This document shows, piece after piece, positions 1 to 64,000 of a stretch of 64,000 nucleotides of DNA. Source of the DNA: Candidatus Kapaibacterium sp. (lineage in GTDB: Bacteria > Bacteroidota > Ignavibacteria > Kapaibacteriales > WFXC01); the NCBI GenBank assembly GCA_015490805.1, contig WFXC01000016.1, positions 1 through 64,000 of the forward strand. The letters are read 5' to 3'. Every line of letters begins with the position of its first letter. Positions within the stretch are counted from its first letter, which is position 1. The notes beneath the pieces were generated by a model that was given only the letters and a program-made list of their open reading frames with translations, was not told the origin of the DNA and did no database searches. The position numbers were made by a program, and so were the translations under genes.

Positions 1-837
1 ATTGGCATCGATGGCTAACAGGGTCGAAGCGCTGGCAGTAGTCTGCACACCTTCCAGTCGCAAGGGGTTACTGGCTGCTTTGACGTGCAGGGTGTTAGTC
101 GGTACATTGGTGCCGATTCCAACCAATCCGGATGCCAGAATCCGCATCCGTTCGGTGTTGTTCGTCCGAATCACCAACGGTTGGTTATCTGTGGTGCCTA
201 AGAAGTTGGTTGTCGGATCGGTTCCGGCGTTTCCGGTGAGCGACCAGGCATTGGCGGCAGCAAACGCACTGGCACTGGTGGTGTACACAACGCCATTTGC
301 GTCCACAGCTAAGATCGTTCCGGCATTGCTCAATGGTTGCAATCCCTCCAACCGCAGTGGGTTGCTGGCAGCCTTGACGTGTAGGGTGTTCGTTGGGGCA
401 TTGATGCCGATACCAACATTGCCGGTCGTGGAAATCCGCATTCGCTCAAGGTTGTTGGTCTTGAACACTACCGGCTGGAGATTCACGGATCCAAGAAATT
501 CGCTACCAGTGAGGGTATTGCCGCTGAGCGACCAGGCACTGCTGCTGACATTTTGAGTGGAAATCAGCGGAATCCACACGGTACCGTTCCAGTATTCGAA
601 CTGCTGGGTATCAGTGTTGAAGATCAGCAACCAGAGAGCAGGAGCGCTAATTGCATTCCGTTGTGCCGTCGTCATTCGTGGCACTAAAAATCCTTTCGAT
701 GTGGAGCGAAGTTCCAGAATGGCGGAGGGATCAGGATAAAACGTGCCAATTCCAACACTTGGATTGCCTTGAGCGAACAGAAACGAGGTGAAGGCAATCC
801 AGATCAAGAGTGAAAGTTGGAACGTGTGCTTCATCAT
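1..837 (-). CDS. Fibre-like surface protein, N-terminal part (runs off left edge)
   Basis: This is an open minus-strand frame of 279 codons from an ATG at 837 to the window edge, with no stop. An AAAGGAG ribosome site lies just upstream. It begins MMKHTFQLSLLIWIAF, a signal peptide ending FAQ. After that come motifs typical of tail-fibre-like proteins of Bacteroidota: VGIGTFYPDPSAILEL, then LWLLIFNTDTQQFEYWNG, then about 75-aa modules of the type NVGIG...LHVKAASNPLRLEGLQPL...VVYTTSASAF...NFLGTTDNQPLVIRTN. The same modules build the 2004-aa protein at 21677, so the two are paralogues. The product is probably exported and forms an extended surface fibre; ligand and sorting route are unknown. 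The TTACGTA promoter element of the paralogue is not seen here. Confidence 0.88.
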   Translation of the reverse strand, partial: MMKHTFQLSLLIWIAFTSFLFAQGNPSVGIGTFYPDPSAILELRSTSKGFLVPRMTTAQRNAISAPALWLLIFNTDTQQFEYWNGTVWIPLISTQNVSSSAWSLSGNTLTGSEFLGSVNLQPVVFKTNNLERMRISTTGNVGIGINAPTNTLHVKAASNPLRLEGLQPLSNAGTILAVDANGVVYTTSASAFAAANAWSLTGNAGTDPTTNFLGTTDNQPLVIRTNNTERMRILASGLVGIGTNVPTNTLHVKAASNPLRLEGVQTTASASTLLAIDAN

Positions 838-925
838 TGGCTCCTTTATTTTTGTTTCATCTTTGATTGCCACCATTTACAACCGGTCGGTCAGCTTCTA
901 TGACAACGACCACGTGTGCAAATTT

Positions 926-996
926 CTGAGAGCGCACACTTGAGTGTGCATTTGATGCCTGCTAAAGCCGGCGCTCCCAGCGGAGCGCTGCCCAGG
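926..996 (+). repeat. Intergenic three-stem repeat, locus 1
   Basis: One unit of the window-wide structured repeat. An outer arm CTGAGAGCG pairs with CGCTCCCAG at 972-980, enclosing hairpin CACACTTGAGTGTG and hairpin GCTAAAGC-type. A further inverted segment (GGAGCGCTGCCCAGG) follows. It lies just after the stop of the 1061-aa gene and upstream of the left-edge gene. Confidence 0.75.
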
Positions 997-998
997 AA

Positions 999-3900
999 CT
1001 ACGGTATCCCAATTTCGATAATACCGTCGTTGCATAGCTGCCCGTGATTGACAATATTGCCGAGTACCTGGAATTGATTACCACTGACATTGTTCCAGAG
1101 GAAAGCACCGGGATTGATCGTCACGTCCCGACGAACCCGCAACGGTGCATTGATGTACTTCGTCGGTGCGTCAGAAATGACCAGGTAGCCATAGCCGAGT
1201 CCGCCGTTTGGAGGCATATCAACCGTTTTGCTGTTGCCATAAAATTCCACCGTGCTACTGGTGGCTAAGGTATAAGTAGTGTAACCAGCGAAGGCTGCAC
1301 CGAAGTTGTTGCTCCCCCCTATGCGGACAGATGCGTCGGTAGCCAGAACAAAATTTCCACTGGCGCTAACATTGGGCATTGTGACCGTTGTAACATCCAG
1401 TTCGCCCTGAAGGATCTCTAAATTCCGGGTGACTTGAATGGTTCGGTCTACCGTTACGCGATTGTTGCCGGCAGGTCCCGTGTTGTCGACCCGAAATGTT
1501 GCGACAGTCGAAGGGAGAGCAGTACCGATTGTCTGGTTCGTTGTGCCATTGTAGACGTACGTTGCGGTTGTGGCGAAAACTCGGTAGGTCGTCTGCACAT
1601 TCCCCGCCGCTGCTGGCGCTGCCATAATGCCACTGGTCGAGCCAATCATCAGCGTGGATTGATCCTGGAGCACAAACCAGTCACCGCTGATGATGTTATC
1701 CCGGAGCTCTAAGGTGCCGGTATTGGTAGCCGAGGTGCCAACGGTAACGCCGCCGATCGTTACGGAAAGATCCAACTGGATATGGTGGTTGCCGACACCG
1801 TAACTGCCGCCACCAATAACAACAGAATCTGTGGCGGCAACAGGATAAACGCCAGTTGCCACGCTGGGTCCAACGTGAGAAGGACTATACGTCCACGAAG
1901 TATGCTGACTCCACAGACCGCTCTGGCGGCTGTAGAAAATTTGTCGGAAAATTTCATTGGCTAAGGTCCAATCTCCTTCCAGCAGTGAAGCGTCGAGAAT
2001 AGGCAACTGGAAGAAATTCTGTGATGGGTTGACGGTTGCAGCATAGCCGATCCAGTTGCCGCCGGGCGCCTCATTGATCGGTCGCCATCGCCCTGCTTGC
2101 GCCAGATTTGCTTCACTGCCTGCAAGGTGTGCAGCACCATCCTGATAGTAGAACGTCCACTGCGCGGGATGGGTCATTGTGACATTGGAGATCGACCAGT
2201 ATCGTCGCAGAAAGTCTGTCGCACTCGACGGGAGTTGGAGATGTGCGCCATCGGCACGTTGTCCACGGGAGACCCGAATGCCGATCCTGCCATCGCTGCC
2301 GCCACTACCAATGGCGACTTCAGCGGGAGTGTACGTATCGCCACTTTCGGCTGATCCTATGGGGAAGAAGTAGGTTTTCCCTGCCGTAACGTTCCATACG
2401 ACACGCCCGCTGGTGGTGCTGGTGCGAATGTATCGGATTGGCGCACTGGCGTAGTCGATGATTGCCGTGGTGCTGGTGCTCAGCACATAGAGATTAGCTC
2501 CGCTGCCCAGCGCCAGAATCTGTGGCTGGCTATTACTGCCTTCGCGCAGATCGACCTGGTGGGAGACAGAAATGTCATCGAGTAGTTGCACAATGCCGCT
2601 ACCAGCACCGCGATTCATCCGCAACGTTGCAAAGGTCGTTGTGCCCGGACTTCGCACCGTTTGCGATGTAGAACCACTTCCTTCAAAGACAATCCCAGCT
2701 GTTGAGACAGCAGTTCCCGATCGCGTTTGTGTCCCATCCCATCTGCCTGCATTGTAGAAGTTCCCCTGAATGCGGAGATCGGAAGTTGGAGAAAAAGGAT
2801 AGACTGTGGCATTAGCAGAGCTGACCGATACGTGCCACAATGCGCCATTGGGGACATCGTAATCGAATCGCTGCGGTGTTGTTGTTCCTGCATCGCCGAA
2901 TTGCACCGTACCGCCAGAAACCGCAACGGTTGCTGCCTGAACATTGAAGTCTGGCGGACGGCTGCTGCTTCCAGAGCTGTTGGCATTTCGCAGAATAATG
3001 GTTCCGCCACTCATTGTGAAGGAAGATCCGCTGGCGCCAATGTCAAAGGTTCCAAGAGAGCTGTTTGAATGTCCAACGGCACCAACGATCAGCGTGCCTC
3101 CGGTCTGGAGATAGTCCACCGTATTAGTTCCCGTTGCCGTTTGACGCGAAAAGCGTCCAGCAATGGTCACCGTTCCCTGATGGAGTTCGAATCGACTGCC
3201 ACCAGCATTGGTGTACCGCAGCGAATTGCCACTTTGGCTGCCGATATTGACAAATCCAGTCGTGTTTACGATGAATTCGCCACCGTCGAGGATCAACGAA
3301 CTTCCAGCGCCATTTTGCCCAATGATCATCGAGGCATTGCCTAAGATTTGGAGGGATCCATTGGCGGCAATAGTTTCGTTGTAAGAAGTGCTGACACCGT
3401 TGTCGAACGTCAATGTTCCCGTTGTTTGCTGCCACGTACCGGCAATAAAATCCATTGCGGAGCCTGAGCCCAGAGCGCTCAGTCCGACGTTCATCCAGCT
3501 TTCAACCCGGTTTGCTTTGCTTCCTTTGTCGAGAATGACTTGGTAGAATTGAACCGTCCCACTGCCAGTGAGTGTTTGCGTTGCGGTTGTTTGAAATCGC
3601 AGGCGGGCGTGGTAGTTGTTGCTATTCAGGATCGGTCGGAGAATCCATTGCCCATCGATCTGCGCATTGCCACGAAGCACAATTTGATGGTCGCGTCCCG
3701 TCGTCCCCGTGGAAGCAACGACCCACTTGCCATCAGCATTGATTTTGAGGTCGCTGTCTAAGGTGACCGTGTGTGAGCTGCTGTGAATGATTTCCAGGGT
3801 GACCGTATTCACGGTGAGTGGCTGGTAGACCCGCACATCGTTGTCGATTTTGACCACGTCGGAAGGGGCAGATTTTCGGAACCACCAGTGGTTGAGAGTA

Positions 3901-4184
3901 ATTTCCCGAGTACCCCGGAGGACCTGCGTCGAAGGACCCGTGCACAGCAGGTATCCATCGCCGGGGACGATCTTGCCGTGATTTTCCAGATCGCCGTACA
4001 GCACGATCGCACTTTGACCTTCCTGCTTGATCCCCGCACTGGTTGCAATCGTTATGTCCCCACCAGGAAGGACGACAAATGCAGCGTTATTGGTTAGCAG
4101 CATTGCGCCGTTGGATGGCGTTTGCCCCCAGATAACCGAAACGCTGATGAAAATTCCTATAGCACTGATCCACGCTCTTCGCAT
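999..4184 (-). CDS. Large secreted beta-rich surface protein
   Basis: The 1061-aa product starts MRRAWISAIGIFISVSVIWGQ, a clear signal peptide ending in WGQ. The remainder is Gly/Thr/Ser/Asn rich, with repeated strand-turn patterns such as GSLQILGNASMIIGQNG and SGGTIILRNANSSGSS. This suggests a beta-helix or stacked-strand cell-surface protein. I do not recognise a catalytic domain. The C terminus (LCNDGIIEIGIP) shows no obvious type IX sorting domain, unlike several other secreted proteins here, so the anchoring route is unclear. A consensus TAnnTTTG promoter and a double TTACGTA element lie directly upstream and are shared with the 2004-aa fibre gene, so the two are probably co-regulated. 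Confidence 0.85.
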   Translation of the reverse strand: MRRAWISAIGIFISVSVIWGQTPSNGAMLLTNNAAFVVLPGGDITIATSAGIKQEGQSAIVLYGDLENHGKIVPGDGYLLCTGPSTQVLRGTREITLNHWWFRKSAPSDVVKIDNDVRVYQPLTVNTVTLEIIHSSSHTVTLDSDLKINADGKWVVASTGTTGRDHQIVLRGNAQIDGQWILRPILNSNNYHARLRFQTTATQTLTGSGTVQFYQVILDKGSKANRVESWMNVGLSALGSGSAMDFIAGTWQQTTGTLTFDNGVSTSYNETIAANGSLQILGNASMIIGQNGAGSSLILDGGEFIVNTTGFVNIGSQSGNSLRYTNAGGSRFELHQGTVTIAGRFSRQTATGTNTVDYLQTGGTLIVGAVGHSNSSLGTFDIGASGSSFTMSGGTIILRNANSSGSSSRPPDFNVQAATVAVSGGTVQFGDAGTTTPQRFDYDVPNGALWHVSVSSANATVYPFSPTSDLRIQGNFYNAGRWDGTQTRSGTAVSTAGIVFEGSGSTSQTVRSPGTTTFATLRMNRGAGSGIVQLLDDISVSHQVDLREGSNSQPQILALGSGANLYVLSTSTTAIIDYASAPIRYIRTSTTSGRVVWNVTAGKTYFFPIGSAESGDTYTPAEVAIGSGGSDGRIGIRVSRGQRADGAHLQLPSSATDFLRRYWSISNVTMTHPAQWTFYYQDGAAHLAGSEANLAQAGRWRPINEAPGGNWIGYAATVNPSQNFFQLPILDASLLEGDWTLANEIFRQIFYSRQSGLWSQHTSWTYSPSHVGPSVATGVYPVAATDSVVIGGGSYGVGNHHIQLDLSVTIGGVTVGTSATNTGTLELRDNIISGDWFVLQDQSTLMIGSTSGIMAAPAAAGNVQTTYRVFATTATYVYNGTTNQTIGTALPSTVATFRVDNTGPAGNNRVTVDRTIQVTRNLEILQGELDVTTVTMPNVSASGNFVLATDASVRIGGSNNFGAAFAGYTTYTLATSSTVEFYGNSKTVDMPPNGGLGYGYLVISDAPTKYINAPLRVRRDVTINPGAFLWNNVSGNQFQVLGNIVNHGQLCNDGIIEIGIP

Positions 4185-4223
4185 TCTTTGTTTATGTCTG
4201 GAGCTACTATTCCAAAATCTCTA

Positions 4224-4231
4224 CAAATGTA
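4224..4231 (-). promoter_or_regulatory. TAnnTTTG -7 promoter element of the 1061-aa gene
   Basis: Read on the minus strand it is TACATTTG, a full match to the Bacteroidota primary sigma -7 consensus, 40 nt before the ATG at 4184. A TTG sits exactly 20 bp further upstream as a plausible -33 element, at the end of the TTACGTA element. Confidence 0.65.
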
Positions 4232-4251
4232 GCAAATAGCCGCAACCCTTG

Positions 4252-4274
4252 CAATACGTAAAATTACGTAATTT
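4252..4274 (-). promoter_or_regulatory. Double TTACGTA element, copy 1
   Basis: A 23-bp element identical to the one at 21592-21614, read on the minus strand. It contains two TTACGTA direct repeats starting 10 bp apart, each also containing the palindrome TACGTA, and ends in TTG. Its distance to the -7 box (20 bp) is the same as at the second copy. It is probably an activator or repressor site overlapping the -33 region. Confidence 0.6.
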
Positions 4275-4391
4275 TCAAGCGTCGGGTTTTTTGCCTCCAG
4301 TCGGGCAGCAAAATGCCTGATGGGACAACCCTCTGAGTTGTCCAGGGCAAGTCAGCGGCGTGTCCACTATTTTGCATGCCGGCTCAAGATC

Positions 4392-4500
4392 CTGGGAGCG
4401 TGCACTTGAGTGTGCTTGGGAGCGCGCACTTGAGTATGCATATTTTGCCGGCGAAAGCCAGCGTTCCCAATGATATACCGACTAAAGCCGGAGTTCCTAT
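4392..4500 (+). repeat. Intergenic three-stem repeat, locus 2
   Basis: It holds a half unit CTGGGAGCG + TGCACTTGAGTGTGC, then a full unit 4416-4470 whose outer arms are TTGGGAGCG and CGTTCCCAA, then a second-hairpin fragment (ACCGACTAAAGCCGG). The outer terminal T-A pair replaces the usual C-G pair, a compensatory change. Confidence 0.75.
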
Positions 4501-4528
4501 GTAGGGGCGACCGGCCGGTCACTCCTAC
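4501..4528. repeat. 28-bp near-perfect palindrome
   Basis: GTAGG...CCTAC arms enclose the perfect centre GACCGGCCGGTC. It sits immediately after repeat locus 2, upstream of the next operon. It belongs to a second palindrome type; a related GTAGGAGCGA...TCGCTCCTAC pair occurs at 11409-11461. Confidence 0.6.
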
Positions 4529-4590
4529 TCCTTGTAAGGGGTTGGCCGGGAGAATCCAACAGAGCAGCGGTGCATCCCACCAGCATTTTG

Positions 4591-4598
4591 TATTTTTG
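4591..4598 (+). promoter_or_regulatory. TAnnTTTG -7 promoter element of the 4642-11082 operon
   Basis: TATTTTTG is a full consensus match. It lies inside the 5' part of the longest open frame (which opens at 4570), so the true start must be downstream. Transcription is expected to begin near 4605, about 35 nt before a GTG at 4642. Confidence 0.6.
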
Positions 4599-4641
4599 CA
4601 CTTTTGCAGATCAGGTAGGCACACAGTGGTGGCGTGAAGTA

Positions 4642-6171
4642 GTGAAATCCTGTTGGAGCATTTTGAGCGTCTGGAGCCTGGGGGTTGTCCTTTTGCTGAG
4701 TTCTCATCGGTGTACAGAACCGCCAGCACCCGAAGAGCGGGGAAATCGGCGGCCAGAAACGTTTCTGGCGGTTGACTCAGTGCGAACCGAGCAGTCCAGC
4801 CAGGTCCACGTTTACTGGTACGGTGATGATCCCGATGGTCTGGTAATCGGCTTCCTGTTTTCCTGGGATTTTCGCCACTGGTACTTTACCCGGCGGAATG
4901 ATTCATTGTTCCAGTTGCGCTTGCGCCGTCCCGACTCTACCTTCCGTTTCGCCGTTGCCGCTGTGGACAATTCAGTGGTATGGGAGCCGCCGGCAGACAC
5001 CAATATGCCGATCCCTTTTGACGATCGCAATGGTAATGGTCGATGGGATCCACCGGAAGAGGAATTCCGGGGACTGGAAGGAGCGGTCGATCTGTCACCC
5101 GCAGTGGTGGAATACCGGGTCGTGAACACGCCACCGCAGATTTTCTGGGGACCAGATTCCACCCCTGCTGCAGCAGCCCTGATGCGTTTGCCCGATACAA
5201 CATTCCCGGTGGCAACCTTCGTGTTTGCCGCTTACGATTTCGATGGAAACGAGACACTGGCGGCGATCGAATGGTCGCTCAACGATAGCAGCGAGGTTGC
5301 AGAATGGCACCGGATCCCACCGACGCAAACGATGCTGACACTGCGGGCTGCAGATGGACTTCACCTGAATGCTCCCAATGTCCTGTATATCCGGGCAGTA
5401 GACCGGGGGGGACTGCGGAGCGCTGTGTTGCAGTATCCGCCCCCGGATGGAGTGTGGTACGTGAAGCAGCCTTCGGGTCCGATTTTGATCGTCGAAGATT
5501 CTTTTGACAAACGTTCCCACCAGTTCTATCAGGCAGCGCTGGATACCATTGCCGGGGGGCGGTATGCAGGACGGTACGAGTTTTTGAACATTCGGGAGCG
5601 TGGCAGCGACGGCTGGTATCGCAACCTGCCGCGGCTACTGACCCCGATGTTTGTCGAAACCTTAAAACTTTTCGATGTTGTGCTCTGGTACGGCGACATT
5701 GGATTATCTCTGGATATTCCGCAAACGGTGTTGCCGGGCTATCTTGCCGCCGGTGGGAAGCTGATCTTTAGTGCCCCACTGCCGAATCTGCCAACGCTGG
5801 AGGATCGGCAGAAAATTCTGGACTTTGCACCGCTGGATAGTCTCTCTGCGCGGGAGCTCTTTTCCTCTCCGACTGTGTTTCGCCCCGGCGATACATTGAT
5901 GCGGACGGAGCAGGCGCTGCAGCAGTATCCCCGATTGGTCAAGGGGAGCGGGAATGTCGTTGGTATCCATCGGCTATTTCCCACTGCTGCGGCTCGGTCT
6001 CTGTATCTGTTACCGCCAAAATCGGATTATGAAGGTACCCCCCCGGTTGTTATCCAGAGCACCGTTGATCAGCAGTTTTTTCTGAATCTTCCGCTGTCCG
6101 CATTTCAGCGTAACGGGGGGGCTGCCCGATTGCTAGAGCATATTCTGGTTGAGGAGTTTCAGGTGCCCTGA
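4642..6171 (+). CDS. Exported protein, first gene of TonB-receptor operon
   Basis: About 509 aa from a GTG at 4642. An ATG at 4570 would extend it to 533 aa but lies upstream of the promoter box. The N terminus VKSCWSILSVWSLGVVLLL is a hydrophobic export signal; a Cys follows at SSHRC, but this is a poor lipobox. An N-terminal half with fibronectin-like strands (ending near the DRGGLRSAV motif) precedes a C-terminal half with an ILIVEDSFD start and a VLPGYLAAGGKLIF segment, reminiscent of ThuA or glutamine-amidotransferase-like folds. That fold assignment is inference. It overlaps the receptor gene by one base (TGATG), so the two are translationally coupled. Function is unknown; it is probably an envelope partner of the receptor. 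Two runs of seven G lie in the frame (5405, 6115). Confidence 0.75.
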   Translation: MKSCWSILSVWSLGVVLLLSSHRCTEPPAPEERGNRRPETFLAVDSVRTEQSSQVHVYWYGDDPDGLVIGFLFSWDFRHWYFTRRNDSLFQLRLRRPDSTFRFAVAAVDNSVVWEPPADTNMPIPFDDRNGNGRWDPPEEEFRGLEGAVDLSPAVVEYRVVNTPPQIFWGPDSTPAAAALMRLPDTTFPVATFVFAAYDFDGNETLAAIEWSLNDSSEVAEWHRIPPTQTMLTLRAADGLHLNAPNVLYIRAVDRGGLRSAVLQYPPPDGVWYVKQPSGPILIVEDSFDKRSHQFYQAALDTIAGGRYAGRYEFLNIRERGSDGWYRNLPRLLTPMFVETLKLFDVVLWYGDIGLSLDIPQTVLPGYLAAGGKLIFSAPLPNLPTLEDRQKILDFAPLDSLSARELFSSPTVFRPGDTLMRTEQALQQYPRLVKGSGNVVGIHRLFPTAAARSLYLLPPKSDYEGTPPVVIQSTVDQQFFLNLPLSAFQRNGGAARLLEHILVEEFQVP

Positions 6172-9017
6172 TGATGCGATGTCAGTTGATACGGTGGATT
6201 CTTGTCCTCAGCGTCATAGGCTGGTGCAGCGTTGCTGCTGCCCAGCAGTTTGGAGTGATCCGCGGTATGGTGCGAGACAAGCGCAGCGGCAAGCCCTTAG
6301 TATCTGCGACAATCCGGATTCCGGGAACGTACTACGGAGCGTTTTCCGATCCCCGCGGACGTTTCCTGATCCGCAACGTTGAACCCGGAGAGTATACGCT
6401 GGAAGTGAGCTACGTAGGGTATAAAACGGTGAAGAAAACCGGTATCCGAGTACGGGGGGGAGATACGGTGGTGGTCAATATAGCAATGGAAGAAGCGGCT
6501 ATTTCTCTGGGAAAAGAAGTCGTCGTGATTGGCAAAAAGCCGTTGATCGATGTTGAAGAGACGCAAAGCATCCAGTTAATCGAGCGGGAGACCATTCGGC
6601 AAATGCCGGTGGAACAGATTTCTGAGATCCTGACCTTGCAGCCGGGAATTATTAAGCAGAATCAGGAGATCCATATCCGGGGAAGCCGGGGGTACGAAAC
6701 AGCTTATTTGCTGGATGGCGTATCGGTGCAGGATCCACTGGCAGGCACGGGTTTCGGCCTGCACTTAAGCGCCAGTGCCGTGGAGACAATGGAGGTTATT
6801 ACCGGGGGGATCAATCCAGAATTTGGGCAAACAACGGCGGGGGTGATTAATATCAAGACCCGATCGGGAAGCAAAACGTATCGAGGCAACGTAGGACTTC
6901 GCCGGGGATATTTAATCCATCACCGCAACCCATACGATCGAGACACTAATTCGCCGTTTATTACTGACATCTTCGAGTTCTCCATTGGTGGCCCGGAACC
7001 GCTGACAACGTACGTATTGCCAGCGCTGGGTATGCATTTGCCGGGTAGCGTTACGTTCTTTGCTTCGCTGTACCTGAATGCTTCCGACTACATTGTCCCT
7101 GCATTTGCCCGCACGACCGTTCGTTCCTCGATCCTCCCCCGCTGGCTTTCTTTGCGGCAGGAGAATATGGCGAATGCGTATGTGAAGCTGGAGTGGATGC
7201 CAACGCCGATGCAGCGGCTGAGTTATTCCCTCTACCAGAGCTGGCGGCTCAATCAAAATACCCGTTCGCTTCAGACGAATCTGGAGTATGTCCGCCCCGA
7301 TCCGGGGTATCAATATCGGTTTCAGGGACATTTCGACGGGGCTCTTACCTATGGCAATATTGCTCAATTCCAGAAAGTAGCCTGGATGCATACAGTGTCG
7401 AAGCAATTACTGTATGAGCTACGAATTAGCAATTTCTACTCTCGCCTGAAGGTGGATGCAAATGGCCGGGATTATGATGCTTACGAACCGCCAGAAGACA
7501 TCCCCTCCATTCCGGCGCACTACTATGACACTGGCGACTCCCTGCATCTGGGCATTATCCCCGGTGATGGCTTCTATGATGTGGGCAATGGTTACATCTG
7601 GAATGACCACTTCGTCGATGAATGGACCATTCGGGGGGATGTGACGTACTTTTTTGCAGAGAAAAATCGCATTAAAACGGGGCTTGAACTTCGATTTCAG
7701 GAGCTACAGCAAGCCAATATCTATGCCCCGTGGTACGAGCCGCTGGGGCTCAACAATGATGTGTTTCACGTTCATCCGATTCTTGGTGATTGGTATATCC
7801 AGCACAACATTACGTTTCGGGGATTGATCCTGAACTATGGCGTTCGACTTGATTTCTGGGCGCCCGGAGCGGAAGTCGACGCAGCGATAGCGGATCCCGG
7901 ACGCACCACTATTTCGCAGCAGCAACGTCAGAATTATCTCCGCAAGACCATTGCCCTGTTTGGTCGACGGTGGAAAATCCGGCTCAATCCCCGGCTGGGT
8001 ATTTCCCATCCGATTACGAATAACCAGACGCTCTTTTTTAGTTTCGGGCACTTTAGCAAGTTGCCACGTCCTCAGTATGTCTATGCGAAGCTGATGCCAC
8101 AGCAGGCGTATTCCACGTATCAGCGATTTGGCAACCCGGATCTGGATCCAGAAACCAGCATTGCGTATGAAATTGGCATTCGGACGCAGATCACCTCCAA
8201 TGATGTGCTGACCGTGACCGCCTACTACAAAGACATTTTCGACTACGTTCAAACCCGGCGGGTGCGGACCGATAACCCACGTTTCGCCGGGGGGAGTTTC
8301 TTGACGTATGTCAATGCCGATTACGCCCGATCCAGGGGCATTGAGGTGGAGTTCAAAAAACGGATTGGCGATTGGTTCACGGGACAAATCTCCGCGTCGT
8401 ATTCCGTGGTGACGGGGAAAAGCAATTCGGCGGATGAAGGCATTTTGATAGTTCGAGGTATCACCGATGAGCAGTTGGGCGAAGTGTTTTTGTCGTGGGA
8501 TCGCCCGATCAATGTCAACGCGATAGCGATACTCACCAGTTCAGCGGAACAGCCGTGGTTCGATCTTCCCTGGCTTGCGGATGTTTCGGTGTATACCCGA
8601 TTTACCTATCGATCCGGTCTGCGGTATACGCCGTATGTGCCGGTCATAGATCCTGCAACGGGCAAGCAGGTGCGGCTGCCGAACGGAAAGCCGGTGTATC
8701 AGCGAGACGAAAGTCGGTATCTGGAAGCCTTGGGTGATCCGTGGTGGTGGCTGGATGTGACGATTGGGAAAGCCGTTGCGGTCGGACACACAAAAGTGCA
8801 GTTCCGATTGGAAGTGTTGAACGTGTTCGATCGAAAAAATTCCCAGATTCTCAATCCCGTTACCGGACGCGCATACGAATACGGCGATCCCACTCCGGTG
8901 TCGTGGAATGATCCGCTGTATCCGCAGTTGCAGCCACCGCTGGATCCGTATCCTTTTAACCCGGCGCGGTATGCCTCGCGCCGAATGCTTCGGTTGGAAA
9001 TGATGGTGGAGTTCTGA
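6171..9017 (+). CDS. TonB-dependent outer-membrane receptor with carboxypeptidase-regulatory N domain
   Basis: The 948-aa product has a signal peptide (MMRCQLIRWILVLSVIGWCSVAAAQ). A CarboxypepD_reg-like domain follows at roughly 28-105 (GVIRGMVRDKRSGKPLVSATI...VSYVGYKT). The plug is at about 125-240 (QPGIIKQNQEIHIRGSRGYE, YLLDGVSVQDPL, INPEFGQTTAGVINIKTRSG), followed by a beta-barrel ending in EMMVEF with the terminal Phe usual for BamA substrates. It would import or bind a ligand at the outer membrane using TonB energy; no TonB, ExbB or ExbD gene is in view. It overlaps both neighbours by one base. The ligand cannot be told from the sequence. The barrel residues after GNPDLDPETS are typical of SusC/RagA-like and other TonB receptors, but no SusD partner is adjacent. 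Confidence 0.93.
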   Translation: MMRCQLIRWILVLSVIGWCSVAAAQQFGVIRGMVRDKRSGKPLVSATIRIPGTYYGAFSDPRGRFLIRNVEPGEYTLEVSYVGYKTVKKTGIRVRGGDTVVVNIAMEEAAISLGKEVVVIGKKPLIDVEETQSIQLIERETIRQMPVEQISEILTLQPGIIKQNQEIHIRGSRGYETAYLLDGVSVQDPLAGTGFGLHLSASAVETMEVITGGINPEFGQTTAGVINIKTRSGSKTYRGNVGLRRGYLIHHRNPYDRDTNSPFITDIFEFSIGGPEPLTTYVLPALGMHLPGSVTFFASLYLNASDYIVPAFARTTVRSSILPRWLSLRQENMANAYVKLEWMPTPMQRLSYSLYQSWRLNQNTRSLQTNLEYVRPDPGYQYRFQGHFDGALTYGNIAQFQKVAWMHTVSKQLLYELRISNFYSRLKVDANGRDYDAYEPPEDIPSIPAHYYDTGDSLHLGIIPGDGFYDVGNGYIWNDHFVDEWTIRGDVTYFFAEKNRIKTGLELRFQELQQANIYAPWYEPLGLNNDVFHVHPILGDWYIQHNITFRGLILNYGVRLDFWAPGAEVDAAIADPGRTTISQQQRQNYLRKTIALFGRRWKIRLNPRLGISHPITNNQTLFFSFGHFSKLPRPQYVYAKLMPQQAYSTYQRFGNPDLDPETSIAYEIGIRTQITSNDVLTVTAYYKDIFDYVQTRRVRTDNPRFAGGSFLTYVNADYARSRGIEVEFKKRIGDWFTGQISASYSVVTGKSNSADEGILIVRGITDEQLGEVFLSWDRPINVNAIAILTSSAEQPWFDLPWLADVSVYTRFTYRSGLRYTPYVPVIDPATGKQVRLPNGKPVYQRDESRYLEALGDPWWWLDVTIGKAVAVGHTKVQFRLEVLNVFDRKNSQILNPVTGRAYEYGDPTPVSWNDPLYPQLQPPLDPYPFNPARYASRRMLRLEMMVEF

Positions 9018-10024
9018 TGCGGTTCATTCTGAGTGTGCTGTTGGGAGTCATGCTGCTACCGGTCAAAGCGCAGTTGATCCCTTCGTTTGGTGAAGAACGG
9101 GTGGGGACAACGATCGGTGTAGCGTTGAAAATTCCGCTTTCCGCGCGGGCTGCTGGTTTGAATGATGGCGTTGTCGCGTTGGCCAATGACGCATCGGTGG
9201 TGGTTGCCAATCCTGCAGGGTTGTTCCAGACCCGATCGTTCGAGGCGTCATTCTCCGCTGCACAGTGGCTGGCAGGTTCCCGCTTGATTGCTGCCTCGGC
9301 ACTCTATCACGTGGGAGCTGATGATGCGGTGGCGGTCAATGTGGCGCGGCTGGGGATCGATCCTCTTCGGGTGACCACAGAGGTGCAGCCATACGGAACG
9401 GGTGAGTGGTTCATCGTTGAACATATTCACGCTGGATTGTCCTATGCGCACCGCTTCACCGATCAGTTTTCGGCAGGCATAACGGTTGTGGGCATATCCG
9501 AGCGGTTGGGCAAAGCAACGCTGCAGGGTGTGTTGTTTGATCTGGGGACGTTGTATTACACAGGGCTGGCGCGCACCCGCATTGCGCTGGCAATTTCCAA
9601 TTTTGGTACGCCGTTAAAACCGCGAGGAACGGTGCCGTTGTACCCGCACGACTCCAGTTCAACACTGCGGAGCTTTGCGCCCCCGACAAATTTCCGCTTT
9701 GGTGTTGCGACCGAGGTGCTCCAGGACTCGCTGCAACGGTTGACTGCCACGGTGCAATTTGATCATCCGGCGGATCAGGCGGAACAGTATGTGATCGGTG
9801 GGGAGTATGCCCGGCAACTGTCGGTTGCAATGCCCTTTCAGATTCAGGTGCGGGCAGCGTATCGCATCAATGCACCACTAACGCCGTGGACGGCGGGCGT
9901 AGGCCTCCAGATTCCGCTCTTTACTGGATGGCGTATACGGATTGACTACAGCCTGTTGCCAACACGCCATTTTGGGATGCTCCATCGACTGAGTTTGTTG
10001 CTGCAACAATCACCGGAGGCATAA
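9017..10024 (+). CDS. PorV/PorQ-like outer-membrane beta-barrel protein
   Basis: The 335-aa product has a signal peptide (MRFILSVLLGVMLLPVKAQ). The N-terminal motif PLSARAAGLNDGVVALANDASVVVANPAGL matches the conserved ARxAGMGxAxxAxxxDxxAxxxNPAGL pattern of the PorV/PorQ (UPF0164) barrel family. Alternating hydrophobic strands run to the end. Family members act with T9SS or as general outer-membrane barrels. It overlaps the receptor stop by one base and precedes the NHL lipoprotein by two, so it belongs to the same transcript. Its presence fits the T9SS sorting domains found elsewhere in the window, but a role specific to this operon is equally possible. Confidence 0.8.
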   Translation: MRFILSVLLGVMLLPVKAQLIPSFGEERVGTTIGVALKIPLSARAAGLNDGVVALANDASVVVANPAGLFQTRSFEASFSAAQWLAGSRLIAASALYHVGADDAVAVNVARLGIDPLRVTTEVQPYGTGEWFIVEHIHAGLSYAHRFTDQFSAGITVVGISERLGKATLQGVLFDLGTLYYTGLARTRIALAISNFGTPLKPRGTVPLYPHDSSSTLRSFAPPTNFRFGVATEVLQDSLQRLTATVQFDHPADQAEQYVIGGEYARQLSVAMPFQIQVRAAYRINAPLTPWTAGVGLQIPLFTGWRIRIDYSLLPTRHFGMLHRLSLLLQQSPEA

Positions 10025-10026
10025 AG

Positions 10027-11082
10027 ATGCTCCGCTTCTGGGGACTGCTTGGCGCTACGATCCTGCTGTTGACGCACTGCCACGAAAAGCCGGTGCCACC
10101 GACAGCGCCGATCGACACAACGCAAACCGTCAATGATACGGTGTATACGCCGGTGCGTCCACCGTGGACCGGTTTTCGCCGTCCATCGGATGTGCTGGTC
10201 GGGCGTGAACCTTTTATCTACGTGGCGGATACGGATAACGATCGGGTGGTAATGCTGGATTTAGCCGGTCGATGGTTGGGCACAGCCACGGGAATTAAAC
10301 GACCGGTTGCGCTGGCGCAGGATGGGCGATTTGATCTGCTGGTGTGCGGAGAGCTGGATACGGTTCTGAATGGAAAGCCTGTAACCGTTGGGGCGATCTA
10401 CCGCATTGAGTTGCGTGCAGTAGCACATCAGATTGCAAAAGCACCAGTTCGGGTCGTTTACACAGAGTTGCAGAAACCGGCTCGCCGTTTTACGGGGATT
10501 ACGGTGCTACCGGATAACTCGTATCTGGTGACCCGCACTGGACCATCGAATGTGTCGCCGGTCGATCCCGATGATGCCGTGATTCAGATCGGAGCGGATG
10601 ATCAACTGATTTCACCCGTTCCTGTTCTTCGCCCCGTTGGTACTGCGCTCAATTCGTTGCAACAACCCAGTGGTATATCGGTGACCGGGCGGAATACGTA
10701 CGATTTTGCCTTTACCCAGACTGGACCGGATATGCAGTTCAAGGTTCAGTGGCTCCGGTATATGGGCGGTGAAATTGCAGACTGGCGTCCGAAGTTTACG
10801 CCTGCGGACAACACCGATCTGTTGCGTGTCAACCGCTTTTCGCAACCCGAAGACGTGACATATGATCGGTACGGCAATCTCTACGTCATCGATGCAGGCA
10901 AGGACTCGCTGTACAAATTCAACTTTTTCGGTCAGGAGTTTTCCTATTCCTTCGGTGGCAGTGGCGACGGACTGCGGCAGTTTCGCCAGCCCAAAGGGGT
11001 AGCATTCTACAACGGCATCCTCTACATAGCCGATACGGGCAACGACCGTATTCTCCGCTTCCGCCTTTCGTCGGATTACTGA
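10027..11082 (+). CDS. NHL-repeat (beta-propeller) lipoprotein
   Basis: The 351-aa product has a lipoprotein signal: MLRFWGLLGATILLLTHC places a Cys at residue 18 after a hydrophobic core. NHL-type blades are visible as RPSDVLVGREPFIYVADTDN, FSQPEDVTYDRYGNLYVID and FRQPKGVAFYNGILYIADTG. The protein is therefore a propeller tethered to the envelope, probably with a binding or scaffolding role. It starts two bases after the PorV-like gene, as the last member of the four-gene operon. No catalytic residues are evident, as usual for NHL proteins. Confidence 0.85.
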   Translation: MLRFWGLLGATILLLTHCHEKPVPPTAPIDTTQTVNDTVYTPVRPPWTGFRRPSDVLVGREPFIYVADTDNDRVVMLDLAGRWLGTATGIKRPVALAQDGRFDLLVCGELDTVLNGKPVTVGAIYRIELRAVAHQIAKAPVRVVYTELQKPARRFTGITVLPDNSYLVTRTGPSNVSPVDPDDAVIQIGADDQLISPVPVLRPVGTALNSLQQPSGISVTGRNTYDFAFTQTGPDMQFKVQWLRYMGGEIADWRPKFTPADNTDLLRVNRFSQPEDVTYDRYGNLYVIDAGKDSLYKFNFFGQEFSYSFGGSGDGLRQFRQPKGVAFYNGILYIADTGNDRILRFRLSSDY

Positions 11083-11170
11083 AATACTAATTCCTCGTTT
11101 CACCGTGACAAACTGGCAGCATTTGCATCTGCAAGTGGTTTTTGCCAGTGGAAGTTGGTGTTCCAGATAC

Positions 11171-11330
11171 GCTGACTAAAGTCGCAGTGCTTCCAATCTG
11201 CTGGGAGCGCATACTTCAGTGTGCATTCTTTGCCGGCTAAAGCCGGTGCTCCCAGAGAGACGCTCCCAGTGGTATGCCGACTAAAGCCGGCGCTTCCAGT
11301 TGGAGCGCACGCTTGAGCGTGCATTTCCCC
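11171..11330 (+). repeat. Intergenic three-stem repeat, locus 3a
   Basis: A tandem of partial and complete units. A second-hairpin fragment GCTGACTAAAGTCGCAG is followed by a full unit 11201-11255 (CTGGGAGCG...GGTGCTCCCAG) with hairpins ATACTTCAGTGT and GCCGGCTAAAGCCGGT, then another second hairpin and a closing CACGCTTGAGCGTG hairpin. It fills the gap between the operon end and the chemoreceptor. Confidence 0.75.
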
Positions 11331-11366
11331 TCACCCTAACCCTCTCCCAAAGGAAGAGGGATTTTT
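11328..11366 (+). repeat. CCCTCACCC-type hairpin repeat, terminator-like
   Basis: CCCTCACCCTAACCCTCTCC is followed by a complementary AGAGGG and ATTTTT. Stem CCCTCT/AGAGGG plus a T run could act as a rho-independent terminator for the + strand operon ending at 11082, although it is 245 nt downstream. The same C-rich hairpin type is widely interspersed in unrelated genomes. Confidence 0.4.
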
Positions 11367-11408
11367 GCATTCCGTAATGGCAACCTTTGGGTGCCTAAAT
11401 TTCCATCC

Positions 11409-11461
11409 GTAGGAGCGATCCGCTGGGTCGTCCATCGAGCAAAGCATTGATTCGCTCCTAC
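11409..11461. repeat. Inverted repeat GTAGGAGCGA...TCGCTCCTAC
   Basis: Ten-base arms at 11409-11418 and 11452-11461 face each other across about 33 bases. The arms resemble the palindrome at 4501-4528 and may be the same mobile or interspersed family. Confidence 0.5.
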
Positions 11462-11484
11462 CCATTCGCTGGAAATGTAGTGTG

Positions 11485-11700
11485 CTGGGAGCGTACACTT
11501 CAGCGTGCAACGATGCCGATGAACCTCGGCGTTCCCAGTGGGCGCTTTCAGTATGGACACTTCTGGTTCGCTGGGAACGCACCCTTCCGTGTGCATTTAC
11601 TGGGAACGCACCCTTTAGAGTGCAGAAACATGCCGACTGAAGTCGGCGTTCCCAGTAGTATGCCGGCTAAAGCCGGCGCTCCCGGTCGGCGCTCCCGGTG
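11485..11700 (+). repeat. Intergenic three-stem repeat, locus 3b
   Basis: A full unit at 11485-11538 (CTGGGAGCG...CGTTCCCAG) is followed by a compound unit at 11571-11655 whose outer arms are CTGGGAACG and CGTTCCCAG. That is an A-T pair where other copies have G-C or G-T, so the outer stem is kept. A second-hairpin copy GCCGGCTAAAGCCGGC and a closing GCGCTCCCGG complete the cluster. Confidence 0.75.
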
Positions 11701-11739
11701 GGATGCTTCTATCCGCAGGGACTTCCGCTACACCACCGG

Positions 11740-14361
11740 CTACGATGGTAGTGCTTTATTGGTGGTGGTTTGCTCGGCCAATTGGAACACGCGCAGCGAT
11801 TGCTGCAGGTCATCGGCTAATTGAGAGAGGTTGCGGGCAGCCTCTGCTAGCTCTGCTATCCCTTTTGCGCTCTCTTCAATGACCTGCGACATTGCTGTTA
11901 TATTCCGCGACATTTCTTCACTGGTTGCTGACTCCTGCTCAACGGCTGCCACGATCTGTGATAGCATCTGCTCAACGGTCTCCGAAGATTTTACGATTTC
12001 CTCCAACGCCTGCTGCGCTCTGGTTGTTCGTCCCACCCCCTCATCCACGGTATTTTGAACTTCCTCCATAGCAGAAACGGTATCAGCAGTTGATTGCTGC
12101 AACTGCTGAATAATATCTGCGATTTCTTTTGCCGATTCGCCCGTGCGCTCCGCCAGCTTGCGAACTTCATCTGCCACAACTGCAAATCCGCGACCGGCAT
12201 CACCTGCTCGTGCTGCTTCAATCGCAGCGTTGAGTGCTAACAAATTTGTCTGATCGGCAATTTCGGTAATCACTGCTGTGATTGTCTGGATCCGCTCTGC
12301 TGCCTGCTGCAGCGTTCCCAACTGCTCCACTGCTTTTTGAACTTGTCCTGCAATCGCTTGCATCTGCCCTAACACTTCCTGCAGTACATCCTTCCCGCTT
12401 CCAGCTACTGCCGCTGCCTGCCGTGATGCCTCCCCAACTTGATGGACATTTCGTGAGGTATCTGCAATCGTATGGCTCATTTGTTCTACTGCTGCGGCGA
12501 TCTGTGCACTTTGTGCCGACTGTTCCTGTGCCGCCGTTGCCAGTTGCTCCGTCGTTGCTCCCATCTGCGCCGCGGCTGAAGCGACGTGCTCAGCGGTAGT
12601 TCGCAACTTACCAATCAACGCATTCCACGACTTCAACAAAGACTGAATATCCCCTTGTAATCGCTGAATTACCGCTGACTCCTTGCCGCTGACCTGAACT
12701 ACTGCACTAAGATTCCCCCTCGCCATTTCGTGCAGAACAACACCAATCAACTCTGCATCTTCCAGAAGCTGCTGGTTGAATTTCGATAGCTCCTGCTGCA
12801 TCAAATAGGCGCCGACGATTCCTCCAAGGATATCGGCAAAGGCTTCCAGAATATATCGGTCATCCTCTCCGAATAGTCGATCGCCGGAGGTTACAACCAG
12901 CGAACCGATCTGTTTCTGGTTGGCTTCCAGCGTCACTTCAATGGTATCCCCTCGACGGCTGCCCGATCCGACCGATTGCAATGCCAGAGAAGTTTCCTGA
13001 TGCTGCCCATCGCTCTGGAAGCGGAATTGGGGTTGTCCCTGGTCATCAAGCAGCACGAAGGTTGCTCCGGACCCATTGACGATATCGGTTGCCCCAGCCA
13101 CTATGGTGTTGCCAAGCTGTTCCAGCGATCGCCCGCTGCTGGCTTCTCCAGCGATACGATCCAGCCACCGCAATGTTTTCAGCCGCTTGGTCAGCCGCTC
13201 GCCGACTTCCACGATCGATCGTGCCAACTCTCCTACCTCATTGCGCAAATGCGCTACCACCTCCAGTTCCTCTTTGCGAACCTCGTCTTCCTGCAGAGAC
13301 CGGAAAGCTTCCACAAGGGCTGCAATATTGGTCACCACTGTCTTTCCGGTCATCAGACTGATCATAACCAGAATCAACACCAGCACAAGAGACACTCCCA
13401 AAGCGGAATACACAGTCGCCACACTCCAGGAATATTCTCCCTCAATGTCAGCGACAATATATGCTGTTGCTGTATCGCCCCACCGATAAAACTGGTCGAT
13501 CACCCGCGTAGCCTGCTGGAAAAACCGCTGGGGATCACCAGCAATAGTTGATGACTCTACAAAGGTACGCTCGATGTCCTGTAACAACTGTCTTGCCTGA
13601 GGAAGTAGTTGCTGCAAACTGCTTAGAAGATCGCTCACTCGCGTCTGATGGAACTGGCTCTTGACTACTTGTTCAATGCGCTGTTGCTGAAGCCGTGCAG
13701 CCTGAACTAACTGTTTCAATTGCTCCCGTTCATCAGGTCGAAGTGTATCGATGTCGCGGGCAAGATAGCCACTGCCCAGACCACGCAACTGCCCCAGTGC
13801 TTCCGTCAGTTGCGGAAGCCGGCGATACAACAGCAATATCAATGAACTCATCGCTGGATCAAACTTCGCCTGGTGCAGTAGAACATTCTCCAACTCCAGT
13901 GTTGCTTCAACCAAGTTTGAGTGGATCTCGAAAGATTCGAATGCTGAATGTTCCCGCCACTCAGCTCGTAACTGCTGCCACCGTGTCGCTAGCTCCTCCA
14001 CTAATGCTGCAACTTCTGCAACTTCCGCCAGTACTGGTGTTTCGCCAACGTGTTGCCGCACGCGCTGCAACAGCGAATCGCAGCTACGCTCCACGTTGGT
14101 AATGCGCGTCTCCACCGCGGTATTTCCATTCAGATACTGGCTGGCCAATCCGCGGTGCAACTGCAACGCCCGCTGCAGATCTGCCAGCGGCACCAGAGTC
14201 CGAATCACCGACAGGTTATCCTTCGGCACCTGCAATGCTATGGAGCTGCTGAATACCACTGCGCCAAGGAGCACCACTGTAACCACAATAATCCCTGGCG
14301 TTAGCAAACGACGAAGTACCGTTCGCAGAGGTAATGCTGCAAGTCGTTGCGATACTCTCAT
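11740..14361 (-). CDS. Methyl-accepting chemotaxis protein
   Basis: The product is 873 aa from the ATG at 14361, which follows GGAGTGGAAGA; a GTG at 14376 would add five residues. TM1 is at about 20-45. The periplasmic helical region (about 50-310) carries two LxRGLxSxYL motifs ([19 protein letters not shown]) like nitrate/nitrite-sensing NIT domains. TM2 is near 320-340, then HAMP (about 340-395), a GAF-like domain (about 405-545), and a long MCP signalling domain with the hairpin-tip sequence [20 protein letters not shown]. It senses a periplasmic ligand and signals to CheA/CheW. No C-terminal CheR-binding pentapeptide is visible. Its ATG overlaps, as ATGA, the end of a G-tract leader frame (see 14358-14524). 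Confidence 0.93.
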
Positions 14362-14524
14362 TCTTCCACTCCCCACCGTTTATACAACTCTTCCACAGGT
14401 ATTCCCTCATCTCGAGCTTGGAGCATCCGGAAAATCCTGAAGAGCTGATTGGATGAGCCAACAACGGTGTGTCGTACAGGGAGCTTTATCGCCCCCCCCC
14501 CCGCAAAAATTTTCTTATTTTCAC
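14358..14524 (-). pseudogene. Short leader ORF overlapping the chemoreceptor start, frame broken at an 11-G tract
   Basis: A GTG at 14524 follows AAGGAGG (14533-14539) at ideal spacing and reads VKIRKFLRGGG into a run of 11 G. As sequenced, the frame then stops at TAA (14486-14488). If the run had 9 or 12 G, reading would continue as AIKLPVRHTVVGSSNQLF, then [26 protein letters not shown]. The stop TGA (14358-14360) would overlap the receptor ATG as ATGA, giving 55 codons and translational coupling. The last 30 residues resemble the first helices of a winged-helix DNA-binding domain, but this is too short to assign. The frame is also open upstream to an ATG at 14686, giving an alternative 109-aa form. 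It could be a phase-variable leader, a gene remnant or an assembly artefact. Confidence 0.45.
14492..14502. repeat. Homopolymer tract, 11 G on the minus strand
   Basis: Eleven consecutive C on the given strand. It and 45158-45168 are the only homopolymers this long that I found; other runs in genes are seven or fewer. Its length decides whether the chemoreceptor leader frame is open. Confidence 0.9.
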
Positions 14525-14539
14525 CAAGCTGTCCTCCTT

Positions 14540-15028
14540 ACTTCCTCTTCCCAATCCCTGTCCGTTCTTCTCAGTGATAGCCAACATACCACTTACATCC
14601 CAACTTCCATCGATCTTCCAAATCAACGTACCCCAATCAGAGAATATTGTACAGGATTCCTCCTTGAAGAAGTAGTTGTACAGCATACAATTTTATTAAC
14701 GGTACTAAAATCTCTAAACAACTGTTTGCAAAGCCATCACTCCCACAGTCACCCATAAAGCTCTGATGATCTCAGTGCAAAATCCCTTCGCGGTATTCGC
14801 TATCTTGCTTTATATCCTGCTAATTGACATCACGGAAACAATCACCCTTATACCCAACCTGAGGATAATGGAAATCCACGATCCTGTCCGCTTTTCGTAA
14901 CCAAGCCGAATGTAGATAGCGATGGGACAAAGGTAAGCATCTTACGATTGAAGGTTCCACCGTTATGGAAAGCTATCCACGGAACTCAATGCTCTTCTCT
15001 GTGAGTGTCCACGTTTTAGTGTGCATCT
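14540..15028. other. Gene-poor spacer upstream of the chemoreceptor leader
   Basis: Apart from the possible N-terminal extension of the leader ORF to an ATG at 14686, I see no convincing coding region. Open frames on either strand are short and of low-complexity composition. No tRNA-like fold or strong promoter consensus was recognised. Confidence 0.4.
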
Positions 15029-15160
15029 ACTGGGAGTGTACACCTTCGTGCGCAACGACGCCGACTAAAGTTGGCACTCCCAATAACATACTGGCTAAAG
15101 CTGGCGTTCCCTGTTAGCTGCTCTCAGTTTGCTGGGAGCGCATGCGCTTAGGTGTACAGC
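15029..15160 (+). repeat. Intergenic three-stem repeat, locus 4
   Basis: The full unit 15029-15082 has outer arms CTGGGAGTG and CACTCCCA, where a T-A pair replaces the common C-G pair: a clear compensatory change. Inner hairpins are TACACCTTCGTGCG and GCCGACTAAAGTTGGC. A second hairpin CTGGCTAAAGCTGGCG and a half unit at 15132-15160 follow, just after the 1670-aa gene's stop. Confidence 0.75.
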
Positions 15161-15178
15161 CTTGATAGAAACGCCTTT

Positions 15179-18100
15179 TCAGCGTACCCCGATCAATCGG
15201 GTTACTGTCCACACACCATCGGAGCAGCGGAGGAAAAAGGTGCCGCTATGCCCAAGCTGGGAACGGGAGAGGATCAACGTACTGTGCCAGCTTCCCGTGG
15301 TGGGATCATACTCAAATGCAGACAGCGGCGGAACAAGGGTAAGGACCAACTGTCCAAGAGCAGAGTAAATTTGAATCCGAAAGTTCGAAGGTGACCGAAC
15401 TCCCGCTAACTGAATCATTGCCTGATCTGTCAGTGGATTAGGCGTAATCGTAACGCTCAAACTCCCGGCAGCAGGGTTGAGCAATTGCGGCGCCCCTTCT
15501 TTGTAGATACGGAGATGAAATGTTCCCGGCTGATACTCCTGCGGCAAGACATAGCTGAAACCATCGGGAAAGAGCCAGCGCACGCTGTCGATCCAGACGG
15601 GAGAATACTCCATATCGCCCAATCCAACCAGTAAGGGAAGCGATACCAGGACATCAGCAGACTGGTCACTATAAGGCTGCGGAATAGCAACCGTATGCCA
15701 GCCCGTCTGCGGCAAAGTGCGCAACGCGGGATCTAAAGGGGTAAGGACAGTAGCATTCCATCGAGCAAAAATGACATATTGCTGCGGCTGCAATTGTTGC
15801 AGTATCGGCTCCAAGCCCCCTCGAATCTCCAACCACACTGTGTCGCCCGGTGCTCCTTCGAATGGCACAATACTCCAGCGGGCAACGGCTGTTCGCTGCG
15901 CCTGTCCAATCACGGGAAATGTGACTATGAAAGGACACAGTCCCAGCAAACGCACCTGCAAAGTATCCGTATGCAGCGTATCCAGAGCAAAAAATTCAAT
16001 CGTCAACTCCAGCATCTCACCTGGTGCAAGTGTATCAGGCAGCAACGGCTTTGTCCGCACAATTCGGAACAGGGTAGCAGTCTGAAAATGTACCTGTTGC
16101 ACCCACAGTGGCGTCGTTCCGCGATTCACAATGCGAATGGTATCGATGCGGCGAGTTGCGACTGGAACAGCAGGCAATGACACCACTTCCGGCGCTGCAA
16201 CCGAATCAAAGTGGCGGAAACCAGTCACCGCAACACCCGTGCGCTCTCCACAGGGCAAGGATGTCAGCCATAGAGTATCGCTCCACTCACCCTTCGGCGG
16301 TATACCCCGGACGTGGAGCGCTACCGAATCGAAGGGCAAGAGCATCGGAGTTGCTAAATCACTGTTCATCCACGCAGGGAGCTGATCCACCGTAAGGAAC
16401 AACGTATCCGCTGTACGATTGCCTATCCACAATGTGGTATCAAGCTGGGGACGGCACACGCGAAGAGAATCCATGTGCAATCCAGAAACTTTCAACGACG
16501 GGGCACGCGCGGCTGCCAGGAGCGGAATTTTCATCGTATCAACGCAGCCTCGAATGGAATATGCCACCGACAAAGCAGCCCGAAACTCCCCATCCGAAAC
16601 AGGCTGACAAACGATGCGAGTAATAAACGTTTCCTGTGGAGCTAAAAATGGAGGCAGAGAAGTTGACAGCACAAACGGCGGTGGTACCGTCCATTGATGA
16701 ATCCACAACGTATCGGTCGGCGACCGATTCTGTAACTGCACAACTGTATCGAGCGGAAATCGGCAGAGAGCGTGGACACCGTAATCCACCACTGCAAGAT
16801 CCGTTGTAAAAGGCTGTAATTTGTTTCCGCTCACTGCGATCGGAATGGCATATTGACACGGCGCATACCGCAATTTGAGGGTATCAGCAAAAACTCCCTG
16901 CTGGTAGGGAACAAATCGAATCGTTACGGTTGTTGCTGCACCGGGTGGCAGCAGGATCGGCAAAGGGGTCTGAATGGCAAAAGCATCGGAAGCATCGGCG
17001 GCAACAATGGTATGGGCAACCGTGTCAGGATTGACAATCTGGATACTCTGGGTCGTCTGTGGAGCACATTCGCTCAACGTGCCAAACTCTATCACTGAAG
17101 GAAAAGTTTGTAAAGGAATTTCGGGCAAAAGAAACACGGGAATTGCTGAGGTGGTAATGGTATCGCATTCCCCAATCAGCAAAGCACGATACCACAGGGT
17201 ATCCCCCGGATCGCCGCCTGCGGTTGTCCGAAGTGTTGGTGAGGCTTGATAGTACACCGGTCGCCATGGCCGATCCTGACGATCCCGCCATTGCCATCGA
17301 TATGCTAAAGCATCTTCAGCCCGAACGAACAGCGTTATTTCTTCTCCAGGACAGACCGTGGGAGAAGTCGACAGTGTAATCACACTCGGCGATGCCGCTT
17401 TCCGCACGGAAGCGCCGCGAGTTGCTGTCGAACATTCCCGATAGAAAAACACCGCTCGAAACAACGCCGATGGTGACACCGTATCTGCCCGGCGAATCAC
17501 CAGAAATTCTTCTGTTGCCCCCGGCAACAATTGCCACGTATACCCTCCATCATCGCTCCGCTGCCACCGAACAGAGTCGTAAGGGTAGGCGGAAGCATAG
17601 AAAACCGCAGAGTCATTGGGACATACGCTCTGGGTCACAGGATGCACGGCAATTTGTGGTGCTGGACGCAACCGAAGCTGCGCCGGCTCACTCACAGCGA
17701 CGCCGCAAATATTACTCAGGCGTAACCGAAACAGTGCATTCTGTTGTGATTGTCCAACGGTCGGCAAAAACAATCGGTACCCACGTTCGTACGGCAGCGG
17801 CGTCCAGGACTTCCCCCCATCCGTACTCCGCTCCCACGCTCGCTCCGGCGGCGGATAGCCCCCGCCTTCTGCCTCAAACAGTACATCGCTGCCCGGACAG
17901 ACCGTCACATCCTCCGGATGCTGGCTAATCCGTGGTGGCTGATACCACACGATTGCTCCTTCCGAGCGGTCATAGATAACCGATCCATCGGTAGAAGTCG
18001 CAACAACGGTAAACAACGTGTCTTCCGTTGATCGCTCCGGTACCATCCACTGAAAAGCGGTATCACGTGCCGCCACCACACCTATCGGGAACTGATCCTG

Positions 18101-20191
18101 TGGGGAAGCAGCAAGCCAGAGCGCAAAAGAATCCAGATGGGCAGTGGCACGCCATCGAAACCGGACCGAGTCGCCGGGACATCTGGCGACGAGCGTATCG
18201 GGCGCCAGCAGGCGAAGCGGATACTGGAGCATCGTTAGAAAAGCATCCGGTACCACCTGTGCCTGTGGATATGCTCCCCGGTTACTTTCAGGAAGTACCG
18301 GGGAGGTCGTTGTCCCTGCCAGCACAAATCGCATCGCGGCTGACGGCAACCGGCGCAGCACCGTCGGCTCGTCTCGGCCAATTCCGCCGAAATACGAAGC
18401 GTAAAGCAGTCGGGACAATGAAAAATCCAACTGCAACACAATGGCATCCAGATCCCCCTCGGATTCCGGCTGATCCGCATCCGGTGTCGTGGGAAATTGT
18501 GCAGAACTGGTCCAGCCAGCCAGAAAAAACGTGGAATCTTCAAGTGCCAGCAATGCCACCGGCTGTTCCCATCCCTGCGTTCCCACGTAGGTTGCCGCCT
18601 GAAGCTCCAGCGAATCACGGAAATTGAGCACTGCTACCCAAATGTCATCTCCTCCCTGATAGTTCGAGTCCACTGCACCAGTGGTGACAGGAAAATCATC
18701 TGAATTGGTCACCCCGCTGAGGGCGATACCAGAAGCAGCCGGCGCAAGCGCTACGGCATAATCGGTAAGGCGACCGCCCAGGAAACTGGAAAAGCGAAGC
18801 GTAAAATCCGGCAATGCGATTGCCGACACAAAGGCATCGAATGGACCCTGCAAAGACGATTGCAAGGCGTTCACTACAGGGAAATCCGCCGAAGACGTCT
18901 TGCCAGCAATCCAGAGCATTCCATCCAGAATCATCGCTGCATTGGCAACGTCGGAACCGCTTCCCCCGAAGTAGCTTTGCCACAGCGGATGGTACAGGGT
19001 ATCCAGCGCAATACAATAAAAATCCGTCGCTCCCTGTAAGTGATCGAACACCGCCGCGGAGCTTACGGGAAGATCATCGGAAAGGGTTTCCAGCACCACA
19101 ATTTCCATCCCGTCACCGCTGGCAATTGCCTTGCCAGCATCCGTTCCTGTACCACCGATGTAAGAAGCATAATGCAGGGTCGTTAGGGCGGTGTCGAATA
19201 CCGCCACAAATGCATCGGTTTGCCCCCCTCCGTAATCTGGCTGCAATGCGGACACTGTTGGAAAATCCTGTGAGCTGGTTTTTCCCGTAACCCAGACCTT
19301 TCCGTTTCGCACCGCCACAGCAGTTGCGGCATCATCGCCGCTGCCCCCAATCAAAGTGAAAGCGACTAACTGCAGCGTTGGCGACAACACCGCAAGGAAG
19401 GCATCTGTTGGCGGTGCAAAAGTGGTATCGTAACCCCCCCGGTGCGAAGGCAAGTCTGGCGAAGCAGTGCTACCAACAACTACGATATTCCCGCTGGGCA
19501 ATACAGCTCCATCGGTAATGACGTCATTCCCACTGCCACCAAAGAAGGTACTCCGAACCACCGGATCCACCCACGACGGGACTGGCGGCTCAGGCGAAAT
19601 CGTCACAATCGAATCCTGCACCGCTGCAAACTCTGCCGGAACCGATCGGGTCAGTACCGGTAAAACAACCTGGAGGCGCTCGTGATAAATAACACCGGTC
19701 TTTGTTTGTATTTCCAGTGATGTTTTCCGTGCCGTCAGCGTATCCGCCCCATCCACAATCCACAGTACGGACGGCACTGTCCCCAGCCATTCATAATGGA
19801 GGCGTCCCCGGTCAATCCACAAGTGCAACTGTGTTGCTCCCGTCTCGCTGCGTAACCACAGCTCCGAATATGGCTGGCAATAAGACGGCTTTGCGTTTCG
19901 CACAACGGTCCATCGCACTGGCAATGGCGATTGCGGCGTGACGACAGGCAACGGAAGGGAATACCGGAGGAAAACAACTGCACCGGTTGTTCCTGTTGAA
20001 TCCACCGAGTAATAATCAAACAACAAGCCCCGGGTTGTCACCCAGAGCCATGCGTCGGGTAGGCGACTCCAGAACAGCACGGTGTCAGGATATCGCCCGT
20101 CGTTGGGAATAAATCCTGCGATCGGCAAACGCGCATACACAGGGATCAAACCCACCAGGATGAGCCATACAATAACTCGATACACCCTCAT
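15179..20191 (-). CDS. T9SS-sorted SBBP beta-propeller and Ig-like surface protein
   Basis: The 1670-aa product has a signal peptide (MRVYRVIVWLILVGLIPVYA). Residues about 27-190 resemble the domain that precedes SBBP propellers (FIPNDGRYPDTVLFWSRLPD). At about 215-655 seven blades begin with FFGGSGND, LIGGSGDD, YIGGTGTD, YFGGSGSD, FLGGRLTD, YVGTQGWE and YFGGIGRD, fitting a seven-bladed propeller. Ig-like repeats follow (CPGDSVRFRW, CPGSDVLFEAEGGG, CPNDSAVFYAS, CPGEEITLFV), then several domains with a DTLWI pattern. The C-terminal about 85 residues (SVTITPNPLTDQAMIQLAG, FRIQIYSALGQLV) are a type A T9SS sorting domain. It is therefore exported and surface-attached or released. Its role is probably adhesion or scaffolding; no enzyme domain is seen. 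Confidence 0.9.
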   Translation of the reverse strand: MRVYRVIVWLILVGLIPVYARLPIAGFIPNDGRYPDTVLFWSRLPDAWLWVTTRGLLFDYYSVDSTGTTGAVVFLRYSLPLPVVTPQSPLPVRWTVVRNAKPSYCQPYSELWLRSETGATQLHLWIDRGRLHYEWLGTVPSVLWIVDGADTLTARKTSLEIQTKTGVIYHERLQVVLPVLTRSVPAEFAAVQDSIVTISPEPPVPSWVDPVVRSTFFGGSGNDVITDGAVLPSGNIVVVGSTASPDLPSHRGGYDTTFAPPTDAFLAVLSPTLQLVAFTLIGGSGDDAATAVAVRNGKVWVTGKTSSQDFPTVSALQPDYGGGQTDAFVAVFDTALTTLHYASYIGGTGTDAGKAIASGDGMEIVVLETLSDDLPVSSAAVFDHLQGATDFYCIALDTLYHPLWQSYFGGSGSDVANAAMILDGMLWIAGKTSSADFPVVNALQSSLQGPFDAFVSAIALPDFTLRFSSFLGGRLTDYAVALAPAASGIALSGVTNSDDFPVTTGAVDSNYQGGDDIWVAVLNFRDSLELQAATYVGTQGWEQPVALLALEDSTFFLAGWTSSAQFPTTPDADQPESEGDLDAIVLQLDFSLSRLLYASYFGGIGRDEPTVLRRLPSAAMRFVLAGTTTSPVLPESNRGAYPQAQVVPDAFLTMLQYPLRLLAPDTLVARCPGDSVRFRWRATAHLDSFALWLAASPQDQFPIGVVAARDTAFQWMVPERSTEDTLFTVVATSTDGSVIYDRSEGAIVWYQPPRISQHPEDVTVCPGSDVLFEAEGGGYPPPERAWERSTDGGKSWTPLPYERGYRLFLPTVGQSQQNALFRLRLSNICGVAVSEPAQLRLRPAPQIAVHPVTQSVCPNDSAVFYASAYPYDSVRWQRSDDGGYTWQLLPGATEEFLVIRRADTVSPSALFRAVFFYRECSTATRGASVRKAASPSVITLSTSPTVCPGEEITLFVRAEDALAYRWQWRDRQDRPWRPVYYQASPTLRTTAGGDPGDTLWYRALLIGECDTITTSAIPVFLLPEIPLQTFPSVIEFGTLSECAPQTTQSIQIVNPDTVAHTIVAADASDAFAIQTPLPILLPPGAATTVTIRFVPYQQGVFADTLKLRYAPCQYAIPIAVSGNKLQPFTTDLAVVDYGVHALCRFPLDTVVQLQNRSPTDTLWIHQWTVPPPFVLSTSLPPFLAPQETFITRIVCQPVSDGEFRAALSVAYSIRGCVDTMKIPLLAAARAPSLKVSGLHMDSLRVCRPQLDTTLWIGNRTADTLFLTVDQLPAWMNSDLATPMLLPFDSVALHVRGIPPKGEWSDTLWLTSLPCGERTGVAVTGFRHFDSVAAPEVVSLPAVPVATRRIDTIRIVNRGTTPLWVQQVHFQTATLFRIVRTKPLLPDTLAPGEMLELTIEFFALDTLHTDTLQVRLLGLCPFIVTFPVIGQAQRTAVARWSIVPFEGAPGDTVWLEIRGGLEPILQQLQPQQYVIFARWNATVLTPLDPALRTLPQTGWHTVAIPQPYSDQSADVLVSLPLLVGLGDMEYSPVWIDSVRWLFPDGFSYVLPQEYQPGTFHLRIYKEGAPQLLNPAAGSLSVTITPNPLTDQAMIQLAGVRSPSNFRIQIYSALGQLVLTLVPPLSAFEYDPTTGSWHSTLILSRSQLGHSGTFFLRCSDGVWTVTRLIGVR

Positions 20192-20261
20192 TCACGTTTC
20201 CACTCCGCACTCCGATCTCACAATATGGTTGACGAACATCTCCAGATAACCGATAGAAAGA

Positions 20262-20269
20262 CGAAGGTA
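20262..20269 (-). promoter_or_regulatory. Possible -7 element of the 1670-aa gene
   Basis: TACCTTCG on the minus strand matches TAnnTTTG at seven of eight positions, 70 nt before the ATG. No clear -33 TTG accompanies it. Confidence 0.3.
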
Positions 20270-20435
20270 TCTTACTTAGAAAGCTGGTACATACCTACGG
20301 TGGCAATGGAAGGTTCAGAGTTGATTTTTTGTTTTCTCCCGTTCCTGCACCTCCCTCTTGCCTTCGGTGACGATGGAAGGTTCAGGTTAATGGTCCCAAC
20401 AGGTTCATCTGTGAGAAAGCAGGAGGTTATCCGTC

Positions 20436-21368
20436 TTGCAGGCTTTGCAAAAACCGAAGAAACCGATGAATCGACCTTCTGCAGCAACTATCGCAGATGC
20501 CTGGCTACTTTTTATTACCGTTATCTGGAGCGGTACGTTCGCTTTAATTAAGCTGGCACTGCAGGAAATCCCGCCGTTGACCTTTACCGCTGCCCGTTTT
20601 ATCCTCGCCTTCCTTGCCAGCACTCTCGTGTGGCGCTCTTCTTTGTCCTCACTGTCCCGACATCGATTTCGGCAGGGCGTGGTGTTGGGCATCCTTTTTG
20701 GCTTCGGCTTTTACCTCCAGACCCTGGGGCTACTCTTCACCAGCGTCGGGAATTCCGCTTTTATCACCGGTGCCCTGGTCGTCTTTACCCCCTTCGCCTA
20801 CTGGCTGATCGAACGAAAACGTCTATCCATCCATCACATCATCAGCGTTGCTATCGTCTTCACGGGACTTCTCATTTTTGTGCGTCCCACCACAACCTTT
20901 AACATCGGCGACGGTCTGACCTTGCTGAGTGCTGCAGGATGGGCACTGTACATTGTCTATGTAGATGTGTTCACCCGGTCTGTTGCAGCGCATCATATCT
21001 GGTCAGTCACCGGGCAACTGGTCATCGTACAGTTTGGCGTCACGGCTGTTCTGGGAGTAGCTCTTGCCTCTTTCCTGGAATCCCTCCCCTCTCTTCACTC
21101 CATCTCGTGGCAAGCAATTGGTGCACTACTGTATACTGCCCTGCTGGCATCGGTCGTTGCAACAGGTATTCAAACCTACTACCAACGTCGGACCACCCCC
21201 GTACGTGCCGCGCTGATCTTTGCTTTAGAACCCGTGCTGGCGGCGCTGCTTGGAGCCTGGATATTAGATGAATCCTTCGATCTCTGGCACTGGGTCGGCG
21301 GAACACTGGTGATCAGTGGCATTCTCTGGACCGAGCTCCGTTCCGCTGCAGAAGACTCCTCTAGATAA
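20436..21368 (+). CDS. EamA/DMT-family transporter
   Basis: The product is 310 aa from a TTG at 20436, nine bases after AGGAGG (20421-20426); an ATG at 20466 would give 300 aa. About ten hydrophobic segments form two EamA halves, each with the family pattern (LLFITVIWSGTFALIKLAL...PPLTFTAARF in the first, AAGWALYIVYVDVFTR...ALIFALEPVLAALLGAWILD in the second). It is an inner-membrane drug/metabolite-type permease, substrate unknown. It is a single gene, transcribed away from the 1670-aa gene and followed within 30 bases by the CRISPR-like array. Confidence 0.9.
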   Translation: MQALQKPKKPMNRPSAATIADAWLLFITVIWSGTFALIKLALQEIPPLTFTAARFILAFLASTLVWRSSLSSLSRHRFRQGVVLGILFGFGFYLQTLGLLFTSVGNSAFITGALVVFTPFAYWLIERKRLSIHHIISVAIVFTGLLIFVRPTTTFNIGDGLTLLSAAGWALYIVYVDVFTRSVAAHHIWSVTGQLVIVQFGVTAVLGVALASFLESLPSLHSISWQAIGALLYTALLASVVATGIQTYYQRRTTPVRAALIFALEPVLAALLGAWILDESFDLWHWVGGTLVISGILWTELRSAAEDSSR

Positions 21369-21397
21369 AATGGCATAGCCTCGATACCAGTGTAGCA

Positions 21398-21494
21398 CTC
21401 TTACAGTGAGCTTTTAGGAATCGAAAGCTACACCAAAATCAAGATCACGATCCTTCACATCATCTCTTACAGTGAGCTTTTAGGAATCGAAAGC
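21398..21494 (+). CRISPR. Minimal CRISPR-like array, two repeats and one spacer
   Basis: Two identical 31-bp repeats (21398-21428 and 21464-21494) flank a 35-bp unique spacer (21429-21463). The repeat ends TTTAGGAATCGAAAGC, close to the AGGAATTGAAAC ending of type I-B and type III CRISPR repeats, which would give an 8-nt 5' handle ATCGAAAGC-like. The inner GCTTT...AAAGC can pair. No third repeat follows and no cas gene is in the window. It could be an orphan array or a remnant; a chance duplication is the alternative. Confidence 0.6.
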
Positions 21495-21591
21495 CTCTTT
21501 CGTATTCATAGAACGATCATCCAGGATAAGTTGGCGGCTTATTCTCGGCTATTTTGCTCTTTCTTGCCGATCGACTCAGCGCTCCCAGTTC

Positions 21592-21614
21592 AAATTACGT
21601 AATTTTACGTATTG
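21592..21614 (+). promoter_or_regulatory. Double TTACGTA element, copy 2
   Basis: Identical over 23 bp to the element at 4252-4274, with two TTACGTA repeats one helical turn apart and ending in TTG. It lies exactly 20 bp before the -7 box at 21635, the same spacing as at the other gene. Confidence 0.6.
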
Positions 21615-21634
21615 ATTTTTCAGTTGCCAACGTG

Positions 21635-21642
21635 TATTTTTG
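21635..21642 (+). promoter_or_regulatory. TAnnTTTG -7 promoter element of the 2004-aa fibre gene
   Basis: TATTTTTG, full consensus, 34 nt before the ATG at 21677, with TTG 20 bp upstream as -33. It rules out the longer open frame starting at 21554. Confidence 0.7.
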
Positions 21643-21676
21643 CCGTCATATACTCAAAAATACAGGAGAAAACACG

Positions 21677-24600
21677 ATGATGGCACAATTGTGGAAACCG
21701 CGCCTAAATACAGTATTAGTGTCGATCGCTCTCTGGACTGTCTGTATCATTGCTGGCTGGTCTCAAACCGTTTTCCGTGAAGGGGGCATTCCGCGAATGG
21801 TTATCGCGACTACCGGAAATGTGGGAATTGGCACAACGACCCCTACGATCACCGCGTTGCTGGAGTTGACCTCAACTTCTGCGGGGATTCTCATTCCTCG
21901 ACTGACGCAAGCGGAGCGAGATGCAATCAACTCCCCTGCGCTGTGGTTGTTGATTTTCAACACTACCGCCCAGCAGTTTGAGTACTGGAATGGTTCGCAG
22001 TGGATTCCGCTGATCTCTGGTACTACCTTGACCTCCAGCAGTTGGTCGCTGACGGGCAACGCTGGAACCGATCCGGCAACGAACTTTCTGGGGACCACCG
22101 ACAACCAGCCGCTGGTGATTCGGACGAACAACACCGAGGTGATACGGATTACCACCACTGGCGATGTTGGTATCGGAACGAATAACCCTGTCTATCGTCT
22201 GCACGTTGCCAACGATGGGATGATTTACGCTGAAGGGACGTTCAATTCCGGTGACGTAATTCCTTCAGGGGCGAAGACGGCGTTTATCTGGAATCCACGG
22301 AAGGCAGCGATTCGGGCGGGGCAGGTAACGGGCAATCAATGGGATGATGCAAACGTTGGGAATTATTCAGTCGCTTTTGGCTGGGACAACACCGCCAGCG
22401 GCGATTACAGTACCGTCGGCGGGGGCTTGTGGAACACCGCCAGCGGCATACGCAGCACCGTCGGTGGGGGTTGGCAGAACACCGCCAGCTATGCCAGCAC
22501 TGTCGGTGGGGGCAACTCGAACGACGCCATCGGCTTTATCAGTACTATCGGTGGGGGCTTGGAGAACACCGCCAGCAGCGATCGGACTACCATTGGAGGG
22601 GGAGCGTACAACACCGCCAGTGGCTATAGCAGCACTGTCGGCGGGGGCGAGAACAACACCGCCAGTGGCATATACAGCACTGTTGGTGGGGGCCAGAACA
22701 ACACCGCCAGCGGCTCGAGTAGCACCGTCAGCGGGGGCGAATACAACACCGCCAGTGGCATATACAGCACTGTTGGTGGGGGCCAGAACAACACTGCCAG
22801 CGGCTTTTGGAGCACCGTCAGCGGGGGCGAATACAACACTGCTGGAGGAGATTATTCCTGGGCAGGCGGACGTTTTATGTACCTGAACGCTGCTGCCGAT
22901 CGCACGTTCGTATGGGGATATGCAACGGCAACAACAGCGATTACAGCCTCGGACGCGTTCCTGATCGGTCCGTACGGAAACAGCTATCGAGTCGGGATCA
23001 ACGTACTGAATCCGACCGCCGCATTGCACGTAACCGCTGGCACGTGGGCATACCCATTGCGACTGGAGGGGCTACAGCCTTTGAACAACGCCTCGACGGT
23101 ATTAGTTACAGATGCCCAAGGAATAGTTTACACCACCAGTGCCAGTGCGTTAGCAGCATCGAATGCCTGGTTGCTGACGGGAAATGCAGGAACGAACCCG
23201 GCGAGTAATTTCTTAGGCACCACAGATAACCAGCCGCTGGTGATTCGAACCAATAACACCGAGGTGATGCGGATCACTGTCAACGGCTATGTTGGTATTG
23301 GAACAGATACTCCTGGGGAAATGCTGGATATTGTCGGCAACTCCGATGCTGATCTGGATCTCACTTCCTTTGGTTCTTCCATTAGCACCATTCATATGCG
23401 TCGAGCCTTAGGAAGCAAATCTTCTCCAGCACCGGTAACCAACAATAATAACTTAGGGGGAATCGAAGGCTTAGGGTACGACGGAACACAATACGTCCGG
23501 GCTGCTGGTATTGACTTCCAGGTTGATGGACCAGTTACCGCCAATGTAGTACCAGGACGAATTGTATTTCGAGTCCGACGACAGGGGAGTACCAGCTGGG
23601 GTGGAGAGGAGCAGGTGTTTATCAAGAATGACGGAAAGGTAGGGATTGGGGTTGCCCATCCAACACACCGGCTGCATGTTGTAGCAGAAACTGGCGAAGA
23701 TCCGCTCCGCATGGAGGGTCTGCGCACAACAACAGCGACAGTGGATTTGCTGGTTGCCACAACCAGCGGCAGTGTGCATACCAGCAACGTACAGAGTTTG
23801 GTAGGCACTGTCGCCTGGCTGCTAACTGGAAATGCGGCGACGAATCCGGCAACGAATTTCTTAGGAACGACCGATAATCAACCTCTCATTATCAAAACCA
23901 ACTCTGTAGAACGAATGCGTATTGCCGCGACCGGCAACGTAGGAATTGGGACAGCGTTACCTTCTGTTCAATTGCATGTCAAGGCGAGTAGCAATCCACT
24001 ACGCTTAGAAGGATTGCAACCCCTGAGTAATGCGTCAACGGTATTAGCCGTTGATGGTAGCGGAGTGGTTTATACCACCAGTGCCAGCGCTTTCATTGGA
24101 GCCACAGCGTGGTTACTTAGCGGGAATGTATTGAGTGGAGGAGAATTTTTGGGCTCGGTGAATAATATACCAGTTGTAGTGCGAGTCAATAATCAAGAAG
24201 CGTTCCGGTGGAATACCAACGCGAGCATACAGCGACGACCCGGCGGGAACACTCGGGGCTACCAGGCAGTCGACTTACAGGGTAGTGGTGCCAGCGCATC
24301 GGAAGTCGCCAGCGGAGACTATAGTGTGCTTGGGGGAGGAATCAACAACACAGCCAGTGGATACGGTGCAGTCGTCAGTGGCGGCGTTGGCAACACTGCC
24401 TCAGGAAGTCGGAGCGGCGTTGGGAGCGGTGAGAATAATCTGGCCAGCGGAAATTATGGAACGATAGCAGGTGGACGATCGAATCAAGCAACAGTCGATT
24501 ATGCAACCGTTGGAGGAGGATATAATAACTGGGCACAGGGCCATAGCAGTCTCATTGCAGGAGGAAGCGGAAATCGTGCGACAGCAAATGCAAGTTTTGT

Positions 24601-27600
24601 TGTTGGGGGCCAGAATAATCAAGCCAATGGGAATTACGGAGGTATCATCGGGGGACAGTTCAATGTCGTGTCTGGGGCACATGGAGCTGCAATTATAGGG
24701 GATCATCACGAGGTCAGTGGTTTCCACTCGGTAGTGGTCGGAGGCTCATACAACAGAGTGTGGGGGAGTTACAGCACCATTCTCAATGGGGAACAGCAGG
24801 CGGCTGGAGGAAGCTATGGGGTGATCCTCGGAGGTCGAGACAATGCAGCGCATGGAGACTACATGGCTGTGGGCGGACGCTCGATGTATGGAACAAGTTC
24901 TGCTCACCGGACATTTGTCTGGGGCTATGCTACAGCAACAACGGCAATCACCGCCTCGGATGCGTTTTTGATCGGTCCATATGGAAACAGCTATCGAGTC
25001 GGGATCAACGTACTGAATCCGACTGCCGCATTGCACGTCAATGCCGGAACGTGGAGCTACCCGTTGCGGGTGGAAGGATTACCTTCAACCAGTGCCAGTA
25101 GCACAGTGCTGGTATCGGATGCCGGTGGGATTATTTACACCACCAGTGCCAGCAGTCTGGTCGGAAGCAACGTGTGGTTGTTAACCGGCAATGCGGGAAC
25201 GAATCCAGCAAGTAACTTCCTGGGTACAACTGATAATCAACCACTGTCGATCCGCAGCAACAATAAGGAGGTTGTCCGGATTTCAACCTCGGGTGTGCAA
25301 ATGCTGCATCATAATACAACCTCCGTCCTGAGCATAGGACCCAATCAACGAGTGAAAATTCAGGAATACCAACCGCACAGTGGGACCGATATTGGTGCCC
25401 CGGTGTGGGGGCGTGGCAGAATCAGTGTTGGAGGGACTGTCATCACAGGCTTTTGGCCCGCGGTGAAGTTCAACACGTACTGGAATCCCGCCGTAAGCCA
25501 GAACGTCCACATCACAACAGGGTCGGCATTCGTAATCAATCACGAACAGAATCCTGCCGCAAACAATCTGGTCATTTACTACTCCCCGTACCAATCAGCA
25601 GGTCAACAGTTTCAATACAATGTAGGGCTTGCACTGACAACTTCCGGTAACGTTGGCATTGGAACCGATGCACCCACAGCGAAACTCCATATTAGCGCGG
25701 CCAGTACACCCCTAAGATTGGAAGGACTACAATCAACCAGTGCAACGACAACTTTATTGGCAGCAGATGGACAGGGAGTAGTATATGCAACCAATGCCAG
25801 CAGTTTGATCAATAATCAGGCCTGGTCGTTACTTGGCAACAGCGGGACGGATCCAGCAGTGAACTTCGTAGGGACTATTGATGCCCAACCGCTAGTGTTC
25901 CGCACGGGCAACGTTGAACGGGCGCGAATTACAACAGCAGGACATCTGGGGATTGGGACCTCAAATCCTGGGTGGCTCCTGGACGTTGCTGGAAGCGTCC
26001 ACTTCGGAACCAGCGGAAACTTTGGAACCATTACTGCTGATATGCAGGCAGCCAATGTATATGCTGGGGGATTGCAAGTACGCAAGCGGGGAACTACTGG
26101 AGATGCAAATGCAGCCGTTGTGGACGGTTCAGAAATTGGTTATCACGATTTCTGGGGCTGGGATGGGAGCAATTACAAGCGGTTAGCGTACGTACTGGTG
26201 ACTGCTCACGGGAATATTACCCCAGGCAGCGGCGGGGGCGACTATGCGATCGTAACCCGGGATCCAACAACCAATACTGAAGAGACTCGGCTTTTCATTG
26301 ATGCTCGAGGATACGTTGGGATCGGAACGACAACGCCGCAGCGACGCCTGGTGGTTGGCAACGACGATATTAACGGGATCAGTCTGGAGGAAGGCAGCAG
26401 CCCAAATGCAGGATATTTGCGTTTTGGCGATAATACAGGGTGGAAGTTTCACATTGGTCGTTCCCGGGAAAGCACCTCAGGACCGTTGAACACAGGGACG
26501 GCGGGGGTACTGGTAACAATTCAGGACAATGGCAATGTGGGGATTGGCACGACAGCGCCAGCCAGAACCTTAGTCATTGAAGATGATGCAGCGGGGGCGA
26601 ACTTAGTGACGTTACAAAACAAGAACAATGGGGGCTACACCTCGATCGACTTTTTGAACAATGGTGGGACGATGATCATGAGCCTTGGGGCAGCCAATCC
26701 GGGGATTGCAGGCCCATTTTCCGGCGATGCCTACGTCCATTCGCACAATGGAGCAGACTTGTATTTCGGAGTGAGTTCATTGACGGGGGACATTATTTTC
26801 AGCACCAACAACTACACCGAGCGGATGCGGATTACGGCAGATGGAAATGTGGGCATTGGAAATTCAGCACCGCCAGCAGCACTGACGATTACGAACGCTA
26901 TGGAACTGCGCGGTAGCGGCAACGTGTCATCGGTAGAAAGTGACATTCTCTTTACTTACAGCGGTGGCATTGCGGCGCAGAATAGTTTGTACTTCTTCAT
27001 CGATGCTGATAACGATAACGACGACATCAACTCTCCTCGATCCTTCCGATTCCGCCACAATGGAGAAACGATCTCATCAACCAGTACCGAGGATTTGATG
27101 GTCATCCAGGAAAATGGCAGAGTTGGCATTGGAGTCAGTAATCCAAGTAATATTCTCACCATCGTGCAAAACTCCCCCACCGATCCCATTGCTGATGCGT
27201 GGACCACGTATTCCACGCCGGAGACAAAAATCGTGTTAGGAAAACTGGATGCTGAAGCGCTGGAAGAATACCTCCGCCAGTTCAAGCAGTTGCCCGTCTA
27301 CAGATGGCAGCGAACGGAAAGTGAACCGATCAGGGTCAGTGCAATGGCAGAACCAGGCACACCTTCAGAAATTATGGCATACGATGAAAAAGGAGAAATT
27401 CAGGGAATCGATCTCCAGGGATACATCGGGTTCTTACACACGGTGGTCAAAGCCCAACAGCAAATCTTAGAGCAGCAACAGGCAACAATCCAGCAACTCC
27501 AGATATCGACGCAACGACAGCAGACAGAGATCCAGCAGCTTCGGCAACAACTGGCAACTCTGCAGCAGGTGCTGGAGCAGGACAGAAAGCGTCAGGCGGA

Positions 27601-27691
27601 AGTAACAGCGCTGCGGCAGGTAGTGCTCCAGCTCCAGCAGCAAATCGAACAGCTTCAGCGACAACTCAAAGTGACGCAAAGCCAGCAGTAG
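21677..27691 (+). CDS. Giant fibre protein with YadA-head-like repeats and C-terminal coiled coil
   Basis: The product is 2004 aa from the ATG at 21677, preceded by CAGGAGA. The signal peptide ends at about 30 (IIAGWSQ). A tail-fibre-like N domain follows (SAGILIPRLTQAERDAI, LWLLIFNTTAQQFEYWNG). About 75-aa modules repeat (NVGIGTxxPxxxLHV...LRLEGLQ...VVYTTSAS...NFLGTTDNQPL). At about 230-395 there are eleven 15-residue repeats of the form STVGGGxxNTASGxY, and at about 880-1080 a more diverged block. Both blocks close with the same cap (RTFVWGYATATTAITASDAF). The C terminus has a short conserved-looking domain (about 1840-1920, GIDLQGYIGFLHTVVKAQQQ) and a Gln-rich coiled coil to the end, suggesting a trimer with a folding domain like S74 chaperones. 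No T9SS domain is seen. Function is probably adhesion. Confidence 0.88.
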   Translation: MMAQLWKPRLNTVLVSIALWTVCIIAGWSQTVFREGGIPRMVIATTGNVGIGTTTPTITALLELTSTSAGILIPRLTQAERDAINSPALWLLIFNTTAQQFEYWNGSQWIPLISGTTLTSSSWSLTGNAGTDPATNFLGTTDNQPLVIRTNNTEVIRITTTGDVGIGTNNPVYRLHVANDGMIYAEGTFNSGDVIPSGAKTAFIWNPRKAAIRAGQVTGNQWDDANVGNYSVAFGWDNTASGDYSTVGGGLWNTASGIRSTVGGGWQNTASYASTVGGGNSNDAIGFISTIGGGLENTASSDRTTIGGGAYNTASGYSSTVGGGENNTASGIYSTVGGGQNNTASGSSSTVSGGEYNTASGIYSTVGGGQNNTASGFWSTVSGGEYNTAGGDYSWAGGRFMYLNAAADRTFVWGYATATTAITASDAFLIGPYGNSYRVGINVLNPTAALHVTAGTWAYPLRLEGLQPLNNASTVLVTDAQGIVYTTSASALAASNAWLLTGNAGTNPASNFLGTTDNQPLVIRTNNTEVMRITVNGYVGIGTDTPGEMLDIVGNSDADLDLTSFGSSISTIHMRRALGSKSSPAPVTNNNNLGGIEGLGYDGTQYVRAAGIDFQVDGPVTANVVPGRIVFRVRRQGSTSWGGEEQVFIKNDGKVGIGVAHPTHRLHVVAETGEDPLRMEGLRTTTATVDLLVATTSGSVHTSNVQSLVGTVAWLLTGNAATNPATNFLGTTDNQPLIIKTNSVERMRIAATGNVGIGTALPSVQLHVKASSNPLRLEGLQPLSNASTVLAVDGSGVVYTTSASAFIGATAWLLSGNVLSGGEFLGSVNNIPVVVRVNNQEAFRWNTNASIQRRPGGNTRGYQAVDLQGSGASASEVASGDYSVLGGGINNTASGYGAVVSGGVGNTASGSRSGVGSGENNLASGNYGTIAGGRSNQATVDYATVGGGYNNWAQGHSSLIAGGSGNRATANASFVVGGQNNQANGNYGGIIGGQFNVVSGAHGAAIIGDHHEVSGFHSVVVGGSYNRVWGSYSTILNGEQQAAGGSYGVILGGRDNAAHGDYMAVGGRSMYGTSSAHRTFVWGYATATTAITASDAFLIGPYGNSYRVGINVLNPTAALHVNAGTWSYPLRVEGLPSTSASSTVLVSDAGGIIYTTSASSLVGSNVWLLTGNAGTNPASNFLGTTDNQPLSIRSNNKEVVRISTSGVQMLHHNTTSVLSIGPNQRVKIQEYQPHSGTDIGAPVWGRGRISVGGTVITGFWPAVKFNTYWNPAVSQNVHITTGSAFVINHEQNPAANNLVIYYSPYQSAGQQFQYNVGLALTTSGNVGIGTDAPTAKLHISAASTPLRLEGLQSTSATTTLLAADGQGVVYATNASSLINNQAWSLLGNSGTDPAVNFVGTIDAQPLVFRTGNVERARITTAGHLGIGTSNPGWLLDVAGSVHFGTSGNFGTITADMQAANVYAGGLQVRKRGTTGDANAAVVDGSEIGYHDFWGWDGSNYKRLAYVLVTAHGNITPGSGGGDYAIVTRDPTTNTEETRLFIDARGYVGIGTTTPQRRLVVGNDDINGISLEEGSSPNAGYLRFGDNTGWKFHIGRSRESTSGPLNTGTAGVLVTIQDNGNVGIGTTAPARTLVIEDDAAGANLVTLQNKNNGGYTSIDFLNNGGTMIMSLGAANPGIAGPFSGDAYVHSHNGADLYFGVSSLTGDIIFSTNNYTERMRITADGNVGIGNSAPPAALTITNAMELRGSGNVSSVESDILFTYSGGIAAQNSLYFFIDADNDNDDINSPRSFRFRHNGETISSTSTEDLMVIQENGRVGIGVSNPSNILTIVQNSPTDPIADAWTTYSTPETKIVLGKLDAEALEEYLRQFKQLPVYRWQRTESEPIRVSAMAEPGTPSEIMAYDEKGEIQGIDLQGYIGFLHTVVKAQQQILEQQQATIQQLQISTQRQQTEIQQLRQQLATLQQVLEQDRKRQAEVTALRQVVLQLQQQIEQLQRQLKVTQSQQ
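22377..22850 (+). repeat. 45-bp tandem repeats coding for STVGGGxxNTASG units
   Basis: Eleven tandem units, mostly 45 bp, with near-identical DNA in the last five (GGCGGGGGCGA-AACACCGCCAG pattern). Such identity favours recombination and copy-number change. Long antisense open frames here are by-products of the repeat. Confidence 0.85.
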
Positions 27692-27751
27692 AGCAATCTC
27701 ACGTTCCTGCGAGAGTGCGTGCATCCAGCGGAAGCGCACACCTTGGTGGAC

Positions 27752-27841
27752 ATTCTCTGGGAGCGCACACTTCAGTGTGCAACGATGCCGACGAAAGCCG
27801 GTGCTCCCGGCATTTGCCAGCGAAAGCCAGCACTCCCGGCA
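27752..27841 (+). repeat. Intergenic three-stem repeat, locus 5
   Basis: A full unit with outer arms CTGGGAGCG and GTGCTCCCGG, hairpin GCACACTTCAGTGTGC and hairpin GCCGACGAAAGCCGG, then a second-hairpin copy GCCAGCGAAAGCCAGC and CACTCCCGG. It sits between the fibre gene stop and the converging TSUP gene stop. Confidence 0.75.
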
Positions 27842-27860
27842 AAACATCACTTTTTCACTA

Positions 27861-28616
27861 CTACCACTGAGTATACAAAAAGTAGAGGGCAAAGAGCAGG
27901 ATCGTGGTACCATAGATGCGTTCCAGCACCTGATTCCGCAACCGAATGGCGATCCGTGCTCCCCAGTAGCCAAAAGGGATCACAATCGCAGCAAGGAGTC
28001 CGGCAACGACAGGATCGATATGCTGCAACAGGAAATGGGTAATTGTGGACGGAATAGCAAAGCCGGCAACACAGAGCAACGATGTCGCTAATGCCTGCTT
28101 CAACGGTAATCGCAGCAACCGGACAAAGGCAGGCACCATCACAATGCCCCCGCCAATCGCTAAAAATCCAGAGAGAAAGCCTGCCACCATCCCGGTCACC
28201 AGGACATTAAAGGTCGTCACATTTGGTTCCTGTTCCACTCTTCCTCGCAGAATCCAGCCCCGGATAAAGAACATCGCACCCGTTCCAAACAAAAACACTG
28301 CGGTGAGAATCATCAACAGTTGTCCGCTCACCCATTCCGTAGCGTATGCGCCAAACACATTCGCAGGAATCCCTACCAGTAGTGTTGTTCGGGCAACGCG
28401 CCAGTGAACCAGCTTCTTCCGGGAATACGCTACAGCACCAGCGACGGCTGACGGAATGGCAACGGGGATGGGCGTTCCCAGCGCCAGCAATGGGGGTAAT
28501 GCCAGAAAAATCCGGAGCAAAGGGGTCGACAGGAGTGCTCCGCCGATACCAAACAACCCGGAGCTCAATCCTACAACAGCGCCGATCCACAGAATGTGGT
28601 ACCATTGTGGCGGCAT
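27861..28616 (-). CDS. TSUP (TauE/SafE) family membrane transporter
   Basis: The 251-aa product has about eight hydrophobic segments in two homologous halves, each with the family's glycine-rich signature (LSSGLFGIGGALLSTPLL near the start; VAGFLSGFLAIGGGIVMVPA in the middle). Members export small sulfur-containing or carboxylic anions such as sulfite or sulfoacetate across the inner membrane; the substrate here is unknown. Its ATG overlaps the pyk stop by one base (TGATG). It is therefore the last gene of the pfkA-DUF1844-nadK-pyk transcript, an unusual companion for glycolytic genes. Confidence 0.88.
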   Translation of the reverse strand: MPPQWYHILWIGAVVGLSSGLFGIGGALLSTPLLRIFLALPPLLALGTPIPVAIPSAVAGAVAYSRKKLVHWRVARTTLLVGIPANVFGAYATEWVSGQLLMILTAVFLFGTGAMFFIRGWILRGRVEQEPNVTTFNVLVTGMVAGFLSGFLAIGGGIVMVPAFVRLLRLPLKQALATSLLCVAGFAIPSTITHFLLQHIDPVVAGLLAAIVIPFGYWGARIAIRLRNQVLERIYGTTILLFALYFLYTQW

Positions 28617-30070
28617 CAGAGTTGCTCAATTGCAATCATATTCGTGCGCACCTTCTGTTGCAACGGTCGACCCAGCGTAATCACCACTCTGGACCCTTTC
28701 GGAAAGAATTCTGCTGCCAATCGTTGCTTGATCTGCTCAATAGCTTCGTCGGTATTGGTGAACTTCGGAAAGAGCAATGGAATGACACCCCATAGTAATT
28801 TGACCCGCCGGGCAATGGTCCGATCATAGGTCACCGCAAACAGGGATGGCTGGGGACGTTGTGCCGCTACCTGACGCAGCGTCTCCCCGCTATAGGTCAA
28901 AATTGCCAATGCCGCAACGGGCAAATTCCGGGCGATTTCCACCGCTGCTTTAGCAATGGCAATGGGCCGTTGATCTCTGGTTGACCATCCTTTGGGTTCG
29001 CTGCGCGGATGCCATTGCGGCAATTCCCGTTCAGCAGCAGAACAAATCATTCGCATATATGCCACCGCTTCCACCGGATATGCACCGACGGAAGTTTCCG
29101 CACTGAGCATCACCACATCCGTTCCGTCCAGCACAGCATTGGCAACATCACTGGCTTCTGCCCGTGTTGGGCGCGGATTGTGTACCATCGATTCCAGCAT
29201 CTGCGTTGCGGTAATGACCGGTTTTGCCCGCTCATTGCACATCCGGATAATGCGTTTCTGCACAATCGGCACTTCCGCCGCCGGAATTTCCACGCCCAGA
29301 TCGCCACGGGCGATCATAATAGCATCAGATGCGTGGATAATGGCTTCAATGTTATTCACCGCTTCCGGCTTTTCAATTTTGGCAATCAGCCACGGCTCAA
29401 CCACTGGCTGCTGGCGGTGAATGAACCGACGAACCGCCTGCACATCTTTCTCACTGCGAACAAAGGAAATCGCAATGTAATCACACTGATGCTCCAGTGC
29501 AAAGCGAACATCCCGGCGGTCTTTGGGAGTAAAAGCAGGCAGTGTTAACGCTACTCCCGGCACATTGATCCCTTTTCGGGACTTCAGGATACCACCATCA
29601 ATCACCACCGCTTTCACAATGCCGTTGCGCACCTGCTCAACCCGCACCTGAAGTAAACCATCATCAAACAGCAGAACATTGCCTGGCTTAATATCCTGCG
29701 CCAGGGTTGGGAATTGCAATGGAATAACACCCGACGGCTTACCCATCTGCTGCCATTTCCGAACAGTGGTAAAATACGCGAGATCTCCGGGACGGAGCAT
29801 TACCTCTCCATTGGGTAAATCTCCAACCCGCAGTTTCGGCCCCTGAATATCCGCGACGATGGGGATTACTATGTTAAGCTCTTTTTCCAGCGAGCGGATC
29901 AGCTCGATAATGCGAGCGTGCATCTCGTGATTGCCGTGGGACATATTAAGGCGGAACGCCGAAGCGCCCGCTTCCAGCACCGCTCGTAGCTTTTCCCTCG
30001 ACGCAATCGCGGGACCCACGGTACACAGAATCTTGGTGCGGTACGTAACCGCCGGTGCTTTTCGCATCAT
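28616..30070 (-). CDS. pyk: Pyruvate kinase
   Basis: The 484-aa product is of normal length for bacterial pyruvate kinase. The TKILCTVGPAIASREKL start, RLNMSHG, ADIQGPKLRVG, the catalytic-Lys segment WLIAKIEKPEAVNNIEAI, the Mg-binding MIARGDLGVEIP and the NPRPTRAEASDVANAVLDGTD block are all intact. It catalyses phosphoenolpyruvate + ADP to pyruvate + ATP, the last step of glycolysis. The C-terminal allosteric domain follows (ILTYSGETLRQVAAQRP). It begins three bases after the nadK stop and overlaps the TSUP start. Two adjacent ATGs (30070, 30067) are possible starts. Confidence 0.97.
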   Translation of the reverse strand: MMRKAPAVTYRTKILCTVGPAIASREKLRAVLEAGASAFRLNMSHGNHEMHARIIELIRSLEKELNIVIPIVADIQGPKLRVGDLPNGEVMLRPGDLAYFTTVRKWQQMGKPSGVIPLQFPTLAQDIKPGNVLLFDDGLLQVRVEQVRNGIVKAVVIDGGILKSRKGINVPGVALTLPAFTPKDRRDVRFALEHQCDYIAISFVRSEKDVQAVRRFIHRQQPVVEPWLIAKIEKPEAVNNIEAIIHASDAIMIARGDLGVEIPAAEVPIVQKRIIRMCNERAKPVITATQMLESMVHNPRPTRAEASDVANAVLDGTDVVMLSAETSVGAYPVEAVAYMRMICSAAERELPQWHPRSEPKGWSTRDQRPIAIAKAAVEIARNLPVAALAILTYSGETLRQVAAQRPQPSLFAVTYDRTIARRVKLLWGVIPLLFPKFTNTDEAIEQIKQRLAAEFFPKGSRVVITLGRPLQQKVRTNMIAIEQL

Positions 30071-30073
30071 TTG

Positions 30074-30973
30074 CTATGAACGTTCTTTCGCTGTGACACC
30101 AGAATGAGGTGATTGTACGGTATCCGTTGCCCACAGCAGCTTCTCTTTCAGCAAGTCGTAGTACGTCCGGGTTTTCTGCCGCAGCAACTTAAACGCATAC
30201 CGGGATTTATACAGTGGGACTCGCTGATTATTGCCTAGGGGCTGGACGACCATCCCATCTGCCAGCAGTTGTACATGTCCCGATTCCGAAAACGGCTCCA
30301 CCGCAATCTCGACGCTATCAGGAACAACCAGCGGACGAACCGTTAGCGAATGTGGCGCCACAGGAGTGATGCAAAAGACATCGCACGACGGGGCAATAAT
30401 CGGACCCCCGCTGGCAAGGGAATACGCTGTTGACCCTGTTGGGGTGGAGACAATCAGCGCATCGGCGCGATAGCTGGAAATTAACTTACCATCGATGTAT
30501 GCTTTGACCGTAATCATCCGGGAAAAATCCTGCTTGTGCACGACGAAATCGTTCAACGCATACGCCACCTGATCGTTAATTCGGCATTCCAGCACTGACC
30601 GGTGCTCAATAATGTAGTCACCTGTCAACACGGCGGAAATAGCGGCATCCAGTTGTTCAACGGAAAACTCTGCCAGAAATCCCAGTTTCCCAATGTTGAT
30701 TCCCATCACGGGCAAAGCACTTTTGAGAAAAATATGGCACGCCTTCAGCATTGTGCCATCGCCACCAAAGGACATCACGACGTCGGCAAAGCGCTCAAAC
30801 TCCTCAAATGGCAGCACCTTTACATATTCCCGCGCTGGGCTGCTCAACCGGCGTGCTGCTTCAGGATCGATGCAGCACGGTACATCCAGCGACTGAAGCA
30901 TTTGAATAGCACGTTCCACTGCTTCCAGCGCCTGCGGCTTGCCAAGGTGGACAAATAATCCGATACGTCTCAT
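30074..30973 (-). CDS. nadK: NAD kinase
   Basis: The 299-aa product phosphorylates NAD to NADP. The GGDGT motif is at residues 70-74 (VVMSFGGDGTMLKA). It is followed by GINIGKLGFLAEF, the NDFVVHK segment (AYALNDFVVHK) and the nucleotide-binding VSTPTGSTAYSLASGGPI. The C-terminal 30 residues (LLWATDTVQSPHSGVTAKERS) extend beyond the core. Its ATG overlaps the DUF1844 stop as ATGA, so translation is coupled. It sits between pfkA and pyk, linking NADP supply to glycolytic expression. Confidence 0.96.
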   Translation of the reverse strand: MRRIGLFVHLGKPQALEAVERAIQMLQSLDVPCCIDPEAARRLSSPAREYVKVLPFEEFERFADVVMSFGGDGTMLKACHIFLKSALPVMGINIGKLGFLAEFSVEQLDAAISAVLTGDYIIEHRSVLECRINDQVAYALNDFVVHKQDFSRMITVKAYIDGKLISSYRADALIVSTPTGSTAYSLASGGPIIAPSCDVFCITPVAPHSLTVRPLVVPDSVEIAVEPFSESGHVQLLADGMVVQPLGNNQRVPLYKSRYAFKLLRQKTRTYYDLLKEKLLWATDTVQSPHSGVTAKERS

Positions 30974-31320
30974 TGTTCCGCTGACGACTCCGACGATGAA
31001 GACGCTTCCGGCGATCCCGATGGATCAGAGGATGGAGAGTCCGATCCAGATTCAGCAGATGTTTGCGCAGCTTGCTGTGCCTGCCGCTCTTTTTCCAGCG
31101 CATAGTTGACGCGTAACACGTGCAGCGCATCCTGAAGAATGCGCTTTTCGGTCTCAGAAAGATTCCCCTGCGTCTTTTCCTCCAGCAACGCCAGCACTTC
31201 AATCGAAATTTTCGCCAGGCGCAAATCCACCTGCGTTTGCCCCGTCAGTGGATTATGCAGTTTACCTAAGCCGATCATTCCCTGCGTGTAAAACTGCTGA
31301 ACCAATTCTTCCCAGCGCAT
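30970..31320 (-). CDS. DUF1844-family small protein
   Basis: The product is 116 aa from the ATG at 31320, which overlaps the pfkA stop (TAATG). An upstream ATG at 31332 lies inside pfkA. The first 80 residues match the DUF1844 pattern: a hydrophobic helix, GLGKLHNPLTGQTQVDLRLAKISIEVLALLEEKT, then GNLSETEKRILQDALHVLRVNY. The last 35 residues are a Ser/Glu/Pro-rich disordered tail. No biochemical role is established for DUF1844 that I can cite. Its overlap with both pfkA and nadK suggests a stoichiometric or regulatory link with these enzymes, which is inference. Confidence 0.85.
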   Translation of the reverse strand: MRWEELVQQFYTQGMIGLGKLHNPLTGQTQVDLRLAKISIEVLALLEEKTQGNLSETEKRILQDALHVLRVNYALEKERQAQQAAQTSAESGSDSPSSDPSGSPEASSSSESSAEQ

Positions 31321-32279
31321 TATACCAACCATTTCGCTAATTCCACATACACCGATGGAACGATGCGACGATAGCGTTCCAGCGTTTCAAAGGGAACGAA
31401 TGTCAATTGTCCCTGGTGCTGTCCTACATATCCATCGGTTTTCCTTTCCAGAAGGGCATCAACTGCCACCTTGCCCAGGAAACTGCCCAGGAGCCGATCC
31501 CGCACTGTCGGCGATCCTCCCCGCTGAATATGTCCCAACAACGTTACTCGCGACTCAATGCCATACTGCTCTCGAAAATACTCCGCAAATGCCAGCGCGC
31601 CTCCTTTCTCGTCTCCTTCAGCAACGACAACGATCACGCGCCGATCCGGTCCAATGCGCTGAATTTCTTCGTACAGACTCTGAAAATCTGTTCGTTCCTC
31701 CGGCAGGGCAATATATTCTGCTCCTCCTGCAATGCCGGCATACAGGGCAATATATCCCGACCACCGCCCCATCACCTCGACAAAAAAGATTCTGCCGTGC
31801 GACTCTGCTGTATCGCGAATTTTGTCAATCGCTTCCATTGCCGTATTGACCGCCGTATCAAACCCCAACGATTCATCAATCCCCGGAATATCGTTGTCGA
31901 TAGTCGCAGGAACACCGACGATGGGAATCTGATGCTCCTGCCACAATGCGTGAGCTGCTTTGAACGAACCTTCTCCTCCGCAGATAATCACTCCGTCAAT
32001 CCCTGCACGACGGAGCTGTTCTGCACACCGGGCGCGAACCGATGGGTTCAAAAAATCCGGGAATCGGGACGTTCCCAGAATTGTCCCGCCACGCCCAATG
32101 ATATCAACCGTATCCAGCCGACCAAGCGGGATAAAATCGCCTGCCGCCAATCCCCGCAACCCGGAACGGACGCCCTGCACCTCGATCCCCCTGCGCTCTG
32201 CGTAGCGTACCACTGCACGAATACAGGCGTTCATCCCCGGCGCATCTCCTCCGCTGGTCAGCAATCCAATCCGCTGCAT
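31320..32279 (-). CDS. pfkA: 6-phosphofructokinase
   Basis: The product is 319 aa from the ATG at 32279; the longer frame to 32402 runs through a promoter box and is not used. It starts MQRIGLLTSGGDAPGMN, as in PfkA. The enzyme phosphorylates fructose 6-phosphate to the 1,6-bisphosphate. The active-site segment is PATIDNDIPG (E. coli PGTIDND), with the catalytic Asp kept. MGRWSGYIAL and the C-terminal LGHIQRGGSPTVRDR are present. Two deviations occur: GGEGS (101-105) where ATP enzymes have GGDGS, and Ala before TIDND where ATP enzymes have Gly and PPi enzymes have Lys. ATP dependence is more likely, but the donor is not certain. First gene of its operon. Confidence 0.94.
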   Translation of the reverse strand: MQRIGLLTSGGDAPGMNACIRAVVRYAERRGIEVQGVRSGLRGLAAGDFIPLGRLDTVDIIGRGGTILGTSRFPDFLNPSVRARCAEQLRRAGIDGVIICGGEGSFKAAHALWQEHQIPIVGVPATIDNDIPGIDESLGFDTAVNTAMEAIDKIRDTAESHGRIFFVEVMGRWSGYIALYAGIAGGAEYIALPEERTDFQSLYEEIQRIGPDRRVIVVVAEGDEKGGALAFAEYFREQYGIESRVTLLGHIQRGGSPTVRDRLLGSFLGKVAVDALLERKTDGYVGQHQGQLTFVPFETLERYRRIVPSVYVELAKWLV

Positions 32280-32309
32280 CCTCTTTCCGAACTCTGACCG
32301 CAAAAAGAC

Positions 32310-32317
32310 AAATATAC
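32310..32317 (-). promoter_or_regulatory. TAnnTTTG -7 promoter element of the pfkA operon
   Basis: TATATTTG on the minus strand, full consensus, about 31 nt before the pfkA ATG at 32279. No good -33 TTG is visible. Confidence 0.6.
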
Positions 32318-32680
32318 AGAAAACCGTTTGGAGAGAGGATCGACTTTCAGTCAACATCTTTTCGTCTAAACACTTTTTCTTTCGCAGCCCCCACCATTCC
32401 ACTCAATCTGTCGACACAACAGACAGCGCTGTAAAAAGCATCGGACGGCACAAAGCGCTACCTTTGCCAGGCGACTTTACATCGCTATCCTCTGTGTCTT
32501 TCTACTCCCAGCGTGTTGTTGAGCCCCTTTTTAATCCCCCTTCCCCGATTCTGCGACTTCCACCGCTGCTCTGCACAGGATGAACCTCGCTCAGAACTTT
32601 AGGCTGAAACTCCACCAGCGACAAACTACAGGACTTCACAGCACGTTTGCATCATACCGAACAATACAAAGCGTACAAAG
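32318..32680. other. Spacer between pfkA promoter and the AAA gene
   Basis: No gene is apparent in this divergent region. A TACCTTTG at 32459-32466 matches the -7 consensus on the + strand but is 215 nt before the AAA start and lacks a -33 partner, so it is only a weak candidate promoter. Confidence 0.35.
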
Positions 32681-33790
32681 ATGTTGCAACGCATTGTACT
32701 CGGCGGATACAAATCAATCCGAAACGTAGATCTGGAGCTTCGCCCCATCAATATTCTCATTGGAGCCAACGGCTCAGGGAAGTCCAATTTCATCAGCATT
32801 TTCCAGTTTATGAACCGCCTCGTCAACCAGGGAATGCAACGATACGTTGCCCAAGCAGGTGGTGCAAACCAACTGCTTCACTATGGACGCAAAGGCAGTG
32901 ACCGCCTTTTCGTAGAACTCTGGTTCCGCACTGACGAATCGCTTCTCAACGGCTACCGCTGCTCACTGATCCCGACCGATGAAGATCTGCTCGTCTTCGA
33001 AGAAGAGTCTGCTGCTTTCCATAATCTTTCCGAGTACCCCGACCCTTATTGGTCAAAAGAGTCTCATACCGTGCACAGTGAAACGCTGCTACCCCAGTGG
33101 GTAGAGGAAGGGAATAGGGGGTCGCGCTATGTGTTGCAAGCTCTGAAGTCCTGGCAAGTGTACCACTTCCACGATACAAGCCCATCAGCGCGAGTCAAAC
33201 AAACGGGTGACATTTATGACAACCTTTTCCTCCGTCCTGATGCCTCCAATCTGGCAGCATATCTGTATCTACTTCAGGAACAATTCCCAAAACACTACCG
33301 GAACATTGTCGACACCATTCGCCGGGTCGCCCCATTCTTCGGCGATTTCGTGCTCCGCCCATCTCCTTTGAATCCGGACACCATCCGGCTGGAGTGGCAG
33401 GAACGCGGTTCTGATATGCTCTTCGGTCCTCACGCTCTTTCCGACGGAACACTGCGCTTTATGTGCCTTGCTACCCTGTTTCTCCAGCCCCCTTCCAAGT
33501 TGCCTGCAACTATCATTTTAGATGAACCAGAATTAGGACTGCATCCTGCTGCTATTGCGCTCCTTGCAGAAATGATTCATAGCACAGCCACCCATACCCA
33601 GGTGATCGTTGCGACACAATCTGTTACCTTACTCAACCATTTTACTGTCGATGACGTGCTGGTCCTTGGGCGCTTCAACGGCGAAACTGTCTTTCAACGG
33701 TTGTCCCCGGAAAGCTTAGCCGATTGGCTGCAAGATTATAGCCTGGGTGATCTCTGGGAAAAAAATCTTCTGGGAGGTCGCCCGGTATGA
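32681..33790 (+). CDS. AAA ATPase of a putative defence pair
   Basis: The 369-aa product is an AAA_21/COG4637-type predicted ATPase. Walker A is GANGSGKSN at about 28-36. An ABC-like signature LSDGTLRFM is at about 256, Walker B is TIILDEPELGLHP near 280-292, and a following VIVATQSVTLLNHF carries the usual sensor region. Related ATPases (OLD, AriA of PARIS, RloA) act in phage defence with a nuclease partner. Its stop overlaps the next gene's ATG by four bases (ATGA). That gene encodes a DUF4276 protein with a TOPRIM-like motif, so a two-component defence system is the best reading. This is inference from architecture. Confidence 0.88.
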   Translation: MLQRIVLGGYKSIRNVDLELRPINILIGANGSGKSNFISIFQFMNRLVNQGMQRYVAQAGGANQLLHYGRKGSDRLFVELWFRTDESLLNGYRCSLIPTDEDLLVFEEESAAFHNLSEYPDPYWSKESHTVHSETLLPQWVEEGNRGSRYVLQALKSWQVYHFHDTSPSARVKQTGDIYDNLFLRPDASNLAAYLYLLQEQFPKHYRNIVDTIRRVAPFFGDFVLRPSPLNPDTIRLEWQERGSDMLFGPHALSDGTLRFMCLATLFLQPPSKLPATIILDEPELGLHPAAIALLAEMIHSTATHTQVIVATQSVTLLNHFTVDDVLVLGRFNGETVFQRLSPESLADWLQDYSLGDLWEKNLLGGRPV

Positions 33791-34478
33791 GCAGCTTGGG
33801 ACTTATTTACGTGGAAGGTCCTTCAGAAGAACAATTTGTGTACCAACTGCTGAAGCCTCACTTCCAGCAGTGGTGCAACCTGACTCTGCAACCAATTGTG
33901 TCTCGAACAAAGCGCACCGCTGTCCGGACATTCACCGGCGGCATTACCAGTTACGCCAGAATTCGGAAAGAGATCCACAACCTGCTGCGCAATTCCGCTG
34001 CCTTATTTGTCACCACAATGATCGACTTTTATGGACTACCCAAGGACTACCCAAGGACTTTCCGGGACTAAAACAATTGAACACCCTCCGTTTCGCAACA
34101 CCTGAACAGCGAGTTCTCTACCTTGAAAACGAATTCGCCAAGAACATCAACAACAATCGATTTATTCCATTCCTTACCCTGCACGAGTTTGAAACCTTCG
34201 TCCTGGTCGATCCCGACCAGTTAGAGGAAGCACTGCCACAATATCCCAGCAGAGCGGCACAACTCAAAAAGCAGATCGGCAACACTCCTCCCGAAGAGAT
34301 CAACGATGGCTCTGCCACTCATCCTGCTGCCCGTATCATCGCATTCTTCCCCGAGTACAAGAAAGCCCTCCACGGACCCCTCATTGCGCAACGAATCGGA
34401 CTTCCTACCCTCCGTAAAGCCTGTCCCCATTTCCACCAATGGCTCCAAACTCTTGAACAACGGTGTACTCGGCAATAA
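33787..34478 (+). pseudogene. DUF4276 (TOPRIM-like) protein gene, frameshifted by 11-bp duplication
   Basis: The ATG at 33787 overlaps the ATPase stop. The 5' frame gives MSSLGLIYVEGPSEEQFVYQ (the VEG..E pattern fits a TOPRIM first motif), then TSYARIRKEI and VTTMIDFYGLPKDYPRTFRD, then a stop at 34071. The rest of the family sequence (GLKQLNTLRFATPEQ, FIPFLTLHEFETFVLVDPDQ, HPAARIIAFFPEYKK) continues in another frame to 34478. Between them the 11 bp GGACTACCCAA is present twice in tandem (34033-34054). Deleting one copy restores a continuous 226-aa protein reading DFYGLPKDFPGLKQL. The duplication is therefore the sole lesion and could revert by slippage. Confidence 0.88.
34033..34054 (+). repeat. 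11-bp tandem duplication that breaks the DUF4276 frame
   Basis: GGACTACCCAA occurs twice without gap, followed by a partial third copy GGACT. It lies inside a conserved motif of the DUF4276 protein. Confidence 0.92.
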
Positions 34479-34561
34479 CAGGATCCAGACGCTCAGCGTG
34501 CTGCTTCCCCTTTGAACGCTCCTGACAAAGCAAAAAGCGATAGCAATGCACCCTTCTAACG

Positions 34562-35338
34562 TTACCGTTTCGCCCTGCGCTGCCGAACAGCTTCAAAGAC
34601 CAGGATACCACATGCAACAGAAACATTCAGCGAGGAGACCCGACCAGCTAATGGGATTCGGACAACCGCATTACATTCAGCAAGCACCTGCGGCTGGATT
34701 CCGCTATGCTCACTTCCCAGAACCAGCACGGTTGGAAGGGTCAAATCGACGTCCGTGTATACGGAATCGCCCGTATCAGCCGTACCCAAAATCTGGAAAT
34801 CTGCCAGTTTGCAATCGCGCAGCGCCTGCACCAGGTGCTGCACCCGTACCAATCGCAAATGCTCAACAGCTCCCGCACTGGTTTTCCACACCACAGGCGT
34901 AATCGGTGCTGTCGAACGCTGCGAAAGGATGACGCCGTCAACACCCGCAGCTTCGCAGGTTCGCAAGATAGCACCCAGATTCTGCGGATCGGTAACGTGA
35001 TCCAGTGCTACAAGGAGCGGTGTATCGGTTGCAGCATACGCCTGATCGATCAGCTCTCCGATGGAAAGCCACTGGATCGCTGGCAACCGGAGCGCTATCA
35101 CTCCCTGCGCCTTGCCGGGACTATCTGCCGGCACCACCTGCCGTTGCAGCGTGGCGAATTTCCGTCGATCCATCTGAACACACGGAATTTTCCGCCGCTT
35201 CGCCAGCACCCGAATTTGTGTCAGTTCCTTTCCCTGCGTTCCATACCGGATATAAATTTTTTCCAGCGGCGCTCCCGCTTCCAGCGCCTCCAGAACCGGT
35301 CGGCGACCATAAATGTAAAATTCCTGCAACTTCGTCAT
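34562..35338 (-). CDS. rlmB: 23S rRNA (guanosine-2'-O-)-methyltransferase of the RlmB/TrmH family
   Basis: The product is 258 aa from the ATG at 35338, after AAAGGA; the longer frame to 35395 covers the divergent promoter. It has an N-terminal substrate-binding domain (EFYIYGRRPVLEALEAGAPLEKIYI) and a SPOUT catalytic domain. Motif 1 is LDHVTDPQNLGAILRTCEAAG, motif 2 is LVLGSEHSGI and motif 3 is IPLAGRVSSLNVSVACGILVFE. The C terminus is short (VRQRRAKR). It would methylate a ribose in 23S rRNA using S-adenosylmethionine. It is convergent with the AAA/DUF4276 pair and divergent from scpA. Confidence 0.93.
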   Translation of the reverse strand: MTKLQEFYIYGRRPVLEALEAGAPLEKIYIRYGTQGKELTQIRVLAKRRKIPCVQMDRRKFATLQRQVVPADSPGKAQGVIALRLPAIQWLSIGELIDQAYAATDTPLLVALDHVTDPQNLGAILRTCEAAGVDGVILSQRSTAPITPVVWKTSAGAVEHLRLVRVQHLVQALRDCKLADFQILGTADTGDSVYTDVDLTLPTVLVLGSEHSGIQPQVLAECNAVVRIPLAGRVSSLNVSVACGILVFEAVRQRRAKR

Positions 35339-35362
35339 CGTTCCTTTTGTTTGCAAAATCCC

Positions 35363-35370
35363 TATTTTTG
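35363..35370 (+). promoter_or_regulatory. TAnnTTTG -7 promoter element of scpA
   Basis: TATTTTTG, full consensus, 55 nt before the scpA ATG at 35425 in the rlmB-scpA divergent spacer. It confirms that the open frame extending to 35005 is not the start. Confidence 0.6.
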
Positions 35371-35424
35371 CATTTTGACGCAGACGGGGCAACAACTAAT
35401 AGTGCGCAGGGAACAACAGCAGCG

Positions 35425-36138
35425 ATGATATACCGCATCCGATTGACAAATTTCGAGGGTCCGCTGGATCTCCTTCTCTACTTCATCAAGCGCGACAAGC
35501 TCAACATTTACGACATTCCCATCGCGCGGATCACGCACGAATTCTTGGAGTATGTCCGGCTAATGAAAATGCTCAATCTGGAAGTTGTCGGCGATTTCCT
35601 GGTCACTGCCAGTATGCTTCTCCAGATTAAAGCTCGAATGCTGCTGCCAAAGCCGGAGTCGGAGGAAACGGAAGAGGAAGATCCACGAACAGAACTGGTT
35701 CACCGCCTGCTGGAATACAAGCGCTACAAAGAAGCCGCCGAAGCGTTAGCCGAACGCCATCAGCAGTACCGGTACTACCTCTACCGCTCCATTCCTGATC
35801 CTACCCCTGCTCAGATGGTGGAGCCAGTGTACAAAAATGCGTCACTGCTGGATCTCCTTACGGCGCTCAAACGCGTGCTGGAAAAAGCAGAAAATGCCGC
35901 TTCGGAATCCAACGTGCATACGGTCGAACTGCCGCCAGTCTCTGTTGAAGCACAGGCAGAATTTTTGTTAAACGAAGTCAAACGCCACGGGGAAATCACT
36001 TTCCAGCAGTTAGTGGAGGGAATGGAGCGGCTGGTGATCATTGCAACGTTCTTAGCTTTGCTGGAGCTGATCAAACACCAGATGGTTGGCGTGCGACAGG
36101 CTGCCGTGTTTGATGACATCATCGTTTATGAACCGTAA
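35425..36138 (+). CDS. scpA: Segregation and condensation protein A
   Basis: The product is 237 aa from the ATG at 35425. It starts MIYRIRLTNFEGPLDLLLYFIKRDKLNIYDIPIARIT, the highly conserved ScpA kleisin N terminus that binds the SMC neck. A Glu-rich linker (ESEETEEEDPRTE) follows, and the C-terminal winged helix (RHGEITFQQLVEGMERLVIIATFLALLELIK) binds the SMC head. With SMC and ScpB it forms the chromosome-organising condensin. scpB follows after 20 bases. Confidence 0.95.
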   Translation: MIYRIRLTNFEGPLDLLLYFIKRDKLNIYDIPIARITHEFLEYVRLMKMLNLEVVGDFLVTASMLLQIKARMLLPKPESEETEEEDPRTELVHRLLEYKRYKEAAEALAERHQQYRYYLYRSIPDPTPAQMVEPVYKNASLLDLLTALKRVLEKAENAASESNVHTVELPPVSVEAQAEFLLNEVKRHGEITFQQLVEGMERLVIIATFLALLELIKHQMVGVRQAAVFDDIIVYEP

Positions 36139-36158
36139 CGTCAAAAAGCAGGAAGCCA

Positions 36159-36875
36159 ATGAGCATCAATTTTTTGCAATATGATCGCACCGAGCAACGC
36201 CGCATCTTAGAAGCGCTGATTTTCGCTGCCGATGAACCATTACCGCTGAAATCGATAGCAAAATTTTTGTTTGGTGATACAAGCAAGCAGGACCAGACGA
36301 TCTTTGCACCAAACGGCGTTGAGGCATTGCTCCAATCCCTGATCGAGGAAATCAACGAAGAGCTGGAAACCTCGAAGCGTCCTTATCGGATTGTAGAAGT
36401 GGGTGGTGGATACCAGTTCGCGACGCTGCCAGAATTTGGCAAAATTGTGAGTTCGTATCTGCAACTCAAAGCAGCTCGCCGCCTCTCCCGCGCTGCCTTG
36501 GAAACCTTAGCAATCATTGCCTATCGCCAGCCAGTATCGAAACCGGAAATCGAAGCTATCCGGGGCGTGCGGTCGGATGAAGTGATACAGACGCTGCTGC
36601 AGCGGGAACTGATTACCATCGTCGGTCGTGCCGATACCATCGGGCGTCCCCTGCTCTATGGAACAACGCCGGTGTTTCTGAAAACCTTCGGTCTCAACAG
36701 CCTGGAGGATCTGCCTCGCCTGCGTGAACTGGAAGAGCTGCTGCAACAGCCAGAAGAAGGGGAAGAAGTCGTAACGCTGGTGGCAACCGAAGATGTCAAA
36801 GAAACTCTGGAAGCACAATTTCAAGAACGGGTCACCTCGGTTGAGCCTTTACCTGACGAAGGCTCAGCCGGATAA
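36159..36875 (+). CDS. scpB: Segregation and condensation protein B
   Basis: The 238-aa product has tandem winged-helix domains: RILEALIFAADEPLPLKSIAKFL at the start and LSRAALETLAIIAYRQPVSKPEIEAIRGV in the middle, the latter a signature of ScpB. The sequence RPLLYGTTPVFLKTFGLNSLEDLP follows, then an acidic C-terminal tail. It dimerises and binds ScpA in the SMC complex. It lies 20 bases after scpA and about 55 bases before ruvB, consistent with one transcript. Confidence 0.95.
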   Translation: MSINFLQYDRTEQRRILEALIFAADEPLPLKSIAKFLFGDTSKQDQTIFAPNGVEALLQSLIEEINEELETSKRPYRIVEVGGGYQFATLPEFGKIVSSYLQLKAARRLSRAALETLAIIAYRQPVSKPEIEAIRGVRSDEVIQTLLQRELITIVGRADTIGRPLLYGTTPVFLKTFGLNSLEDLPRLRELEELLQQPEEGEEVVTLVATEDVKETLEAQFQERVTSVEPLPDEGSAG

Positions 36876-36930
36876 GCGCACTGGTTTGATCCGCTCGATC
36901 GTCTTGTGCAGTTGCTGAACGGATAGTGTG

Positions 36931-37986
36931 ATGAACGAGAAAAGAATGCGAGAGGCTGGTTCGCCGATTGCTGCAACACCTTCATCGGAGGATCGGGAAT
37001 TTGAAGCAACGCTGCGTCCCCGACGCTTCGAGGAATTCATCGGACAACGGTCGCTGCTGGAAAATCTTCAGGTCTTTGTCCAGGCTGCCCGGCAACGACA
37101 GGAGCCGCTGGATCACGTTCTGTTGAGTGGTCCGCCGGGACTTGGCAAAACCACCTTAGCGCATATCATCGCCGAAGAAATGGGGGTAGCACTGCGAGCA
37201 ACCTCCGGACCGGTAATGGAACGGGCTGGGGATCTGGCAGGAATTTTGACCAATCTGGAAGAAGGGGACGTGCTCTTCATCGATGAAATCCACCGCCTGC
37301 CGACTACGGTGGAAGAATACCTCTACGCAGCAATGGAGGATTTCGTGTTGGATATCGTCATTGATTCCGGTCCCTCAGCGCGCTCGATTCAATTGCGGCT
37401 TCCGCGATTCACGCTGGTTGGCACCACAACCCGGATGGGACTGCTGACCGCTCCGCTGCGTTCCCGCTTCGGCATTGTCCATCGCCTGGATTACTACTCC
37501 GCCGAAGATCTGTTTCATATCGTGATGCGATCGGCAAAAATCCTGGGGGTTCCGATCGAACCCGAAGGTGCTGCTGAAATTGCCCGCCGCTCTCGTGGAA
37601 CGCCACGGATCGCCAATCGCCTGCTGCGCCGCACCCGCGATTTTGCAGAGGTCAAAGGCGATGGGGTCATTACAAAAACCATCGCACAAATGGCGCTGGC
37701 AGCGCTGGAAGTGGATGAATACGGGCTGGACGAGATGGATAAACGCATTCTGTTGACCATCATCGAAAAATTCCACGGCGGTCCGGTCGGACTCAACACG
37801 ATCGCTGTTGCTGTCGGCGAAGATCCGGGCACGCTTGAAGAAGTCTACGAACCTTTTCTCATCCAGCAGGGTTTTCTCCACCGCACGCCGCGAGGACGGG
37901 AAGCAACGCCTCTGGCGTTCCGCCATTTCGGCTATCGTCCTCCCAACGCTCCCGAAACCCCCTCGCTGTTTACGGAATCGCCATAA
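36931..37986 (+). CDS. ruvB: Holliday junction branch migration ATPase RuvB
   Basis: The product is 351 aa from the ATG at 36931; a GTG directly before it is an alternative. It is the AAA+ motor of Holliday junction migration, working with RuvA and RuvC. The N-terminal [12 protein letters not shown] motif, Walker [10 protein letters not shown], Walker [10 protein letters not shown], sensor [18 protein letters not shown] with the arginine finger, [18 protein letters not shown] and the C-terminal winged-helix block ([33 protein letters not shown]) are all intact. Its position after scpB is common enough not to imply a special function. Confidence 0.97.
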
Positions 37987-38090
37987 ATCCCAGATTCGAC
38001 ACTGGGCCATCTCAACACAACCCGACCGCTGCTATTCGCAGGACCGCTGTAAATTTCCTCTCTTTCTGCGACCATTCCACCGGTTCTCCG

Positions 38091-38098
38091 TATTTTTG
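38091..38098 (+). promoter_or_regulatory. TAnnTTTG -7 promoter element of gcvPA
   Basis: TATTTTTG, full consensus, 30 nt before the ATG at 38129. It indicates that gcvPA is transcribed separately from ruvB and that the upstream open frame from 38105 is not used. Confidence 0.65.
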
Positions 38099-38128
38099 TA
38101 ATCTTTGTCAGACAATTGGAGCAGTGCT

Positions 38129-39478
38129 ATGCATCCTTACATTCCCAACACGGAAGACGATCGCAAAAAGATGCTGGCTGCTATTGGGCTGAACCACATC
38201 GACGAACTGTTTAACGTCATCCCCGAAGATCTCCGACTAAAAGAGCCGCTCAACCTGCCCGATCCAAAGTCGGAATGGGAGGTTCTGCAACAACTGACCA
38301 CCTTAGCAGAGCAGAATGCTGATGCAACTCACTACACCTGTTTTTTAGGTGGCGGTGCGTATGATCATTACGTCCCCACCGTCGTTCCTTACATCATCGC
38401 CCGTCCGGAATTCCAGACGGCTTACACGCCGTACCAGCCGGAAGTATCACAGGGCACCCTCCAATCTATTTTTGAATACCAATCGATGATCTGTCGACTC
38501 ACCGAAATGGAGGTTTCCAACGCTTCGCTGTACGACGGTGCAACGGCATTAGCAGAAGCAGCCTTGATGGCAACAGCGATTACGAAACGCCCGCTGCACT
38601 ACATTGCCGGCACCCTTCATCCCAACTACCTGCGGGTGATGCAAACGTATGGAACGGGCAAATCCCTGGAATTCCGCACCTTTGTGCAACCGGACGGGAC
38701 CGCAGATCTTGCAGCGCTGCAAGCAGCGATGGAGCAGGAAACGCCAGCTTCGATCATCCTGCAGAATCCGAACTTCTATGGAACCATCGAAGACGGACAG
38801 CCCCTGGCGGACTTAGCCCACCAGCATAATGCGCTGTTCATTGTTTCCGTCGATCCCATCTCTCTGGGTATTCTCCAACCGCCCGGAGCATACGGCGCCG
38901 ATATCGTCACTGGAGAGGGGCAATCCCTGGGCATCCCGCTCAGCTTCGGAGGTCCGTATCTGGGCATCTTCGCAGCTCGCAAGAAATACATTCGCTTTAT
39001 GCCAGGGCGTATCGCCGGAGCAACGGTGGATGTGGACGGCAAACGCGGCTTTGTACTGGTGTTGCAAACCCGTGAGCAGCAGATCAAGCGGGAGCGGGCA
39101 ACGTCGAACATCTGCACCAATCAGGGGCTGATGATGTTAGCCGCAACTGTCTATATGGCGCTCATGGGCAAACAGGGCATTGCGGAAGTTGCGACGCAGG
39201 CGACGCAAAAAGCTCACTACTTAGCTCGCCGCATTGCAGAAATCCCCGGCTTCTCACTGCCAATCGATAAACCGTTCTTCAAAGAATTTCTCGTGCAAAC
39301 TCCTGTCCCGCCCGGCACCATTCTCCAGCGACTACAGGAAGAAAAAATTCTCGGCGGCATCGACACCTCGCAGTGGGAGGGACTAATCCCCGGACTCCTC
39401 ATCGCCGTAACAGAAAAACGGACCAGAGCAGAAATGGACCGCTACGTAGAAATCCTCAGGGAATTCCAGGCGGCGTAA
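38129..39478 (+). CDS. gcvPA: Glycine dehydrogenase (decarboxylating) subunit 1
   Basis: The 449-aa product starts MHPYIPNTEDDRKKMLAAIG. It is the N-terminal half of the split glycine cleavage P-protein, with conserved FLGGGAYDHYVPTVV, AYTPYQPEVSQGTLQ, EVSNASLYDGATA, GEGQSLGIPLSFGGPYLG and RERATSNICTNQGLM. With GcvPB, which carries the PLP lysine, it decarboxylates glycine and transfers the aminomethyl group to lipoyl-GcvH. gcvPB, gcvT and gcvH are not in this window, so the complex is encoded at several loci. It has its own promoter. Confidence 0.96.
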   Translation: MHPYIPNTEDDRKKMLAAIGLNHIDELFNVIPEDLRLKEPLNLPDPKSEWEVLQQLTTLAEQNADATHYTCFLGGGAYDHYVPTVVPYIIARPEFQTAYTPYQPEVSQGTLQSIFEYQSMICRLTEMEVSNASLYDGATALAEAALMATAITKRPLHYIAGTLHPNYLRVMQTYGTGKSLEFRTFVQPDGTADLAALQAAMEQETPASIILQNPNFYGTIEDGQPLADLAHQHNALFIVSVDPISLGILQPPGAYGADIVTGEGQSLGIPLSFGGPYLGIFAARKKYIRFMPGRIAGATVDVDGKRGFVLVLQTREQQIKRERATSNICTNQGLMMLAATVYMALMGKQGIAEVATQATQKAHYLARRIAEIPGFSLPIDKPFFKEFLVQTPVPPGTILQRLQEEKILGGIDTSQWEGLIPGLLIAVTEKRTRAEMDRYVEILREFQAA

Positions 39479-39619
39479 GTGCCCCTTCCCAGTAGCGGCG
39501 ATCAGGCAGTCATTGAGAGCCTCAGCCCCTTCCGATCCAGCGCGATCAAAGACACCGCAGGGATGCAGCAGCGCTCCGCTTCTTGCAGCATCGCTTCTCT
39601 CCAATTTCCGTATGCACCT
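39479..39619. other. Non-coding start of the gcvPA downstream spacer
   Basis: Short open frames only, none with a convincing start or composition. The region leads into repeat locus 6. The stretch 39712-39909 beyond the repeat is likewise without a recognisable gene or terminator. Confidence 0.4.
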
Positions 39620-39711
39620 ACCGGGAATGCACGCCCTTAGGCGTGCATCTACTGGGAGCACACGCTTCCGTGTACATCGCTGTTCCTTTGCCGACTAAAG
39701 TCGGCGCTCCT
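39620..39711 (+). repeat. Intergenic three-stem repeat, locus 6
   Basis: A half unit CGGGAATGCACGCCCTTAGG with hairpin GCACGCCCTTAGGCGTGC, then a near-full unit 39651-39711 starting CTGGGAGCAC with hairpin CACGCTTCCGTGT and hairpin GCCGACTAAAGTCGGC, closing GCGCTCC. The spacing between hairpins is longer than in other copies. Confidence 0.7.
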
Positions 39712-39909
39712 GCAAAAACGGAAATTCCGCTGCGCTGTAAAGGAAGGAATTCCCACAAAGCAGAACTGCGTCACAGCACCTGAAGATTTCAGCCTGGCAA
39801 CCCCGCAGGGCAGTATCAGACACAGCAGGTTTGCATCACGATACCAAAAGGGCAACTCTATGCTCGAACGGGACAAATCAGAACACTGATGATGCCAGCA
39901 TACATCCCA

Positions 39910-40671
39910 CTACCGAATCGAATACCGCCGCAAGCGCCACATCACCGGATCCCTCGGCTCGCACGGCTCATACTCGGTCATAAACTCCCACGACCAGTCA
40001 TCTGCCACCTGAAACTGCACGATCCCGATCCCCCGAACAACCCAGATCCACAACCACTGCCCCTCGCATCCCGGATACGCTCTTTCTCCTGAGCCATATG
40101 ATGAGAACTGATCTCGCACACTACAACGATATTGCAAGGCACCAGCAGAAGTATCCAGAAAAGTTACTATCTGACGTCCTTCATACCGGGCTCCATACTC
40201 TATCCAGTCCGCAACGAGCTTCATTCCAACCAACTCTACTGTATCTGCGCCCGAGAACTGATGACGATAACTCCAACTCGGCTTTCCAAAATCTGCCAAT
40301 GGTAACCACTGGGGGGATATTCCCCAAAATCTCAAAATCCACCAGTTTCTATACTCCCACAACTGCCCATTCCGTTCCTCCCAGAACACCGTATCCCGAA
40401 ACTCCCCACCTTCCGACTGCCACCGCCACACCACCATCGCCGCCGCTCGACCATCAACCCTCCGCCTTCCTACTACCTCGATCCGCACCCACTTCGGAGA
40501 TTCCAGGGTATCAAGGCTCCCCGCTACCCATTCGTATTCCCACCAATTCCCCGAATCCAATGGCATCACCCTCCGCGCCTCCCGCGGTCCAGTCACATCC
40601 TCACATCCCCCGATCACCCCTCCACCAATGATCCCAACTGCCACGATCACCACCATCCACCTTCGATGCAT
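39910..40671 (-). CDS. Lipoprotein of unknown function
   Basis: The 253-aa product has a lipoprotein signal: a hydrophobic stretch ending VIGGGVIGGC with the lipid-accepting Cys at 23, then EDVTGP. The mature part is Trp-rich (NWWEYEWV, WEYRNWWILRFWG) with predicted beta strands. I do not recognise a family. It is the last gene of the subtilase-lipoprotein cluster, 24 bases after the preceding lipoprotein's stop, so probably co-transcribed. Confidence 0.78.
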   Translation of the reverse strand: MHRRWMVVIVAVGIIGGGVIGGCEDVTGPREARRVMPLDSGNWWEYEWVAGSLDTLESPKWVRIEVVGRRRVDGRAAAMVVWRWQSEGGEFRDTVFWEERNGQLWEYRNWWILRFWGISPQWLPLADFGKPSWSYRHQFSGADTVELVGMKLVADWIEYGARYEGRQIVTFLDTSAGALQYRCSVRDQFSSYGSGERAYPGCEGQWLWIWVVRGIGIVQFQVADDWSWEFMTEYEPCEPRDPVMWRLRRYSIR

Positions 40672-40695
40672 CTCCTCACTCCTCTTTGTGAAACG

Positions 40696-41859
40696 CTACT
40701 TAAATGGCAACGGGGTCATTGTCAACTGCCGGATGATCTGTCCCTGCAAATCCACTTCGTACAGATACCCATACGCAAACGGCAACGTATCTCTCGGCGG
40801 CACCATCGTCACCACCAGCCGATCATTGCTCAGAAAATCCCCGCCCGGCAAAAACCGATACCCGCACGCCGTCTGCCACAAATCCACCACCCGATCTGGC
40901 TTTGCCACCACCGGACGTTCCCGAAGCAGCCGATCCACATCATCCCAGATCCAGATCTGCGGAAATAACCTCGGCGGCACCGGCATCACCACCAGTGCCA
41001 ACCGCTTCCCATCCGGAGACCACCGTGCCCGCCTTACGATGATCGGATACCTTGCCCGACGTTCAAACCACAACCGGTACCCGTTCACGTAGTACGCATA
41101 TCCCCCATACCGCCCGGAAAGTTCCACTGCCAGAAACACCTTCTCCCCATCCGGCGACACTTCCTGCCACCACCGCCGATCCCATTGCCCCTCTCCCATC
41201 ACCTGCCGCCTCCATCGTTCCACCGGATCATTTTCAAACGGCAAAAACTCATCGCCCTCAAGATAATACATCCCTTTCTCCCCCGCATCCAGAAAATTCT
41301 TTCCCGGCTCAGATTGCTCCATCCATCGGTAGAACCGCAGCGTTTCATCCACCGAAAATGCCGTGCTGTATCCCGATGGTGCTATCCGATAGGCTTTCCC
41401 CTGCTGCCGGTCCACCAGAAAATAATTCCGCCCGAATGCCACCCATCTCCCTGTATCCACCATCGTCTGTGCCTCTATCAAGACATACCGATCGGAATAC
41501 GGTGCCCAGTGCATTGACAACACATCCCTGATGCCGAACCCCAGTGCTCGAATGGCTGCATCCATTCGTCCATCGTCCCACTGCAAACTCGCCGGGTCCA
41601 GACTCCGGACCCCAAAATAAAATTGCTGCCGGCGTACAATAAACCCTATGTGTCGCTCCTTCGGCGACACCCGCAGCACCTGATGATATCCCTCCTCCGG
41701 AAATTGCGCATTTTTATCCCCCAGACTGTGCGGGAAAAAGCACGGTGTCGGCGCAACCACCTCCCCGCACCCGCCACTTCCGAGCATCAGTCCAATGAGC
41801 CCCACAATCACAAACCACCATCGCTCTACTCCGCCTTGCCCCCTCTTCCCAACTCTCAT
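40696..41859 (-). CDS. TolB/WD40-like propeller lipoprotein
   Basis: The 387-aa product has an N terminus (RWWFVIVGLIGLMLGSGGC) that is a lipoprotein signal with Cys at about 31. The mature region shows PD40/TolB-like strand motifs (VSPDGEKVFLAVE, ARWSPDGKRLALVVMP) and a final YLYEVDLQGQIIRQLTMTP. The ending matches that of the next upstream lipoprotein (YIYEVSVEGRILRQLTFEL), so the two are paralogues. It is likely an envelope-anchored propeller with a binding role. It begins seven bases after its paralogue ends. Confidence 0.82.
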   Translation of the reverse strand: MRVGKRGQGGVERWWFVIVGLIGLMLGSGGCGEVVAPTPCFFPHSLGDKNAQFPEEGYHQVLRVSPKERHIGFIVRRQQFYFGVRSLDPASLQWDDGRMDAAIRALGFGIRDVLSMHWAPYSDRYVLIEAQTMVDTGRWVAFGRNYFLVDRQQGKAYRIAPSGYSTAFSVDETLRFYRWMEQSEPGKNFLDAGEKGMYYLEGDEFLPFENDPVERWRRQVMGEGQWDRRWWQEVSPDGEKVFLAVELSGRYGGYAYYVNGYRLWFERRARYPIIVRRARWSPDGKRLALVVMPVPPRLFPQIWIWDDVDRLLRERPVVAKPDRVVDLWQTACGYRFLPGGDFLSNDRLVVTMVPPRDTLPFAYGYLYEVDLQGQIIRQLTMTPLPFK

Positions 41860-41866
41860 CGCTCCC

Positions 41867-42895
41867 TCACAGCTCGAATGTTAACTGCCGCAAAATCCGT
41901 CCTTCGACCGAAACCTCATAGATGTAACAAGTAAAAAACCCCGGCGGAAACAGGGAGACCGCAAAGGTCGTATCACTGGTAAACCGCGGCACTGGATCCA
42001 TTGAATACATACACCACTGTTCTGCCGGATCAATCACATAATCTGGCTCCACTTTAGTTGAGGGATTTGCTAACACCCGATTGACATCCTTGATAATGAT
42101 GATCTTGCGTTCTCGATTAAGACCCGGTCCCCACATCAGCAAACTCCGCCCATTGGGTGCCCAGCTTGCCCTACCAGTTCCCCTCGGTAATCGTATCTCC
42201 ACTCCATCCAGCAAAAATCGCCGCTGACCGTTCTCATCCTCTACGACACCAAACCAGTGCTGATCGCCGGGACTCCACACCCGTCGCTGCGGCTTGCCTC
42301 GATACTTCTCCGGAAGCGGCAAAATCGTATCTTTCTGCAACCAGTACATCCGCTCTCCTGACAACACAAAATAATCCGCTCCGGGTCTGGAGGTCGCCAT
42401 CCAGTGCAGAAAGACACGATCTCCGGGACTTTCCGGGATCACCTTCTCCACTCGAACCGCCATACCACCCGAAAAAGCAATCACAAATGCATAGTCACGG
42501 AACCTTCCCTCTTGATCCATCGACTTGACCAATACCATCAGACGACGATGATCATACGGACACCATATTACCCCCTCTATTCCAGCGGAAGACTCTCCTT
42601 GCGGCAAATACGGTCGAGCTCCAAACTCGGAAACTTCGTAAGTAACCACGTTCATAATGCGCAATGGACTATCCTCCCGGACACTCCAGTAAGCTACCAT
42701 TACTCCATCCGGCGATGCTCCTATAACAATATGCCCCGATGGCGGTCGGATAATTCGGATTTCATCGTATCCCCATTCACACGGCGGTGGGGACGGCTGC
42801 ACGGGAACATCCTGACATCCGCCCCACCCACCACTCAGCAGCAAAAGCAGCATCCAGACAATGCTACCAGACAAATACCGGCTGTGTGACCACAT
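41867..42895 (-). CDS. TolB/WD40-like propeller lipoprotein, paralogue
   Basis: The product is 342 aa from the ATG at 42895 (MWSHSRYLSGSIVWMLLLLL, then SGGWGGC, lipid Cys near 27). A later ATG at 42853 would leave too short a signal, and the longest frame reaches back to 43021. The chosen start overlaps the subtilase 3' end by 32 bases. Strand motifs include IGASPDGVMVAYWS, VWSPGDQHWFGVV and ASWAPNGRSLLMWG. It is paralogous to the following gene. Coupling to the subtilase means its translation may also depend on the G-tract state upstream. Confidence 0.8.
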   Translation of the reverse strand: MWSHSRYLSGSIVWMLLLLLSGGWGGCQDVPVQPSPPPCEWGYDEIRIIRPPSGHIVIGASPDGVMVAYWSVREDSPLRIMNVVTYEVSEFGARPYLPQGESSAGIEGVIWCPYDHRRLMVLVKSMDQEGRFRDYAFVIAFSGGMAVRVEKVIPESPGDRVFLHWMATSRPGADYFVLSGERMYWLQKDTILPLPEKYRGKPQRRVWSPGDQHWFGVVEDENGQRRFLLDGVEIRLPRGTGRASWAPNGRSLLMWGPGLNRERKIIIIKDVNRVLANPSTKVEPDYVIDPAEQWCMYSMDPVPRFTSDTTFAVSLFPPGFFTCYIYEVSVEGRILRQLTFEL

Positions 42896-45210
42896 CCGCT
42901 CCGATCCGCAGTTGGACAAAATAAACCCCACGGGAAAGACGGGGAATCGGAAACTCCTGCGGTTCTCCTCCCCAGTGCAACATATCAGATCCAGCATACA
43001 ACATCTTGCCCTGCGCATCAAAAATCCGTACCGTCATTCTCTTACTCCGCAGAACCGATGGAGTTACCCACACTATGAGCTTCTGATCCTGCACCACACA
43101 CCGGAATGTCCACCGACGCCCCTCAGCCATGTGCCGGGTCTGCCCATCCCGGTCTTCTACATCGGTTACCTTCTCTCTTCCAAAGACTGAAATATGAAAT
43201 CCAAGTTTCTTTGGATAGATCGAGGGCTGTTGTTGCTTACCCATTGGCTTTAGCTTATATTGCAAATTAGCAACTCGAACCTGGAAAGAATGGCTGTGAT
43301 AAATTCCATCTACCCTCCCATTGCCTCCTCGCCCAGAGATTATATACGTAGTCCCAACTTGAGAACAGGGATTCTTTCTTGAAGCAAGTGCCCATCCACT
43401 GGGTGCTCCTTCACCGCTCCGTCCCCACACGAACAGGGGATTTGCACTATCCACTACCCACCGATGCGGAGGCAAATGAATCGTACCATAGACCCATCGG
43501 CGCTGTGCCTCATACAACCCGTTTTCCAGCGGCTTTGCTCGACCGCCCGCATTAAATACTGGCAACAAAAAAGTCGGACTCCATTCACCAACGGAGTCGA
43601 TCGCCACTGAATCAACAGAAAAATGGCTTACCCTATATCCTCGCTGTAGCATATCAAACAACGTATCTGCCCGGATATGTCCCCATCCCGTCGTATCGTC
43701 ATAAAAGCGAGACATCCGATCCTCACAAGCAGCCTTGATCATCCCTTCGTAATCCTCCACCACCAGATCCCACTGGTGCTCCCGGGCTTCAGAACGCAAC
43801 AGTGCAATCAGACCACTTACGTGGGGCGCTGCCGCAGAGGTTCCTGCAAAATACCCAAATCCTCCTCCATACTGAGTAGTGTATACGACAGCATCTGGAC
43901 CTGAGTAATCTCCTCCCGGAGCCAGGAAATCCATTCCCCCTCCATACGAAGAATACCAAATTAAATTTCTGGAACTATCAGATCCTCCTACGCTGGACAC
44001 CCACCATTCGTCGTAGCACGCGGGAAAAACTATGAGAGAATCGCCAGAATTCCCTCTTGAAGCAACGAAACTGACTCCGTTTTCAAATGCATACAGTATC
44101 GCTTCCCGCAGAACTTGGCTGTAAGTCGCAGTTCCCCAACTGGCATTAATGATATGTACCCCATATCCGTGTTTCGGACTACGAGTACTAGCTTCTTCAA
44201 TAGCAGCAACTACATAGTTCAACAACAAACGGTCCGAGTTCAATGAATCAGCAACGCGAAAACCATATAGTGCACACCCTATTCCCTCATCACTATAGTT
44301 GTTGTCCGGTCCCCATCCACCAGCAATCCCGGCAACTCCCTGCTCCACACATCCCCTGTTGGTCAACGCTCCAACAATCCCAGCTACGGGAGTTCCGTGA
44401 TAAGACATTATGCTGAAATCTGGTGTGTTTTCAGTCCAATTCCAGCCACCGGCAACCTTGTATCCCCATCCCTTTCCACCACCCAAATCGCAATGCTGGT
44501 ACCATATTCCATTATCGATGATTCCGACTTTGATCGCGTAATCTCCTACCTCAAAGTCCCACGCCCGTGTTACTCCCGTCATCTTCCGATGCAGGCTGAT
44601 CTGCAAGGGGAAATTCGGATCTCGAGAAGGTGTCCGGTCCAAAAGCTCCAGATAGTAATTAGGCTCCACTATCTGTACCGCATCCCAATGATTGATCAAG
44701 ATTTGTATTGCCGCATTAACAACATCAATGGTATCGCTTCGGAATTCCAACATCATCCACAAATAACTAGTACATCGGATCGTATCGCCATAGCGCGTGA
44801 TGGAAATCGTATCAGAACATGGATTGGCAACTGACACTCGCCGCAAGGAATCAACCCCCAGATTTTCAAGCGTCACTCGAAGTGCTGAATCCCGGATGAT
44901 GGAGGCAACGGAAAACTGCTGCGATAACAAATGCTGGCGCAGCGACGGCGGCAACATCAAAACCCCTTCACCCGGCGCTCCCTCCGTGATCGGAGCTGGA
45001 TACTCATAGCACAGTGAGTCAAGGTACAAAGCGTGGGGATAAAACCGCACGATGAGTTCTCCCGGTGCGTAAGCCGTATCCGGTGGCGGAAAATTGTAAT
45101 CGATGGTATCTCCACGGGTATCAAGGAAAACGGGTAACTGGAGTTGAGCAACTATATCCCCCCCCCCCAAACAGGAAGAGAAAGAACAAAAACAGGCGCA
45201 GTTTCTTCAT
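42864..45210 (-). CDS. T9SS-sorted subtilisin-family protease, frame interrupted at an 11-G tract
   Basis: The ATG at 45210 encodes MKKLRLFLFFLFLF, then a run of 11 G. As sequenced this shifts out of frame and stops within about 13 codons. With 10 or 13 G it reads on as GGGDIVAQLQLPVF, a perfect signal peptide, into the 768-codon frame, giving 781 aa. The catalytic triad is intact (corrected numbering): Asp ~232 in GIIDNG, His ~271 in SYHGTPVAG, Ser ~458 in GTSAAAPHVSG, with the oxyanion Asn in INASWG. The C-terminal about 80 residues (VRIFDAQGKMLYAG, FPIPRLSRGVYFVQLRIG) are a T9SS type A sorting domain. A TTG at 45170 could start a form lacking the signal. Phase variation or a homopolymer assembly error are the two explanations. 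Confidence 0.88.
45158..45168. repeat. Homopolymer tract, 11 G on the minus strand, in protease signal peptide
   Basis: Eleven C on the given strand, at codons 15-18 of the protease. Lengths of 10 or 13 would be in frame; 11 is not. Confidence 0.92.
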
Positions 45211-45345
45211 CGCTCTCACCTTTTTTGTTCCACAAACCGCTGATGAGAACAGTGCAAATATACAAAAAGCTTTGCAAAAAGTCAAGAGCCGTAGAAAATG
45301 CGAAATAAAAAGTGGCGTTTTATATACTGCCGCACATTGCCAGCA

Positions 45346-45664
45346 CGCATTTCCTTTGCCAACTAAAGTCGGCGCTCCCAGCCATTGCCGGCTGAAGCCG
45401 GCGCTCCCACCATCGGCGCTTTTAGTTTACTGGGAGTGCACGCTTCCGTGTGCATCTACTGGGAGCGCATCCTTTAGGGTGTATTTTTTGCCGACTGAAG
45501 TCGGCGCTCCCAGTAGGGTCTCTCGATTCACTGAAAAACGCACGCTCTCAGGCATGTATCTACTGGGAACACACGCTTCAGGATGCATTCTCTGCCGACG
45601 AAAGTCGGCGCTCCCAGCAATTGCCGGCTGGAGCCGGCACTCTCACCGCCGGCACTCCCAGCAA
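45346..45664 (+). repeat. Intergenic three-stem repeat, locus 7 (largest cluster)
   Basis: At least three full units with extra second hairpins: GCCAACTAAAGTCGGCGCTCCCAG, GCCGGCTGAAGCCGGCGCTCCCA, then units starting at 45430, 45458 and 45563 (CTGGGAGTG, CTGGGAGCG, CTGGGAACA) each ending in GTCGGCGCTCCCAG or similar. The cluster fills the space between the protease and trpB2 genes, both on the minus strand, and still reads on the + strand. Confidence 0.75.
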
Positions 45665-45669
45665 AGGCT

Positions 45670-47037
45670 TTATGCCTCTACTTTCGGCAACTCCGAGATG
45701 GCTTTCTGGATTTCTTCTTCGGGATACTCAAAGTCTTCCAGCTCGCCACGGAGGAACTTTTCATACCCCAGCAGATCGAAATGACCGTGTCCGCAGAGGT
45801 TGAAAAGAATCGTTTTGGACTCCCCGCTTTCCTTTGCCTGTAATGCTTCCTGAATAGCAGCGTGGACAGCGTGTGCCGCTTCCGGCGCCGGTACAATGCC
45901 TTCGGCGCGGGCAAACGTAATGGCGGACTGGAAAATCGCGGTCTGTGGCACTGCAATTGCTTCGATTTCCTGCTTCTCATACAGGTAGGAAATCAAGGGT
46001 GCCATCCCGTGGTAGCGCAATCCACCAGCGTGAATGGGAGCAGGAATAAAGGTGGAACCCAGCGTATGCATTTTGACCAGCGGAATGATATGTGCAGTAT
46101 CACCGAAATCGTAGGTATAGACTCCTCGCGTCAATGATGGGGCTGCTGTCGGTTCGACTGCAACAATGCGCGTCGACAAATTCCGCTCTTTCTTCTCCCG
46201 ATAGAACGGCAGGATCAACCCTCCGAAATTAGAGCCACCACCAACGGGGGCAATGACAACATCGGGATAAGCACCGGCAAGCTCCAGTTGCTTCAACGCT
46301 TCTTCTCCAATTACTGTTTGATGCATCAACACGTGATTCAGAACCGAACCCAGCGAATACTTTGTATCCTCTCGCTGCAGCGCATCCTCCACCGCTTCGC
46401 TAATTGCAATGCCCAATGAGCCGGGATGGTTCGGATCTTCTTCTAAAAACTTCCGTCCTGCCTGCGTGTCCGGTGACGGAGACGGCACGATATTTGCCCC
46501 GAAAATTTCCATCAGGGTCCGGCGATACGGTTTCTGTTGATAGGAAATTCGCACCATATACACCTTGCATTCCAGATCGTAAATGGAGCAGGCAAACGAA
46601 AGGGCACTTCCCCACTGCCCCGCGCCTGTCTCAGTGGTCAACCGTTTTGTTCCCGCTTTCTTGTTGTAGTATGCCTGCGGAATCGCTGTGTTCGGCTTGT
46701 GTGACCCTGTGGGCGAAATTCCTTCGTATTTGTAGAAAATTTTTGCCGGTGTCCCTAACGCCTGCTCCAGACGGGTCGCCCGGATCAACGGCGTAGGACG
46801 ATAGAGGCGATATGCTTCCAGCACTTCATCAGGAATTGGGACAAACCGCGTGGCATAGGGTCCGGCTGCAACTTCCTGCAAAATCAGCTCTTCCGGAAAA
46901 ATGGGAGCTAAATCGTCCGGTCCGATCGGCTTGCCTGTTCCCGGATGAATAACCGGCGGTAAAGGTTCGTCCAGATCCACCAGAACATTGTACCACGCTC
47001 GAGGCAGCTCCTGTTCACTCAAATGATACTTCTTCAT
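45670..47037 (-). CDS. trpB: Tryptophan synthase beta-like protein, TrpB2 type
   Basis: The 455-aa product is about 50 residues longer than TrpB1, as typical for the TrpB2 group. The PLP lysine is in GSHKPNTA (Lys 114). TETGAGQWGSALSFA, APVGGGSNFGGLILPF, the late SLTRGVYTYDFGD region and LFNLCGHGHFDLLGYEKF are conserved for this group. It would convert indole and serine to tryptophan, or act as a serine deaminase/indole-salvage enzyme, as described for some TrpB2 proteins. No trpA or other trp gene is adjacent. Confidence 0.93.
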   Translation of the reverse strand: MKKYHLSEQELPRAWYNVLVDLDEPLPPVIHPGTGKPIGPDDLAPIFPEELILQEVAAGPYATRFVPIPDEVLEAYRLYRPTPLIRATRLEQALGTPAKIFYKYEGISPTGSHKPNTAIPQAYYNKKAGTKRLTTETGAGQWGSALSFACSIYDLECKVYMVRISYQQKPYRRTLMEIFGANIVPSPSPDTQAGRKFLEEDPNHPGSLGIAISEAVEDALQREDTKYSLGSVLNHVLMHQTVIGEEALKQLELAGAYPDVVIAPVGGGSNFGGLILPFYREKKERNLSTRIVAVEPTAAPSLTRGVYTYDFGDTAHIIPLVKMHTLGSTFIPAPIHAGGLRYHGMAPLISYLYEKQEIEAIAVPQTAIFQSAITFARAEGIVPAPEAAHAVHAAIQEALQAKESGESKTILFNLCGHGHFDLLGYEKFLRGELEDFEYPEEEIQKAISELPKVEA

Positions 47038-47137
47038 CCATCGCTCCAGTATTTGTTAAACATCGCTCCAACCGCAATTGCAAGTTACAAAAAATCCTGC
47101 ATATAAAAAGAGGCTGAGCTCCCAAAGCATATTCTCC

Positions 47138-47226
47138 CCGGCTTCAGACAACAGTTATCTCTCCTTCAAGACACCTGGCTTACCGCCGACGACAAGGAGG
47201 CTACCGGCTTCAGACAACGGCTATCT
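47138..47226. repeat. Imperfect 23-bp direct repeat, 66 bp apart
   Basis: CCGGCTTCAGACAAC + A/G + G + T/C + TATCT at 47138-47160 and 47204-47226, 21 of 23 bases identical, in the spacer between trpB2 and the glycosyltransferase. The role is unknown. Confidence 0.5.
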
Positions 47227-47310
47227 TTCTTTTCAAAAAGGAGCATCTGCACCTATGGAGAGCTCCAAGCGTCTATAGCTCAAAAAACAAGACAAGGTTG
47301 TGCTGCAACG

Positions 47311-48381
47311 ATGAATCCGTTGGTGAGCATTGTGATCACAAACTACAACTATGCACAGTTTCTTCCTGAATCCATTGAGAGTGCGTTGTCCCAGCGCTAC
47401 CATCCTCTCGAAGTGCTGGTCATTGACGATGGTTCAACGGACCACTCACGGCAGATTCTGGAGCAATACGCAGCGACGGGGAAGGTTCGCGTCATCTACC
47501 AGGAAAATCAGGGGCAAGCCTTAGCGTTCCAGCGAGGTGTTGCAGAAGCCAATGGGGAATACCTCGTTTTCCTGGATGCTGATGACATTCTGTTGGCAGA
47601 TGCTGTTGCTGAATGTATGGCGGTAGCAGATCCGCAGGTTTCCCGAATCCAGTTTTTCCTCCGCTGCGTTGATTCCGACCGTCGGCCGCTGGGATGGTCG
47701 GTGCCGGAGCAAATGCCGAAGCAGCGCAACGTCCGCCCCCTGCTGCTCCAGCGAGGTGGGTATCCTGCGCCACCAACCAGCGGCAATGTGTGGTCCCGGC
47801 GATTTCTGGAGCAGGTCTTTCCACTTCGCCATTCCTTTGGGAAACTTTGTGCCGACGCTTATCTGGCGTGGCTGGCACCATTCTTTGGCGATGTCGTTTC
47901 CGTTCCCAGGGTATTAGGTGAATACCGGATCCATCTTGCCAATAAATTTGCGCAGGCAGACAGTCTCACCAATCCGGCGAAGCTGAAAAGCACCGTGATG
48001 GATGATTTTCAGCGAACGGAGGCTATCGAAAAAGTTCTCCACGACCACGGAATTGCTTTTGATGGCGAAGCGGTGTTACGACGGAATGCAGAACACATGC
48101 GTCGGCGCTTCCTGCTGGCACAATTAGCTCCGGAAGAATACCGCTCTATTGCACCGGATCGACCGATGCCGCGCGTCTGGAACTATGTTGCAACCGTCCT
48201 TCGAAGCCCGGAACTGTCACCTTCCAGCCGCTTGCTCTGGGCATTCGCAGGGCTGGCAACTGCACTGGCGCCCCCTGGAGCATTGAAGCAAACGGTTGCT
48301 AACCGCATCTGGAATCCGCAGTACCGCTTTCGATGGGCACAGGCGTTGCTGCAACTGGTTCGCAACCGCCAGATAGCCTGA
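47311..48381 (+). CDS. Family 2 glycosyltransferase
   Basis: The 356-aa product has a GT-A fold N terminus: VSIVITNYNYAQFLPESIESAL, VLVIDDGSTDHS, ENQGQALAFQRGVAEANGEY and the metal-binding LVFLDADDILL. The C-terminal half is helical and family-specific. It would transfer a sugar from a nucleotide donor to a lipid or polysaccharide acceptor at the inner membrane face. Donor and acceptor are unknown. It is a single gene, its stop directly abutting (no gap) the stop of the DUF2807 gene on the other strand. Confidence 0.92.
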   Translation: MNPLVSIVITNYNYAQFLPESIESALSQRYHPLEVLVIDDGSTDHSRQILEQYAATGKVRVIYQENQGQALAFQRGVAEANGEYLVFLDADDILLADAVAECMAVADPQVSRIQFFLRCVDSDRRPLGWSVPEQMPKQRNVRPLLLQRGGYPAPPTSGNVWSRRFLEQVFPLRHSFGKLCADAYLAWLAPFFGDVVSVPRVLGEYRIHLANKFAQADSLTNPAKLKSTVMDDFQRTEAIEKVLHDHGIAFDGEAVLRRNAEHMRRRFLLAQLAPEEYRSIAPDRPMPRVWNYVATVLRSPELSPSSRLLWAFAGLATALAPPGALKQTVANRIWNPQYRFRWAQALLQLVRNRQIA

Positions 48382-49143
48382 CTACGGCTCGTGCGGGCAC
48401 GGCTGCACGTCGCCACTGCCCAGTATCGACTGCTTGATTTTCCGGGGGTTTCCATAATAACAGACATCGCCGGAGCCAGCCACTTCGACCTTTAAGTAGT
48501 CCGTCACAAACACCCGACAATCGCCGGACCCGGCAATGTCAATGCAACAGCTATCTACTGAAAGGGCAGCGGCATCCACATCGCCAGCCCCTGCAATATC
48601 AACGCTTAACTTCCGTGCACTGCCCGTTAATGCAATCTCACCGCTGCCGGCAAGATCAACATCAATCCGCTCTGCCTGCACCGAAGCTGTACCTTCCGCC
48701 GCTCCAGCAACTTCGACTTTCACGCGCTTGCCAGCAAGTGGGACGCTATCCGCAATATCGACCGCACCGCCAATACTGATCCCTTCCAGCGGACCGGGCA
48801 TATACACCGTTACCTGCATCTTCTCTGTTGGCTCCAGCCACTGGTTGGCACGAATGCGCAACTTGCCTTTTTTCGTCACCCGCACCTCTATGCGGTCCAG
48901 CAAATTTTCATCTCCAACAATACGAACGCCCATTGAATCCGCACTGACGACAAATCGACAATCTGCCTCACCAATGCCAATGCTACACCGGGTAAAAGGC
49001 TGTGTCACAGGATACCAGCGATCGACGATCTTCCCATTTCCCTTAACCCGATCCCATCGCCACATCCAGTCTTCACAGCCGTGAAAAGCAGTTGTGACTA
49101 AAAAGATCACTGACAGTGCAACCAGTGTGCTTATGGTTTTCAT
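48382..49143 (-). CDS. DUF2807 (GIN-domain) lipoprotein
   Basis: The product is 253 aa from the ATG at 49143. The longer frame to 49413 overlaps ubiE on the other strand and lacks a signal. MKTISTLVALSVIFLVTTAFHGC is a lipoprotein signal with Cys at 23. The mature part is a right-handed beta structure of DUF2807 type with regular VEVAGSGxV repeats (KVEVAGAAEGTASV, VDLAGSGEIAL, VDIAGAGDV, IDIAGSGDC, VEVAGSGDV). Function in this family is not established; envelope location is predicted. Confidence 0.88.
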   Translation of the reverse strand: MKTISTLVALSVIFLVTTAFHGCEDWMWRWDRVKGNGKIVDRWYPVTQPFTRCSIGIGEADCRFVVSADSMGVRIVGDENLLDRIEVRVTKKGKLRIRANQWLEPTEKMQVTVYMPGPLEGISIGGAVDIADSVPLAGKRVKVEVAGAAEGTASVQAERIDVDLAGSGEIALTGSARKLSVDIAGAGDVDAAALSVDSCCIDIAGSGDCRVFVTDYLKVEVAGSGDVCYYGNPRKIKQSILGSGDVQPCPHEP

Positions 49144-49281
49144 TGCCCCAGCTTCTTCTGTTTGACAGACTTTTGCGGCTGCTTCCTTTACGAATCCGTA
49201 TGACCAAAGGTTGCAGTCCGCCGGGTAATCTTCGGCACCACCAGCCGTCTCTTTGCATTGTTGCAGAAACAATGGAAGGGG

Positions 49282-49971
49282 ATGGGTGAAGCAATTCGCG
49301 TAATGTTTGCCCGGATCGCGGATCGATACGACCTGGGCAATACGGTGCTGTCGTTCGGTGTCCACTGGCTCTGGAAATGGCAACTGGTTCGTCTCTGCGA
49401 TCCGCAACCTCACCTTCGATGGCTGGACTGCGCTACTGGCACCGGCGACATTGCGTTTTTAGCCGCTCGTGCAACGGGAACGCCGCAGACTATCGTTGGC
49501 ATCGATTTTTGCGCGCCAATGTTAGAGCGGGCACGGCAGCGGGCGCAGGCAAAGCAGATGCCCATTCAATTTCAGGAAGCGGATGTTCTGCAACTCCCAT
49601 TTCCCGATAATACATTCGACCGGGCAACAATTGCCTTCGGTATTCGCAATGTGGATGATCCCTTGAAAGCGCTGCGAGAAATGGCACGCGTGGTGCGTCC
49701 CGGCGGAATCGTTGGCATTCTGGAATTTGGACAGCCTTCCGGTCTCATTGCGCCTCTGTACCGCTGGTACAGCCGCTGGCTTCTTCCCCGCATTGGTGGC
49801 TGGATTTCCGGCGACCGCAAGGCATACGAATATCTCCAGCATTCAGCCTGGCACTTCCCTTCCGGCTCAGAATTTCTGAGGCTGATGGACACCAGTCAGG
49901 CTTTCGCTCATTCAGAAGCCCGCCCACTGTTCGGCGGCATCGCTTTTCTCTACCGGGGAATTGTGCAATAG
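49282..49971 (+). CDS. ubiE: Demethylmenaquinone/ubiquinone methyltransferase
   Basis: The product is 229 aa from the ATG at 49282, preceded by GGAAGGGG; a TTG at 49258 is less likely. The family start MFARIADRYDLGNTVLSFG, SAM-binding LDCATGTGDIAFLAA, ADVLQLPFPDNTFDRATIAFGIRNV and EFGQPSG are present. It performs the last C-methylation of quinone synthesis (menG role if the cell makes menaquinone, which is usual in this group). panB follows on the same strand after 160 bases. Confidence 0.94.
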   Translation: MGEAIRVMFARIADRYDLGNTVLSFGVHWLWKWQLVRLCDPQPHLRWLDCATGTGDIAFLAARATGTPQTIVGIDFCAPMLERARQRAQAKQMPIQFQEADVLQLPFPDNTFDRATIAFGIRNVDDPLKALREMARVVRPGGIVGILEFGQPSGLIAPLYRWYSRWLLPRIGGWISGDRKAYEYLQHSAWHFPSGSEFLRLMDTSQAFAHSEARPLFGGIAFLYRGIVQ

Positions 49972-50130
49972 ATCGGAGCAGCGGCGAACAAATGCGGAAT
50001 TGGGTACAGACCTCCACGAATGAAAGCGTTTATTCCCAGGAACTTACGTTCATACGGGACGCTACAAAATCTCTGGAAGCTTACTGACCCAGATGAGAAC
50101 GATGTGTTGAACAAACTGTGGAATAGAACT

Positions 50131-50937
50131 GTGGAAAAGCGGCGAAAAGTGACAACCGAGACGATTCGGCAGATGAAGCACCGCAACGAACGCTTTGTCT
50201 GCCTGACTGCTTACGATGCCCTCATTGCCCGAATTTTCGATGAAGCAGGGATCGACGTTCTTCTGGTTGGTGATTCTCTGGGGAATGTCCTGCAGGGGCA
50301 TCCGACTACGCTGCCCGTCACGCTGGATCAGATGATCTACCATACCCAGATGGTGAAGCGAGGGGTGCAATATGCAATGGTCGTTGCCGATATGCCATTT
50401 CTTACCTACCAGATCTCGGCTGAACAGGCACTGCGCAACGCTGGACGCCTGATGAAAGAAGCAGGAGCGGAAGCGGTCAAACTGGAAGGGGGCGAACAGA
50501 TTGCGGAAACCGTCCGCCGTCTGACGGAAACGGGCATTCCCGTTATGGGACATCTGGGATTGACGCCTCAAAGCATTTATCAATTCGGCACGTACCGAAC
50601 ACGCGGGGTCGATCCAGCAGAGGCAGAACGCATTCGCAAAGATGCCCTGATCCTCCAGGAAGCAGGAGTCTTCAGCATCGTGCTGGAAAAAATTCCAGCC
50701 CGGCTGGCACGGCAAATCACTGAATCGCTGGATATCCCCACCATCGGCATTGGCGCCGGTCCTCATTGCGACGCTCAAATTCTGGTTTACACCGATATGC
50801 TGGGACTCACCATAGAGTTCTCACCCCGCTTTGTCCGCCGCTACGAACACCTTTACCAGCGCATCACCGATGCGGTACAACGCTATATCGCGGATGTCCG
50901 ACAAGGAGATTTTCCGTCCGATGAAGAAAGCTACTAA
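50131..50937 (+). CDS. panB: 3-methyl-2-oxobutanoate hydroxymethyltransferase
   Basis: The product is about 268 aa from a GTG at 50131 ([16 protein letters not shown]), which gives the usual PanB length; the frame is open to an ATG at 50020 (305 aa). The enzyme transfers a hydroxymethyl group from methylene-tetrahydrofolate to 2-oxoisovalerate, giving ketopantoate for coenzyme A. Conserved segments are [57 protein letters not shown] and [18 protein letters not shown]. The 3' end overlaps the cytochrome-like lipoprotein gene by 17 bases. Confidence 0.94.
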
Positions 50938-51319
50938 CCGGTGGATCGGCTGTATACTGACCATTGCAGTTGTGCTGGGTACCAGTTGCGACGAAAACAC
51001 GGTCAGCAAACCTGAAGACATTGTTTTTCCTGACTCCAACGTGAGCTTTCAACGCCACGTTCTTCCTTTCTTCCAGCTCACCTGTGCCTATGCTGGTTGT
51101 CACGATGATCAAACGCAGGCAGGGGGCATTGCACTTACTTCGTACTTCAACCTGTGGACCAAACCCGGATTGATCATCCCCGGTGATCCGGACAACAGCG
51201 TGCTGGTCCAGATCTTAGAAGGTCGACTCCCCCATCCCCCATCTTTTCAAGCGCGAGTGACGCAAAACCATATTCGCGGCATTCGACAATGGATTGCGGA
51301 AGGGGCAAAAAATAATTAG
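50921..51319 (+). CDS. c-type cytochrome-like lipoprotein
   Basis: The product is 132 aa from the ATG at 50921, inside the end of pan[24 protein letters not shown] is a lipoprotein signal (Cys 23). The mature protein carries [15 protein letters not shown] and a CAYAGCHD motif, a C-X4-CH haem-attachment variant common in small Bacteroidota cytochromes. [27 protein letters not shown] and a terminal [12 protein letters not shown] follow, which are typical of that family. It probably binds one haem at the envelope; haem attachment at C-X4-CH is expected rather than shown. Overlap with panB suggests co-transcription. Confidence 0.85.
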
Positions 51320-51416
51320 GCAGTACAACGGCTGCTTTCACCGGCTCCCTCTATGCAGCCAGCATCGCCGGGGCACAAAACAACGAAACATCGAGAACAC
51401 CTGCACTGGCAACCTC

Positions 51417-52844
51417 CTATGGAACAATGACTAAGGTAGTCGAGCGATTACCGATGCGTATGCGAAGATAGATCGGCTGAGCCGTTGCCGATGGCAAAGG
51501 AATAACCACGGGTTGCTGTCCTGCTACCTGACTCCGGGCAATTCGTTGCCCCAGCATCGTGTAGGCTTCCACCTCCGCTGGTAGCGCTGCCGGATCAGGA
51601 GGATACAGCAGGATGCGATCTGACAGGCGAAGGTAATGCCAACCGGTTGAAACTCTGGAAGATTCAGGAGCAGCGGTGGTAGTTGTTTCGCTCAACAGTT
51701 CCCACAGTTCAGGGCGATCCCCATCGTATCCCAGCGCCCAGATCCCAATTCCTCCCAGCCGCCACTGCTGTGCATAGCGATATTTCAATCGCAAACTCAT
51801 TGTGTCATCGTACCACCCCTGAAGCTGCGCCGGGCGGTTGTAGTACGGTGTCATCGAGCTCTCGTCCCAGTGCCAGGAAGCCTCCTTCAGCCGATGCTTG
51901 ACGATCTGTTCGTACGTATAGGCAGTTCCCGATCCCGTTGCTTTTGCTGGCGGGATCGTATCCGCAACGGGCCACTCTCGCCCATAATACGGAACACCCA
52001 GCCACAACTTTTCCGGCCGTAAGCCCTTTGCAAGATAGGTTGACACCGAACGATCCACGCACCAACTGCCCCAGATCGTTCCAGAAGAGAGAGGGGCGAC
52101 TGGACCAGCATAAGCGGAGCCTGTCCAGTGATATTCGTAGCCCATCATCACGCAATAGTCCAGAAAATCGTTGTACGCAGCCACGTCGAACACATCGTAC
52201 CAATCTACCGCTGGCAATGCAATAGACACTTCTGAGCCGGGAATCTCCTGATGAAAACGATCTGCTAACTGACGCAAAAACGCCGTCAGGGAATCTCGCA
52301 ACCACGGATAGGGAATCAGTTCGAAGTCAATATTCACCCCATCTGCATTGCGCAGCCTGACCAGTGCAATAAGACTATCGATCAGCACCTGCTTCGCCTG
52401 CGGATTGGTCAGAAGCTGACGGTTCGCGTCACTACCGAAATTGGTCACGCACAGCACCACTCTGGTCCCATATTGATGCGCTATCGGCACCAGATCGGTG
52501 GTTTTCCACTGCCGAATTGTTTTGTAAGATCCCGTTTCCGGATCAACCGCATAGGAGAAATAAGCAACGGTGTGCAACAGGTCATACCGGTACTGTTTGT
52601 ATCGAGACCCCATCCAGTAGGGATGCCAGCCCATCACGCGAAGGCGGGACGGCGTTCGCCGAAACCGGTGGATATCAGGAAGCGCTTCGGAAGAGTGCCA
52701 TCCCTGTAGAGAATCCCACGCCGCCTCGGAAGCAAATTGCCACTGTTGAAAAAATTGGTCCTGTTCGCTGTGAATAGACGGAAAGGATCGCCACTGCCCA
52801 AAGCTATACAACGGCGCAATGCAAAGGAGTAACAGCAACCGCAT
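51417..52844 (-). CDS. Secreted GH18 family glycoside hydrolase with T9SS-type C terminus
   Basis: The product is 475 aa from the ATG at 52844 (MRLLLLLCIAPLYSFGQ signal). Starts at 52913 or 52934 give longer forms. The catalytic motif DGVNIDFEL (GH18 DxxDxDxE-like, acid Glu present) is intact. RVMGWHPYWMGSRYKQ at the start and GIGIWALGYDGDRPELW at the end of the barrel match the spore-germination/chitinase-like subgroup. The C-terminal about 75 residues (VEAYTMLGQRIARSQVAGQQ, IYLRIRIGNRSTTLVIVP) look like a T9SS sorting domain. The likely substrate is a chitin- or peptidoglycan-like glycan. It follows the mla-type operon on the same strand. Confidence 0.87.
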   Translation of the reverse strand: MRLLLLLCIAPLYSFGQWRSFPSIHSEQDQFFQQWQFASEAAWDSLQGWHSSEALPDIHRFRRTPSRLRVMGWHPYWMGSRYKQYRYDLLHTVAYFSYAVDPETGSYKTIRQWKTTDLVPIAHQYGTRVVLCVTNFGSDANRQLLTNPQAKQVLIDSLIALVRLRNADGVNIDFELIPYPWLRDSLTAFLRQLADRFHQEIPGSEVSIALPAVDWYDVFDVAAYNDFLDYCVMMGYEYHWTGSAYAGPVAPLSSGTIWGSWCVDRSVSTYLAKGLRPEKLWLGVPYYGREWPVADTIPPAKATGSGTAYTYEQIVKHRLKEASWHWDESSMTPYYNRPAQLQGWYDDTMSLRLKYRYAQQWRLGGIGIWALGYDGDRPELWELLSETTTTAAPESSRVSTGWHYLRLSDRILLYPPDPAALPAEVEAYTMLGQRIARSQVAGQQPVVIPLPSATAQPIYLRIRIGNRSTTLVIVP

Positions 52845-52957
52845 CCACCGCCACGTATGCAATCTGAACAATGTGTTACGACGCAAGCCTCGTTCTATCG
52901 AACTGCACCGCATCCCCGATGCCGAATCTGCCATCGCACCTGCGTTACTGCTCTCGT

Positions 52958-53614
52958 TTATTGCTGCTGTACAAAATCCGCAATCTTTTGCAATAACTGA
53001 TCCGTCAGTTGTGCTACTGCCCGGCTCATTGTTGGTGCGATCTGTTCCAGCTCATCGTCCGGACACGGCAAGGTAATGCTGAACAACTGCTGGAACAGCG
53101 GATGGTAGCTCAACGCTGTTTTCTGCGTACGGCGGGAAAACGTGTAATAAATGCTGAGATGCACGACATACCGATCGTTTTCCTCATCCCAGCGGGCAGC
53201 AAATTCTAGAACCCGCCCTTCCAGCAAGTACCGGGGCGACATCAGCGCACGTTCACGAAAAATGCCGCTGGTAAAACTGCCATAGCGAATCAGGCGGCGA
53301 GCAATCGCATCGGTAATCAAGCTGGAAGGTTCTGCCGCCCACCGATGGTAAAACAATCGCTTAACCGTGCCTTCAGGATAGAGGATAACAAATCGATCGG
53401 TCGCAAACTCTGCATCTACAGTCAAAAGCCGAATCCACAAACTGGCTGGAAAGCGATAGCGCTGCAACGAAGACTGCAACGGTTGTTGCACCAGGTGGTA
53501 GTACGTAATGTCCGGATACTCGGTGCGAATCGACATACATCCCGCCAAACCGGCTATCAGCAGGCTCAAAGCAATCCAGTGTTGTATTTTTCGCAATGGT
53601 TTACTCTTCTTCAT
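52958..53614 (-). CDS. ABC-transport auxiliary lipoprotein (PqiC-like)
   Basis: The 218-aa product has a lipoprotein signal (SLLIAGLAGC, Cys about 26). The mature part resembles the ABC_trans_aux / PqiC family (TYYHLVQQPL start, VNVxxFxxD-like LWIRLLTVDAEFATDRFVI). Such lipoproteins sit in the periplasm with MCE-protein lipid transporters. The start overlaps the mlaD-like gene by 14 bases, so it belongs to the same operon as mlaE, mlaF and mlaD. It may replace MlaA or MlaC, neither of which is seen. Confidence 0.82.
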   Translation of the reverse strand: MKKSKPLRKIQHWIALSLLIAGLAGCMSIRTEYPDITYYHLVQQPLQSSLQRYRFPASLWIRLLTVDAEFATDRFVILYPEGTVKRLFYHRWAAEPSSLITDAIARRLIRYGSFTSGIFRERALMSPRYLLEGRVLEFAARWDEENDRYVVHLSIYYTFSRRTQKTALSYHPLFQQLFSITLPCPDDELEQIAPTMSRAVAQLTDQLLQKIADFVQQQ

Positions 53615-54575
53615 CTGGCGGCTCCGTCAACATCAGTGGACCAAAATCCTCGCGCAGCGTCCGCAGCGTGAGCCGTAGCTCCCGGCTGGTCCGCTCCAGC
53701 TCAGCAGCAGCGCTCAAAATACGTTCCGTTGTTAAAGTTGAAAGCTGCTGCAGGGTAAGAATGGTCTGTTCCAGGCGTACCATTACCGTATCATAGCGAG
53801 CAACGATCCGATCTGCTTTCTGGTCCAGGCGCAAATGCGTGATTTGTTGCTGCAAATTCTCCATCGTCTCATCCAAACGGGCACTGGCCTGAGACAAACT
53901 CCGTCCAGTCCGCCCCAACTGCTCGATCACACCGGTGGAATCAAAGCGTTCCAGCAGTTGCCGCAACTGTAAGGTAATATGAGCCGTCTGGGTAATAGCG
54001 GTGCGCAGCTCAGGATTATCCACGAAGTTTGCGATGGAATGGAGAAATCGCTTTGTCCCTTCGGAAATTCCCTTCGTATCAATCATCCGGAGATTGTTGA
54101 TCACCTCGTTCAATGCCAACTCTAAGGTTTCGATGTCCGATGGAGCCGATGGGATCACCGGATACGGTGGCTGGAATTGGAGCGGTATTGGGGGATACTC
54201 CTCCGGATTCTCAGGATAAAACAATTGCAGAAACTTTCCTCCAGCGATGCTTGCCAGCGCCTGCTTGACCCGCAACGTCGTATCGACTCGCATATCAGCT
54301 TCCAGTTCCATCACAACTTCAATCAGTTTGCCGTCCGGCGCCAGATGGACTGCTTTGACCCGCCCTACCGGAATGCCCTGATACTTGACGGCTGTTCCCG
54401 GCTCAATTCCTTCAACCGAGGTGTCGAAGTACGTAACGTACAGTTGATACTCCTGGAACCAGCGGGCAGCACCCAGCCAGAGGATAAAAAAGACCAGAAA
54501 GCTGAATCCGATAAAAGCAAATAAACCGATCCAGAAGGGATGGGAAACTCGCCGTGTTGGGATCGTCGATGTCAT
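53601..54575 (-). CDS. mlaD: MCE-domain lipid transport protein (MlaD family)
   Basis: The 324-aa product has one N-terminal membrane helix (about 14-36, FWIGLFAFIGFSFLVFFILWLG) and an MCE domain at about 40-120 (YVTYFDTSVEGIEPGTAVKYQGIPVGRV...VKQALASIAGGKFLQL). A long helical coiled-coil tail (about 140-315) rich in Leu, Gln and Thr follows. It forms the periplasmic hexameric tunnel of an MCE lipid transporter. It overlaps the ATPase gene by four bases. The helical tail suggests an extended needle-like form rather than the short E. coli MlaD. Confidence 0.91.
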   Translation of the reverse strand: MTSTIPTRRVSHPFWIGLFAFIGFSFLVFFILWLGAARWFQEYQLYVTYFDTSVEGIEPGTAVKYQGIPVGRVKAVHLAPDGKLIEVVMELEADMRVDTTLRVKQALASIAGGKFLQLFYPENPEEYPPIPLQFQPPYPVIPSAPSDIETLELALNEVINNLRMIDTKGISEGTKRFLHSIANFVDNPELRTAITQTAHITLQLRQLLERFDSTGVIEQLGRTGRSLSQASARLDETMENLQQQITHLRLDQKADRIVARYDTVMVRLEQTILTLQQLSTLTTERILSAAAELERTSRELRLTLRTLREDFGPLMLTEPPDEEE

Positions 54576-55336
54576 CGTTCCAGTTTCGCCAGACGGTTAA
54601 AAAAGTTGTAAACGGCTGGATGATCCGTTCGATTGCGTAGAGTGTGCGGATCTCCTTCCGCAATGATCGTATGAGTGTGCCGATCTAACAGCAGCACTCG
54701 ATCCGCGATGGTAAACGTACTTTCCAGATCGTGGGTCACCACGACCATCGTTGTACCAAAAATCTGCTTAAACTCCAGCACCAACTGATCGATCGAGGCA
54801 GCCGTCACCGGATCCAATCCAGAAGTTGGTTCATCCAGAAAAAGGAGTGGCGGATCCAGCGCCAATGCGCGGGCAATACCGGCGCGCTTCTGCATCCCAC
54901 CGGATAACTCTGCTGGTAGGAGTGCTTCGCTCCCACTCAATCCCACTGCTGCCAATTTCAAGCGAACAATTTCCATAATCTCCAGATCCGTTAAGTGGGT
55001 GTACATCTGCAGTGGCAGGGCAATATTTTCAGCGATTGTCAGCGATCGGAGCAACCCGCTGGATTGGAACAATACGCCGAGATGGCGGAGAATCTGCCGC
55101 TGCTGCTGCTCTGGCACCGCCCATAGATTCTGCCCCATAATCCAGACTTCCCCGGAAGTTGGCGGGAGCAATCCCGTCATCACCCGAAGCAGCGTACTTT
55201 TTCCACAGCCGCTTTCCCCCAGAATACAGAGAATTTCACCAGCAAAAACTTCCAGAGAGATATTGTCCAGCACCAGGCGATCCTCAAACTGGACGGTGAC
55301 ATTGCGCACCTGGACCAATGGCTGACGGTCGCTCAT
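54572..55336 (-). CDS. mlaF: ABC transporter ATPase of lipid transport system
   Basis: The 254-aa product has Walker A GESGCGKSTLL, Q-loop LFQSSGLL, the MlaF-type signature LSGGMQKRAGIARAL, Walker B PLLFLDEPTSGLDP and switch VVTHDLESTF. LSGGMxKR is characteristic of MlaF-like rather than general ABC ATPases. It powers phospholipid movement between inner and outer membranes with MlaE and MlaD. It overlaps both neighbours by four bases. Confidence 0.95.
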   Translation of the reverse strand: MSDRQPLVQVRNVTVQFEDRLVLDNISLEVFAGEILCILGESGCGKSTLLRVMTGLLPPTSGEVWIMGQNLWAVPEQQQRQILRHLGVLFQSSGLLRSLTIAENIALPLQMYTHLTDLEIMEIVRLKLAAVGLSGSEALLPAELSGGMQKRAGIARALALDPPLLFLDEPTSGLDPVTAASIDQLVLEFKQIFGTTMVVVTHDLESTFTIADRVLLLDRHTHTIIAEGDPHTLRNRTDHPAVYNFFNRLAKLER

Positions 55337-56454
55337 ATTCCCAGCACCTGAAACAGAACAGCAAACACGGCATCCAGAACGATGATGAGTAGGATACTGG
55401 TCACAACGGCGATCGTGGCTGCCCGCCCAACGCTGGCGCTCCCGGCGGAAACCCGAAGTCCCTGAAAACAGCCAATAATACCAATCACGAAGCCAAAAAA
55501 GAAACTTTTGAAAATCCCGGTAAAAACGTGTGCGTAGTTCAGTGCCTGTTGCGTTTGCAGCAGATAACCAGAGATAGTGAAATCCAGCGTCGTTAAAGCT
55601 GTGAGCAATCCCCCCACGATACCTGCAACATCAGCGATAAGGCTGAGCAGTGGCAAGGTGAGCACAACGGCAAGGATGCGGGGCAACAGGAGGAAGCGGA
55701 TGAAATCAATGCCCATCACCTGCAACGCATCCAGCTCTTCATTGATCTTCATCGTGCCAATTTCCGCTGCAAAAGCAGAGCCCGTGCGTCCGGCAACGAT
55801 GATGGCAGTCATCAAAGGACCCAGTTCACGGGTCACGGAAATCGCTATCAGGTCAGCCAGATAAACATCGGCACCGAAGCGATGGAGTTGCACAGCGCCC
55901 TGGTATCCCAGAATGACCCCAATAAGGAGCGCGATGAGGGAAACAATCGGCACAGCGCTCACACCGGCTGCGAAGACAAACAGGGGAAGATCTTCCCAGC
56001 GGACTCGATGAGGATGACGCACAAGATCCACGATCAGGCTCCCCAGAAACACAAAAAATGCTCGAATATCCTCCAGCTTCCGAAGCAGACTTTCACCCAA
56101 TCGTTCAAAGAAGCGGCGCCAACCAGCGGCTGCCGGCGGAACCTGAGATGCTCCTGCCTGTTGTTCAAAAAATTGGAGCAGCCGCTCCATCTCTGGTGAG
56201 AGTCCCCACAATTGCAAAGTGGCAGAACGGTCCGTAGCCAGTTGCCGGAGGCGGCGGATAAAGACAACCAGAAAAGTGTCATACGCCACAATATGGCTAA
56301 AGTCCACGGTGAGCTGTTCAAACGCTCTGGCTTGCAACTGTTCCCACAGTGAGGCATAACGATGCCCCTGCGACAATTGCAGGGGCAACCGACATACTAC
56401 AGTAACGTGCTTGTCTGTTTGCTCTAAATCAAACGGCGGTTCTGTCAGCGACAT
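55333..56454 (-). CDS. mlaE: MlaE-family permease with fused STAS domain
   Basis: The 373-aa product is about 110 residues longer than E. coli MlaE. Residues 1-110 (VTVVCRLPLQLSQGH...LTVDFSHIVAYDTFLVVFIRRL) resemble a STAS/MlaB-like domain. The permease follows, with the family motifs RELGPLMTAIIVAGRTGSAFAAEIGTMKINEELDAL and an LPRILAVVLTLPLL segment. MlaB is thus fused to the permease here. It acts in the inner membrane with MlaF and MlaD. It begins 28 bases after hmgA. Confidence 0.94.
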   Translation of the reverse strand: MSLTEPPFDLEQTDKHVTVVCRLPLQLSQGHRYASLWEQLQARAFEQLTVDFSHIVAYDTFLVVFIRRLRQLATDRSATLQLWGLSPEMERLLQFFEQQAGASQVPPAAAGWRRFFERLGESLLRKLEDIRAFFVFLGSLIVDLVRHPHRVRWEDLPLFVFAAGVSAVPIVSLIALLIGVILGYQGAVQLHRFGADVYLADLIAISVTRELGPLMTAIIVAGRTGSAFAAEIGTMKINEELDALQVMGIDFIRFLLLPRILAVVLTLPLLSLIADVAGIVGGLLTALTTLDFTISGYLLQTQQALNYAHVFTGIFKSFFFGFVIGIIGCFQGLRVSAGSASVGRAATIAVVTSILLIIVLDAVFAVLFQVLGI

Positions 56455-56481
56455 ACAAAAATGGTTCTTTGCTTCCGAACT

Positions 56482-57813
56482 TTACGTCTGTGCTGAAACC
56501 TCTGGACGCCAATCCTTCTGGAAGCGTGGTCCCAGCCCTTCCCACACTTTGTAGTAGTCCGTTTGCAGCAAATCGGTTTCCAGTGCAAAGCGGGTCAACC
56601 GAATCTGGTAGAAGGTTTCAAACATAAAGGCGAGAGTATTGCCCAGGAACTCCGGCTTCAGCTCGGCACTGATTGCCTTCTCATACGTCGGCTGATCAGG
56701 ACCGTGTCCGGTCATACAGTTGTGCAAGCTGGCACCACCCGGCACGAACCCTTCTTCCTTGGCATCATACTTCCCTTTGATCAGCCCCATAAACTCGCTC
56801 ATAAAGTTCCGATGGAACCACGGAGGACGGAACGTATGCTCTGCGACCATCCAGCGGGGCGGGAAAAGGACAAAATCAACGTTAGCAAACCCCGGCTGTC
56901 CCGAAGGAGCCGTGAGAACGGTAAAGATAGAAGGATCGCTGTGATCAAAGGTTACGGTGTTGACCGCCTGGAAATACGCTAAGTTGTACTTGTATGGCGT
57001 ATAGTTTCCGTGCCAGGCAACCACATTGAGTGGCGAATAGCGGGTATCGGCTGCCCACAGTTTTCCATCGAATTTCCCAATAATCTGGAATTCCCCTTCC
57101 GCTTCCTCATAATAAGCAACCGGTGCCAGAAAATCGCGAGGATTCGCCAATCCATTCGCTCCAATTGGTCCCAGCTCTGGCAGGCGAAACAGCGGACCGA
57201 AGTTTTCGCAAATATATCCTCGCGCTTTGCCATCCAGCAGCTCTACTTTGAACTTGATACCCCGTGGAATGAGACAAATCTCGCCGGGCGATACCTCCAG
57301 GATTCCCAGCTCTGTATAGAACCGCAAACTCCCCAGTTGAGGCACAATGAGCATTTCTCCATCCGCATTGTAAAAATACCGATCCTGCATCGAGCGATTG
57401 GCAACATAAAAATGGATCGCAACGCCCGTGTGCTGGGAAGCATCTCCATTTCCCCCGACCGTAATTAAGCCTTCTACAAAATCAGTTGGTTCTTCCGGGA
57501 TCGGCACTGGATCCCATCGGAATTGCGTTGGGGGCGTTACAACTTCGTTAAATGGCGTCCCGCGCAACAGCCCCTGCCCAATTTGCCGGAAAGGCTTATG
57601 ATTGACTGATGGAACGATCCGATACATCCAGGTGCGACGATTCTCGCACCGGGGCGCTGTAAAGGCTGTCCCATTGATCTGCTCAGCGTACAATCCATAC
57701 GGCACTTTCTGCGGCGAGTTCTGCCCAACCGGTAAAGCACCCGGTAGCGCTTCCGTTGCGAAAAAGCTTCCAAATCCCGATTGATACTGCAATTGTCCAT
57801 TCCGTGATGCCAT
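56482..57813 (-). CDS. hmgA: Homogentisate 1,2-dioxygenase
   Basis: The 443-aa product has the usual length. It opens the ring of homogentisate to maleylacetoacetate in tyrosine/phenylalanine breakdown. [19 protein letters not shown] at the start is characteristic. The Fe ligands are in [14 protein letters not shown] (His, Glu) and [10 protein letters not shown] (His). No other gene of the pathway is adjacent. It is the first gene before the mla-type operon on the same strand, 28 bases upstream of mlaE, an unusual pairing. AAAGGGAG precedes the ATG. Confidence 0.96.
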
Positions 57814-58183
57814 TGTGTGCTCCCTTTATTTTGTGAAACAAACCCTACATTTTTGTCTATTCCTCACACTTTGGATATTCCTCAGAAATCTTCTTCTATC
57901 CCACCTTCGCCGATCGCTCTGCAGTCCATCGCCCATCACAAATCGAACTTACTGCAACGCTCCTTTCAGCTTTCAAAATTACGGATTTTCCCGCTGATAA
58001 CGGCTGTACCCAGTACATAGCTTAGGACTCTGCACGCACCCGAATGAAACCGTCAGGTATTCTTGGTAACAACCTGACACTTTTGTTCTCATACCCCCTA
58101 TTTGCAAACAATTTCGTATTTTGGCACCGTTTTTGATGACAGCCATTTCTGTGCAATGCGGTTTTTCCAGGGGTTTCGGAGGA
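57814..58183. other. Divergent spacer, hmgA and the 1745-aa gene
   Basis: No gene was recognised. TATTTTGG (58117-58124) is close to the -7 consensus on the + strand, about 60 nt before the chosen start of the next gene, and is the most likely promoter remnant here. On the minus strand no full consensus precedes hmgA. Confidence 0.4.
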
Positions 58184-61100
58184 ATGGAAGTGGCAATTAT
58201 TTCTGAGAGGGGACATTTCTGGTGGTTTAGCCTGCTGGTTTTCTTTGCTTTCGGAACGGCTGCGTGGTCGCAAACTCTGAGCGTGACCGTCATTATACCA
58301 CCGCAACCCAGTCCCTACCTTGCGGATTGGATTGCCGGGCGCGAAGAGGTAATGGTGACCGTCCACAATAGTGGATCTGCTCCGCAAGCGGCAATTCTCA
58401 AGGTGAAGCTCTATTTAGATGGAGAGCTACAGGCGGAAACCGATGTGGACAAGCTGGAGCCAGTCACCATTCCACCGGGAGTTTCTACATTCTACGCTCA
58501 GGATTTTCTGCAATTAGAAGCGATCAACTTCTACGGCGATAGCCGTCAATCGGTAGAGCGTTCCGGTCGCCTTCCGGCTGGCAACTACCAGTTCTGCTTC
58601 CAGTTGCTGGATCCTCAAACGCACGCGCCACTGACATCCCTGCCAGAATACTGCCGCTCCTTTACTGTTATCCTCTACACTCCTCCGGTACTGCTCCAGC
58701 CAGTTGACAGGGATACGGTAAGATCCCTGACCGACCTGCGGTTTCAATGGACACCGGTTGTGCCGGCTGCTCCGCAGCCGATCCTCTATACCCTCCAGGT
58801 GTTCGAGGTCTTTGAAGGACAAACCCCTATGGATGCCTACCTTGAAAACCCTCCAGTTCTGCAATACACAATCCACGATGGGACAACCATTCCGTACCAG
58901 CCGGAGCTGGGACTGCTCCAGCCGGGACGGACTTATATCTGGACCGTCCAGGTCACCGACTCCTACTATCGTCCCCTGTTTGCACCCGATGGACGGGCAG
59001 AACCTTTTACCTTTGTCTACCAACCCCAGAAGCAACTGCTGGGGGACAAGGAATCCGGAGGGAAGAAGAGAGAAAGCGACACCGCCACAGTGGTTGATGT
59101 GCACGTGTTGCGCATCGGACACTTTGAGATCCGCCTTCGGGATACTGTTCGCTGCTCCTCCGGCGGAGAATGTTCCTTCAGTGGCACCGGGACGCTGTTC
59201 ATCCCCTGGCTGGATGATTCTTTGACGGTCCACTTTACCAACTTGCAAGTCACCGTTACCGACACCCCCGGTGTTGCACGGGTAGTCGCCGGCGCTGTAG
59301 CAGTAACCGGAACGTGGATGCGAGAAATTTTTCCGGGCTATCCAGAATTCCGTCTGGAAATCAACGAATGGCGCTTTACGCCCGATAGAGCCCTGCTGAA
59401 CGGAGATGTGTTTTTCAACGGACAAACGTGGGATTTGCCGTGCGTTGTATCGGAAACGCTACCGCTGGACAGCCTGGAATTCTTCCCGGACTCCCTCCGG
59501 CTAGAACTGCCAACCGGATGGGTCTGCTCAGGTATCGATTTAGCAATCGGCGACTGTTTTACTTTCCACTTTGATACCTTATCCGTCGCTCTACGCTGGG
59601 ATGGAAGCCGATGGACCGCCACCGCTTTTCTGGATGGGACGGTAACCATTGCCTGCTGGGCAGTGGATGGTCAGCCAGTACAGCTTGCGTTCCGAACTCA
59701 AATTTTACCGGGACAGGTGAACTTACTACTGAGCGTTTATGCTCCATTGCGAGACGCTCGCATTGTGGGATTGCCCATCTGGTTGTCACTCGATAGTCTG
59801 ATTCTGGACGCTTCCAGCCTGGAAAATCCAGCGGGATTTCCTCCAGCGCTGTGCGGGATCAGTAGCTGGCACGATCCGCTGTGGAAAGGAGTGTGGATTC
59901 CTTCTGCCCACCTCAAATTTCTCGTGGAGCAGGATACTTTGCAATGGGACATTCGCGATATTGTTCTGGAAAACGGCTCTGGGCGTCTGCTTGCCAGCTT
60001 CGAAGGAGAGGCAAGCTTTGTACCTCCACATCCTATCGAGCTTGCGGGATTTACCGTCCGGTTAGATTCAGCAAAAATCCGGTTCTGTCAGAATACGCTT
60101 GCAACGCTGCGAGCAAACGGTCTTCTTCAACTTCCGGCTTCGCTCCAGAAACCCACCGAATGGGCACAGTTAGACAGTCTCTACCTGCGCCTTGCCGGGC
60201 AACAACGCGGGTCACAATTTGAATGGCTTGGCACCCTGGACCTGTTTGGCGGCGTGAATTTAGCTCTGCCACCTTCCAATCCAGTTGCGATGCTCCGACT
60301 CCGAAATGGACAAATTGCAAAAGTCGGCACCCATCGCGGCTATGTAGAGTTTACCAGCATCGATTTTCAGGCACCACCGAACGACCCGGCTGCCGTCGTA
60401 CACCTTGCGGGTTTGAGAATCTGGAATGATGGACAGGTGCAACTGGAAGATGCGGATGGCTGGTTCGACATAAGTTCGTGGGCTCGTCTCCACATTGGTG
60501 GATTAACGATTCAAGCGCGAGAAATCGGAATCGGCTATGAGGGGGGCCACTGGTGGGCAGGATTGAGTGGCGGCTTTGAAATTCCTGCTGCTTCCGGATT
60601 GAGCGGCGGAGCAAATGGGATGTACCTGCATCGGCTCCGTGTCTTTGATGATGGGCGAATGGTCAGCGACGGTGCACACATCCAGTTCTCCATCGGTGGG
60701 GCTCTTAACATTAGCGGAACGCTCTTCTGGGGTGACATTGCGTATGGAAGTACGCTCACCAGTGGAATGACCGGTCGTTTGACCGGACGTTTCGACTGTC
60801 TCGGAGGATTCCAGACGGGAATTGACTTTGCTTTCGGCAGCACAAAGGGAAGCTCGCCGTTCCGTTTCTGGTATCTGAGCGGTGAAGCCGCCATCCCCGG
60901 CGGGGTTCCCATTATCCCCGGTGCTTTCCATCTGGTCGGTGGTATACTGGGTGCTGGCTGGCATGTGCGGCTTGACAACTTCAATCATCACTTGATCACC
61001 AGCAGCGGGTTCAATTCCCCACCGCCGATTGTGCCTGACCGCACCATTGATTTGCTCCTTCGAGCAGGATTGCTCTTTGCTGATCCCTCCCTTCAGGCAT

Positions 61101-63421
61101 ATCTGTTCCGACTCACTTCCTCCTTAGCCCTGGGCAGCTCTTTCCAACTGGGTCTGGACGGGAACTTAGAACTACTCCCTGCCATCAAGCTGGCATCTGG
61201 AACGCTGGCAGCGCAGTACCGATATACCAGCGACGTACCGCTCCTCAGCCTGAGCGGCGCAGTTACGGTTAATTTGCTGAATCTGAGCAGCATCGGCACA
61301 GGATTTAGCACAACCTTTACCCCCAGCAATCCGTGTCTGCAAATCGGTCCCCTCCAGCGTCGATGGATTCTGGTGGATATGAATGAAAGCTTTGGTACGA
61401 ATCTGCTGGGCACCGATGTCGTTGCCCGGGCATATCTTGATTTAGCGACAATGTACCTCCGGTTATGTCCCTCCGAAGGACAGTTCATCGGCAGTATTCA
61501 TGGCGCCGGTGTTGCCGGTGCGCTGCTCCACGTAGCAGGAATTGGACACGTACCGTTCCACGCCGGCTTATCATTGAACTCCGATCTCTGTCTCCGCTAT
61601 TCGCTCAAACTGGAAAATCGCCCTTCAACCTTCTGGGCACGGGCAAAAGCTGGCGCATTTTTGAACACCAGTGTGAATTTCGATTACTCCGGGTGGTGGT
61701 CCCTGGGCTGGAAAGGAACGCAGGCGTGGGATCATATTCGCAACAATCCTCCGGTTACGTTGTCGCAGCACTGGTCACCGTGTGGTGGGAACAAATGCAA
61801 ACAAGCAGCCATTGGCTTTACTTTTGGCAGCGTTCTTGAAGGAGAACTTTCCGTCCCAAAGGTACAGATCACCGCAGGCAGCCATACCCTTGCAGTTCCC
61901 AACTGGCTCGGCAGTCGACCCTCGATCCGTTATGGGTACTATGCTCGCGCTTCGTCCGGTGGCAGAGAATGGGCAAAGTCCGGAGGGAACAATTCAACAT
62001 TGACGGATCAGGCACGATGGTGGAGTTGCAGCACCTTTGAAAATGAAGCGGATAACTGGGCAGAAGACAATCGCTCTCAGCAACAACCGCCGGCTTTCAT
62101 CCGATTTACCGATCCCGCTTCAGAATTCTCAGCAGCCGATCCGGCAACGCCGACGATCACGGTCGTTTTTGGCGCACCGATTAGCAATACCTGCACTGGC
62201 AGCGCCTCAACTCGCTGCTGGTACATCGACCGCAGCACACTCCAGTTCCAGCTCGATGAGATGGAGGATGACCGGACAACAGTACGCAAATCCTGGCATT
62301 TAGCCACTAATCTGAGAAATGACACGGCTTGGTTATCACCACAAATTGGTAGATCCAGTGTGTGGATAAACGCTGCGCTAACTCCCGCTTCGTGGTACCG
62401 CCTGGTGATCGCTGGCACGATGCGATCACCCAATCCCTCAGCCGCATTACCACGGCGGGATACGATCTGGTTCCGCACTGCCGATCGGATGCTGGCTGCC
62501 CGGTTTTCCATTTACCTGCCCTCTGCCGGGATCGTTCGACAGGGACTGGTTGGCTCGTGGATCGGTGTGCTGGCAACTTCTCGCCCCATTGACCAGATCG
62601 ATGTTCGTGAAGGAACTGGCACCGAAGCCTTTGCATTCTATGCGCTCCATCCGGGACGGGACTGGTGGCTGGAAATCCGAAACCTGCGAACGGGTCGCCG
62701 ATACTGGTGGCGCGGTACACCGATGCTGCCGGTGCAGGATACGATGCAAGTGCGGATTCTTGGAATACCCATCGGCACCAGATTTCTGCTGGATACCAGC
62801 TACTTCCAGCCGTTTGCGGCTGAACTTCCCAGTGCTGGAATCGACGATGGACACCATCGCTTTGTCCTCCAGTCCGGTATTTACGAATTCCGCATCTATA
62901 AAACCAGCGGGACACCCAGTTCCCCGGCGGCACAGACGTTTTTAGACGCACTGCCCAACCCAATTGCAAAGTGGCGAGTTGTAAAGCTGCCATATGCCTC
63001 CTTACAAACAACGCTCCGATTAGCACTCCGGTGGCAATCACCGCCGGATCTTCGAGCACCCAGCGCGTGGGTACAGCTTCAGAATGCTGGCACCGCACCA
63101 ATTTATCCGGGAACACCGTTGCAACTGCGTATCCAGAAATTTGTTGAATCGGACAAAGACACGACAGCCCTCACCACGACACTTCAAGTCCAGCTTCCAG
63201 CAGCATTGCTGCCGGGTCATTCTCTCACCATCCCGATCAGCCTGACTCCCAGCGTTGCAACGATGGATGATTCGCACGACAGCTATCGACTCGTAGGAAT
63301 ACGAATAGAAGTGGTCTCTGGATCTGTTGAATTTCAGTTGCAGGGTATCCGATGTATTTCCGCAGGATGGGTTCCTGTACCTTGCCAACCCACAGATCGT
63401 GAAGATCAGAACGCTCGGTAA
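58184..63421 (+). CDS. Large secreted protein with Ig-like N-terminal region
   Basis: The product is 1745 aa from the ATG at 58184 (signal MEVAIISERGHFWW...FGTAAWSQ); an ATG at 58136 and a TTG at 58121 extend the frame but are near the likely promoter. The start of the mature part (VTVIIPPQPSPYLADW...VMVTVHNSGSAPQAAIL...TFYAQDF) resembles the TANFOR-type N-terminal domain of FCB surface proteins. A domain of the kind TPPVLLQPVDRDTVRSLTDLRFQWTPV follows. The central 900 residues are strand-rich with many DSLxL and GLQ patterns, probably a beta-solenoid or barrel-like filament. The C terminus does not show a clear T9SS domain. No enzyme motif is seen. A second secreted-protein gene follows 46 bases later. 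Confidence 0.83.
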   Translation: MEVAIISERGHFWWFSLLVFFAFGTAAWSQTLSVTVIIPPQPSPYLADWIAGREEVMVTVHNSGSAPQAAILKVKLYLDGELQAETDVDKLEPVTIPPGVSTFYAQDFLQLEAINFYGDSRQSVERSGRLPAGNYQFCFQLLDPQTHAPLTSLPEYCRSFTVILYTPPVLLQPVDRDTVRSLTDLRFQWTPVVPAAPQPILYTLQVFEVFEGQTPMDAYLENPPVLQYTIHDGTTIPYQPELGLLQPGRTYIWTVQVTDSYYRPLFAPDGRAEPFTFVYQPQKQLLGDKESGGKKRESDTATVVDVHVLRIGHFEIRLRDTVRCSSGGECSFSGTGTLFIPWLDDSLTVHFTNLQVTVTDTPGVARVVAGAVAVTGTWMREIFPGYPEFRLEINEWRFTPDRALLNGDVFFNGQTWDLPCVVSETLPLDSLEFFPDSLRLELPTGWVCSGIDLAIGDCFTFHFDTLSVALRWDGSRWTATAFLDGTVTIACWAVDGQPVQLAFRTQILPGQVNLLLSVYAPLRDARIVGLPIWLSLDSLILDASSLENPAGFPPALCGISSWHDPLWKGVWIPSAHLKFLVEQDTLQWDIRDIVLENGSGRLLASFEGEASFVPPHPIELAGFTVRLDSAKIRFCQNTLATLRANGLLQLPASLQKPTEWAQLDSLYLRLAGQQRGSQFEWLGTLDLFGGVNLALPPSNPVAMLRLRNGQIAKVGTHRGYVEFTSIDFQAPPNDPAAVVHLAGLRIWNDGQVQLEDADGWFDISSWARLHIGGLTIQAREIGIGYEGGHWWAGLSGGFEIPAASGLSGGANGMYLHRLRVFDDGRMVSDGAHIQFSIGGALNISGTLFWGDIAYGSTLTSGMTGRLTGRFDCLGGFQTGIDFAFGSTKGSSPFRFWYLSGEAAIPGGVPIIPGAFHLVGGILGAGWHVRLDNFNHHLITSSGFNSPPPIVPDRTIDLLLRAGLLFADPSLQAYLFRLTSSLALGSSFQLGLDGNLELLPAIKLASGTLAAQYRYTSDVPLLSLSGAVTVNLLNLSSIGTGFSTTFTPSNPCLQIGPLQRRWILVDMNESFGTNLLGTDVVARAYLDLATMYLRLCPSEGQFIGSIHGAGVAGALLHVAGIGHVPFHAGLSLNSDLCLRYSLKLENRPSTFWARAKAGAFLNTSVNFDYSGWWSLGWKGTQAWDHIRNNPPVTLSQHWSPCGGNKCKQAAIGFTFGSVLEGELSVPKVQITAGSHTLAVPNWLGSRPSIRYGYYARASSGGREWAKSGGNNSTLTDQARWWSCSTFENEADNWAEDNRSQQQPPAFIRFTDPASEFSAADPATPTITVVFGAPISNTCTGSASTRCWYIDRSTLQFQLDEMEDDRTTVRKSWHLATNLRNDTAWLSPQIGRSSVWINAALTPASWYRLVIAGTMRSPNPSAALPRRDTIWFRTADRMLAARFSIYLPSAGIVRQGLVGSWIGVLATSRPIDQIDVREGTGTEAFAFYALHPGRDWWLEIRNLRTGRRYWWRGTPMLPVQDTMQVRILGIPIGTRFLLDTSYFQPFAAELPSAGIDDGHHRFVLQSGIYEFRIYKTSGTPSSPAAQTFLDALPNPIAKWRVVKLPYASLQTTLRLALRWQSPPDLRAPSAWVQLQNAGTAPIYPGTPLQLRIQKFVESDKDTTALTTTLQVQLPAALLPGHSLTIPISLTPSVATMDDSHDSYRLVGIRIEVVSGSVEFQLQGIRCISAGWVPVPCQPTDREDQNAR

Positions 63422-63467
63422 AAAGATTGCTCAAGCACTGGCTGAAGCAACAAAGGGACGGCTGCTA

Positions 63468-64000
63468 ATGAGGAAGTGCTGGATGCGTGTGTCAAAGAAA
63501 AGAGGTGCTGTTTGGGCCTTCAATGCCCTATGGATCTGTCTGCTTGCGTTGCTCCTGGTGAGCCGTACGGAAGCGCAGCCACAGGAAAGTTCGTTTTTGC
63601 TATGGACCTTTGCCACGCCGCAGGGCATTGCCTTAGGATGGTCGCTCCCTCACGATCATCCGCTGCCGTCGGTATGGCGGATTATGCGGCGCGTTGCTGG
63701 TGAAAAAGTTTACCAGCCCGTTGGCGTCCAGAGACTTCTTCCTTTTGAGCAGTGGGATACTCAAATTCGCCGTCATCCCGGCGCCGACACCCTGCAGCAG
63801 CTTATTGCTGAAGCGCAACGTCAGGATCTACCAGACAGCGTTCGCCGTTTCATTATGGACCTCCTGAATACTGCACTGTTGATCGATTTTCCTCTGCTCC
63901 ATCGAGTTTTTGGTACTGTATGGGTGGATTCCACGGTGCAGCGCGGCCTTGCGTACGACTATGCAATTGAAGTTGCAGGAAAAATTGTCGGCGAAGTACG
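63468..64000 (+). CDS. Secreted protein, N-terminal part (runs off right edge)
   Basis: An ATG at 63468, nine bases after AAAGGGA, opens a frame that reaches the window end without a stop (177 codons). MRKCWMRVSKKRGAVW then ICLLALLLVSRTEAQ is a signal peptide. The rest (ESSFLLWTFATPQGIALGWSLPHDHPLPSVWRIMRRVAGE) has fibronectin-like wording (xxGIxLxWxLPxxxxxxWRIxRR). It is likely a partner of the preceding 1745-aa protein. Shorter overlapping frames in this interval are shadows. Confidence 0.75.
   Translation, partial: MRKCWMRVSKKRGAVWAFNALWICLLALLLVSRTEAQPQESSFLLWTFATPQGIALGWSLPHDHPLPSVWRIMRRVAGEKVYQPVGVQRLLPFEQWDTQIRRHPGADTLQQLIAEAQRQDLPDSVRRFIMDLLNTALLIDFPLLHRVFGTVWVDSTVQRGLAYDYAIEVAGKIVGEV

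Follow-up and report, generated by a model that had tools for sequence, protein, structure and literature searches.

In translational poly-G/C contingency genes, known from Campylobacter, Neisseria and Bordetella, a homopolymer early in an ORF turns the gene on or off through its reading frame, and the switched ORF is usually the effector itself. In operons, a 4-nt ATGA overlap of stop and start codons allows reinitiation, so that two cistrons can be translationally coupled. The chemoreceptor gene tlpB of Helicobacter pylori has a poly-G tract of variable length in its mRNA leader, which is read by the sRNA RepG and whose length sets the receptor level (PMC8295292). Here we describe a chemoreceptor locus that resembles all of these in part, and compare it with a paralogous locus in the same genus.

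The DNA analyzed (the window) is a 64,000-nucleotide stretch from an uncultured Kapabacteria-like bacterium, whose genome (G000) comprises 2.67 Mb in 48 contigs. The comparison set consisted of G000 and two other species of the genus (G001 and G002, Candidatus Kapaibacterium sp. MAGs), the contigs of which have very low k-mer coverage (1.8-2.7, from the record titles). Contigs are labeled by genome, G000:C27 being contig C27 of G000, and genome-wide G-tract counts were obtained by pattern searches of G000. We identified a receptor gene with an MCPsignal domain (PF00015, E 6e-47) and, directly upstream of it, a short leader frame that runs into a G tract (Table 1).

Table 1. Features of the leader and receptor locus in the window
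Feature	Position	Strand	Remarks
Run of 11 G within the leader frame	14492..14502	-	reads as 11 C on the plus strand
Leader ORF at the sequenced tract length, starting at GTG 14524-14522 behind the SD; 12 codons plus TAA	14486..14524	-	
Shine-Dalgarno (SD) AAGGAGG, spacer to the GTG 8 nt	14533..14539	-	direct reading
Longer form of the leader frame, from ATG 14686; 66 aa as sequenced	14486..14686	-	
Post-tract candidate coupling frame, 43 open codons, TGA over the receptor ATG (ATGA)	14358..14491	-	
Methyl-accepting chemotaxis receptor, 873 aa from ATG 14361	11740..14361	-	PF00015

The leader as sequenced reads GTG AAA ATA AGA AAA TTT TTG CGG GGG GGG GGG CGA TAA, and is closed by the TAA two codons past the tract. 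A tract of 9 or 12 G would instead let the frame run for 55 codons from the GTG, or 109 from ATG 14686, and the TGA of this frame (14360-14358) would overlap the receptor ATG (14361) as ATGA. Before the tract, the 63-codon frame from ATG 14686 is the sole long open frame. As in contingency loci, a long homopolymer lies within an ORF and its length sets the frame. The initial annotation had reported the 11-G tract behind an SD-preceded GTG with an early stop, and the 55-codon frame (109 aa in the longer form) that 9 or 12 G would restore; re-reading of the sequence bore out these coordinates and counts. It had also called this the second 11-G tract, and the runs of at least 8 G within the 64 kb are indeed two, 14492-14502 and 45158-45168. 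Plus-strand ORFs across the C tract at 14492-14502 were considered and found no support.

The other tract of the window (45158-45168, minus strand) falls within the signal-peptide region of a secreted subtilase (gene 42864-45170; Peptidase_S8, E 6e-32), which also has a weak match to a sorting tail. In none of the three species is the tract in frame, and its length varies within the genus (11, 11, and 9 G). Paralogs of this subtilase that are 67-70% identical have no tract and an intact frame. Elsewhere in G000, a 10-G tract at G000:C45:27493-27502 (L047:1994-2003) falls at the C-terminus of an apparent sensor kinase (GLGLAIALLLLDFHRGRLEV...), to which it would give alternative C-termini. An 11-G tract on the plus strand at G000:C44:39287-39297 (L046:2288-2298) has nearby stops in all plus frames.

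The likeness to tlpB is a poly-G tract in the leader of a chemotaxis receptor gene. Given this precedent, the statement in the initial annotation that such a layout is not known from elsewhere was too strong, although in tlpB it is an sRNA, not a reading frame, that responds to the tract (PMC8295292). The tract of tlpB sits in a 5' UTR and acts in a graded manner, whereas here it sits in an ORF that ends in an ATGA overlap and has a conserved counterpart at a paralogous locus; moreover, Helicobacter belongs to an unrelated phylum. The subtilase tract at 45158 follows the usual pattern of contingency genes, in which the effector itself is switched. At the receptor, by contrast, the ORF that would be switched is a small leader, and the gene that follows is the likely target. 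Compared with ordinary ATGA coupling, the upstream cistron carries a putatively mutable tract, which would make the coupling heritable and reversible. The separate parts (poly-G contingency, ATGA coupling, and poly-G at a chemoreceptor leader) are already known. No description of all three together, with a mutable tract placed in a conserved leader ORF that is coupled to a receptor, was found in the open-access papers searched, nor did these yield any report of phase variation in Kapabacteria.

We evaluated whether the geometry of the window locus could have arisen by chance. In 9% of dinucleotide shuffles no stop interrupts the ATGA frame between the tract and the receptor start (P 0.09), and the geometry of this locus alone is only mildly unusual. 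Internal tracts of at least 10 G number five in the 2.67 Mb of G000, against 2-7 expected, and this genome shows no clear excess of long G tracts over chance. These figures, and the lack of the tract in G002 (below), fit a scenario in which an intergenic G run lies among frames that are open by chance, and the conserved 3' part is merely the translation-initiation region of the receptor. However, two of the five internal tracts of at least 10 G lie in the 150 bp that precede three homologous receptors, on the coding strand (P about 7e-8, for a set chosen after seeing the data). The initial annotation had argued that the geometry was unlikely by chance. For the single locus this holds only mildly; it is the recurrence that is improbable, and we consider the layout more than a coincidence because it recurs upstream of a paralogous receptor, not from the window geometry alone. 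Position-specific recurrence, together with the third-position bias and in-frame indels described below, makes chance or decay improbable as an explanation. In a third receptor group (C21), neither a tract nor a leader frame was seen.

The window locus was compared with the corresponding regions of the sister species. Beside the ortholog of the 1670-aa neighbor, G002 encodes a receptor that is 44% identical to the window receptor and has no tract; the locus is absent from G001. Against the leaders at the other loci, the window leader peptide shows no more similarity than shuffled sequences do (P 0.27-0.73), despite a look-alike E-x-[LW]-x-[KR]-R close to the end of each. Because the G002 receptor is tractless, G001 is without the locus and the leader peptides are not measurably similar, we interpret the window locus as either an independent case of the layout or one that has diverged greatly, and not as a conserved one. 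It appears to be a second, species-specific case that, judging from its geometry, is currently in an uncoupled state.

The paralogous receptor is encoded on G000:C27 and is 34% identical to the window receptor over the first 366 residues. Its start is preceded, about 145 bp upstream, by GGGGGGAGGGGGGGGGG, a G tract of the form 6G-A-10G. As in the window, there is one long open frame before the tract, followed by a frame that ends in the same ATGA overlap, and the leader is closed, in this case by a TAG directly after the tract. The C27 receptor is syntenic downstream with G002:C136 and G001:C192, with 88-90% DNA identity over 7.5 kb. The ATGA stop/start overlap typical of coupled pairs is present on all three of these contigs as well as in the window. 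On G002:C136 the tract is 14 G, a length that rests on very few reads from low-coverage MAG contigs, and no stop breaks the leader frame between the upstream ATG and the ATGA overlap. On the upstream side of the tract, the G002 flank matches G000:C6 and G001:C81. G000:C6 terminates in 19 G, G001:C81 stops about 35 bp short of the expected tract, and G001:C192 starts just past it. Given that these contigs end at the tract, assemblers failed there in two of the three genomes. Tract length at this locus appears to differ across the species, with 14 G in G002, 6G-A-10G on G000:C27, and a contig break in G001.

The last 207 bp of C27 (L037; G000:C27:50949-51155), upstream of the tract, have no match in the three genomes, and keep a 65-codon ATG frame into the tract. 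This end may be a chimera or an insertion, since it matches nothing in the genus while C6 carries the expected syntenic flank. The post-tract part of C27, which was used for the constraint tests, is unaffected by this problem. Over the likely leader ATG of the paralogous locus we found a 21-bp inverted repeat (L040:2326-2346, L064:81-101), which is a possible operator or hairpin. It reads TGAAGTGAT nnn ATCACTTCA in G002, has 7-bp arms in G000:C6 and is also present at the end of G001:C81.

Several features indicate that the leader of the paralogous locus looks read as protein, as judged from its conserved frame and amino-acid constraint. Before each of the three assembled tracts (the window, C27, and G002:C136) there is a single long open frame, of 63, 68, and 77 codons, compared with 4-18 codons in the other frames. 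After all three, the ATGA frame is open throughout (43, 48, and 46 codons). The last 37 codons of the post-tract peptide have a dN/dS of 0.16 between C27 and C136, with 5 amino-acid changes against 9.3 under random placement of the same substitutions (P 0.007). The two shifted frames of this pair show no constraint (P 0.86 and 1.0). The other two species pairs show the same direction more weakly (P 0.05 and 0.26). Across these 37 codons, 7, 5, and 12 variable columns fall at codon positions 1, 2, and 3, respectively, and on both flanks of the tract the species differ by indels of 3 and 6 nt, multiples of three. The constraint could reflect the importance of the peptide itself and not coupling. 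At no tract length could the leader fuse to the receptor, because stops interrupt the receptor frame shortly before its start.

The leader peptide is confined to the genus: among 123 genomes of the order, only its three species match. Three further matches (E 0.006-0.009) in other families look like chance. Comparison of the leader peptides with Pfam returned nothing above the cut-off.

The strongest rival to a switchable leader ORF coupled to the receptor is a role for the G tract as a length-tunable site for a C/U-rich sRNA, or as part of an RNA structure, with the ORF incidental, because this type of mechanism is documented for H. pylori tlpB, where leaders with 6 to 16 G have been studied (PMC8295292). 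As in that system, poly-G is found in the leader of a chemoreceptor gene, here in a predicted transcript. In folds of C27, a TTCCCC just past the tract can pair either with the tract or with the receptor SD (GGGGAA), and the window has a similar CTCCC. However, in G002 the post-tract element does not sequester the SD, and no Rfam family matched the leaders. SD pairing in the RNA folds differs between loci, and the folds were not used as evidence. The conserved frame speaks against a RepG-like role, which would also not lead one to expect the ATGA overlap, the amino-acid constraint, or the single open frame both before and after the tract; we regard this role as unlikely.

A second rival arises because most of the assembled tracts are out of frame (the window, C27, and the subtilase in all three species). 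This would be tolerable if transcriptional slippage or ribosomal frameshifting at the tract produced a functional small protein, in which case the tract would be a recoding site with a fixed product ratio and not a genetic switch. However, the assembled tract lengths differ between species (14 G versus 6G-A-10G at the paralogous locus, 11 versus 9 G in the subtilase), and the G002 leader is in frame without any recoding. We give recoding a low probability, slightly below that of an sRNA or RNA-structure role.

Our preferred interpretation, which we hold to be somewhat probable, is a contingency leader ORF that carries poly-G and is translationally coupled to the chemoreceptor, with slippage, reinitiation, and the change in receptor level predicted from the layout. 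The length of the tract in the small leader ORF would be changed by slipped-strand replication. At a length that aligns both halves, the whole leader would be translated and ribosomes would stop at the TGA over the receptor ATG. They could then reinitiate at that ATG, as the overlap geometry suggests, so that receptor translation would be raised and a small leader peptide made. At other lengths, translation of the leader would end at the tract or shortly past it, some 50-145 nt upstream, leaving the receptor to rely on its own start site. In G000, mutS is present, which rules out its absence as the cause of tract mutability; therefore no mutator state is implied.

The main evidence that this layout may be selected is the paralogous locus in three species. 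The initial annotation had expected a conserved leader frame in relatives and variation in tract length. At the paralogous locus, the leader frame is conserved in the three species, with constraint, and the tract has two assembled forms; neither was found at the window locus, which has a tractless counterpart in one sister species and none in the other.

More tentatively, poly-G slippage in a dedicated, conserved leader may constitute a heritable and reversible coupling switch that would give clonal Kapabacteria cells different chemotactic sensitivities; the leader peptide may itself be a receptor-linked small protein. If true, the switch acts on a leader ORF via coupling, and not on the effector gene, and receptor level is predicted to depend on tract length with a period of three. 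This would represent a second, independent origin of chemoreceptor poly-G control after that of Helicobacter tlpB, by a different mechanism, and would mean that, in a little-studied and uncultured lineage of the Bacteroidota/Chlorobi group, mutable DNA generates diversity in chemotaxis.

Follow-up and report, generated by a model that had tools for sequence, protein, structure and literature searches.

A poly-G tract as a candidate phase-variation switch in the signal peptide of a probable T9SS subtilase from 'Candidatus Kapaibacterium'

Most known cases of SSR-mediated phase variation come from host-adapted pathogens, and the phase variation known in Bacteroidota is mainly DNA inversion. The protease NalP, the closest counterpart of the locus described here, is subtilisin-like. 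NalP (AspA) is a phase-variable autotransporter protease of Neisseria meningitidis with a coding poly-C tract that is ON at 7, 10 or 13 C; tract lengths of 6-15 C occur among isolates, and recombination between the repeats that flank the gene leads to its loss (PMC3723659). The Bacteroides examples shown in a review of SSRs and phase variation are inversion-mediated (PMC11868660). Our limited literature search turned up neither a T9SS cargo nor a Kapabacteria case of SSR phase variation, nor a paper joining phase-variable homopolymers with metagenome-assembled genomes, and a paper on phase variation and type IX secretion (PMC9862357) does not describe phase-variable T9SS cargo.

We analysed a 64-kb stretch of DNA (hereafter the window) from a 'Ca. 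Kapaibacterium' MAG, the source genome (G000), together with its two congeneric MAGs (G001 and G002). The window contains a subtilase gene with a repeat, a G tract, in its 5' coding part, the length of which sets the reading frame of the gene. Like NalP, the product would be a surface-exported protease with a coding homopolymer that is ON at 7, 10 or 13 residues, and its gene lies in a cassette likewise flanked by repeats. Unlike NalP, a pathogen autotransporter with poly-C, it has poly-G in the signal peptide, is probably a T9SS substrate and comes from uncultured Bacteroidota, and its switching is predicted from the sequence. Searches with Pfam and NCBIfam profiles found no autotransporter domain in the protease, which is analogous to NalP in working and is not a member of the NalP family. 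The locus also resembles the SSR contingency loci of Haemophilus, Campylobacter and Helicobacter in its long early-coding G/C homopolymer, in its surface or secreted product and in the occurrence of in- and out-of-frame lengths (PMC11868660). In contrast to those organisms, the genus has no known host and few tracts: pattern searches for G/C runs of at least 9 returned only seven in the 2.67 Mb of the source genome, one in G001 and two distinct ones in G002. With T9SS-exported subtilases of Bacteroidota it shares a signal peptide ending in AQ, a propeptide region, an S8 domain and a Por_Secre_tail-like C-terminus, and it differs from them in the 5' homopolymer switch. The locus would be of a known kind, an SSR translational switch, in a phylum and with a secretion system that are new for it.

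The features of the locus are listed in Table 1. We rebuilt the reading frame in silico with 7 to 14 G in the tract. With 7, 10 or 13 G, start codon, signal peptide and protease form a single protein of 780-782 aa whose signal peptide reads MKKLRLFLFFLFLFGG(G/GG)DIVAQ. At every other length modelled, translation ends after 18-30 codons; 12 G give a product of 19 aa, and the sequenced 11 G give one of 29 aa, which ends at a TGA stop about 30 nt past the tract. These data bear out the preliminary description, which had placed the start ATG and the signal in one frame and the protease in another with exactly 11 G between them, had read the sequenced copy as being in the OFF phase and had expected 10 or 13 G to restore the joint frame, as 7 G also does. 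The interval that it had delimited, 45150-45215, correctly spans the start codon and the tract. A TTG at 45170 was considered as the true start and rejected, since neither this start nor the upstream frame (RNCACFCSFSSCLGGGDIVAQ) provides a hydrophobic signal. Two G11 runs occur in the window (0.06 expected from shuffled sequence), the second at 14492-14502.

Table 1 Features of the candidate switch locus, in window coordinates
Feature	Position	Strand	Remarks
Interspersed repeat GGGAGCGCCGGCTTYAGYYGGCAA, five copies	45356..45644	-	5' edge of conserved cassette
Promoter-like element TTGACT...TATATTTG	45255..45285	-	52 nt before ATG; conserved in three species
ATG and first 14 signal-peptide codons MKKLRLFLFFLFLF	45169..45210	-	ATG = 45210-45208
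G11 homopolymer, candidate switch	45158..45168	-	7/10/13 G = ON (in frame); 8/9/11/12/14 = OFF
ON-frame continuation (GGG)DIVAQ, predicted signal-peptide end, then LQLPVF...	45130..45157	-	
Subtilase (S8), propeptide region, triad D218/H257/S444, T9SS type A-like C-terminal tail	42864..45167	-	
Lipoprotein-like gene 1	41867..42895	-	likely ATG 42895; 79/75% identical in G001/G002
Lipoprotein-like gene 2	40696..41859	-	distant relative of gene 1
Lipoprotein-like gene 3	39910..40671	-	
Interspersed repeat GGGAGCGCCGGCTTYAGYYGGCAA, one copy	39688..39711	-	3' edge of conserved cassette

The protease body comprises 767 codons, and the residue numbers of the triad refer to the 767-aa translation of its frame. 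Its S8 domain is a firm match to PF00082 (111 bits, 6e-32), and D218, H257 and S444 as well as the oxyanion-hole Asn are invariant in the nine homologues compared, in line with the intact catalytic triad initially described. The Sec signal peptide is in frame with the protease only at ON tract lengths, and the AQ at its predicted end aligns with the signal-peptide ends of homologues. The C-terminal sorting domain (TIGR04183/PF18962) scores 18.2 bits in the source copy against a cut-off of 23, whereas the TIGR04183 tail reaches 23.0 and 23.1 bits in the G001 and G002 orthologues. In most of the distant homologues, five proteins, it lies at 30-44 bits. In addition, the T9SS translocon gene SprA is present in the source genome (TIGR04189, 906 bits, G000:C43). 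The protease is thus probably exported by T9SS: of the initial designation as a T9SS subtilase, the second word stands firmly, and the first is probable, given a tail that is sub-threshold in the source copy but above the cut-off in the orthologues.

Both congeners carry the orthologous protease, with 85 and 84% amino acid identity, and the alignment of the three species is unambiguous from the promoter through start codon and signal peptide to the tract. The tract has 11 G in G001 and 9 G in G002, both out of frame; these lengths are majority calls of the assemblies, from contigs of low k-mer coverage (3.0 in G001 and 2.1 in G002), and the differences among them are differences between species. 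It is the sole G/C run of at least 9 in the 2.7 Mb of G001 and one of the two in G002. The signal-peptide start MKKLRLFLFFLFLF differs by one amino acid (K2R) among the three species, and the 5' region and promoter are 93-98% identical, compared with 85% for the whole gene. This alignment indicates a tract that is conserved as such but drifts in length. We sought an ON allele within the genus in the three genomes, one per species, and found none (lengths 11, 11 and 9). If one-third of alleles were in frame, three OFF out of three would have a chance of 8/27, and the result is therefore no argument against switching.

Across the three Kapaibacterium species, dN/dS 3' of the tract is 0.18-0.22 (NG86) or 0.22-0.25 (YN00), and the protease frame contains no stop codon in any of them; neutral evolution simulated at 0.1-0.2 changes per site produced about 10-18 stops per lineage. 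These values indicate that the protease evolves under purifying selection and is not a pseudogene, which argues that the gene has to be expressed, be it in a fraction of the cells or at some level. Separately, G001 and G002 encode a paralogue (G001:C104:12280-13044, L064; G002:C11:6973-7734, L065) that shares the N-terminal 170 and C-terminal 97 residues, and has a tract-free signal peptide in frame; relatives of lipoproteins 2 and 3 come after it. We rejected this paralogue as a catalytically intact substitute, because it matches only residues 6-174 and 670-767 and lacks the catalytic domain.

In the order and in the class, the signal peptides of most homologues lack a tract. A fixed, tract-free signal peptide in relatives, which the preliminary description had counted against a switch, is thus the case among more distant relatives and is not the case within the genus. 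Three of the 19 homologues outside the genus nevertheless carry 5' tracts of their own, as against 0.006 expected in 300-bp 5' windows. In family f3, another family of the order, G013:C15 has C14 at a conserved PPPD motif a few codons past the signal peptide, where 10, 13 and 16 would be ON, and its signal MFKLTIFLISLLCAFSTDLLCQ lies in a frame other than that of the protease (OFF), while G115:C10 has C10 at the PPPD motif, in frame; the two tracts may share ancestry. In G082:C148, a more distant T9SS-type subtilase from within the order, G12 directly follows MLNKSFFRFAALLSLLFLCFGTGVAQNLR and is out of frame. Both ON (C10) and OFF (C14) states were seen only among distant homologues, all genus orthologues being OFF. 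Two further repeats were left out of this count of coding-frame switches: a G13 run about 330 nt ahead of the ATG in G063, and (TG)13 about 50 nt upstream of the homologue's ATG in G066:C91 (L138), the latter possibly a promoter- or leader-type SSR switch.

From these observations, we propose that the G tract is, quite likely, a reversible translational ON/OFF contingency (phase-variation) locus of the probable T9SS subtilase, operated by slipped-strand mispairing. Transcription would start from the promoter about 50 nt upstream, in which TATATTTG matches the Bacteroidota -7 motif, TAnnTTTG, and translation would start at the ATG at 45210. Replication slippage on the G run would gain or lose single G. 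At 7, 10 or 13 G, signal peptide and subtilase would share one frame, and the product would be exported by Sec and then probably by T9SS, whereas other lengths, including the sequenced 11, would stop translation early and yield no protease. The additional codons would be glycines at the end of the hydrophobic core, a place where a three-base change should be harmless. The slippage rate and reversibility of the locus, as well as its expression, export and polarity, are inferred.

For a gene that is OFF in each deposited genome and yet kept by selection, only phase variation and slippage readily offer themselves as explanations. In the latter, programmed transcriptional slippage or ribosomal frameshifting would bring a fixed share of transcripts or ribosomes into the frame of the protease and so sustain low constitutive expression with the DNA unchanged. 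This would accommodate three of three congeners being out of frame with a protease under purifying selection; however, 11 and 9 G would require opposite shifts (+1 and -1), programmed slippage and frameshift sites are normally fixed in length, and the tracts of the homologues vary (C14 OFF, C10 in frame). The variety of the tracts in base, position, length and phase speaks for switching at the DNA level rather than for a programmed frameshift site, which would be constant; programmed slippage or frameshifting is, in our view, unlikely. An assembly or sequencing error, with a real length of 10 everywhere and the gene simply ON, has a smaller chance still. Long G runs are error-prone, the relatives are low-coverage MAGs, and contig G000:C6, and probably also G001:C192, ends at a G tract. 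On the other hand, an error would have had to occur in each of three independent assemblies, and in two different ways (11, 11 and 9), short-read homopolymer errors at such a length are too infrequent to be the rule, and even a conserved G10 in a signal peptide would remain slippage-prone. A decaying pseudogene with an accidental frameshift would explain the frame offset between start and protease body in 3/3 genomes, but is very improbable in view of the dN/dS values, the invariant triad and 767 codons free of stops and other frameshifts in three species. That the tract merely encodes Gly-Gly-Gly, with no switching role, is hardly credible: GGG(D) does suit a signal-peptide end, but GGG makes up a minority of the glycine codons of the gene (17/80), a stretch of three GGG and one further G persists in three species, the tract varies in length by amounts not divisible by three, and glycines are absent from that place in homologues outside the genus. 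The contingency-locus reading of the preliminary description is supported by the retention of the tract at 11, 11 and 9 G, by purifying selection and by the homologues' own 5' tracts, and the persistence of the run at differing lengths in sister species with an intact enzyme argues for a real switch rather than a mistake.

The three lipoprotein genes reported to follow the protease, the first overlapping it, were recovered as described. Gene 1 overlaps the 3' end of the protease gene by 32 nt, and the next gaps are 7 and 24 nt; all three genes are kept in G001, and the G002 contig stops inside the second. It is plausible that the switch also affects the lipoproteins by polarity or translational coupling, early termination perhaps lowering expression of the three downstream genes. 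The conserved block corresponds to window positions 39650-45381. Its 5' neighbours share no homology among the three genomes; its 3' neighbours differ between the source genome and G001, the only pair compared there. With differing neighbours and copies of GGGAGCGCCGGCTTYAGYYGGCAA at both edges, the protease and three-lipoprotein block appears to be a relocating cassette, moved perhaps by recombination between the repeats. This GC-rich repeat occurs in 14 copies in the 64 kb (0 expected), for example at 11230-11297, and often as intergenic tandem pairs.

A conserved homopolymer switch in the T9SS protease of an environmental lineage would point to selection, outside hosts, for bet-hedging in secreted proteolysis. 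Annotation pipelines call such split genes pseudogenes or place the start without a signal peptide. We see an even case for and against the idea that free-living, uncultured Kapabacteria run a small 'phasome', made up of the poly-G subtilase/lipoprotein cassette, independently arisen subtilase tracts in other families of the order and G-tract switches in short leaders translationally coupled to chemoreceptor (MCP) genes. If so, cells of one population would vary stochastically in surface proteolysis and taxis.

The leader tracts are G tracts that lie about 120-150 nt upstream of paralogous MCP genes, within a short leader ORF. They were observed at 14492-14502 in the window (minus strand, MCP 11740-14376), at G000:C27:50939-50948, at G002:C136:19410-19423 and at the start of G001:C192. 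The TGA of the leader ORF overlaps the ATG of the MCP gene (ATGA), and the leader C-terminus RNTLSPPAKRRTPAFAPLWGATIEGWIKRGKER is conserved in three species. With the 11 G of the window copy, a possible GTG start and the leader lie in different frames, which 9, 12 or 15 G would join; with the 14 G of the G002 copy, the possible GTG start is in frame. Elsewhere in the source genome, an 11-long G/C tract lies near the 3' end of a sigma-factor-like ORF (G000:C44:39287-39297; L029 3288-3298) and a 10-long one near the 3' end of a response regulator-histidine kinase ORF (G000:C45:27493-27502; L030 2994-3003), where C-terminal switching is possible. Finally, contig G000:C6 starts with 19 C (positions 1-19) beside a TPR gene resembling one near the G002:C136 chemoreceptor, and the assembly probably broke there within a long G tract.
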